Source of the DNA: Parerythrobacter sp. | GTDB taxonomy: Bacteria > Pseudomonadota > Alphaproteobacteria > Sphingomonadales > Sphingomonadaceae | Direction: 5' to 3' | DNA length: 38,964 bases | Assembly: GCA_028289565.1 (NCBI GenBank) | Contig: JANQPE010000117.1 | Span: forward strand, 1-38,964 | Part shown: positions 1 to 38,964 of the stretch, piece by piece | Layout of the letters: each line of letters begins with the position of its first letter | Numbering within the stretch: position 1 is the stretch's first letter | The notes under the pieces: model-generated | Told to the model about the DNA's origin: nothing | Seen by the model: only the letters and a program-made list of their open reading frames with translations | Databases searched by the model: none | Position numbers and translations under genes: made by a program

Positions 1-41
1 GCGTTAATGCGTCGGACACGATATGGTTGCCGTCAGTTTTA

Positions 42-73
42 CGGCCGCCGAGGTTCGAGAACCCCGACGGCCG
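42..73 (-). terminator. Strong hairpin downstream of the aceA transcript
   Basis: Read on the minus strand, two 14-nt arms pair across a 4-nt loop, with two G-U pairs. On the plus strand the same two positions would be A-C mismatches, so the structure fits a minus-strand RNA. It lies about 30 nt past the stop codon of the 61-residue gene. No U-tract follows, so it may be an atypical terminator or a 3'-end stabiliser. Confidence 0.4.
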
Positions 74-105
74 CGTCTCCTCCCCAGGAGATGTCTTCCG
101 ATCGA

Positions 106-291
106 TCAGCCATACGTGCCGAGCCGATGGTGCAGCGCATTGATCTTGGCCAACTCTTCGTGATCATCCGTAGTCTTGGCATGACTTGCCAACGCAACGC
201 GCAAGAGCCGGAAGTCGGCCGTCGAAAGGAGAGCGCGTGCGCGCGCCGGCTCCTTCGCCTGTTCCTTCGGTTTACTATCGGTATCGGTCAT
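106..291 (-). CDS. Small hypothetical protein, 61 aa, downstream of aceA
   Basis: A short, highly charged soluble protein with no recognised domain and no signal peptide or membrane segment. The N-terminal third is rich in Lys, Glu and Asp, and the rest could form one or two helices. The start is supported by a good Shine-Dalgarno sequence (GAGGAG) about seven bases before the ATG. It begins 55 nt after the aceA stop on the same strand, so it is probably co-transcribed with aceA. The overlapping plus-strand frames lack such a ribosome site and have an implausible Arg/Pro-rich composition. Function unknown. The call that it is a real gene rests on the ribosome site and position. Confidence 0.65.
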   Translation of the reverse strand: MTDTDSKPKEQAKEPARARALLSTADFRLLRVALASHAKTTDDHEELAKINALHHRLGTYG

Positions 292-346
292 TGGATTACT
301 CCTCGAATTGGCGCAGGCGGCTGCGAACCGGTCCGCACGGGCACCG

Positions 347-1945
347 TCAGGCAGCCGCGAACTGGTTCATGGTGTTGTCTTTACCGCCGGCCTTGAGTGC
401 CGCTTCTCCGGCAAAACTATCCTTGTGGTCGTCGCCTATGTCGGAGCCGGCCATGTTCTGATGCTTCACGCAAGCGATGCCCTGGCGGATCTCCTCGCGC
501 TGGACGTTTCTGACATAGCCCAGCATGGCTTCATCGCCGAAATAGCGCCTGGCGAGATTGTCCGTGCTGAGAGCGGCCGTGTGATAGGTCGGCAACGTGA
601 TGAGGTGGTGGAAGATGCCGGCCTGGGCTGCCGCATCCCGCTGGAAGGTGCGGATACGCTCGTCCGCCTCGGCAGCCAGTTCGGTCTCGTCGTAATCGAC
701 GCTCATCAGCCGGTCGCGATCGTAATCTGACATATCCTTCCCTTCACCAGCCCATGCGTCGTAAACCTGCTGGCGGAAATTGAGCGTCCAGTTGAAGCTC
801 GGCGAATTGTTATAGACCAGCTTGGCGTTGGGAATGACTTCGCGGATACGGTCCACCATCCCGCCGATCTGACCGATATGCGGTTTTTCCGTCTCGATCC
901 ACAACAGGTCGGCGCCGTTCTGCAGCGAGGTGATGCAGTCCAGCACGCACCGGTCTTCACCGGTTCCGGGACGGAACTGGTAGAGGTTCGACGGCAGCCG
1001 CTTGGGACGAAGCAGCTTACCTTCGCGACCAATGAAGACGTCGCCGTTCTTGATGTCAGCGGCATCGATTTCTTCGCAATCGAGGAAGCTGTTATACCGG
1101 TCGCCCAGGTCGCCTTCTTCCCTGGTGTAGGCGATCTGCTTGGTCAGCCCCGCTCCCAACGAATCGGTGCGGGCGACGATAATCCCTTCTTCGACTCCCA
1201 GTTCGAGAAAGGCATAACGGATCGCGCGGATCTTCTGGAGGAAGTCCTCGTGCGGAACGGTGACCTTGCCATCCTGATGGCCGCATTGTTTCTCGTCGGA
1301 AACCTGGTTCTCGATCTGCAAGGCACAGGCGCCCGCTTCGATCATCTTCTTGGCGAGCAGGTAAGTCGCTTCGGCATTGCCGAATCCCGCATCGATATCG
1401 GCAATGATCGGGACAACGTGCGTTTCGTAATTGTCAATCGCGGCCTCGATGCGCCTTACCTCGAGTTCATCGCCATTCTCCCGTGCGGCATCAAGGTCGC
1501 GGAACATCCCGCCCAACTCGCGGGCGTCGGCTTGCTTCAGAAAGGTATACAGTTCCTCGATCAGTGCGGGGACGCTGGTCTTTTCATGCATCGACTGGTC
1601 GGGCAGGGGGCCGAATTCGCTGCGAAGCGCCGCGACCATCCAGCCCGACAGATAGAGGTAACGCTGTTTCGTGCTGCCGAAATGCTTCTTGATCGAAATC
1701 ATCTTCTGCTGGGCGATAAACCCGTGCCAGCAACCGAGCGACTGGGTGTAGTTCGCAGGATCGGCATCGTAGGCTTCCATGTCCTGCCGCATGATCCGCG
1801 CGGTGTAGCGGGCAATATCGAGGCCGGTGCTGAAACGGTTTTGCAGTTGCATGCGGGTTGCGGCTTCGGCATCGATCGCGTTCCACGGCGCGCCCTGGCC
1901 GGTAATGGCCTGGTTCATGCGGTTGATCTTGGTCTGGTAGGTCAT
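347..1945 (-). CDS. aceA: Isocitrate lyase
   Basis: Cleaves isocitrate to succinate and glyoxylate, the first step of the glyoxylate bypass used for growth on acetate or fatty acids; cytosolic. The 532-residue protein matches the longer bacterial isocitrate lyase class. The catalytic loop reads KQCGH at residues 219-223, with the catalytic Cys at 221, the variant found in that class rather than the KKCGH of E. coli. The chosen ATG gives MTYQTKINRM and has a GGAG ribosome site just upstream. An in-frame ATG 14 codons earlier has its GGAGGG only one base away, too close to be used. The gene is divergent from a RamB/ScfR-type regulator, which probably controls it. A perfect 15-bp palindrome lies in the leader. 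Identity is secure. Confidence 0.97.
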   Translation of the reverse strand: MTYQTKINRMNQAITGQGAPWNAIDAEAATRMQLQNRFSTGLDIARYTARIMRQDMEAYDADPANYTQSLGCWHGFIAQQKMISIKKHFGSTKQRYLYLSGWMVAALRSEFGPLPDQSMHEKTSVPALIEELYTFLKQADARELGGMFRDLDAARENGDELEVRRIEAAIDNYETHVVPIIADIDAGFGNAEATYLLAKKMIEAGACALQIENQVSDEKQCGHQDGKVTVPHEDFLQKIRAIRYAFLELGVEEGIIVARTDSLGAGLTKQIAYTREEGDLGDRYNSFLDCEEIDAADIKNGDVFIGREGKLLRPKRLPSNLYQFRPGTGEDRCVLDCITSLQNGADLLWIETEKPHIGQIGGMVDRIREVIPNAKLVYNNSPSFNWTLNFRQQVYDAWAGEGKDMSDYDRDRLMSVDYDETELAAEADERIRTFQRDAAAQAGIFHHLITLPTYHTAALSTDNLARRYFGDEAMLGYVRNVQREEIRQGIACVKHQNMAGSDIGDDHKDSFAGEAALKAGGKDNTMNQFAAA

Positions 1946-1967
1946 TGGTTTCTCCGGGGAGCACTTT

Positions 1968-1982
1968 GCTTGTCTGACAAGC
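1968..1982. repeat. 15-bp perfect palindrome in the aceA leader
   Basis: GCTTGTC and GACAAGC flank a single central base. The element sits 23 bp before the aceA ATG and just upstream of its ribosome site. It could be a protein-binding site or a small mRNA hairpin affecting aceA translation. Confidence 0.5.
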
Positions 1983-2018
1983 TTCATCCCTCCGGAATTT
2001 CCAAAATAACATAAAAAA

Positions 2019-2090
2019 TTACAAACTAACTTGTCTTATAGCATGTGGACTGGCATAACTTTTTGTAAATCTGTAAAGAAAGTTACAAAA
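2019..2090. promoter_or_regulatory. Divergent aceA / regulator control region with TTACAAA half-sites
   Basis: Three near-identical half-sites are visible: TTACAAA at 2019-2025, TTTTGTAA at 2061-2068 and TTACAAAA at 2083-2090. The last two form a perfect 8-bp inverted repeat with a 14-bp spacer, and the third overlaps the first base of the regulator's ATG. A candidate regulator promoter is TTGTCT (2031-2036), 17 bp, CATAAC (2054-2059). A candidate aceA -10, TATAAG, lies on the minus strand at 2040-2035. Each promoter would therefore have a half-site near its start point. ScfR/PccR proteins are known to bind TTTGCAAA-type repeats, which these resemble. Assignment to this regulator is inference. 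Confidence 0.55.
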
Positions 2091-3472
2091 TGACTGAAGG
2101 TGCATTGTTTGCCGGTTCCGCCTTGCGACGCTTGCGCAAGAAAGAAGGTCTTACGCAAGCGGCCATGGCTGCCCGGCTTTCGATCTCACCCAGCTATCTG
2201 AATCTGATCGAGCGCAACAGACGGCCATTGTCCGCGCGGGTGATCGTCCAGGTGGTCGAGCAATTCGATTTCGATCCGCGCCGATTGCGCGACGATGAAC
2301 AGGTAGGCGGCGTGGATGGCATTGCCCGGCGTTTGTCGGACCAGCGTTTTTCCGACCTCGATATCGACCGCGAGGAGATTGCGGAATTCCTTTCCGCAAC
2401 GCCCCATATCGCTTCCGCCCTGGCAAGGTTGTATGATCAGGCCGGAGGGGCAGACGAGGGCGGGGCGGATCCGCTGGCCGCGTCGCGCCACGAGATAGAA
2501 CGGTGGCGCAATCATTTCATCGATCTCGATGCCGCGGCGGAAGAGCTTGCCGACGAATTGCGGCTTTCGCGGGCTGATCTGGGGGCTGCATTGGCGGATC
2601 GCTTGCGCGACAGGCATCAGATTACGGTCCGAATCCTGCCACGCGAAGTAATGCCCGATGCCCTGCGTCGTCTCGACCTGCATGCGCGGCAGTTGCAATT
2701 GTCCGAAATGCTGGAGCCGGCTTCGCGCAATTTTCAAATTGCGCTGCAATTGGGCCAGTTGGAGCAGCGAGAAGCCATTTCCAATATCGCGGCCGGGGTA
2801 CAGTTTGTCGAGGATGCCGCACGCCATCTGTTCGAACGGCACCTGCAGGGCTATTTTGCTGCTGCCCTGTTGATGCCCTATTCGCGTTTCCTGCGGGCCT
2901 GCGAGGCGACGGGATACGATTTCCCGGTCCTCATGCGCAGATTCGGGGTCAGTTTCGAACAACTCGCGCATCGCCTGACCACGCTGCAGCGGGTAGGACA
3001 ACGCGGTGCGCCGTTTTTCATGGCGAGGATCGATCGCGCGGGGCAATTCTCGAAGCGTTTTGCCGGAGCCAGTGGAGCGACCTTGCTGGAAAGCGATGAT
3101 AGCTGCCCGCTATGGGTGCTTCATCAGGCTTTCGAGCGGCCCGCCGATTGGTCGGTGCAACAGGTGATCCTGGACGATCCTGGTGCCGGTCCGGCACATT
3201 GGTTGACCGTTGCACGGGTCGTCGAGGGGAGCGGGTCGCCGGGAGAAGCGCGCTTTGCCGTTGTTGTTGGGGTCGAAGCGAAATTCGCATCGGAACTGGC
3301 AATGGGCAAGGGCGTAACGCTCAGGAAGGAAGACGCGCAGCCGATCGGGATGGGGTGCCGTAACTGCCATCGCAGCGAGTGCCGTCAGCGCTCCTTGCCA
3401 CCACGATCAGCCGCTCTTCGGTTCGAGCGAATGAAGCGAGGTGTGACGCCGTTTTCCTTCGACGCAGCGTGA
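2090..3472 (+). CDS. RamB/ScfR-type XRE transcriptional regulator (short-chain acyl-CoA sensing family)
   Basis: A 460-residue regulator with an XRE helix-turn-helix at about residues 9-65 (ALRRLRKKEGLTQAAMAARL followed by the SPSYLNLIERN recognition part), a middle ImmA/IrrE-like region, and the C-terminal ScfR/DUF2083 domain carrying a CxxCx4C cluster at residues 423, 426 and 431. Relatives are RamB of actinobacteria, which controls aceA, and PccR of Rhodobacter, which responds to propionyl-CoA. Its divergent placement beside isocitrate lyase indicates that it controls the glyoxylate bypass. A TTACAAAA half-site overlaps its own start codon, which suggests autoregulation. The ribosome site is weak (AAAGAAAG). 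Family placement is firm; the effector is not known from the sequence. Confidence 0.9.
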   Translation: MTEGALFAGSALRRLRKKEGLTQAAMAARLSISPSYLNLIERNRRPLSARVIVQVVEQFDFDPRRLRDDEQVGGVDGIARRLSDQRFSDLDIDREEIAEFLSATPHIASALARLYDQAGGADEGGADPLAASRHEIERWRNHFIDLDAAAEELADELRLSRADLGAALADRLRDRHQITVRILPREVMPDALRRLDLHARQLQLSEMLEPASRNFQIALQLGQLEQREAISNIAAGVQFVEDAARHLFERHLQGYFAAALLMPYSRFLRACEATGYDFPVLMRRFGVSFEQLAHRLTTLQRVGQRGAPFFMARIDRAGQFSKRFAGASGATLLESDDSCPLWVLHQAFERPADWSVQQVILDDPGAGPAHWLTVARVVEGSGSPGEARFAVVVGVEAKFASELAMGKGVTLRKEDAQPIGMGCRNCHRSECRQRSLPPRSAALRFERMKRGVTPFSFDAA

Positions 3473-3627
3473 TGCGGTCGCAGCGTGACGCTGTCATTCG
3501 AAAATTAGGAGAACGCTAACCATCGAAGCGCCGTGAATGCCTCGCTTTTGCGGTGGTTGTAAAATTTACCGACATTTCACTTCTCTATCCTAACCCGGCG
3601 ATCCGCGAAGAAATGCCGGGTGACCTG

Positions 3628-5013
3628 ATGATCCGACTGTTCAAACACTATATTCCACATGCCGTGCTCTTGCTTGGCTTGCTCGACTTGCTGTTGCTGT
3701 TCGTGGCGGGCGAGCTGGGCTGGCACTTGCGTGTGTCGCAGATTAGCATCGATCAGGGCTATATCACCGATAGGATGGCGCAGCTTACGGGTTTTGCGCT
3801 CGTCGTATGGATCGCGATGATTTCCGTAGGGGTGTATGGCAGCGAGGCCTTGCGTTCGATGCGTTTTGCCTGCGCGCGCTTGCTTGTTGCCGTGAGCATC
3901 GGAATCATAACCCTCGCAGCCCTTGAACTCATCTTGCCCGAACTGGCGTTCTGGCGCTCTATGCTGTTCTACACGATGGCGATCGCCATGGTGCTGCTCG
4001 GTCTTGACCGGCTTCTGATCGGCAGTCTTCTGGGAACCTCGGCGTTCCGCCGCCGGGTGATGGTGCTGGGGGCGGGGTTGCGCGCCGATCGCTTGCGCAA
4101 GCTTTCGCAGCGGCCGGGATCGGGTTTCGCCATCGTTTCCTACATTGGCATGACCGATGCCAAGCGCGTGGTAGAAGAGGCGATCTCGCGCGATGCCTTG
4201 CACGACCTTGGCGATTTCGTCGAAATTCTGGGCGTCAGCGAGGTGGTGCTGGCAATTGAGGAGCGGCGCAATGCGTTGCCGCTCAAAGATCTCCTGCGGA
4301 TCAAGACGATGGGCGTCCATGTCAACGACTTCAGCAGCTTCATGGAACGTGAAACGGGCCGGGTGGATCTCGATACCGTCAATCCCAGCTGGCTGATTTT
4401 TTCCGACGGGTTTTCTTCCAGCCGGATGCTGTCGAGCGCGGCCAAGCGCGTATTCGATATCATCGCCAGCATCATGCTGTTGCTGGCGACACTGCCGCTG
4501 ATTGCGCTATTCGCGTTGCTGGTGAAGCTCGACAGCAGGGGGCCGGCTTTCTTCCGGCAGCGGAGGGTAGGCCTTTACGGCCAGCCTTTTGATGTCATCA
4601 AGCTGCGCTCGATGCGCATCGATGCGGAAAAGGACGGTGCGAAGTGGGCGGAGAAGGACGATCCGCGGATTACGCGCCTCGGACGCTTCATTCGCAAGGT
4701 GCGTATCGATGAATTGCCGCAAGCCTGGAGCGTGCTCAAGGGCGAGATGAGTTTTGTCGGTCCGCGCCCCGAAGTACCGAAATTCGTCGACGATCTCGAA
4801 GACAAGCTTCCCTATTACGCCGAACGGCACATGATGAAGCCCGGCATTACCGGATGGGCGCAGATCAACTATCCCTATGGCGCATCGATCGAGGATTCGC
4901 GCCATAAGCTCGAATACGACCTCTATTACGCCAAGAACTATACGCCCTTCCTTGATCTGCTGATCCTGCTCCAGACCTTGCGTGTGGTGCTTTGGCCGGA
5001 GGGCGCGCGCTGA
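3628..5013 (+). CDS. PEP-CTERM-associated sugar transferase (EpsB-type, polyprenyl glycosylphosphotransferase)
   Basis: A membrane sugar-phosphate transferase of the TIGR03013 kind, expected to load the first sugar phosphate onto undecaprenyl phosphate for exopolysaccharide synthesis. About four hydrophobic helices occupy the first 140 residues, followed by a Rossmann-like central region (RRRVMVLGAG) and a bacterial sugar-transferase domain. That domain shows KRVFDIIASIMLL, the FRQRRVG segment, the KLRSM segment, RIDELPQ and FVGPRPE, all typical catalytic-region motifs. The chosen start MIRLFKHYIP gives 461 residues, the usual family length; a GTG 25 codons upstream would add an unlikely soluble leader. 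It heads an operon with prsK and prsR. No exosortase is in the window, so the PEP-CTERM link rests on the family and its partners. Confidence 0.88.
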   Translation: MIRLFKHYIPHAVLLLGLLDLLLLFVAGELGWHLRVSQISIDQGYITDRMAQLTGFALVVWIAMISVGVYGSEALRSMRFACARLLVAVSIGIITLAALELILPELAFWRSMLFYTMAIAMVLLGLDRLLIGSLLGTSAFRRRVMVLGAGLRADRLRKLSQRPGSGFAIVSYIGMTDAKRVVEEAISRDALHDLGDFVEILGVSEVVLAIEERRNALPLKDLLRIKTMGVHVNDFSSFMERETGRVDLDTVNPSWLIFSDGFSSSRMLSSAAKRVFDIIASIMLLLATLPLIALFALLVKLDSRGPAFFRQRRVGLYGQPFDVIKLRSMRIDAEKDGAKWAEKDDPRITRLGRFIRKVRIDELPQAWSVLKGEMSFVGPRPEVPKFVDDLEDKLPYYAERHMMKPGITGWAQINYPYGASIEDSRHKLEYDLYYAKNYTPFLDLLILLQTLRVVLWPEGAR

Positions 5014-7130
5014 TGTCGATCGTTGCAATCGGATGGAGCCTTGCCGGTTTCGCGCTTTACCTCACCGGGGCCGCAATCTGCGCCCTGTCGGCGATTTGGC
5101 TCGCGCGCAAGGGGGACCGCTTCCGGTCCGAGCGTGGCGCGACGATAGTCGCGCTATCGCTTACGGCGGCATGGTGCGTGTCTGTTGCCGCGCTGGGCCT
5201 CGTATCGCCGATCGTGATGGTAGCCGAGGTGGCCAGGAACCTTGCCTGGATCTATGTCCTCTATCGCCTCTTCGCCATCGACGGGCGACATGAAAGCCTC
5301 GCGCCGATACGGCCTGTGGCCATCGCGCTCGGCTTCGTCGAGGGCCTCCAGCTTGCCCTGTTCACGATCGGCTCGCGCTTTGCGATTACTCCGGAACTGG
5401 CGTGGCTCGTGTTTCAGGTCAGCGCGATGTTCCATGTGCTCGTTGCGATCGGTTCGCTGGTGCTGCTGCATAACCTCTATGCCGGTGCGGTCCCCGCGAC
5501 ACGCCAGGCCTTGCGCTGGAGCGCGGCGGCCCTGGCGGGATTGTGGGCGTTCGATCTGAATCTTTATACCGTCGCATATCTCGGCGGCGGCATTCCTGTG
5601 GAGCTGGCTGCGTTGCGAGGGATCGTGACCAGCCTGATGGCCGTGCCGCTCCTTGTCGGTTTCAGTTCGGCTTCCGCCGCACTGCGTCTCAGGCCTTCGC
5701 GGACTCTCGCCTTCCAGTCTTTCTCGCTTATCATCCTGGGCGGTTACCTGCTGCTGATGGTGGGTATCGCTCAGTCGCTCAGCATGCTGGGTGATGACCT
5801 TGGGCGGCTGACCCAGGTAAGCTTCGTGTTCGCGGCGAGTGTCGTTGCCCTGTTCTGGCTCCCATCCAACCGGCTGCGCGGCTGGTTGCGAGTGACGGTC
5901 GTCAAGCATTTGTTTCAGTACCGCTATGACTATCGCGCCGAATGGCTGCGCTTCACCCAGACGATCGGCAGCGCGGGTGAAGCGGATGATACGCTCGCCG
6001 AACGCCTCGTGAAGGCCATGGCCGACATTACTGACAGCCCGTCCGGCCTGCTATTGCAGCCCGAAGAGGATGGTGGATTCAGCCTGGCGGCTCGATGGCG
6101 CTGGAAATCGCTTGCCGTTCCGGCGGATTCGATCCCGGCCGAACTTGCCGCGCTGCTGCAACGCAAAGGGTTCGTGCTCAACTTCGATGAAATCCGGTTG
6201 GGGCATGATCGCTGGGGGGAGGCGGAACTGGTTCCGTCGTGGTTGCTTGAAGACAGGAACTGCTGGGCGCTGGTGCCGCTGCTCCATTTCGATCACCTGA
6301 CGGGTATCATCGTGCTTGCGAGGCCGGCTATCGCCCGCGATCTCGACTGGGAGGATTACGACCTGCTTCGCGTGGTCGGGCGGCAGCTTGCCAGCTACCT
6401 CGCGGAGAAAGCCGGGCAGGAAGCACTGATGGAAGCGGCGCGGTTCGACGAATTCAGCCGGCGCATCGCATTCGTCATGCATGATATCAAGAACCTCGCC
6501 AGCCAGCTTTCACTGCTTGCACGCAATGCGGAAAAACACGCCGACAAGCCCGAATTCCGGGCCGACATGCTCGTCACCTTGCGCAACAGCGCGGACAAGC
6601 TTAACGCTCTGCTGTCTCGCTTGGGACGATATGGAAGCAGCGGTGCCGAGGCGCGGAGTTCGTTGCGCCTCGTCGACCTGGCTACCCGTGTAGCAAGGCA
6701 TTTCGAGACCGCGCACAAGGTGGAGATCATTGCCGGCGCAGATCCCATGGTGCTCGCCGCGCCCGAAGGTCTCGAGCAGGCGCTTGCCCACCTCGTCCAG
6801 AACGCTGTGGATGCGAGCGAAGACGCCATGCCGGTCTATCTCGATATTTCGAGCGATGGGATGCGTGGCAAGATCGAGGTGGTCGATTCCGGACGCGGGA
6901 TGAGTCCTGAATTCGTCCGCACCGGCCTGTTCAAACCGTTCGTGTCTTCAAAAACCGCTGGCTTCGGTATCGGCGCGTTCGAAGCTCGCGAGCTGATCCG
7001 CTCGATGGGCGGGCGACTCGAAGTGGAATCGCGCGAAGGTCTCGGCACGAGGTTCGCTGCGAGCCTGCCTCTCGCGGATACCGCCACCTTGATCGAACAC
7101 CATGACAATTTCGAAACGGAGGTTGCCTGA
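5013..7130 (+). CDS. prsK: PEP-CTERM system sensor histidine kinase PrsK
   Basis: A 705-residue membrane histidine kinase matching the PrsK family, which pairs with PrsR to control exosortase/exopolysaccharide genes. The first ~290 residues form many hydrophobic helices. A GAF-like sensing region follows (about residues 310-470). The phospho-acceptor site is MHDIKNLASQL with His490. The ATPase domain shows the N-box (HLVQNAVDAS), VVDSGRGMS and GFGIGAFEARELI. The ATG overlaps the stop of the transferase gene (TGATG), with GGAGG about ten bases before it, so the genes are translationally coupled. Its own stop overlaps the prsR start the same way. An upstream TTG is possible but less likely. Confidence 0.92.
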   Translation: MSIVAIGWSLAGFALYLTGAAICALSAIWLARKGDRFRSERGATIVALSLTAAWCVSVAALGLVSPIVMVAEVARNLAWIYVLYRLFAIDGRHESLAPIRPVAIALGFVEGLQLALFTIGSRFAITPELAWLVFQVSAMFHVLVAIGSLVLLHNLYAGAVPATRQALRWSAAALAGLWAFDLNLYTVAYLGGGIPVELAALRGIVTSLMAVPLLVGFSSASAALRLRPSRTLAFQSFSLIILGGYLLLMVGIAQSLSMLGDDLGRLTQVSFVFAASVVALFWLPSNRLRGWLRVTVVKHLFQYRYDYRAEWLRFTQTIGSAGEADDTLAERLVKAMADITDSPSGLLLQPEEDGGFSLAARWRWKSLAVPADSIPAELAALLQRKGFVLNFDEIRLGHDRWGEAELVPSWLLEDRNCWALVPLLHFDHLTGIIVLARPAIARDLDWEDYDLLRVVGRQLASYLAEKAGQEALMEAARFDEFSRRIAFVMHDIKNLASQLSLLARNAEKHADKPEFRADMLVTLRNSADKLNALLSRLGRYGSSGAEARSSLRLVDLATRVARHFETAHKVEIIAGADPMVLAAPEGLEQALAHLVQNAVDASEDAMPVYLDISSDGMRGKIEVVDSGRGMSPEFVRTGLFKPFVSSKTAGFGIGAFEARELIRSMGGRLEVESREGLGTRFAASLPLADTATLIEHHDNFETEVA

Positions 7131-8494
7131 TGGCACAAGCGAAACCGAAATTGCTGGTCGTCGAGGATGACGAGGGCCTGCAGGCACAGCTCAAATGGGC
7201 CTATGAGGATTTCGATGTCGTCATTGCGGGCGATCGCGAATCCGCCCTGACGGCACTTCGCTCCGAAGAACCGGCCGTTATTACGCTCGACCTCGGCCTT
7301 CCGCCGGATCCCGACGGCACGACTGAAGGGTTCGCCGTGCTGGATGCGATCATGGCGCTCAAACCCGATGCCAAGGTCATTGTCGCTTCGGGTCACGGTG
7401 CCCGTGAGAGTGCCTTGCAGGCGATCGAAAGCGGGGCATACGATTTCTACCAGAAGCCGGTCGATATCGAAGCGCTTGGCCTGATTGTCCGGCGGGCCTT
7501 GAATCTTCACCGGATCGAGGAGGAGAACCGCCGCCTGCTGCATCGTTCCGGGGACGACAACACCGTGCTCGGCGGTTTGATCACCGGGGCTCCCGAAATG
7601 GTCAAGGTCGCCCGAACGGTCGAACGCGTCGCCAATACCAATGTTTCGGTTATGCTGCTTGGTGCAAGCGGCACGGGCAAGGAGTTGTTGGCCCGGGGGC
7701 TGCACAATGTCAGCGGTCGGTCCGACGGGGCTTTTGTCGCCATCAATTGCGCGGCTATCCCCGAGAACCTGCTCGAAAGCGAATTGTTCGGTCACGAGAA
7801 AGGCGCCTTTACCGGGGCTGTTAAAACCACCGAAGGCAAGATCGAGCAGGCCCATGGCGGCACGTTATTCCTCGACGAAGTCGGTGACATTCCGCTCGCT
7901 CTCCAGGTCAAGTTGCTACGCTTCCTGCAGGAACGGACCATCGAACGGATCGGCGGGCGCAAGCAGATAGCGGTCGATACAAGGATCGTATGCGCTACCC
8001 ATCAGAACCTCGAAGCCATGATCGGCGAAGGGCAATTCCGTGAAGATCTGTTCTATCGCCTTGCCGAAATCGTGGTGAATATCCCGCCCCTGTCCGATCG
8101 AGCGGGCGATGCAGTTTTGCTGGCGAAGTCTTTCCTGCACAAGTTCGCCATCGAAATGGGTGCCAAGGTAAAGGGCTTTGCGCCCGACGCGCTCGAAGCG
8201 ATCGATGGGTGGAACTGGCCGGGCAATGTGCGTGAGTTGGAAAATCGCGTGAAGCGTGCGGTCATCATGGCCGATGGCAAGCTTGTCTCGGCAGAGGATT
8301 TGGATCTCGAAAGCGCGGAGAGCGAAGATGAGCAGCCGCTCAACCTGAAATGCGCGCGTGAGAAGGCCGACCGCAAGGTCATCCGGCATGCACTCGCTCG
8401 GACCGAAGGCAATATATCCAGCACCGCCAAGCTGCTCGGTATTAGTCGCCCGACTCTGTACGACTTGCTCAAGCAGTATGATTTGCAGGGCTGA
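7130..8494 (+). CDS. prsR: PEP-CTERM system response regulator PrsR (sigma-54 activator)
   Basis: A 454-residue NtrC-type response regulator. The receiver domain (residues ~7-125) has the acidic pocket VEDDEG, phospho-acceptor Asp54 and Lys109. The AAA+ domain has Walker A GASGTGKE at 178-185 and the sigma-54 contact loop GAFTGA at 225-230. The C-terminal Fis-type helix-turn-helix includes NISSTAKLLGISRPTLYDLL. The intact GAFTGA loop means it should activate sigma-54 promoters. The ATG overlaps the prsK stop with a GGAGG site upstream. PrsK is the obvious partner. Targets are expected to be PEP-CTERM or polysaccharide genes; I could not identify a -24/-12 promoter in front of this operon. Confidence 0.93.
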   Translation: MAQAKPKLLVVEDDEGLQAQLKWAYEDFDVVIAGDRESALTALRSEEPAVITLDLGLPPDPDGTTEGFAVLDAIMALKPDAKVIVASGHGARESALQAIESGAYDFYQKPVDIEALGLIVRRALNLHRIEEENRRLLHRSGDDNTVLGGLITGAPEMVKVARTVERVANTNVSVMLLGASGTGKELLARGLHNVSGRSDGAFVAINCAAIPENLLESELFGHEKGAFTGAVKTTEGKIEQAHGGTLFLDEVGDIPLALQVKLLRFLQERTIERIGGRKQIAVDTRIVCATHQNLEAMIGEGQFREDLFYRLAEIVVNIPPLSDRAGDAVLLAKSFLHKFAIEMGAKVKGFAPDALEAIDGWNWPGNVRELENRVKRAVIMADGKLVSAEDLDLESAESEDEQPLNLKCAREKADRKVIRHALARTEGNISSTAKLLGISRPTLYDLLKQYDLQG

Positions 8495-10241
8495 AAGACG
8501 CGTTCTCGCACTCGCGGCGGTCACGCTGATGCTGGCGCTGGCGGGCTGCGGCGAGCCGCCCGATACGCGAACACCATTGGAGTGTGCGCAAGCAGATCTG
8601 GCTGCTGGTGACATTCTAGGTGCGGAACTCGTCCTTGAAGATTTGCTCAGCGACGGCACTGCGCGAGAGGATCTAGCTGCCTATCTTGGTGAAGCCGAAT
8701 TGCGCCAGGGCAAATATGCCGAGGCAAGGCGTTGGCTCGGACCGGGCAAGTTTTCCAGGGATAGCGCCGGGAGGGGCTTCCATATGCTCGGCAAGCTCGA
8801 GCTTGCCGAAGGGGATCTGCCCGCCGCGGGTGCTGCTTATGACGAGGCCTATCGGTTCAAGCCGGACGATCCGGGGCTTTGGGCGGATATCGGCCGGCTG
8901 CGATATGCGGGGGGCGAACAACTGGAAGCCATCGATGCCAGTGTAAAGGCGGTCGAATTAGGGCCGCACAATCCCGAAGCGCTGCGTCTGCACGCGCAAC
9001 TGGTACGCGAAGCCGAGGGGGCCAGCGCGGCACTGCCGATCTATGCCCGAGCACTGGAGGTCGATCCCGGGAACCTCGATCTCAAGGCAGACTATGCAGC
9101 GGTGTTGGGCGATGCCGGACGGGCAACGGACATGCTCGTGATCTTGCGGCAGCTCCACAACAGCAATCCGCGCGATCCCCGCCCCTATTTCATGCAGGCG
9201 GTATTGGCAGCGCGTGCGGGAAAATACGAGTTGGCGCGTTCATTGTTGTTGCGAGGGGGGATATCCGGCGAAGACGAGGCCTCTTCGGGTTTGCTGGTCG
9301 GCATCGTCGACCTGGAGAATGGCAATTACGACAGTGCGGCCCAAACATTCGGACGTCTGCTTCGCGAACAGCCGGACAATCGCCGTTTCCGTCATCTGCT
9401 GGCCCGGGCCCTCTCGCTTGGCGGCAGTCATCGAGAGGTGGTCTATCGCTTCGGAGAGACGGCCGGGCTGCCAAGCGCATCGCCATATTTGCGAACCATG
9501 GTTGCACGCGCCTACGAGGCACTAGGCGACCGCGAGGTTGCGGCTTCCTATCTCGATCGGGCAGCCCGGGTCCGGGAAAGCGATCTGGTGGCTGTGCAAT
9601 CGGTCATTCCGCTCAGTGTGGCAGAAGTCGGCGGCAGAGAGCAGGGCGAGAACACGGTTGCGCTTGTTCGAGGAAATATCGTGGCCGGAAGGCGCCGTGC
9701 GGCGGTGGTGGAAGCGGAGGGTTTTCGTGGCCGGTTTCCCGGTTCGGGCGATGCCCTGTCGCTCGCGGCGGACGCTTATCTGGTCGCGGGGAATGCCGGA
9801 AAGGCCCTGGATTTCTATGAAGACGCGGCGCGTATTCGCCGCCCCTGGCCTCTGACCCGGCGAAACTATACGGCGCTGATCGCCCTGGGTCGGGAGGATG
9901 ACGCGAGGGACCTGATTATACAACACCTTGCAGGCGAACCGGCCAATAGCGAGGCGGCTGCGATGCTGGCCTACATCGCTGTCGCCCGTCAGGAGTGGCG
10001 GGAGGCAGGTATCTATGCCGATCTCGCACTTGCCAACGGTGCATCGCGCAGCCCTGAAATGCATGTTCTGCGATCGCGTATCGCACGTAGTCTCGGCGAT
10101 GGAGACAAGGCCCGGCACCATGCCCTTCTCGCAGTAATCTTACAGCCGATGAACCGGCACGCGCTGGAAACGCTGCAATCGCTTGAAACGCGGAGATGGG
10201 GGGCGCGATATCGTGTTGGCCGGCTGGGTCTGGGCGGATAA
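8478..10241 (+). CDS. TPR-repeat lipoprotein of the prs operon (PrsT-like)
   Basis: A 587-residue exported lipoprotein. The start MICRAERR gives a basic N-terminus, a hydrophobic core and the lipobox LAGC at residues ~21-24. An earlier in-frame start would add 40 residues buried in prsR. The mature part is a chain of helical tetratricopeptide repeats, for example around LAEGDLPAAGAAYDEAYRFK and similar units. It overlaps the prsR 3' end by 17 bp, so it is part of the same transcript. PEP-CTERM loci often encode a TPR lipoprotein named PrsT, but the PrsT I know of is about 900 residues, so this is shorter and possibly a different TPR family. A likely role is a periplasmic scaffold for polysaccharide export or assembly; that role is inferred. 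Confidence 0.75.
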   Translation: MICRAERRVLALAAVTLMLALAGCGEPPDTRTPLECAQADLAAGDILGAELVLEDLLSDGTAREDLAAYLGEAELRQGKYAEARRWLGPGKFSRDSAGRGFHMLGKLELAEGDLPAAGAAYDEAYRFKPDDPGLWADIGRLRYAGGEQLEAIDASVKAVELGPHNPEALRLHAQLVREAEGASAALPIYARALEVDPGNLDLKADYAAVLGDAGRATDMLVILRQLHNSNPRDPRPYFMQAVLAARAGKYELARSLLLRGGISGEDEASSGLLVGIVDLENGNYDSAAQTFGRLLREQPDNRRFRHLLARALSLGGSHREVVYRFGETAGLPSASPYLRTMVARAYEALGDREVAASYLDRAARVRESDLVAVQSVIPLSVAEVGGREQGENTVALVRGNIVAGRRRAAVVEAEGFRGRFPGSGDALSLAADAYLVAGNAGKALDFYEDAARIRRPWPLTRRNYTALIALGREDDARDLIIQHLAGEPANSEAAAMLAYIAVARQEWREAGIYADLALANGASRSPEMHVLRSRIARSLGDGDKARHHALLAVILQPMNRHALETLQSLETRRWGARYRVGRLGLGG

Positions 10242-10379
10242 GCCCAACTCAACAAGGTTGTCGGGAATGGCGCTGGTCGCGCCGTGTGTCGCCTGGCCAG
10301 ATTGAACGCCTTGGAGCGGCCAATATCCGGTTCCTGCTTATTTCACTGCTGTTTTACTTGATCGTTGCGGCGCCTGTTT

Positions 10380-11453
10380 CTAGCCGTCTGGTGCAGCGGA
10401 CGGATCGGTAGCGCGATCGTTCCGGTTGTACCGGATCGACCACCACAACGACAGACCGATCAATGTCGCACCGATCAGGCCGGTGATGGTTTCCGGGATA
10501 TGAAACCTGGCCGAGAGGAGCATGATCGCGCCGAGCACGATGATTGCCCAGAAAGCACCATGCTCCAGGAAACGGTATTGGGCGAGAGTGCCCTGACGTA
10601 CCAGATGAATGGTCATGGAACGCACGAACATTGCACCGATCGACAGGCCCAAGGCGATGATGACCATGTTGTTGGAGAGCGCGAATGCCCCGATGACTCC
10701 GTCGAAGCTGAACGAGGCGTCGAGAATGTTCAGATAGAGAAACCCGCCCAAGCCACTTCGTATCACCGCACCAGTCAGCCGTGCCTTTTCCTCGCGAAGT
10801 TCGAGAATTTTGTTGACCCCCTCGACAGCGATGAATGTCACCAATCCCAGGATGCCGGAAATAAGGAAGGTGAGCGCTTCACCGGGTTCCAGCAAGGTCG
10901 AGATACCCCACATCGCGAGAAGCAGGATCGCTATTTCCGCGGCGGGAAGCGCCGCAAATTTGGTCAGTTGCGCTTCCAGTGCGCGGATCCAGTGCACGTC
11001 CTTATCGAGGTTGAAAAAGAACTTGAGGCCTACCATTGCGAGAAATGCACCTCCGAAACCGGCGATCCCGACATGCGCGGAGCTGACCAGTTCTTCGTAG
11101 CGCTGCGGGTCGTTGAGCGAGAGATCTATTGTCTCAAGCGGACCAAGACCCGCGGCGATAGCGACAATGGCCAGCGGGAAAACCACCCGCATCCCGAACA
11201 CGGCGAAGGCGATACCCCAAGTGAGGAAGCGTCTCTGCCATACCTCGTCCATTTCCTTGAGCACGGATGCGTTGACCACGGCATTGTCGAAGCTCAGCGA
11301 GACTTCCAGCACTGAAAGAACCACTACGATCCACAGGAGCGAGGCCGTACCCGCCAGCGTGCCCGTGCTTGACCACCCGTACCACCCGGCTAGGCCAAGG
11401 CATATGAGGGTGAAGATAAAGGAGAAGGTATAGAATCGGAGCAGTGTGGCCAT
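10380..11453 (-). CDS. DUF475 family integral membrane protein (TerC-like)
   Basis: A 357-residue membrane protein of the DUF475 family, related to TerC/LysE-type transporters. Roughly eight to nine hydrophobic helices are visible. The conserved early segment LEVSLSFDNAVVNASVLKEM contains the acidic residues typical of TerC-like proteins, and the second half repeats a similar SFDGVIGAFALSNNM motif, indicating an internal duplication. TerC-like proteins have been linked to metal handling, for example manganese export, but the substrate here cannot be read from the sequence. The ATG giving MATLLRF was preferred over a TTG two codons upstream. It converges with the TPR lipoprotein gene; I saw no clear terminator in the 138-bp gap between them. 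Confidence 0.85.
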   Translation of the reverse strand: MATLLRFYTFSFIFTLICLGLAGWYGWSSTGTLAGTASLLWIVVVLSVLEVSLSFDNAVVNASVLKEMDEVWQRRFLTWGIAFAVFGMRVVFPLAIVAIAAGLGPLETIDLSLNDPQRYEELVSSAHVGIAGFGGAFLAMVGLKFFFNLDKDVHWIRALEAQLTKFAALPAAEIAILLLAMWGISTLLEPGEALTFLISGILGLVTFIAVEGVNKILELREEKARLTGAVIRSGLGGFLYLNILDASFSFDGVIGAFALSNNMVIIALGLSIGAMFVRSMTIHLVRQGTLAQYRFLEHGAFWAIIVLGAIMLLSARFHIPETITGLIGATLIGLSLWWSIRYNRNDRATDPSAAPDG

Positions 11454-11521
11454 GGGCAAATCTCAAGGCAGGACGAAGCGCCAGCTAGGCTGTCGCCGCC
11501 GACATCGCAAGCCGGGTGCGG

Positions 11522-12391
11522 CTATTTCGGTTGGTATGTCTGTTCGGGTCCCGGGAAAGCCCTGTCCCGGACTTCCGCGGCGTAGGTCTCGACGGTCTTT
11601 TCGATGATCCCTGCGATTTCCTCGTAGCGCTTCACGAAACGCGGCACGCGCTCGAACATGCCAAGCATGTCCTCGGTTACGAGAACCTGACCGTCGCACT
11701 TGGCCGAGGCACCGATCCCGATCGTCGGTGCGGCGACGGATTCGGTAACCTCGATTGCTATCGGTTCGACCACGCCTTCGATCACGATCGCGAAAGCGCC
11801 TGCTTCGTCGAGGGATTGGGCGTCGGAGACGATTTTCCGTGCTTCCGCGTCGTTGCGTCCGCGCGCGGCATAGCCACCGAGAACGTTGACCGCCTGCGGG
11901 GTCAGTCCGACATGACCCATTACGGGAATTCCCCGCTGGTTGAGGAAAGCGACCGTTTCGGCCATCGCTTGTCCGCCTTCCAGTTTCACGGCGGCGGCTC
12001 CACTTTGCTTGAGCAGGTAGGAAGCGCTCTCGAACGCCTCCTCCTTCGAAGCCTCGTAGCTACCGAACGGCATGTCGACCACGACCACGGAATGATAGCT
12101 TCCGCGCACTACGGCGGCGGCATGGTTTGCCATCATTTCGAGAGTGACCGGGATAGTGGAGGGAAGGCCATAGATCACCTGGCCCAGAGAATCCCCGACC
12201 AGCAACAGGTCGCAATGCGCATCGAGCAACTGGGCCTGGCGGGCAGTATAGGCCGTCAACATAACCAATGGTTGTTCGGTGATGCCGTCCTTCTTGCGTC
12301 GCCGGATCTTGGGCACGGTAAGCCGTTTCATCGGCGCCGGAGTGGGGTTGGCGCGGCTGGTGGAGGTATCGAGCTGGAAGGTCGTGGACAT
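11522..12391 (-). CDS. panB: 3-methyl-2-oxobutanoate hydroxymethyltransferase (ketopantoate hydroxymethyltransferase)
   Basis: Transfers a hydroxymethyl group from 5,10-methylene-tetrahydrofolate to 2-oxoisovalerate, the first committed step to pantothenate and coenzyme A; cytosolic. The 289-residue protein shows family motifs throughout: [20 protein letters not shown] (metal-ligand Asp), [26 protein letters not shown] and TIGIGAS. It is slightly longer than the E. coli protein because of a ~20-residue N-terminal extension; the annotated ATG has only a weak ribosome site. Its substrate, 2-oxoisovalerate, is a product of the valine pathway encoded further along the window. It is divergent from the NSS symporter, with 115 bp between them. 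Confidence 0.96.
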
Positions 12392-12506
12392 AGGGCGCTT
12401 CTAGCCGAGCAGGGGATTTGCGCAAATGCTACCTCGACTACGGGATGGATTCGGTGCAGAAGACGGGCGATTTGGGACCCGTGAAGGGGCGGAGAGGAAA
12501 CAGGTT

Positions 12507-13937
12507 ATGGCAGGTGCAGCGGCAGCCGGAGGGCAAGGCTGGTCTTCGCGGACGGCATTTATTCTGGCAGCGGTCGGTGCTGCGGTCGGACTCGGAAACA
12601 TCTGGCGTTTTCCGACGCTTGCAGGCGAAAACGGCGGTGGTGCGTTTGTGCTCGTATATATCGCATTCGTCGTCTTGCTGGGTTTGCCGCTCGTGCTGTC
12701 CGAAATCCTGCTCGGCAGGGCCGGTGGCGAGGATGCGATCGGTTCGGTCGAGAATGTTGCCGTCAAATCCAACCGTTCGCGCAACTGGCGCGGGCTTGGC
12801 GCGCTCCAGATTACCAGCGGTTTCCTGATTCTGTCATTCTACTCGGTAGTGGCTGGTTGGGTAATCAATTACGTATTCATTTCAGGGGGGGATTTCTTCG
12901 GTTCGCTGTTCGCGGGTGATCCCTTCTCGGTCGCGTTTTCGGGGGAATCCCAGGACGCAATCACGGGACGTATGGGCGAGTTGTTCGCTGATCCCGGGCG
13001 ATTGATCCTGCTGCATGCACTGTTCATGGCGGCGACCATCGGGATCGTTGCCAGCGGGGTGCATGACGGGATCGAGAAGGCGGCGACATGGCTGATGCCA
13101 GCCTTTTTCGTCCTACTGGTGATCGTCACGATCTATGGGGCATTCAAGGGCAATTTCGAAGATGCTCTCGCTTTCCTGTTCACGCCCGATTTCAGCAAGC
13201 TGACCCCGACCGTATTGAACGAGGCGCTGGGACAGGCGCTGTTCTCGCTCAGCCTCGCTGCCGGAGGACTTTTGACCTACGGCGCCTATGTCGGGAAGGA
13301 TGTGAATCTGGCACCGACGGCCGGGATGATCGCTCTGGCTGATACGACAGTGGCGATCCTTGCCGGACTGATGATCTTCCCGATCGTCTTTGCCGTGGGG
13401 CTCGACCCGGCCGGAGGCCCGGCGCTGATCTTCCAAACCCTGCCGGTAGCGTTCAATGCGATGCCCGGAGGCGCGCTGGTCGGTTTCGTGTTCTTCATCC
13501 TGATCTTCTTCGCTGCGCTGACCAGTTCGATCTCGCTGCTCGAGGGGCCGACGGCGTGGGTTATCGACCGGTTCGGCTGGACCCGGAAGAAATCGGCATT
13601 CATCGTCGGTCTCGTGGCCTTCCTGATCGGGGTGGCTTGCGCGCTCGGATACAATGTCTGGTCCGATATACGCCCGCTCGGTTTCTGGGGTATTTTCGCG
13701 GAAGCGGATATCCTCGACACGCTTGATGGCTTTACCGGCAAGATCATGCTGCCCTTGGGCGCATTGCTGGTGGCTGTCTTTGTCGGATGGAAAGCGGATC
13801 GCCGACTGGTGGAAAGCGAAAGCGGCCTTTCCGGCGGCATGTTCGCTTTCTGGCGCTTCCTGGTCGCCTGGGCTGCGCCTGTCGCTGTTTCGCTGGTCCT
13901 GCTTTTCGGCCTGATCCCGGGTTTGCTGGGCGATTGA
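12507..13937 (+). CDS. Sodium-dependent transporter, NSS (neurotransmitter:sodium symporter) family
   Basis: A 476-residue secondary transporter of the LeuT fold family, expected to import an amino acid or related compound with Na+. The start MAGAAAAGG has a clear GGAGAGGA ribosome site, while the longer reading adds an unsupported leader. The first helix region FILAAVGAAVGLGNIWRFP is the hallmark unwound-helix motif that contacts Na+ and substrate. About 11-12 hydrophobic helices follow, with the conserved FFILIFFAALTSSISLLEGP in the helix 8 region. The exact substrate cannot be told from the sequence. The next gene follows 60 bp downstream on the same strand. Confidence 0.92.
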   Translation: MAGAAAAGGQGWSSRTAFILAAVGAAVGLGNIWRFPTLAGENGGGAFVLVYIAFVVLLGLPLVLSEILLGRAGGEDAIGSVENVAVKSNRSRNWRGLGALQITSGFLILSFYSVVAGWVINYVFISGGDFFGSLFAGDPFSVAFSGESQDAITGRMGELFADPGRLILLHALFMAATIGIVASGVHDGIEKAATWLMPAFFVLLVIVTIYGAFKGNFEDALAFLFTPDFSKLTPTVLNEALGQALFSLSLAAGGLLTYGAYVGKDVNLAPTAGMIALADTTVAILAGLMIFPIVFAVGLDPAGGPALIFQTLPVAFNAMPGGALVGFVFFILIFFAALTSSISLLEGPTAWVIDRFGWTRKKSAFIVGLVAFLIGVACALGYNVWSDIRPLGFWGIFAEADILDTLDGFTGKIMLPLGALLVAVFVGWKADRRLVESESGLSGGMFAFWRFLVAWAAPVAVSLVLLFGLIPGLLGD

Positions 13938-13997
13938 TGGGATAAGCGGATCAGGAGGCGGAGAAAAACGGGCCGGACGGCAAGGCGGCGCGATGCC

Positions 13998-14672
13998 GTG
14001 CTGTCGGTTCTGGTCCTGTCGGCTCTCGGGCTGCTGGGCTGGCCCTGGTTGCGCGATCACCCGCAACATAATCCATGGGCACCGCTCGATCTCGAAGATC
14101 CGCCCGGGTGGGCAACCGAACGAAAGCTGCTTGCTTTGCGCGACGATCCGGGCAAGTGCCGCGCGGTTCTCGCTCGCAGCAAGGCGGCCTTCAGAGCTCT
14201 CGATCCGCAGGGAGATGGTCCGTGCCACAGGAACGATCGCACCGTGCTATCCGACCTGCCGTTTTCCCCGTCACCTCCACAGACGACGTGTCCGCTCGGA
14301 ATCGGGATGAAATTGTGGCTGCGCGATGTCGTCCAGCCTACTGCCGGGGAGTTGCTCGATACCAGTGTCGTGCGGGTTGAACATCTGGGCTCTTTCAGTT
14401 GCAGGAGAGTATATGGTTCTTCCACTGGGCGCTGGAGCGAGCATGCGACCGGCAATGCCATCGATATCGCTGCCTTCGTAATGGAGGATGGGTCGCGAGT
14501 ATCGGTGCTTGGTGACTGGTCGGGAACAGGGGGAAAGGCGGCTTTCCTCCACACGGTTCGTGACGGATCATGTTCGTTGTTCGCAACCGTTCTATCACCC
14601 GATTACAACGAGGCACATCGCGACCATTTTCATTTCGACCAGTCGGATCGTTATACGAGTATATGCCGCTAG
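13998..14672 (+). CDS. Extensin-like C-terminal domain protein, exported
   Basis: About 224 residues with one N-terminal hydrophobic segment (LSVLVLSALGLLGW), then a domain of the Extensin-like_C (PF06904) type. It contains SEHATGNAIDIAAF and HRDHFHFD, an arrangement of His and Asp like the zinc site of LAS/D-Ala-D-Ala carboxypeptidase folds, so an action on peptidoglycan is possible. Several Cys residues suggest disulfides in the periplasm. The only standard start is GTG at 13998, which has no nearby ribosome site and leaves no positive charge before the hydrophobic stretch. The in-frame stop at 13935-13937 rules out anything much longer. A perfect AGGAGG lies at 13952-13957, about ten bases before an in-frame ACG at 13968. 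It ends 4 bp from the convergent phoB. Confidence 0.82.
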   Translation: MLSVLVLSALGLLGWPWLRDHPQHNPWAPLDLEDPPGWATERKLLALRDDPGKCRAVLARSKAAFRALDPQGDGPCHRNDRTVLSDLPFSPSPPQTTCPLGIGMKLWLRDVVQPTAGELLDTSVVRVEHLGSFSCRRVYGSSTGRWSEHATGNAIDIAAFVMEDGSRVSVLGDWSGTGGKAAFLHTVRDGSCSLFATVLSPDYNEAHRDHFHFDQSDRYTSICR

Positions 14673-14676
14673 ACGA

Positions 14677-15366
14677 TCAGCGCGCATCCAGCGCGTAACC
14701 GGCCGAGCGGACGGTACGGATCGGATCTTTCGCACCTTCTACCCCGATGGCTTTACGCAGGCGGCGGATATGGACGTCGACCGTGCGCAGTTCGATATCG
14801 CTGTCGGTACCCCAAACGCCATCCAGTAACTGCCCGCGGCTGAATACGCGACCGGGGCTTTCCATGAAAAATTTGAGCAGGCGGTATTCAGTCGGGCCCA
14901 TCTCGACCTGGTGGCCGCGCCGCTCAACGCGATGCGCGACCGGATCGAGCATGATATCCCCGACTTCGATGGTCTCGCCGGCAAGTGCAGGCCGGATGCG
15001 ACGCATGACTGCAGCGACGCGCGCGAGCAATTCACGCGGGCTGAACGGCTTGGTGACATAATCGTCAGCACCGGTTTCGAGACCGCGAATCCGGTCGTCC
15101 TCACCCTCACGGGCGGTAAGCATGATGATGGGAACATGAGCAGTCGCCTTGTCGCGCCTCAGGCGACGGCAGACCTCGATGCCGCTGGTTCCCTCGATCA
15201 TCCAGTCGAGAATGATCAGGTCCGGAACATCTTCCGATGCCATGATGAGCGCTTCGTCGCCGTCGGCGGTAACTCGAACATCGTATTCCTCCTTCTGGAA
15301 ACGGAATTCGAGCAGTTCGGCCAAAGCCGGATCGTCTTCTACAAGGAGCAGCTTGGCAGCAGACAT
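14677..15366 (-). CDS. phoB: Phosphate regulon response regulator PhoB
   Basis: A 229-residue OmpR-type response regulator. The receiver domain has the acidic pair in LLVEDDPAL, phospho-acceptor Asp54 in LDWMIEG and Lys106 in TKPFSP. The C-terminal winged helix ends in VDVHIRRLRKAIG and RSAGYALD. It binds PHO boxes when phosphorylated by PhoR. The start MSAAKLLLVE gives the normal family length; the longer open frame upstream is not supported. It is the last gene of the phoR-pstCAB-phoU-phoB cluster, 79 bp after phoU. The same order occurs in Caulobacter-like alphaproteobacteria. Confidence 0.96.
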   Translation of the reverse strand: MSAAKLLLVEDDPALAELLEFRFQKEEYDVRVTADGDEALIMASEDVPDLIILDWMIEGTSGIEVCRRLRRDKATAHVPIIMLTAREGEDDRIRGLETGADDYVTKPFSPRELLARVAAVMRRIRPALAGETIEVGDIMLDPVAHRVERRGHQVEMGPTEYRLLKFFMESPGRVFSRGQLLDGVWGTDSDIELRTVDVHIRRLRKAIGVEGAKDPIRTVRSAGYALDAR

Positions 15367-15445
15367 CGAATCGACTCGTTTTTGCAGGGCCGGATATAGC
15401 CCGCACGCTGAATATTGAATATTACACCTTCGCGACAACGGCGGG

Positions 15446-16114
15446 TCAGTCGTCCTCGTCCGGAGGATAGGTGCCGGTTGCAGCGAAGTGCACCATTTCG
15501 GCAACATTCGTTGCGTGATCCCCTATCCGCTCGAGGTTGCGGGCAACGAAAAGCAATTGCGCGGCGCTTGAGATCGTCGCAGGGTTCTCAACCATATAAC
15601 TGACTACATTGCGAAAAATGCTGTTGTAAAAGGCATCCACCTTGTCGTCCGCGGCAATGACTTCCTTTGCCAGTAGTGGATCGCGTGCGGCATAGGCCGA
15701 CAGCACATCATGCACCATTTCCGCTGCAAGATCACCCATTGCCGGGAGTAGTGTCAGCGGTTCGAAACGGTCGCGACCTTCGATTTTGCCGACGCGTTTG
15801 GCGATATTCTTGGAGTAGTCTCCGATCCGTTCGACCACACCGGCGATCTTGAGGGCGGCGACGACTTCGCGCAAATCGTCCGCCATCGGTGCGCGCAAGG
15901 CAATTACGCGCACTGCCAGCTTGTCCACTTCGGTGTGAAGCTCGTCGATCTTCCTGTCGCGCTTCACTACCTCGGCGGCGAGTGTCTCGTCGCCCCGGAC
16001 CATGGCATCGAGCGATTCCTGGATGGCGAGTTCGGAAAGCCCCCCCATTTCCGCGATCAGGCCGCGCAGGTGAGTGATATCTTCGTCGAAAGCCTTGACT
16101 GTATGTTCAGGCAT
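15446..16114 (-). CDS. phoU: Phosphate signalling protein PhoU
   Basis: A 222-residue all-helical protein with the two PhoU three-helix repeats: residues ~5-110, with the MADDLREVVAALKIAGVVERIGD segment, and ~115-210, with VARNLERIGDHATNVAE. The repeated ERIGD-xxxNxA pattern carries the metal-binding and contact residues typical of PhoU. It links the Pst transporter to PhoR and keeps the regulon off when phosphate is plentiful. Its ATG overlaps the pstB stop by one base, so the two are translationally coupled. Confidence 0.96.
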   Translation of the reverse strand: MPEHTVKAFDEDITHLRGLIAEMGGLSELAIQESLDAMVRGDETLAAEVVKRDRKIDELHTEVDKLAVRVIALRAPMADDLREVVAALKIAGVVERIGDYSKNIAKRVGKIEGRDRFEPLTLLPAMGDLAAEMVHDVLSAYAARDPLLAKEVIAADDKVDAFYNSIFRNVVSYMVENPATISSAAQLLFVARNLERIGDHATNVAEMVHFAATGTYPPDEDD

Positions 16115-16905
16115 TAGCCGTACCGCCCTGTGATGTAGTCCTTGGTCCGCTCTTCCTGCGGATTGGTGAATATGTCAGAAGTACGACCGTATTCCACCAT
16201 ATTTCCAAGATGGAAAAATGCTGTTCTTTGCGATACGCGCGCGGCCTGCTGCATCGAATGCGTGACGATTACGATGGCATAGCGCCCATTGAGTTCGTCG
16301 ATCAGTTCCTCGATCTTGGCCGTTGCGATGGGATCGAGAGCCGAACACGGCTCGTCCATCAGGATCACTTCGGGATCGACCGCGATCGCGCGTGCGATAC
16401 ACAGGCGCTGCTGCTGGCCGCCTGACAATGCGGTGCCGCTATCGGTCAAACGATCCTTTACCTCGTTCCACAGGCCGGCCCGCTGAAGCGACTTTTCCAC
16501 GACGGCATCGAGTTCGTCCTTGCCGTCCGCGAGGCCGTGAATCTTCGGCCCGTATGCGATGTTTTCGTAAATCGATTTGGGAAAGGGATTCGGTTTTTGG
16601 AACACCATCCCGACGCGGGCACGCAGTTGCACGACATCCATCTTCGAGCGGTAGATGTCTTCGCCATCGAGCATGATGTCGCCTTCAACACGCGCCGAGG
16701 GGATGGTATCGTTCATGCGATTGAGCGCACGCAGAAATGTCGATTTCCCGCAGCCCGACGGGCCGATGAAGGCGGTCACGTATTTTGTCGGGATATCGAT
16801 CGAGACATTGTCGATGGCTTTTTTGTCTCCGTAATAGACGGAAACACCCCGCGCACTCATCTTGGCGTCGGTATCTTCTAGGTTGGGATGGACTATGGTC
16901 ACCAT
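16114..16905 (-). CDS. pstB: Phosphate ABC transporter ATP-binding protein PstB
   Basis: A 263-residue ABC ATPase that energises high-affinity phosphate import with PstA and PstC. Walker [10 protein letters not shown] is at residues 48-56, the Q-loop lies near FQKPNPFP, the signature LSGGQQQR starts at 160, Walker B VILMDEP is at 180-186, and the switch His is in VIVTHSM. The [18 protein letters not shown] segment is specific to PstB. The start overlaps the end of pstA by 7 bp. Identity is secure. Confidence 0.97.
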
Positions 16906-18149
16906 TTTTTCTCGAAACGGTTGCGCAGGTAGATGGCGAGGCCGTTCATCAATAACAGGAACAGCAAAAGGATAATAATCGCTGCAGATGTCCGTTCGAC
17001 GAACCCGCGGTCGATTTCATCGGACCACAGGAAAATCTGCACCGGCAGCACGGTTGCCGGGGAGGTGAACCCGTCGGGGGGCGTTGCGACGAAAGCGCGC
17101 ATGCCGATCATCAGGAGCGGAGCGGTTTCGCCCAGTGCCCGAGCCATGCCGATAATGGTGCCGGTAAGAATACCCGGCAGGGCAAGAGGCAGGACGTGGT
17201 GGAACACCACCTGGACCGGAGAGGCCCCCACAGCGAGTGCACCGTCACGGATCGAGGGGGGAACCGCCTTGATCGCATTGCGGCCCGATATCACGATCAC
17301 CGGCATGGTCATCAGGGCCAGAGTCATCCCGCCGATCAAAGGGGCCGAGCGGAAATTGGGGAAAATCGACAGAAATACGGCAAGGCCGAGCAGGCCGAAT
17401 ATGATCGAAGGTACCGCAGCGAGGTTGTTGATCGATACTTCGATAAGATCGGTCCAGCGGTTTTTCGGTGCATATTCTTCAAGATAGAGCGCGGCCATCA
17501 CACCGATGGGAAACGCCAGCAACAGCGTCACGATCATCGTCAGCATCGAACCTTTCAGGGCGCCCCATATACCGACCCGCTGCGGGTCGGTCGCGTCGGC
17601 GCGTTCGAGGAAGCCGAAATCGAAGTTGTCCTCGATCTTGCCTTGCTGAGCGAGGTCGGCGGCGATGGCTTGCATGTCGGGCGAACCTTCGCCCGCATAA
17701 CCGGCAGCGAGATCGGAGCCGGCCGGCAATGCGAATACCTCTTCGCCTTGCAGGATTTCGGGATCGTCGATGATTGCTTGTGCTACATCACGCCACGCAT
17801 TCGGGTCGAGTTCGGCGACCGCCTCTGGCCCCAGGGCTTCTTCCGCATAGAACTCGACCACCGCGGGCAGGCCCTGAAGCTCGAGGTAACGTGTGCCGTC
17901 GGTCCCGGCGAGGCGTCCGGGATCACCGGCTAGGCCGGATTCGGTGAAGTCGATGGGAACGTTGAGTTCGGTGCGCTGAAAACCGCCAATGCCGTTTATG
18001 GTCATGGTGATCAGCAGGAACGCCAACACGGCCACCGAAAACAGGATGGCGGCCAGTCCGATCAGCTTGAAGCGCCGCTCTGCGGCATAGCGCTTCCTGA
18101 GCCGGGCTTCGAAAGCCGGTGTACGGGTTGGGGCTACGCGTTCATTCAT
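16899..18149 (-). CDS. pstA: Phosphate ABC transporter permease PstA
   Basis: A 416-residue inner-membrane permease. An N-terminal cytoplasmic stretch and one helix (residues ~28-50) are followed by a ~170-residue periplasmic insert of the DUF3333 kind, seen in many proteobacterial PstA proteins. The C-terminal half then carries the permease core with about five helices. The cytoplasmic coupling loop is near [25 protein letters not shown], the EAA-type contact with PstB. The start ATG overlaps the end of pstC by 8 bp. It forms the transport channel with PstC. Confidence 0.95.
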
Positions 18150-19527
18150 AAGCTTCGCGGAACCTCTTCACAACGCGCAGGGCCACGAAATTGAGCCCCA
18201 GCGTGACAAGAAACAGAACGAACCCCAGCGCGAATGCGCTCAGTGTGGCAGGATGGTCGAAACTGCCTTCGCCCGTAAGCATGGCAACAATCTGGACAGT
18301 AACCGTAGTCATCGAATCGAGCGGATTCGCGCTGAGATTGGCAGCGGTCGAAGCCGCCATCACGACTATCATGGTCTCGCCGATCGCACGGCTGATTGCC
18401 AGCATGATTCCGGCCACGATACCGGGGAGGGCGGCCGGAACGAGCACCCGTCGGATCGTCTCGGATGTGGTTGCCCCCATCGCCAAGCTGCCATCGCGCA
18501 TGGCTTGCGGCACGGCAGCGATCGAATCATCCGCCATGGAAGAAACGAACGGGATGATCATGACCCCCATGACCAAGCCAGCGGCGAGGGCGCTTTCGCT
18601 CGACGGGTTGGACAGCCCGGTTGCGAGTGCCATGTCGCGGATCGCCGGAGCTACCGTCAGGGCGGCGAAGTAGCCATATACCACGGTCGGGACGCCGGCG
18701 AGAATCTCGAGCGCGGGCTTGACCCAGGCCCGCAGTCGCGGATTGGCGTATTGCGTCAGGTAGATCGCGCTCATCAGGCCGAGAGGGATGGCCACGATCA
18801 TGGCGATGATGGCACCGATATATATCGTCCCCCAAAAGAGCGGGATGGCCCCGTAGCGCGATGCATCGGGGTTGTCCGCATTGGCCATGGGATCGGGACC
18901 CCAATGCGTTCCGAACAGGAAATCGATCGGGCTGACCATTCCGAAGAACCGGATTGTCTCGAACACCAAGCTGGCCAGTATGCCGAGCGTAGTCAAAATC
19001 GCGACCAGCGAAGCAAGCAGCAGAATCGCCATGACGATACGCTCGACCTGTGTTCGGGCGGCAAAGTCCGGCTTGAGCTTGAGGAAAGACCAGGCCCCTC
19101 CGAGAAAGCCGATCAGCAGTGTTACGATAATGCCGATCGTCCCGTATCGCGACAGGGCATTGCGGTACGGTTCGACAAGGCCCTGTGCGTCCGTGTTGAA
19201 CACTCCGGGGGCCGCGCCGGTTGCAACGGCGCGCGCCTCGGACAGCATGGTCTCCCGCTTGAAGCCGAATTCGGGCAGGACATCCGCGGCGGGGGAGGCC
19301 AGTACCGACTGGGTTATCAGTTGCGGCGCTATCATGCTCCATGCGGTTGCGAATACGATCATCGGTATCGCGATCCACAATGCCACATACCAGGCATGAT
19401 AGTTGGGCAGTGCCGCAAGGCGACTGGTTTGGCTTTCATGGCGGAAAGTCCATGCGCGGGCGCGTGCCGCGAGCCAACCCGCAAGGCCGAGGCCGATCGC
19501 AAGAAGAAAGAGAACAGTTATCGACAT
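18142..19527 (-). CDS. pstC: Phosphate ABC transporter permease PstC
   Basis: A 461-residue permease, longer than E. coli PstC because of an N-terminal domain with two helices and a periplasmic loop (residues ~1-150). The C-terminal half has the transmembrane core and the coupling loop around DGSLAMGATTSETIRRVLVPAALPG. The start MSITVLF fits a membrane-inserted N-terminus; a non-ATG start six codons earlier is possible. About 150 bp upstream lies a PHO-box-like site at the end of phoR, so pstC probably opens its own phosphate-controlled transcript. No periplasmic binding protein gene (pstS) is present in the cluster. Confidence 0.94.
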   Translation of the reverse strand: MSITVLFLLAIGLGLAGWLAARARAWTFRHESQTSRLAALPNYHAWYVALWIAIPMIVFATAWSMIAPQLITQSVLASPAADVLPEFGFKRETMLSEARAVATGAAPGVFNTDAQGLVEPYRNALSRYGTIGIIVTLLIGFLGGAWSFLKLKPDFAARTQVERIVMAILLLASLVAILTTLGILASLVFETIRFFGMVSPIDFLFGTHWGPDPMANADNPDASRYGAIPLFWGTIYIGAIIAMIVAIPLGLMSAIYLTQYANPRLRAWVKPALEILAGVPTVVYGYFAALTVAPAIRDMALATGLSNPSSESALAAGLVMGVMIIPFVSSMADDSIAAVPQAMRDGSLAMGATTSETIRRVLVPAALPGIVAGIMLAISRAIGETMIVVMAASTAANLSANPLDSMTTVTVQIVAMLTGEGSFDHPATLSAFALGFVLFLVTLGLNFVALRVVKRFREAYE

Positions 19528-19562
19528 GACAGTCTTTTCACACAAGCATCGGCGCTGTCATG
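19525..19562. repeat. 8-bp inverted repeat spanning the pstC start
   Basis: CATGACAG (19525-19532) and CTGTCATG (19555-19562) are exact inverted copies 22 bp apart, and the first contains the pstC start codon. CTGTCAT is also the consensus PHO half-site, but the two copies are inverted rather than tandem, so PhoB binding is uncertain. It could instead fold in the pstC leader RNA. Confidence 0.4.
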
Positions 19563-19680
19563 CTGGTGCAGGCACTGGCAGCTCCGCCGGACACTGTATG
19601 CGAAGTAGGATTTGGACATTCTCATATCGGGCAAAAGAACCGCGGCCGACAATAACCGCGTAAACGGCGATGGCGTTTCG

Positions 19681-19700
19681 TTATGTCAACTTTATGACAC
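19681..19700 (-). promoter_or_regulatory. PHO-box-like site upstream of pstC, overlapping the phoR stop
   Basis: On the minus strand the site reads GTGTCATAAAG followed by TTGACATAA, two tandem units in 11-bp register. This closely fits the PHO box pattern CTGTCAT, four A/T-rich bases, CTGTCAC. The phoR stop codon TAA (19694-19692) lies inside it. The second unit includes TTGACA, which could also act as a -35. PhoB binding here would drive pstCAB-phoU-phoB independently of phoR. Confidence 0.6.
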
Positions 19701-20888
19701 GTCATCGACTGCCTTTTCAGAAGCTGGAAATCGGACCGTGAAAACAGTTCCCTTGCCGACTTCACTGTCAATATCCAGACGTCCCTTATGGCGTTCCACA
19801 ATATGCTTGACGATCGCCAGCCCCAGGCCTGTCCCGCCCGAAGCGCGGCTGCGCCCCGGATCGGTCCGGTAGAACCGGCGAGTGAGATGCGGAATGTGTT
19901 CGGGAGCGATGCCCTCGCCATAATCTGTAACGCGTAGCCTGGCATCACCGCTGGGCGCGCGATCGAGCGATACGACGACGGTCTCGTTTATCCCGCTATA
20001 TTTGAGAGCATTGTCGACCAGATTCCGGATAACCTGCTCGATTTGCCGAGCCTCGCCGACAATGGTCGAATCTTCGTGACATTCTATCAGCAATCGATGC
20101 TGGCGGTCCGGGCCTGCGGCATCGATGCTGGCACCTTCGACCAGTTCTTTCAACCGAATCACTCCGGTTGGCCTGTCATGCTTTTCCGCTTCCACCTGGG
20201 ACAGCGACATGAGGTCGCTGATCAGGCTTTGCAGACGACGCGCTTCGCTCAGAACCGTCGCGAAGAATCTGCCACGTGTTTCCGGGGTATAGTCGGCATC
20301 CTCGTCGCTCAGCGTTTCGATATAGCCGATGACAGAAGCAAGGGGGGTGCGCAGTTCGTGACTAGCATTGGCGACGAAATCCGTATGCGCACGGCTGATA
20401 TCGGCCTCCGCAGTCTGGTTGACCAGTTCGATGACACCGAGGTTCGCGTCTAGCCTTTTGTAGTTGATCTGCCAGATATCGAGCCTTCGCACCAAGCCGC
20501 GGACCGTTGCGGTACCGCTACTCGATTGGTCGAGCAGGGCGACGGCGTCCGGGTGACGAAAGGCAACCCGTACATCCTGTCCGAGCATATGTTCACCGAG
20601 AATTTCGCGTGCAGCGTTGTTGGCGACTGAAACCCGCTTGCGCTCGGTCAGCAATAGCGGGGTTCGGGAATGCTCGATGAGTTCGCTCATCTCGTCTCGG
20701 GAAAAGACGCTATGCCGTTTCTTTCCCTCAGACCTGGGCGGCACGGAACTGGAAAGAAGGAGCGTCCCCGTCCAGACAAGCAGCACCGCAAATGCCAGCC
20801 ATGCATCGGTTCCGTACCATATCAAGCCTGCCGCGGTGACGAGCGCGAGAAGGAGTCCGGGCCAAGGCAAGGTGCGGTCTTGCGACAT
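19692..20888 (-). CDS. phoR: Phosphate regulon sensor histidine kinase PhoR
   Basis: A 398-residue membrane kinase. Two hydrophobic helices lie in the first 50 residues with almost no periplasmic loop, as usual for PhoR. A PAS-like region (~65-165) is followed by the phospho-acceptor site NASHELRTPLASVIGYIE with His177. The ATPase domain shows RNLVDNALKYS, VTDYGEGIAPEHIPHLTRRF and GGTGLGLAIVKHIV. It phosphorylates PhoB in low phosphate, under PhoU and Pst control. It is the first gene of the cluster and ends inside a PHO-box-like site, 164 bp before pstC. The ribosome site is weak. Confidence 0.95.
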   Translation of the reverse strand: MSQDRTLPWPGLLLALVTAAGLIWYGTDAWLAFAVLLVWTGTLLLSSSVPPRSEGKKRHSVFSRDEMSELIEHSRTPLLLTERKRVSVANNAAREILGEHMLGQDVRVAFRHPDAVALLDQSSSGTATVRGLVRRLDIWQINYKRLDANLGVIELVNQTAEADISRAHTDFVANASHELRTPLASVIGYIETLSDEDADYTPETRGRFFATVLSEARRLQSLISDLMSLSQVEAEKHDRPTGVIRLKELVEGASIDAAGPDRQHRLLIECHEDSTIVGEARQIEQVIRNLVDNALKYSGINETVVVSLDRAPSGDARLRVTDYGEGIAPEHIPHLTRRFYRTDPGRSRASGGTGLGLAIVKHIVERHKGRLDIDSEVGKGTVFTVRFPASEKAVDDVS

Positions 20889-20964
20889 CGGGCCAGCGCT
20901 TAGCCGTAGCCGCCATGCTAAGCCAATGGGAAAAGTCGCGCAGGCGAAAAAATCGCGCCACCGG

Positions 20965-21039
20965 TGGTGACCCCTACGGGAATCGAACCCGTGTTTCAGC
21001 CGTGAAAGGGCCGCGTCCTAACCGCTAGACGAAGGGGCC
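20965..21039 (-). tRNA. tRNA-Glu (UUC)
   Basis: A 75-nt cloverleaf on the minus strand with encoded CCA. The acceptor pairs GGCCCCT with AGGGGTC, allowing one G-U pair. The anticodon arm reads CGGCC-CTTTCAC-GGCTG with anticodon TTC. The T-loop GGTTCGATTCC is standard and the D-arm begins TCGTCTAGCGG. It decodes GAA/GAG and closely resembles E. coli tRNA-Glu. It lies alone between phoR and recJ. Confidence 0.97.
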
Positions 21040-21118
21040 AAACCAAATGGGCCGGTGGCGTGGCGGGGCACTTAGGCATGCATCATCGCGCGGTCAACCC
21101 CGCTGGCATGCAGGTTGC

Positions 21119-22906
21119 CTAATCCGCGAATGCTGCATCTTCGACATGCAGTTCCGCTTGCGGTTGTGCACCCCAGTCGTCGATCTTCGCCCGTCCGGCC
21201 AGCAGGAATTGTCGATCCCTCGATGCATGGAGCAGGGTTTGGCCCATTTCCCCTTCGGCGGCGCGGAAGGCAATTGCCTTGAAGGAATGACCATCCTGTC
21301 CCGAGGCAATGATTCGGACATGGTCGGTGCCGACTATGTCCGCTTTTACCAACCGAACGGGGCCGACTGCTATGCGTGGCCCGGGCCAGCCCACGCCATA
21401 AGGGCCTGCCGCTTCGAGTGTGTCGACCAGGTCCGGCATCAGGCCGCCGGGTGCAATGGCCAGATCGAGCTGCATGACTTGCTTGGCGCCGGCACTGGCG
21501 ACGGCTGAAGCAAGGCGTTCGTCTATCCAGTCGGCAAATCGATCGAGCTGGTCGCGCTCGACAGTGAGGCCGGCGGCCATCGCATGTCCGCCGCCGGCAA
21601 CGAGCAGCCCTTTTTCGCGCGCCTCAATGATTGCGGCGCCCAGATCAACCCCTGAGACGGAGCGTCCCGATCCCTTGCCGGTATTCCCTCCCTCGTCGAG
21701 CGCGATAACCAAGGACGGTTTCCCGGTCTTATCCTTGATCCGCCCCGCGACGATACCGATTACTCCCGGATGCCATGTGGTACCGGAAAGGACATGAACG
21801 GAGCGATTATGCTGCCGTTCGAGCTGGGCTTCCGCGGCTTCCTGGACGGCATTCTCGATCGCTCGCCTTTCATCGTTAAGCTGCGATAGCTGATCGGCGA
21901 TTTGGCGAGCTTCGTCGGGATCCTGTGTGGTCAACAGGCGTACGCCCAGGGTGGATTCGCCTACACGGCCTCCCGCATTGATTCGCGGACCGAGAGCGAA
22001 GCCGAGATCGCTGCATATCGGCACACGTTTGAGCCGACTGGCATCGATCAGCGCGGCCATGCCGGTATTCTCGCGCCGTGATATGATTTTCAGGCCCTGA
22101 GCCACAAATGCTCGGTTGAGTCCGTGCAGGGCAGCCACATCGGCTACTGTGCCCAGTGCGACTAGGTCGAGCAGGGCAAACAGGTTTGGCTCCTTCCTGT
22201 TCGCGAAATAATCGCGCTCGCGCAGCGTTCTCACGACTGCGATAGCCAGCAGGAAAGCAACGCCGACTGCGGCAAGATGACCGTAGGAGGCCGCGAGGTC
22301 GCTTTCGTCGAGCCTGTTCGGATTCACCAGCGCTACCGTGTGGGGCAGTTCAGGCGAACATTTGTGATGATCGACGACGATGACATCGACGCCCGCCTCG
22401 TGCGCCATGGCGAGCGCCTCATGTGCCATGGCTCCGCAATCGACCGTGACCACCAGGCTCGACCCGCTTTCTCCCAGTTCGACGAGCGCTTTGCCGCTGG
22501 GGCCGTACCCTTCCAGCAAGCGGTCGGGGATATAATGTCCGGCGTCGAGGCCAAGCTCTCTCAACAAGCGGATCAGCAATGCCGCGCTGGTCGCGCCATC
22601 AACGTCGTAATCACCGTAGACGGTCACTGTTTCCTTGCTGAGAACCGCCTGGGCGATCCGTTCCGCAGCGGTATCCATATCCCGGAATTCGGAAGGGTCG
22701 GGCAAGAAATCCCGTAATGCCGGCGAGCGATGCCGCTGGAGATCTTCGTGTTCGACTCCGCGTGTCAGCAGCAGTTGCGATACGATGTCGTCTTCGAGTC
22801 CTGCAGGGCCGGACTCCAGGCTCATATTGCCTCCACGCCATTGCCAGCGCCTTCCACGAAGCGATTTTTCGATACCGAAAACGGGGCTGACAGCGCTTGA
22901 AGCCAT
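21119..22906 (-). CDS. recJ: Single-stranded-DNA-specific exonuclease RecJ
   Basis: A 5'-3' single-strand DNA exonuclease in recombination and mismatch/base-excision repair; 595 residues from the chosen ATG (MASSAVSPVFGIEKSL). The DHH-family phosphoesterase motifs are present: YGDYDVDGATSAALL, VTVDCGAM, VVDHHKC and the GTVADVAAL region. The DHHA1 domain shows the GRSVSGVDLGAAI and AGGGHAMAAGLTV motifs, and a C-terminal OB-like region completes the protein. A start 21 codons upstream (MAVDCQ) has a better ribosome site (AGGAG) but would leave 17 bp before the divergent neighbour, so the start is not certain. Enzyme identity is secure. Confidence 0.94.
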   Translation of the reverse strand: MASSAVSPVFGIEKSLRGRRWQWRGGNMSLESGPAGLEDDIVSQLLLTRGVEHEDLQRHRSPALRDFLPDPSEFRDMDTAAERIAQAVLSKETVTVYGDYDVDGATSAALLIRLLRELGLDAGHYIPDRLLEGYGPSGKALVELGESGSSLVVTVDCGAMAHEALAMAHEAGVDVIVVDHHKCSPELPHTVALVNPNRLDESDLAASYGHLAAVGVAFLLAIAVVRTLRERDYFANRKEPNLFALLDLVALGTVADVAALHGLNRAFVAQGLKIISRRENTGMAALIDASRLKRVPICSDLGFALGPRINAGGRVGESTLGVRLLTTQDPDEARQIADQLSQLNDERRAIENAVQEAAEAQLERQHNRSVHVLSGTTWHPGVIGIVAGRIKDKTGKPSLVIALDEGGNTGKGSGRSVSGVDLGAAIIEAREKGLLVAGGGHAMAAGLTVERDQLDRFADWIDERLASAVASAGAKQVMQLDLAIAPGGLMPDLVDTLEAAGPYGVGWPGPRIAVGPVRLVKADIVGTDHVRIIASGQDGHSFKAIAFRAAEGEMGQTLLHASRDRQFLLAGRAKIDDWGAQPQAELHVEDAAFAD

Positions 22907-22986
22907 GCTGTGCGTGTACCCGACCACTTCCTCGACGTGAAGTCGGGGTGATTGACAATCGACAGCCATCCGCGATGCTCCTGCCC

Positions 22987-23478
22987 ATGACGGATACTCC
23001 CAATGGCTTGCTGATAGCATGGCATAGCAGGACCGGTGCCGCACATATGCTGGCACGATCCGCAGCCGAAGGAGCGGGCAACTCGGCGAAGATACTCGCT
23101 GCTGAAGAAATCAGGCCCGATGACTTGCTGGCTGCGAAGGGTTACCTTTTTGCCTGTCCGGAGAATCTGGCAACGATGACCGGCATGATGAAGGAGATGT
23201 TCGACCGCTGCTATTACCCCGTGCTGGGCAGGATCGAGGGGCGTGCCTATGCGACGCTGATCGCAGCCGGATCCGACGGGGAAGGTGCGCAACGCCAGAT
23301 CGACCGGATTGCGGCTGGATGGCGTTTGCGAAGGATCGCCGACCCCTTGATCGTTAATCTCGACGCCCAGACCCCGGAGGATATTCTCGCTCCGAAGGAT
23401 GTGCCTGAGACCGCGTTGGAACAGGCGAGGCGGATAGGGGAAGCCATGGCCGCAGGCCTCGAAATGGGCGTGTTCTAG
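22987..23478 (+). CDS. Flavodoxin-like / NADPH-dependent FMN reductase family protein
   Basis: A 163-residue soluble protein with a flavodoxin-type start: LLIAWHSRTGAAHMLARSAAEGA resembles the phosphate-binding loop for FMN (hS/T-R-T-G pattern). A second characteristic segment, YLFACPENLATMTGMMKEMFDRCYYP, is typical of small NAD(P)H-dependent oxidoreductases that bind FMN. Electron partner and substrate are unknown. It starts about 80 bp from divergent recJ and converges with the nitronate monooxygenase-like gene. In-frame starts slightly upstream (MLLPMTD) are possible. Confidence 0.82.
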   Translation: MTDTPNGLLIAWHSRTGAAHMLARSAAEGAGNSAKILAAEEIRPDDLLAAKGYLFACPENLATMTGMMKEMFDRCYYPVLGRIEGRAYATLIAAGSDGEGAQRQIDRIAAGWRLRRIADPLIVNLDAQTPEDILAPKDVPETALEQARRIGEAMAAGLEMGVF

Positions 23479-23510
23479 AATTATCTGGTAAAGCTGCTTT
23501 TGTATATTTG

Positions 23511-24479
23511 TCAGATGGTTTTGGCAGCAAGTTCAGCCTTTGCGTCCTGGTATTCCCGCTCCAGTCGGTCGACCATGTCGGCAACGGTTCCAACGGATTT
23601 GACCGCGCCGACGCCCTGGCCCGAACCCCAGATATCCTTCCAGGCCTTAGCCTTGGTATTGCCGCCACTGCCGAAATTCATCTTGCTCGGATCGCTTTCG
23701 GGAAGATTGTCCGGGTCGAGTCCTGCATTTTCGATCGAGGAGCGCAGGTAATTGCCATGCACGCCGGTAAAAAGGTTGGTGTAGACGATCCCGTCGGCGC
23801 TGCCGTCGACGATACCCTGCTTGTAGGCCCGGTCGGCATTGGCTTCCTCGGTCGCGATGAAGGCGCTGCCGATGTAACCGAAATCGGCGCCCATGGCCTG
23901 TGCGGCGAGAACGGAATAACCGTTGGCGATCGAGCCTGACAGGGCGATGAGACCATCGAACCATTCGCGGATTTCCTGCATCAGCGCAAAGGGTGACTGC
24001 ACACCGGCATGCCCTCCCGCACCTGCCGCGACGGGGATCAGACCGGTCGCTCCTTTCTCGATCGCCTTGCGGGCGAAGCGGTTGTTGATGATGTCGTGCA
24101 GAGTAATCCCGCCCCAATTGTCGACTGCCCGGAACACTTCTTCACGAGCACCAAGCGAGGTGATCACCATCGGTACTTGCCATTTCTCGCACACCTGCAT
24201 GTCCTCATCGAGCCGCGCATTCGATTTGTGAACGATCTGGTTGACTGCGAAAGGCGCGGCAGGCCGGTCCGGATTGTCGCGATTATGAGCCGCGAGTTCC
24301 TCGGTGATTTGGTGGAGCCATTCGTCGAGCATACCGGAGGGACGGGCATTGAGCGCCGGGAACGAGCCGATAATGCCGGCCTTGCATTGTGCAATCACCA
24401 GTTCCGGTCCCGATACGATGAATAGTGGCGAGCCGATGACGGGCAGGCGCAGGCGATCGAACGGAGCGGGCAGGGGCAT
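23511..24479 (-). CDS. Nitronate monooxygenase family protein
   Basis: A 322-residue FMN-binding TIM-barrel protein of the nitronate monooxygenase / 2-nitropropane dioxygenase family. Typical segments are RLPVIGSPLFIVSGPELVIAQCKAGIIGSFPA at the N-terminus, the GATGLIPVAAGAGGHAG loop that binds FMN phosphate, GSIANGYSVLAAQAMGADFGYIGSAFIAT, and the EAN segment. Members oxidise nitronates such as propionate-3-nitronate; others have enoyl reductase or unknown roles, so the exact substrate is uncertain. The ATG giving MPLPAPFDRL was chosen because the family usually begins there. It lies 91 bp downstream of an amidohydrolase on the same strand. Confidence 0.9.
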   Translation of the reverse strand: MPLPAPFDRLRLPVIGSPLFIVSGPELVIAQCKAGIIGSFPALNARPSGMLDEWLHQITEELAAHNRDNPDRPAAPFAVNQIVHKSNARLDEDMQVCEKWQVPMVITSLGAREEVFRAVDNWGGITLHDIINNRFARKAIEKGATGLIPVAAGAGGHAGVQSPFALMQEIREWFDGLIALSGSIANGYSVLAAQAMGADFGYIGSAFIATEEANADRAYKQGIVDGSADGIVYTNLFTGVHGNYLRSSIENAGLDPDNLPESDPSKMNFGSGGNTKAKAWKDIWGSGQGVGAVKSVGTVADMVDRLEREYQDAKAELAAKTI

Positions 24480-24570
24480 GAGATGAAATCCGTTTCTGTT
24501 GGAGACTTGTCGGCAGGCATATGAAGCGACAACGAATCTGTCGAGGCTGCCGTAACGGAAGGCAGGGCGA

Positions 24571-25617
24571 TCAGGTATCGGGTAACAGGTATTCGATTTT
24601 GTAGGTTCTGGCAGCATTGCCAGCATAGAGCGCGTGCTTTTCGCTGGCTGAGGCGCCTTTCGTGATCCGCTTGAAAGCGTTCCACAAGACGGGATAACTC
24701 GCGCCCCAGCGATCTACCGGGTAGTTGCTTTCGAACATAGCCCGGTCCGTGCCGAACGCCTCGATGCAAGTTTCGACATAGGGTTTCCACATCGCCGTCA
24801 GTTCTTCCGAACCGAGGTCTTTTGCCGGTCCGTTCGCGGGCATGCCGCAAAACGGCATTGCCAGACCACCGAGCTTTACCGAAATGTTCTCGCATTCGGC
24901 CAAGGCGCGTATCGAAGCACGCCAGCGTTCGAAATTGTCGTCGAGCGTACCGCTATAGGAGGCAATGTTGAGCGGAGTCCCGCAATGATCGAGCACGATG
25001 GGCTGGTCGGGGAAAGCTTCCGCCAGATCCAGTACATCGCCCAATTGCGGTTCGAGTACCCATGCGTCGAATGTCAGCCCGCGCCGGCCGAGTTCGACGA
25101 AGCCTTCGCGGAACCTACTGTCGCCATACAGGCCTTCCGGGGCATGGAAGGGTGGCCCCAGAACTTCAGGGTCTGGATCCCAAGCGCCTTGATGACGTAT
25201 TCCCACGAAACGCGACGAGGCGGCCTGCAAGGCGTCGAGCACTTCGCCGGCTGCGCTACCGCGCGTCAGGTTGGCATGACCGACGATCGCGGCGCAGGGG
25301 CGGTATGCGCCGTAAAGCCCGCTTGCGCCCTGCGCGGCGACGCCGTTCACGAATTCGACTTCGCCCACGACTTTCAGATCTTCGCCCCGGGCGGGGTCGT
25401 AGAACGCGCCGCATTCCATGAAGATCGTACCGATCACATTGTGCCCGCCACGCGTGTCGGCCTGGAGCTGGTCGAACGTGTAATATGCGGCATCGGCCAG
25501 CGTTTCGATGAAGGGGTGGCGTGGCTCCGGAAAGGCGTGAACCAGTGGCCGCAAATCCCATAGATGGTGATGCGGATCGATAATCGGCAGCGTGGGTTCG
25601 AGGATTGATTCGTTCAC
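24571..25617 (-). CDS. Amidohydrolase-family protein (TIM-barrel metal-dependent hydrolase)
   Basis: A ~348-residue protein of the Amidohydrolase_2 type. IIDPHHHLWDL near the N-terminus is the HxH metal motif. PIVLDHCGTP and the late segment AMFESNYPVDRWG supply further conserved His and Asp residues. Relatives include lactonases and 2-pyrone-4,6-dicarboxylate hydrolase-like enzymes; the substrate cannot be assigned here. The GTG start at 25617 was chosen because GGAGG lies five bases before it; an ATG 8 codons further upstream (25641) is a weaker alternative. It may share a transcript with the following nitronate monooxygenase-like gene. Confidence 0.86.
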   Translation of the reverse strand: MNESILEPTLPIIDPHHHLWDLRPLVHAFPEPRHPFIETLADAAYYTFDQLQADTRGGHNVIGTIFMECGAFYDPARGEDLKVVGEVEFVNGVAAQGASGLYGAYRPCAAIVGHANLTRGSAAGEVLDALQAASSRFVGIRHQGAWDPDPEVLGPPFHAPEGLYGDSRFREGFVELGRRGLTFDAWVLEPQLGDVLDLAEAFPDQPIVLDHCGTPLNIASYSGTLDDNFERWRASIRALAECENISVKLGGLAMPFCGMPANGPAKDLGSEELTAMWKPYVETCIEAFGTDRAMFESNYPVDRWGASYPVLWNAFKRITKGASASEKHALYAGNAARTYKIEYLLPDT

Positions 25618-25850
25618 ATTTGCCTCCGAGCCTCTGATCATCGTTGAGACATGGACCACGTGTTACACGGTCCATGGAAGAAAAAATTGGGTTCCCGCGA
25701 TTGCCGGTCAGCCGGATCGAGGAAAAGGTGACATCTCGTTTCGCATGCCTCCCGCCTAGCGTTTTATCCCGGTGTAGGAAAACACTTGCGAGGCGCGAGC
25801 GCGATCTTGCCGGAGCAAGGCCTGGTGATGGCTTTCGCCGGGATGACGAG
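25618..25850. other. Intergenic region between leuA and the amidohydrolase gene
   Basis: A 233-bp gap holding the 3' end of the leuA transcript and the presumed amidohydrolase promoter. Near the leuA stop (25827-25850) is the fragment GGCTTTCGCCGGGATGACG, which on the other strand matches the repeat unit found between ilvN and ilvC. No convincing open reading frame or U-tract terminator is seen. Confidence 0.5.
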
Positions 25851-27542
25851 TTATATCGGCACAGCGCTGTTGGCCGCGCTCAAAACCGCCCTCACGCTCG
25901 CGGTAGCCACATCCTCGTCGATCCCGACGCCCCAGATCGTTTTGCCTTCCGGTGTCCGGCATTCGAGATAGGCTGCCGCCCGTGCATCACGGCCCTTGCC
26001 GAGAGCATGCTCGGTATAGTCGCGGATTTCGAGGCTCAGACCGAAACTGTCTTCTATCGTGGTCAGCACCGAAGAAATAAGGCCGTTACCACGTCCGCTG
26101 ACACGCTGTTCCTCTCCGCGGACGGCGACGGTACCGGTGAAGATACGCGTGCCGTCACTGGCCCGGCTTTCCTCGTAATCGACCAGTTGGAAATGCTTGT
26201 CGGGGGTCTGCACATGGTAGGCGGCGCGGAAAGCATCCCAGATATCGGCGGCCTCCAGCTCGCGCCCCAGTTCGTCGGCCTTGTGCTGGACATGCGGTGA
26301 GAAGTTCGCCTGCATTTTCTTGGGCAGTTTGAGGCCCTGATCCTGCTCGAGGACCCAGGCGAAGCCGCCTTTCCCACTTTGCGAATTGACCCGGATGACC
26401 GCTTCGTATGTCCGCCCCAGGTCAGCGGGATCGATCGGCAGGTAAGGTACGCGCCAACGCTCGTCATTCTGCCTCTCATTCGCTTCGAAGCCTTTCTTGA
26501 TCGCATCCTGATGGCTGCCCGAAAAGGCGGTGTAGACCAGTTCACCACCATAGGGATGGCGCTGGTGCACCGGTAGCTCGTTGCAATATTCCACCGTCTC
26601 GATGACGCGGTCGATATCGGAGAAGTCGAGTTCCGGATCGATGCCCTGAGTGTACATGTTCAGTGCCATTGTCACGAGGCAGCAATTGCCGGTCCGCTCA
26701 CCATTGCCGAACAGGCAGCCTTCGACGCGATCGGCGCCGGCCATCAGGCCCAGCTCCGCCGCGGCTACGCCAGTGCCACGGTCATTATGCGTATGCAGGC
26801 TGATTACCGCCGCCTTGCGATTGGGCAGGTTACGGCAGAAATACTCGATCTGGTCGGCATAGATGTTGGGGGTCGCCGCTTCGACCGTCGCCGGCAGGTT
26901 GAGAATGATCGGGCGTTCAGGCGTGGGGGCAAGGACTTCCATTACCGCCTCGCAGACCGAGATACTAAAATCGAGTTCGGCGGTGGAAAAGGTTTCCGGC
27001 GAGTATTGGAAATGCCAGATCGTGCCGGGCCGTTTCGCTGCCTCGTCGCGCATGACCTTGGCACCTTCGACTGCGATCTGCCGCACTTCGTCCTTGCTCA
27101 TGCGGAACACGATATCGCGCCAGGCCGGGCTTACGGCATTGTAGAGATGGACAATAGCCGCACGCGCGCCTTCGAGACTGGCGAAGCTGGTGCGAATCAG
27201 GTCTTCGCGCGATTGCGTCAGCACTTGCACCACCACATCGTCTGGAATGCTGCCCGAACGAACCAGATCCTGAATGAAGTCGAATTCCGTCGCGCCAGCG
27301 CTGGGGAAACCGACTTCGATTTCCTTAAGCCCGATCTCGACCAGAAGATCGAAGAAACGGTTCTTCTTTACCGCGTCCATCGGGTCGATGATCGATTGGT
27401 TGCCGTCGCGCAGGTCGGTGCTCAGCCAGCGGGGCGGGGCAGTGATAAGGCGCGTCGGCCATTGCCGGTCAGGTAGGTCGATCCGTGGGAAGGACCGGTA
27501 TTTCGGCGACGGATCGCGCAGCATGTTTTTCGGGGTGTTCAT
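25851..27542 (-). CDS. leuA: 2-isopropylmalate synthase
   Basis: Condenses acetyl-CoA with 2-oxoisovalerate in the first committed step of leucine synthesis; cytosolic. The 563-residue protein belongs to the longer class (type 2). The catalytic start STDLRDGNQSIIDPM and the metal/His region SLHTHNDRGTGVAAAELGLMAGADRVEG are intact. The C-terminal ~150 residues form the regulatory LeuA dimer domain that binds leucine for feedback inhibition. A leader peptide with Leu codons and competing hairpins lies upstream (27545-27676), so expression is probably also controlled by attenuation. Confidence 0.97.
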   Translation of the reverse strand: MNTPKNMLRDPSPKYRSFPRIDLPDRQWPTRLITAPPRWLSTDLRDGNQSIIDPMDAVKKNRFFDLLVEIGLKEIEVGFPSAGATEFDFIQDLVRSGSIPDDVVVQVLTQSREDLIRTSFASLEGARAAIVHLYNAVSPAWRDIVFRMSKDEVRQIAVEGAKVMRDEAAKRPGTIWHFQYSPETFSTAELDFSISVCEAVMEVLAPTPERPIILNLPATVEAATPNIYADQIEYFCRNLPNRKAAVISLHTHNDRGTGVAAAELGLMAGADRVEGCLFGNGERTGNCCLVTMALNMYTQGIDPELDFSDIDRVIETVEYCNELPVHQRHPYGGELVYTAFSGSHQDAIKKGFEANERQNDERWRVPYLPIDPADLGRTYEAVIRVNSQSGKGGFAWVLEQDQGLKLPKKMQANFSPHVQHKADELGRELEAADIWDAFRAAYHVQTPDKHFQLVDYEESRASDGTRIFTGTVAVRGEEQRVSGRGNGLISSVLTTIEDSFGLSLEIRDYTEHALGKGRDARAAAYLECRTPEGKTIWGVGIDEDVATASVRAVLSAANSAVPI

Positions 27543-27584
27543 CGGAAAACTCGTAACGGTATATCTGCTTTGAAAGGTGGTTAT

Positions 27585-27638
27585 CCCTTGGGCGCTCTGG
27601 CGCGCCCGTCAGGCCACGCCGCAGGTCACGCCCAAGGG
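27585..27638 (-). promoter_or_regulatory. Attenuator-type mutually exclusive hairpins before leuA
   Basis: On the minus strand, CCCTTGGGCG (27638-27629, at the end of the leader peptide frame) can pair perfectly with CGCCCAAGGG (27594-27585). The latter segment also forms the 3' arm of a compact hairpin GGGCGC-6 nt-GCGCCC (27607-27590). The two folds cannot coexist. This matches the antiterminator/terminator layout of amino acid attenuators. No U-tract follows the compact hairpin, so termination could be factor-dependent, or the control could be translational. Confidence 0.6.
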
Positions 27639-27676
27639 CGTGTAAGTCGAAGCAGGATGAGGGCGTTGCGGTTCAT
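27626..27676 (-). CDS. leuL: leu leader peptide, 16 aa
   Basis: An open frame of 16 codons, MNRNALILLRLTRPWA, precedes leuA by 83 bp. Four Leu codons (CTC, CTG, CTT, CTT) and one Ile codon fall within six consecutive codons, as in leader peptides that sense charged tRNA-Leu. The last codons and stop overlap a segment able to pair with a downstream stretch, forming mutually exclusive hairpins. A ribosome stalled on the Leu codons would leave that segment free; a ribosome reaching the stop would cover it. The ribosome site is weak. Function is inferred from analogy with E. coli leu attenuation. Confidence 0.7.
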   Translation of the reverse strand: MNRNALILLRLTRPWA

Positions 27677-27751
27677 GCGTGAATCTTCGTCGAAAACGCC
27701 GGTGATGGCAAGCACTGTCTGTAGACTGACATCATGCAAACAGCTTCGCGG

Positions 27752-28105
27752 TCAAGGCTGGCGCAATATCCTTTCCATCACCTTGCCTTTGGCCAGTTCG
27801 TCCACCAACTTGTCAAGATACCGGATTTCGCGCATCGTCGGCTCTTCGACCTCCTCGACGCGCACGCCGCAGACCACGCCCTTGATCAGCGCACGGTCGG
27901 GATTGAGGGCGGGCGCTTGCGCGAAGAAGTTTTCGAAATCGGTTTCGCCATTGATCTCATCATCGAGCGCAGACTGGCTGTAGCCGGTCAGCCAGCGGAT
28001 CACTTCATCGACCTCGGCCTTGCCGCGGCCCTTCTTCTCCGCCTTTTCGACATACATCGGGTACACACTGGCGAAACTCTGGGTGTAGATCCACGGTTTG
28101 CTCAC
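27752..28105 (-). CDS. DUF2200 family protein
   Basis: About 117 residues, soluble, no signal peptide. The conserved core [37 protein letters not shown] is typical of the DUF2200 family, which has no established function. GTG at 28105 was preferred because GGAGG lies about seven bases before it; an ATG six codons upstream (28123) is less well supported. It begins 54 bp after ilvC on the same strand, so it may be read through from the ilv genes, and it ends 76 bp before the leuA leader peptide frame. Confidence 0.82.
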
Positions 28106-28159
28106 GATCGGTCCTCCAGACATCCGCCGGAAAAGCTATCACACCGGGCCGGGAGGTTG

Positions 28160-31559
<3,400 letters not shown>

Positions 31560-31569
31560 TGTTCCCTCC

Positions 31570-31607
31570 AAAAAATTCGGTCCGGCGCGAGGGGATGCGC
31601 CGGACCG
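31570..31607 (-). terminator. Intrinsic-terminator-like hairpin immediately before ilvB
   Basis: On the minus strand an 11-bp perfect stem, CGGTCCGGCGC / GCGCCGGACCG, with an 8-nt loop, is followed by AATTTTTT. The U-tract runs directly into the GGAGGG ribosome site of ilvB. It lies 40 bp past the miaA stop, so it could end the miaA transcript or attenuate ilvB. Confidence 0.8.
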
Positions 31608-31614
31608 ATATGCG

Positions 31615-31643
31615 CATTTATGCAGACTATTATGTCTTGTCAA
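31615..31643 (-). promoter_or_regulatory. ilvB: Candidate ilvB promoter
   Basis: TTGACA (31643-31638) is followed after 17 bp by TAAATG (31620-31615) on the minus strand, starting four bases after the miaA stop codon. The implied start point is about 31608, right at the first base of the terminator-like hairpin. Confidence 0.5.
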
Positions 31644-31646
31644 TTG

Positions 31647-32615
31647 CTAAAATTGAAATAATGATACAATTTTATCCATGTTTGAATTATTCAATGATTC
31701 AAATCGAGGCCAGCTTTCCGGTGGCTGGCGCTTGAACCATGTATATTGGCGCTTGGCATAATTCCGGGTTGCCTGCTGGCCAGCTTCGATTGCTTGAGTG
31801 CGCGATAGTTTGCCTTGCAGGAGCGCGGCGATTTCGCGCACGCCAATTGCGCGCATGACGGGAAGATCGGGTGAAAGATCGCGATCGAGCAAGGCTTCGA
31901 CTTCCGCGATGGCTCCGTTGTCGACCATATGGTCGAAACGCGAATTGCAACGTTCGTAGATCCAATCCCTGTCCGGTAGCAGGATTGCGGGACGCAGCGA
32001 GACGGCATCCCCGATTCCGCCTTCCTTGCGTCTCTGCCAGCTTGCCAATGGCTGACCTGTAGAGCGTATCACTTCCAGCGCCCGCGCTGTACGTGAAGCA
32101 TCTGCCGGCTCAATCCGTTCGGCGGCTGAAGGGTCCTCGCGCTCCAATGCGGCACGCGCATCTGCTTGCGGCAATGCACGCACGGTTTTGCGTATTGCGG
32201 AATCTATGGGCGGGATCGGAGCGATCCCCTCCAGCAGTGTGCGCATGTAAAGACCCGTGCCGCCAACGAGTATCGGCACGGCGCCGTTTGCATGCAATTC
32301 CGCGATTTTCAGTTTCGCAGTGTTGGCCCAATCGGCTGCCGAACAGGGTTCCGCCCCGTCCCATGTGCCGAAAAGCAAGTGTGCTACGCCGCGCATTTCC
32401 TCTTGGGTCGGGCGTGCGCTCAGCACATGCAGGTCGCGATACACTTGAGCGCTGTCGGCATTGATAACCGCTGCTTCGCGGCCCTGCTCGTTCACGGCCA
32501 GAGCCAGTCGAACGCCCAGGTTGGTCTTGCCGCTGGCAGTCGGTCCTGCAATGAGCACGACCGGTTCCTTTGGTGGCGGCTTGTCGCCTGTGTCGGGAGA
32601 ATTCACGGTGCCCAT
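31647..32615 (-). CDS. miaA: tRNA dimethylallyltransferase
   Basis: Adds a dimethylallyl group to A37 of tRNAs that read U-starting codons. The 322-residue protein has Walker A GPTASGKT at residues 24-31, INADSAQVYRDL (catalytic Asp region), LVGGTGLYM, and the tRNA-contacting VMRAIGVREIAALLQG and RNYAKRQYTWFKRQ segments. The ATG at 32615 gives the expected length; the longer frame upstream lies over serB. This ATG overlaps the GTG start of divergent serB by 8 bp, so each promoter must lie within the other gene's coding sequence. No ribosome site is visible at this start. Confidence 0.94.
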   Translation of the reverse strand: MGTVNSPDTGDKPPPKEPVVLIAGPTASGKTNLGVRLALAVNEQGREAAVINADSAQVYRDLHVLSARPTQEEMRGVAHLLFGTWDGAEPCSAADWANTAKLKIAELHANGAVPILVGGTGLYMRTLLEGIAPIPPIDSAIRKTVRALPQADARAALEREDPSAAERIEPADASRTARALEVIRSTGQPLASWQRRKEGGIGDAVSLRPAILLPDRDWIYERCNSRFDHMVDNGAIAEVEALLDRDLSPDLPVMRAIGVREIAALLQGKLSRTQAIEAGQQATRNYAKRQYTWFKRQPPESWPRFESLNNSNMDKIVSLFQF

Positions 32616-33510
32616 CGCACGGCTGATAGCAGACCCTACGACGCTTGGAACACGGCTCGATACCGTGCAGGCGGTCATGATCGATGCAGGAATATCCGTG
32701 GCATCGGCACAAATGCTCGATGGAGCCGGGGATGTCGTGGAGATCACCTTTCCCGAAGGCGATCTGAATTCGATTCGTGCCGCGCTCGACCGGCATTTCG
32801 CCCCGTGCGACCTGCTGGTGAGCGAACGGGTGATCGAAGTGCCTCACCTGTTCGTATCCGACATGGATTCCACCATGATCGGGCAGGAATGCATCGACGA
32901 ACTGGCGGATTTCGCGGGCCTCAAGAACCAGGTTGCCGCCATTACCGAGCGGGCGATGCAAGGTGAGCTCGATTTCGAGAGCGCGCTGCGAGAACGGGTC
33001 GGGTTGCTGGCGGGCCTGGATGAAAGGACCATCGAGCAGTGCCTGTCCGAACGCATTCGTCCGGTCGATGGCGCACGCGAACTGGCCGGTACTCTCGGTG
33101 CGAAAGGATGCCGGACGGTATTGGTGACAGGCGGGTTCCACCATTTTGCCGATCCGGTTGCGGAAATGCTCGGTTTCGACCGGGTTGTCGGCAACCGTCT
33201 GGCCGTCGTGAACGGTAAGCTGACCGGCGAACTGATGGGTTCGATCACAGACAGTTCAGTCAAGCAGCACGTGCTCGAAGACGAACTGGCGCAACTCGGC
33301 GATCGCGCGATATCGCTGGCTACCGGCGATGGCGCGAACGATATCCCGATGCTTCGCGCGGCGACCTACGGCGTTGCCTGTCGCGCGAAACCCAAAGCAC
33401 GCGCGGCAGCCAACGGACAGGTGGAACGCGGCGATTTGACCGCCTTGCTCAAGCTACTGAATATTCCCGAAAAGGAGTGGATGGCAGGCGGAGCGCATCT
33501 CAGCGAATAA
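32608..33510 (+). CDS. serB: Phosphoserine phosphatase
   Basis: Hydrolyses phosphoserine to serine, the last step of serine synthesis. The 300-residue protein has a ~75-residue N-terminal regulatory ACT-like part and the HAD phosphatase domain with the nucleophile motif DMDST (Asp85, Asp87), motif II VTGGFHHF, and motif III-IV GDGANDIPML. GTG was chosen as start because GGGAGA lies seven bases before it and it marks the start of the sequence MPIARLIADP; the longer frame runs through miaA. Start codons of the two divergent genes overlap. Confidence 0.94.
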   Translation: MPIARLIADPTTLGTRLDTVQAVMIDAGISVASAQMLDGAGDVVEITFPEGDLNSIRAALDRHFAPCDLLVSERVIEVPHLFVSDMDSTMIGQECIDELADFAGLKNQVAAITERAMQGELDFESALRERVGLLAGLDERTIEQCLSERIRPVDGARELAGTLGAKGCRTVLVTGGFHHFADPVAEMLGFDRVVGNRLAVVNGKLTGELMGSITDSSVKQHVLEDELAQLGDRAISLATGDGANDIPMLRAATYGVACRAKPKARAAANGQVERGDLTALLKLLNIPEKEWMAGGAHLSE

Positions 33511-33632
33511 TCCTCGAATAGCAGCAGAGTCCGTTGCAAAACATCACGCATACTTGATTTGAATTAAGTAAAGAGTACTCTCGTGCTCAAGTGCATTCAT
33601 AACTGATTCGAATTGTCACGGAGTAGTCATTA
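33511..33632. promoter_or_regulatory. AT-rich upstream region of the unknown gene pair
   Basis: A 122-bp gap whose later part is about 37% GC by my count of two 60-bp lines. It holds an imperfect direct repeat, TGATTTGAATT (33555-33565) and TGATTCGAATT (33604-33614), the second containing the palindrome ATTCGAAT. This is the likely promoter/operator region for the following two genes; I cannot fix a -35/-10 pair. Confidence 0.4.
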
Positions 33633-33899
33633 ATGGCTATTTTTTGGACATCTTTAAGCGTCCTTTGGTCAATGATTGCGTCAGTTACTGTGATCTTTGC
33701 CGAGGCCTTTTTAAAAATATTTTTCAATCTTGATTACGAACTGGGCCTGATGAGCTTCGTTTTGTTCGCGCCATGCATAATTTGTCTAATAATAGCAGGT
33801 TACCTCGACTGGGAAACAATCATCCGTCTTGTCGATCGTGTCGTCCGCCTCCGGTGGGGGCATGGCTCAGGTGACGAGAGACCAGCCAAAGGAAATTAG
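33633..33899 (+). CDS. Small membrane protein of unknown function, 88 aa
   Basis: I do not recognise a family. The protein has two hydrophobic stretches: residues ~9-31 (LWSMIASVTVIFAEAFLKIFF) and ~37-56 (LGLMSFVLFAPCIICLIIAG), then a basic amphipathic tail. It looks like a two-helix membrane protein with the C-terminus in the cytoplasm. GGAG lies about ten bases before the ATG. Base composition is clearly lower in GC than in neighbouring genes (one counted line is 38%). The next gene starts 2 bp after its stop, so the two form an operon, probably acquired as a unit between serB and the nitroreductase gene. Confidence 0.7.
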   Translation: MAIFWTSLSVLWSMIASVTVIFAEAFLKIFFNLDYELGLMSFVLFAPCIICLIIAGYLDWETIIRLVDRVVRLRWGHGSGDERPAKGN

Positions 33900-33901
33900 G
33901 A

Positions 33902-34807
33902 ATGGCAGAATTCTCGCGAAGAGATGCTTTGAGCCTGATATTCTTGATAGTGGCCGCAATAATTGCCGGCATCGCAATTTTTTCAACGCGGCAGCTTGAA
34001 AACCATGTTGACCTGCTTCTCGAGCGGCAAGCTGAACTCTCAGAGGAAAACCAACTCTTACAAGACAGAAAGGACGTTCTCGAATCCACCAACGAGAAAC
34101 TCCAGGGGGCGAACGAATTGCTCGTAAGCGAACGGGATAGCCTCCAGGAAAAGGTGGAATCAGGGCAGTACGAAATCAGCCTGGCTACAAAATCGCAGGC
34201 AGACATGCTTCGCGCCATACTGGGCGAACAGGAATTTCGCGAATGGACCCGCTTGGCCGAATGCGGGGAATCGGAAAGCGAAACCTACTGCCGGTTCTAC
34301 AAGGAATATGGGGAGTTGCTGGACTTGCGGCAGGAATCCCTCATCAAGCGTAGCGCCGCGCAAAGTCGAGCCGATTTCCGCGAACTTCATGGAATTTACC
34401 AGGCAATCCATAGCAAGAACGAGCGAATGAAAGACAGGGAAGTCTGGTCCGAAGGACGGGCCGATTATTCAAGAAGCTACCGTACCTTTGCGCAAGAAGG
34501 GCTGGCATACTCGCTGTTCAGGCTCGACGAAATTGGTGACGCAGAACAATTGATCCGGGCTGCGCTTTCCGGGGCACCCGGGTCGGCCACGGTAAATCTC
34601 ACATATCTGAAGATCATGTGCAAAAAACGCGTGAACCCGGCTGATGTCCAAGACGCAATGAGCACTGCCCGTACTGCTCTGGACCGGCGGATCGGCCGGA
34701 CGTCCAGGGATACTCTGAAGCGTATTGCCAGGATTAACAGGGCGCATCTTGAGCAAGATTTGGAAATGCGCGAGCAGTGTGCTTACGCTGATATTTCATA
34801 CACCTGA
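33902..34807 (+). CDS. Membrane-anchored coiled-coil protein of unknown function, 301 aa
   Basis: I do not recognise a family. After a short basic N-terminus comes one transmembrane helix (residues ~10-29, LSLIFLIVAAIIAGIAIF), then a long coiled coil (~31-86) with heptad-like Leu and many Glu, Gln and Asn residues (ERQAELSEENQLLQDRKDVL), and a helical C-terminal part that resembles a TPR-like helical pair around SLFRLDEIGDAEQLIRAAL. Cys residues near ECGESESETYC could bind metal or form a disulfide. It follows the 88-residue membrane protein with 2 bp between them, implying joint function. A scaffold or sensing role is only a guess. Confidence 0.72.
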   Translation: MAEFSRRDALSLIFLIVAAIIAGIAIFSTRQLENHVDLLLERQAELSEENQLLQDRKDVLESTNEKLQGANELLVSERDSLQEKVESGQYEISLATKSQADMLRAILGEQEFREWTRLAECGESESETYCRFYKEYGELLDLRQESLIKRSAAQSRADFRELHGIYQAIHSKNERMKDREVWSEGRADYSRSYRTFAQEGLAYSLFRLDEIGDAEQLIRAALSGAPGSATVNLTYLKIMCKKRVNPADVQDAMSTARTALDRRIGRTSRDTLKRIARINRAHLEQDLEMREQCAYADISYT

Positions 34808-34873
34808 ATGAGCGCGGACCGTGTTGAAACGGTATGTGGAGCCGCGAAGAAAATCCCTGGGCCTTGCCGGGCC

Positions 34874-35545
34874 TCACAACCAACTGGCGATTTGCGTCAG
34901 CGGTTTTTTCCTCAAAGCATGCGTGGGTACGGTCGCATCGGGGGCAGGGTGCCCGACAACGACGATCATCAGCGGTTTTTCGTAATCCGGCCGCTGGCAT
35001 AGTTCGCGCAGGAAGCCCATCGGCGACGGCGTGTGCGTGAGTGTCGCCAGACCTGCCTCGTGCAGGGTCGAAATCAGCATGCCGCAGGCGATCCCGACAC
35101 TTTCGTTGACGTAGTAATTCTGCGTTTTCCCGTCTTCCTCGATCCCGCCCTTGCGCTGGGCAAAGACGACGATCAACCACGGGGCGGTTTCCAGGAACGG
35201 TTTGTCCTCGTCCGTGCCTAGCGGGGCGAGGGCTTCCAGCCACTCCTCGCTCGCTTTTCCTGAATAGAAACTGCGCTCTTCCTCTTCCGCGGCTTCGCGG
35301 ATTGCACGTTTCTTGTCGAGCGAAGAGACCACCGCGAAATGCCAAGGTTGGTGGTTGGCTCCATTAGGGGCGGTACCGGCAGCTTCGATCGCGGCCTCGA
35401 TCACTTCACGAGGCACCGGCCTGTCGGAAAAATACCGGCAGGTGCGCCGTTGTTTCAGCCTGTCACGCAACGCCTCGGCTCGCTCGATGCTTGAGGAATC
35501 GTCGATTTCGGGAAGCGAATAGGGAACGGTTTGGTGCTCTTTCAT
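34874..35545 (-). CDS. Nitroreductase-family flavoprotein with iodotyrosine-deiodinase-like active site
   Basis: A 223-residue FMN oxidoreductase. The FMN segment [14 protein letters not shown] and the [18 protein letters not shown] segment are typical of the branch that includes iodotyrosine deiodinase (IYD). The lid region carries Glu90, Tyr94 and Lys115, spaced 4 and 21 residues apart, exactly as the Glu157/Tyr161/Lys182 triad that binds the amino acid part of halotyrosines in human IYD. This makes a halotyrosine dehalogenase role plausible, but the substrate is unproven. The start MKEHQTV has an AGGAAG site. It is divergent from the COQ4-family gene and shares a 96-bp region with a palindromic operator. 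Confidence 0.85.
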
Positions 35546-35599
35546 GAATCTTCCTATTCCCGTTTCCGCTGGCAAAGGAAAGGCATTACGTGGACAAGT

Positions 35600-35619
35600 A
35601 ACTTACATTATTGTAAGTT
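35600..35619. promoter_or_regulatory. 20-bp palindrome between nitroreductase and COQ4-family genes
   Basis: AACTTACA, a 4-bp spacer TTAT, then TGTAAGTT: perfect 8-bp arms. It lies 22 bp before the COQ4-family ATG and 54 bp before the nitroreductase ATG. Size and symmetry fit a TetR-family operator, but no TetR gene lies beside it in the window. Confidence 0.6.
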
Positions 35620-35641
35620 GTGATTCGCTACGGAGGCTGCC

Positions 35642-36427
35642 ATGGACCTGACAGAGCGCCCGCTGATCCATCCCGATCGAGAAATTGTCGGATTTCGTCC
35701 GATCAAGGCCTTGCGTCATTTCGGCAAACTGGCGGCGGATAAAGAAGATACCGAGCAGGTGTTCCATATCATCGAAGCCCTCAAGGGTCGCAAGAGCGTA
35801 AGCCAGATGAAGGAATTCGTCACCACCGAGCAGGCACGGGAACTAATCCGGCGCAACGAGGAATTGCCAGCACTCTTGGATGATCACGACCGGTGGATCG
35901 ATTGTACGCCCAACTCGCTGGCACAGAACTATATCCGTTTCATGCAACGCGAGGAACTGACCGCTGCTGGGCTGGTGGAGGAATCGTACAAATTCAAGCC
36001 CAAGTCCGAACGCTATCCAGATCTCTACGAGTGGTATGTCGAACGGTTGCGCGATACGCACGACCTGTTCCACGTGTTGACCGGCTATGGTCGCGATCCG
36101 CTCGGTGAAGTCTGTCTGCTTGGCTTCAGCTACGAGCAGAACCACTCACCGGGCGTGCTGTTCATCGCCTATATGGGCGCGCGGCAGCTCAGGAAGGAGG
36201 CGGGCATCGGCAAGCCGGTGTTCGATGCGCTGCGCGAAGGCCGCAGGTTGGGCCGCGAGGCGAGGAAGCTGGCGCATTCCGACCTGCTTTCGATGCTGCC
36301 CGAAGATATCGATGCGGTGCGTGTCAAGCTCAATGTCGGCAGCCCCGACGCTTATCGCCGCACTCTGGCGATGATGGAAGAGCAGTGCTGCGGCGAGGAA
36401 CAGGGGGCTGCGGCCCAGGCGGCCTGA
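35642..36427 (+). CDS. Ubiquinone biosynthesis COQ4-family protein
   Basis: A 261-residue soluble protein of the Coq4 family. The diagnostic zinc-site motif HDxxH-(11 residues)-E is intact in THDLFHVLTGYGRDPLGEV. Coq4 proteins are needed for coenzyme Q synthesis; recent work on the family assigns ring modification at C1. N-terminal residues DREIVGFRPIKALRHFGKL and the later LLGFSYEQNHSPG are typical. GGAGG stands just before the ATG, so the start is secure. A perfect 20-bp palindrome 22 bp upstream suggests repression by a TetR-type protein. Its 3' end is 4 bp from the convergent DUF3052 gene. Confidence 0.9.
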   Translation: MDLTERPLIHPDREIVGFRPIKALRHFGKLAADKEDTEQVFHIIEALKGRKSVSQMKEFVTTEQARELIRRNEELPALLDDHDRWIDCTPNSLAQNYIRFMQREELTAAGLVEESYKFKPKSERYPDLYEWYVERLRDTHDLFHVLTGYGRDPLGEVCLLGFSYEQNHSPGVLFIAYMGARQLRKEAGIGKPVFDALREGRRLGREARKLAHSDLLSMLPEDIDAVRVKLNVGSPDAYRRTLAMMEEQCCGEEQGAAAQAA

Positions 36428-36431
36428 CGCG

Positions 36432-36839
36432 TCAGCGCAATTCCTTACGGATCACGAGTTTGAGGCCCGACCAGGTCTCGTCCACCGCGCATACCTTGGT
36501 ATCGACGAACCCCATCGGCAGCCCGATTTCGCGTATCGTGTCTTCGGTGACTTCGCTGGGAACCTTGGACGCCTTCTTGGGCCAGCTGACCCAGACCTGC
36601 CCGTCGCGTGCGATGGTCTCGCGCAAGGTTGCGAGCTTGCTTTCGAGATCGGCGCGCTTGGTCACGAAGATATGCGCTGCGTCAGGGTCGTCGTTCGGCC
36701 CGCGCACAAAGGTCAGCTCGAGCGCATATTCGCCGATCTCGTCCTGCACGCTGTCGGGCATGCCATCGAACCAGCATCGCTGCCCATCGCGCAGGTTGAG
36801 CTTCTTGGCTAGCGGTGTGCCGGAATAGCCTGCGGACAT
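36432..36839 (-). CDS. DUF3052 domain protein
   Basis: A 135-residue soluble protein matching the DUF3052 family: AGYSGTPLAKKLNLRDGQR at the start, the central DGQVWVSWPKKASKVPSEVTEDTIRE segment, and VCAVDETWSGLKLVIRKELR at the end. Function is not established; the family is widespread and short. An AAGG-type ribosome site is visible before the ATG. It converges with the COQ4-family gene, leaving 4 bp between stops, and is separated from purL by a repeat-filled 135-bp gap. Confidence 0.88.
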   Translation of the reverse strand: MSAGYSGTPLAKKLNLRDGQRCWFDGMPDSVQDEIGEYALELTFVRGPNDDPDAAHIFVTKRADLESKLATLRETIARDGQVWVSWPKKASKVPSEVTEDTIREIGLPMGFVDTKVCAVDETWSGLKLVIRKELR

Positions 36840-36848
36840 CTCACAACC

Positions 36849-36973
36849 TTAGTTCGCCCTGAGCCGGTGGCGCTTTGCGCCGTCTTTGACTCCGAAGGGC
36901 TGTTCTTCACCTCTGGCGCCGCACTTGAAGAAAAAGCAGTGCTTCGACAAGCTCAGCACGAACGGGAGGAGGG
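36849..36973. repeat. Sphingomonad-type intergenic palindromic repeat
   Basis: Two half-elements are recognisable: AGTTCGCCCTGAGCC at the left, with GAAGGGC further on, and GTGCTTCGACAAGCTCAGCA near the right end followed by CGAACGG. The first and second can form separate stem-loops, and TTCTTC/GAAGAA lies between. From memory, TTCGACAAGCTCAGCACGAACG-like repeats are scattered in many sphingomonad genomes. No gene is seen here. Confidence 0.65.
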
Positions 36974-36974
36974 G

Positions 36975-38964
36975 TTAGCTCTCCATCCAGTCGCGGAAGA
37001 AGCGCTCATGGGCTTCGCGGAGATCGGTCAATGAAAGCGATGCATACTTAGCGGGCAGTCCTCCATTCGAGATGTTGATCTCCGTTCCCATCGTATAGCC
37101 AATTGCCCAAAAGCCGATTCCGTTCGGAATGCGAGCCAGGAACTCCTGATCTCGTTCAAATGGCACGGTGACGATGTATCTTCCCTGTTTCTCGCCAAAT
37201 AGTTGTTGGGCGTGAAGGGTCACATCAAAGTCGACCGCCTCCTCCATATGACTGGATTGAGTTTCAAACCCGATACCGCTTGCAAGTGCCATCTCGGCCA
37301 TGGCGACCAGAATTCCTCCATCCGACACATCGTGAACTGCGGTCACTTCCCCATTTGCAATTGCTTGTCGTATGAACTGGCCACGTTCGGCCTCGATCTG
37401 CAGATCAACCAGTGGAGCTCCGCCTCCAGACTGACCTTTACATACTTCCATCCAGAGCGATTGACCCACATCGAAGTCCTCACACGGGTCGGCGCCGATC
37501 ACGATGATAGCCTCACCCTCGGCCTTGAACCCCATCGTCATCATCTTGGAATAGTCCTCGATGATCCCGACCCCGCCGATCGCCGGCGTCGGCAGGATCG
37601 CGCTGCCGCCGCCGGTTGCTTTGCTTTCGTTGTACAGCGAGACATTCCCGCTCACGATCGGGAAATCGAGCGCGCGGCAGGCTTCGCCCATGCCTTCGAG
37701 AGCGTGGACGAACTGGCTCATGATCTCGGGGCGCTGCGGGTTGGCGAAGTTGAGGCAATTGGTCACGGCGAGCGGACGCGCGCCGACCGCGCACAAATTG
37801 CGATAGGCCTCGGCGATCGCCTGCTTGCCGCCTTCATAGGGGTCGGCATAGACGTAGCGCGGGGTGCAGTCGGTGGTGATCGCTAGCGCCTTGTTCGTGC
37901 CATGCACGCGTACCACGCCGGCATCGCCGCCGGTTTGCAGCGTATCGGCCCCGACCTGCGAATCATATTGCTCGGCGATCCAGCGCCGCGAGGTGAGGTT
38001 GGGGCTGGCCATCAGCTTGAGCAGATCCGTGCCGATATCGGTGTTTTCGGGAACCTCGCCGAGTGGTTTGACCTGCGCCCAGGCCTTGTATTCCTCTTTC
38101 GAGAGATAGGGCCGGTCGTATTCGGGCGCATCGGCCGCGAGCGGCCCGAGCGGGATATCGCACACGACCTCGCCGCCGAACTCCAGCACCATGTGCTGCG
38201 TATCGGTAACTTCGCCGATGACCGCGAAGTCGAGTTCCCACTTCTCGAATATCTCGGCCGCCATGGCCTCCTTGCCGGGCTTGAGCACCATGAGCATCCG
38301 CTCCTGGCTCTCGCTCAGCATCATTTCGTACGGAGTCATGCCGTCTTCGCGGCACGGCACCTTGTCCATGTTGAGCCGGATGCCCGCCTTGCCGTTGGTC
38401 GCCATTTCGACCGAGGAACTGGTCAGGCCTGCCGCGCCCATATCCTGGATCGCGACGATCGCGTCGGTCGCCATCAGTTCGAGACAGGCCTCGATCAGCA
38501 GCTTCTCGGTGAACGGGTCACCGACCTGCACCGTCGGGCGCTTGGCGTCCGCATCTTCCTCGAAGTCGGTCGAGGCCATGGTCGCGCCGTGGATCCCGTC
38601 ACGCCCGGTCTTGGAACCGACATAGACGATCGGATTGCCCACGCCCGTCGCGGCGGAATAGAAGATCTTCTCACTATCCGCGACGCCCACCGTCATCGCG
38701 TTGACCAGGATATTGCCGTCATAGGCGGGGTGGAAATTGGTCTCGCCGCACACGGTCGGCACGCCGACGCAATTGCCATAGCCGCCGATCCCCGCGACCA
38801 CGCCTTTGACCAGATGCTGCATCTTGGGGTGGTCGGGCCGCCCGAAGCGCAGCGCATTGGCGTTTGCGACCGGGCGCGCACCCATCGTGAAGACGTCGCG
38901 CAGGATGCCGCCCACACCGGTCCCCGCCCCTTGATAGGGCTCGATATAGCTGGGGTGGTTGTGA
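36975..38964 (-). CDS. purL: Phosphoribosylformylglycinamidine synthase subunit PurL (N-terminus beyond the window)
   Basis: Converts FGAR to FGAM in purine synthesis with PurQ and PurS. The gene runs off the window's right edge, so roughly the first 70-90 residues are absent; the visible start reads [21 protein letters not shown], the ATP-site region. About 662 residues remain, consistent with a small-type PurL. Conserved segments include [15 protein letters not shown], the glycine-rich [16 protein letters not shown], and NCLNFANP. The C-terminal ~180 residues (36975 to about 37530) show lower GC than the rest and an unusual tail, although the frame is intact. Identity is secure; the change in composition is treated as a separate finding. 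Confidence 0.96.

Follow-up and report, generated by a model that had tools for sequence, protein, structure and literature searches.

In the window (the whole 38,964-nucleotide stretch of Parerythrobacter sp. DNA analyzed here), the leucine biosynthesis gene leuA is preceded by a short, leucine-rich leader frame whose last codons form a conserved long-range stem, P1. The earlier codons, including the Leu codons, pair with the ribosome-binding region of leuA; this base stem is a part of the element that an earlier, sequence-only reading had missed. We propose that the element is a leucine-sensing, ribosome-mediated leader that most likely acts on leuA translation initiation, a reading to which we assign a probability of roughly 0.55. 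Sequence conservation, codon bias, terminator absence and position before leuA in many families were computed in support of this model, as was the covariation seen in both P1 and the base stem.

A conserved leucine-rich leader frame

The leader is a 16-codon frame, MNRNALILLRLTRPWA, at 27676-27629 of the minus strand, with its ATG at 27676-27674 and its TGA at 27628-27626 (27626-27676 including the stop). It lies 83 nt (stop to start) upstream of the putatively controlled gene, leuA (25851-27542, minus strand, start at 27542), which encodes a 563-aa 2-isopropylmalate synthase of the NCBIfam TIGR00970 type, scoring above the family cut-off. As the sequence-only reading had recognized, four of six successive codons encode Leu (codons 6, 8, 9 and 11), and the predicted peptide ends in LLRLTRPWA.

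We collected 154 sphingomonad leuA genes with their upstream DNA from the closest genomes, and found an analyzable equivalent of the leader in 152 of them (L061, interrupted by a run of N, and L142, in which the motif was misplaced, do not enter the statistics). These leaders end in RLTRPWA, RLIRPWA or RLMRPWA, or, in a subtype that carries CCCUUAGGCG instead of CCCUUGGGCG, in RLTRP, with a UAG stop inside P1. An in-frame ATG is present in 140 of the 142 distinct sphingomonad leaders whose spacer is long enough, and in 121 of these 142 at least four of the seven codons that end with CUU encode Leu. The Leu leader is thus conserved in sphingomonads. In some distant, non-sphingomonad leaders the Leu run is short.

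Codon choice in the sphingomonad leaders is also unusual. CUU accounts for 51% of leader Leu codons vs 8% in the leuA genes, CUA for 14% vs 1.4%, and the Arg before the last leader Leu is encoded by CGA in 148/148 cases vs 2.5%. Rfam 15, searched at its curated threshold with the window and 20 related loci, returned no leader-family match, and lenient matches in the leader region were judged to be chance. The sole Rfam match in the window is a tRNA gene (20968-21039, minus strand).

P1 covaries across relatives

P1 is a perfect 10-bp pairing on the minus strand between the last leader codons, CCCUUGGGCG (27638-27629), and CGCCCAAGGG (27594-27585). This long-range pairing had been spotted in the window from its letters alone, and in 46 diverse relatives it covaries: 93% of positions are paired, with compensatory changes at 8 of 11 pairs (one pair, for example, is G-C in 28 sequences and A-U in 16). 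Scored for covariation as a whole, the structure was matched by no shuffle, slid versions were at most 58% paired, and RNAalifold recovered P1 independently. The local fold of the leader region in the window was likewise better than that of shuffled sequences (z -2.6). Nested inside P1 is a second hairpin, H2 (27599-27620, minus strand; GGCGUG at 27620-27615 with CGCGCC at 27604-27599), which is 79% paired and shows compensatory changes at 4 of 5 pairs. H1, a candidate local hairpin over the last leader codons that shares a strand with P1, is 89% paired, but its core does not vary. Because the leader and P1 are both conserved across the family, they cannot be attributed to chance, and their conservation is solid.

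The sequence-only reading had set P1 against a 6-bp GC hairpin, GGGCGC/GCGCCC (27607-27602 with 27595-27590; 27590-27607, minus strand), as two mutually exclusive folds. The hairpin is present in the window, but it is poorly conserved: pairing in relatives reaches 70%, and shuffles gain at least as many pair types as the alternative structure does. We therefore rejected it as the competing fold, and any exclusive folds of this element are not the pair originally suggested.

A base stem between leader codons and the leuA ribosome-binding region

The base stem is formed by leader codons, Leu codons included, and the RNA just 5' of the leuA start. In sphingomonads, leaders pair with their own tails at -16.9 kcal/mol vs -13.4 kcal/mol with the tails of other species (z -14.6). 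Two upstream control stretches gave z values of -0.7 and -1.2, and a stretch inside leuA gave +4.9, i.e., weaker pairing than permuted. When native and permuted combinations are compared, each part of the leader strand contributes, with z -11.0 for its early codons and z -9.8 for its Leu codons, and the pairing holds within each leader subtype (0/3000 permutations). Most partners fall between positions -20 and -10 relative to the leuA start, on the ribosome-binding region; the leuA Shine-Dalgarno is weak in sphingomonads.

This is a population-level test, and in single species, the window copy included, the base stem is variable and imperfect. In the window (minus strand), the Leu-codon part pairs CUGCUU (27650-27655) with AAGCAG (27565-27570), as in the minimum-energy fold of the leader region. 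The early-codon part pairs CGCAACG (27664-27670) with CGUUACG (27552-27558), with one mismatch, and CGUUACG overlaps the presumed leuA Shine-Dalgarno ACGAG (27554-27550). Examples from relatives are CGCAACGGACUACCCCUGCUUCGA with CCGAAGCAGACCGAUCCGUUGCGA (L123), CUUCGACUU with AAGUCGAAG (L080) and CUUCUUCUG with CAGAAGAAG (L150).

A predicted promoter abuts the leader, and no intrinsic terminator follows it

To locate promoters, we searched from -100 to +12 of the leader ATG and kept the best site per locus. In the window, the best-scoring consensus match is TTGCCA (27711-27706), a 17-nt spacer and GAAGAT (27688-27683; the whole at 27683-27711, minus strand). The end of the -10 hexamer shows a sharp peak, lying 6-8 nt ahead of the leader ATG in 76/152 loci, and a leader Shine-Dalgarno was not found, its energy being worse than that of shuffled sequences. 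Given this position of the -10 box and the missing Shine-Dalgarno, the leader AUG is probably leaderless, with transcription starting at or adjoining it. A precedent for a leaderless amino-acid leader is trpL of S. meliloti (PMC10117765, PMC7298713). Leaderless starts may perhaps be general for these alphaproteobacterial leuA leaders. By eye, CTTGAC / TANNNT-like promoters end a few nt before the ATG in six distal leaders (L183, L186, L187, L190, L192 and L194). A 123-aa frame (27752-28123, minus strand) lies between ilvC and the leuA leader.

No U-tract follows P1 in the window, and at least five U within the 8 nt after P1 occur in only 2/148 relatives, so that the missing U-tract, already remarked upon in the sequence-only reading, extends to 146/148 relatives. 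A search for an intrinsic terminator at the leuA leader found none. Elsewhere in the window, a 12-bp GC-rich hairpin followed by six T (31608-31577, minus strand) stands just before the Shine-Dalgarno of ilvB and overlaps a short frame that begins at 31617. It looks like a separate intrinsic-terminator attenuator; having a U-tract terminator instead, the ilvB leader was dismissed as a second carrier of the leuA element.

The CGACUUA heptamer

The codons Arg10-Leu11 and the following A make up a heptamer, CGACUUA (27643-27649, minus strand), that is near-invariant in sphingomonads (CGA in 148/148, CUU in 142/148, the next A in 147/148) and invariant in a wider set. This degree of conservation exceeds coding needs, including as it does the A that opens the following codon, and base pairing explains it in some species only. 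P1 starts 11 nt after the first base of the heptamer, at a fixed spacing. The conservation may reflect slow decoding of CGA, stalling at a fixed position or binding of a factor, and the heptamer may keep a stalled ribosome at a constant distance from P1. A ribosome covers ~12 nt downstream (quoted in PMC4833913), and the 11 nt from CGA to P1 would roughly fit the leading edge of a ribosome positioned at CGA-CUU. Two other roles were considered and rejected. Ribosomes could have slipped into the +1 frame at CUU-A and read on into leuA, but that frame continues without a stop as far as the leuA start in 55/148 loci, and with no fixed frame. CTNCGACTTA could have been a regulon motif within the same genome, but it has 3 occurrences there, below the reversed control.

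Occurrence across Alphaproteobacteria

A covariance model built from the sphingomonads (R1) was searched against 142 alphaproteobacterial genomes, a set with mostly a single genome from each family. R1 matched upstream of leuA genes of another LeuA type, ~27% identical to the LeuA of the window. These loci carry CGACUUA followed by P1 in the form CCCCUGA...UCAGGGG, again 11 nt from the first base of the heptamer and with the stop codon inside the stem. None of these loci matched an Rfam family. In a joint alignment of both LeuA types, P1 is 97.5% paired and 7/10 pairs covary. The base stem is likewise detected with the LeuA type distant from TIGR00970 (z -4.9 in 19 loci vs -0.9 for the control).

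A joint model (R2) found 49 places with E <= 0.1 in the 142 genomes, where the E-values of training examples are circular because R1 and R2 were built from found examples; position before leuA, which neither model scores, is an independent check. Of these places, which we matched by hand to the coordinates of a leuA family search, 46 (in 46/142 genomes) are on the same strand as a leuA-type gene and about 15-440 nt 5' of it. Matches outside Alphaproteobacteria in a wider phylum sample were few and weak. An apparent second copy in the same genome as the window (G000:C72:24099-24168, R2 E 0.001) lies inside a long opposite-strand coding frame, which we take to be a tRNA nucleotidyltransferase, and was set aside as chance.

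Its repeated occurrence upstream of leuA in many families, together with the lack of an Rfam entry, makes the element a probable widespread leucine sensor that Rfam has yet to catalog. The open literature yielded no report of it, two paywalled surveys lying outside that scope. Tentatively, and at somewhat less than even odds, we would regard these loci as one class of leucine leaders, defined by CGACUUA, P1 11 nt on and at or adjoining the leader stop, and a base stem; the class would precede two distant LeuA types and be leaderless at least in sphingomonads, and its heptamer may space the stalled ribosome.

In seven non-sphingomonad loci with a TIGR00970-type LeuA (L181, L183, L186, L187, L188, L193 and L194), two small frames follow one another within the 400 nt upstream of leuA, and each carries a CGACUUA. 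L183, for instance, has MTRPQKSLSLRLTTLSL at about -356 and a second frame ending in LRLIGGPRA nearer leuA. These paired frames resemble a tandem arrangement of two leader elements.

A proposed mechanism and its rivals

We propose that transcription begins at or adjoining the leader AUG, which would be read without a Shine-Dalgarno. When leucine is plentiful, the ribosome would pass the rare Leu codons, reach the stop and leave, upon which the last codons of the freed leader RNA would form P1, and its early and Leu codons would form the base stem over the leuA ribosome-binding region. Translation of leuA would then stay low, perhaps followed by Rho polarity. When leucine is short, the ribosome would stall at the Leu codons (CUN-CGA-CUU) and occupy the closing strand, leaving the leuA start open. 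The Leu codons would thus serve both as the sensor and as part of the blocking strand. The computed openness of the leuA start is 0.463 when the RNA is free, 0.486 or 0.545 with the footprint of a stalled ribosome masked (depending on stall position), and 0.496 with the whole leader strand occupied. Stalling, the direction of control, the translational output and the transcription start are parts of the model that we infer, the output step because these computed changes in accessibility are small.

Translational attenuation explains most economically why a U-tract is lacking and why a conserved stem covers the ribosome-binding region. The sequence-only reading had left the final step as either Rho-dependent or translational; the pairing of leader codons with the leuA ribosome-binding region fits the translational option best, and Rho stays a serious, if rather unlikely, rival. 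According to this rival, quick leader translation would expose an untranslated, C-rich spacer on which Rho loads, and a stalled ribosome, or the fold it brings about, would prevent this. Besides the missing U-tract, the spacer between leader stop and leuA suits such a scheme, containing 34% C vs 23% G, with C exceeding G in 90% of loci, and S. meliloti trpL demonstrates that alphaproteobacterial leaders can use transcription attenuation (PMC7298713). However, the excess of C is modest, the spacer shows no other sequence conservation, and termination by Rho does not need a conserved base stem on the leuA ribosome-binding region.

It is less probable still that CGACUUA and P1 constitute the binding site of a factor, with leader translation secondary, as proposed for the actinobacterial LEU element. 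Conservation of the heptamer beyond coding needs, its fixed 11-nt spacing to P1 and the few Leu codons of some distant leaders would all be in keeping with such a site, yet a pure binding site would not need the ATG, the run of at least four Leu or the rare Leu codons that sphingomonad leaders maintain (140/142 and 121/142 for the first two). Classical transcription attenuation through an unconventional intrinsic terminator, i.e., a hairpin without a U-tract, appears improbable: hairpins rich in GC do occur in the region, and some folds overlap, H1 and P1 having a strand in common, but 146/148 relatives are devoid of the U-tract and the proposed terminator hairpin is not conserved.

Discussion

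The closest parallel to the translational leader proposed here is the LEU element of Actinobacteria (Seliverstov et al. 2005, PMC1262725), in which a leader with a Leu run upstream of leuA has its Leu codons paired with the Shine-Dalgarno in a base stem, and a compact fold contains the stop codon and a conserved pseudoknot, with no terminator. Both elements thus share the Leu-run leader before leuA, the stop codon inside a compact fold, the base stem between Leu codons and the leuA Shine-Dalgarno region and the absence of a terminator. The LEU element has been described only in Actinobacteria, and with a pseudoknot. In the alphaproteobacterial element, P1 and H2 are nested. R1 gave no match at four actinobacterial leuA loci (L201-L204), indicating no sequence similarity, and CGACUUA was not seen there by eye. 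Because of this missing match, and because our element was found in Alphaproteobacteria, we consider that it works like a LEU element without filing it as one. The authors of that study doubted leader translation on the basis of Streptomyces mutant data and preferred a bound protein (PMC1262725); here, unlike their view, the conserved frame and codons argue for leader translation.

A similar plan is visible by eye in the leuA regions of Nocardia, Nonomuraea, Microbacterium, Cupriavidus and Sinorhizobium pSymB. Leu-run leaders with a possible pairing of Leu codons and Shine-Dalgarno were seen, also by eye, in L207 (S. meliloti pSymB), L209 (Cupriavidus) and L204 (Microbacterium), and look LEU-like outside Actinobacteria; the possible pairing in L207, for example, is CUUCUUCUUCUC with GAAGAGAAG.

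With the enterobacterial leu and ilv/trp attenuators the leuA element has in common a short leader enriched in the amino acid that it senses, and S. meliloti trpL is, like the proposed leuA leader, also leaderless (PMC10117765). Unlike classical attenuators, the leuA element has neither a U-tract terminator nor a conserved terminator hairpin, and it pairs with the ribosome-binding region. In the antibiotic-responsive erm and cat translational attenuators, the stalling of a ribosome within the leader frame frees the start of the gene that follows. Our proposal shares this logic, with uncharged Leu-tRNA as the signal; unlike in erm and cat, the sensor codons would themselves be the blocking strand.

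If true, the proposal would place leuA under leucine control across a large bacterial class, and would represent an amino-acid attenuation that acts on translation start, its sensor codons doubling as the blocking strand. The presence of the element before two LeuA types that are ~27% identical suggests that the regulatory RNA was kept, or carried along, while the enzyme changed. The actinobacterial LEU element, whose mechanism was left open by ambiguous mutant data, could be re-examined in light of a clearer counterpart, and CGACUUA would offer a sharp, as yet unexplained target.
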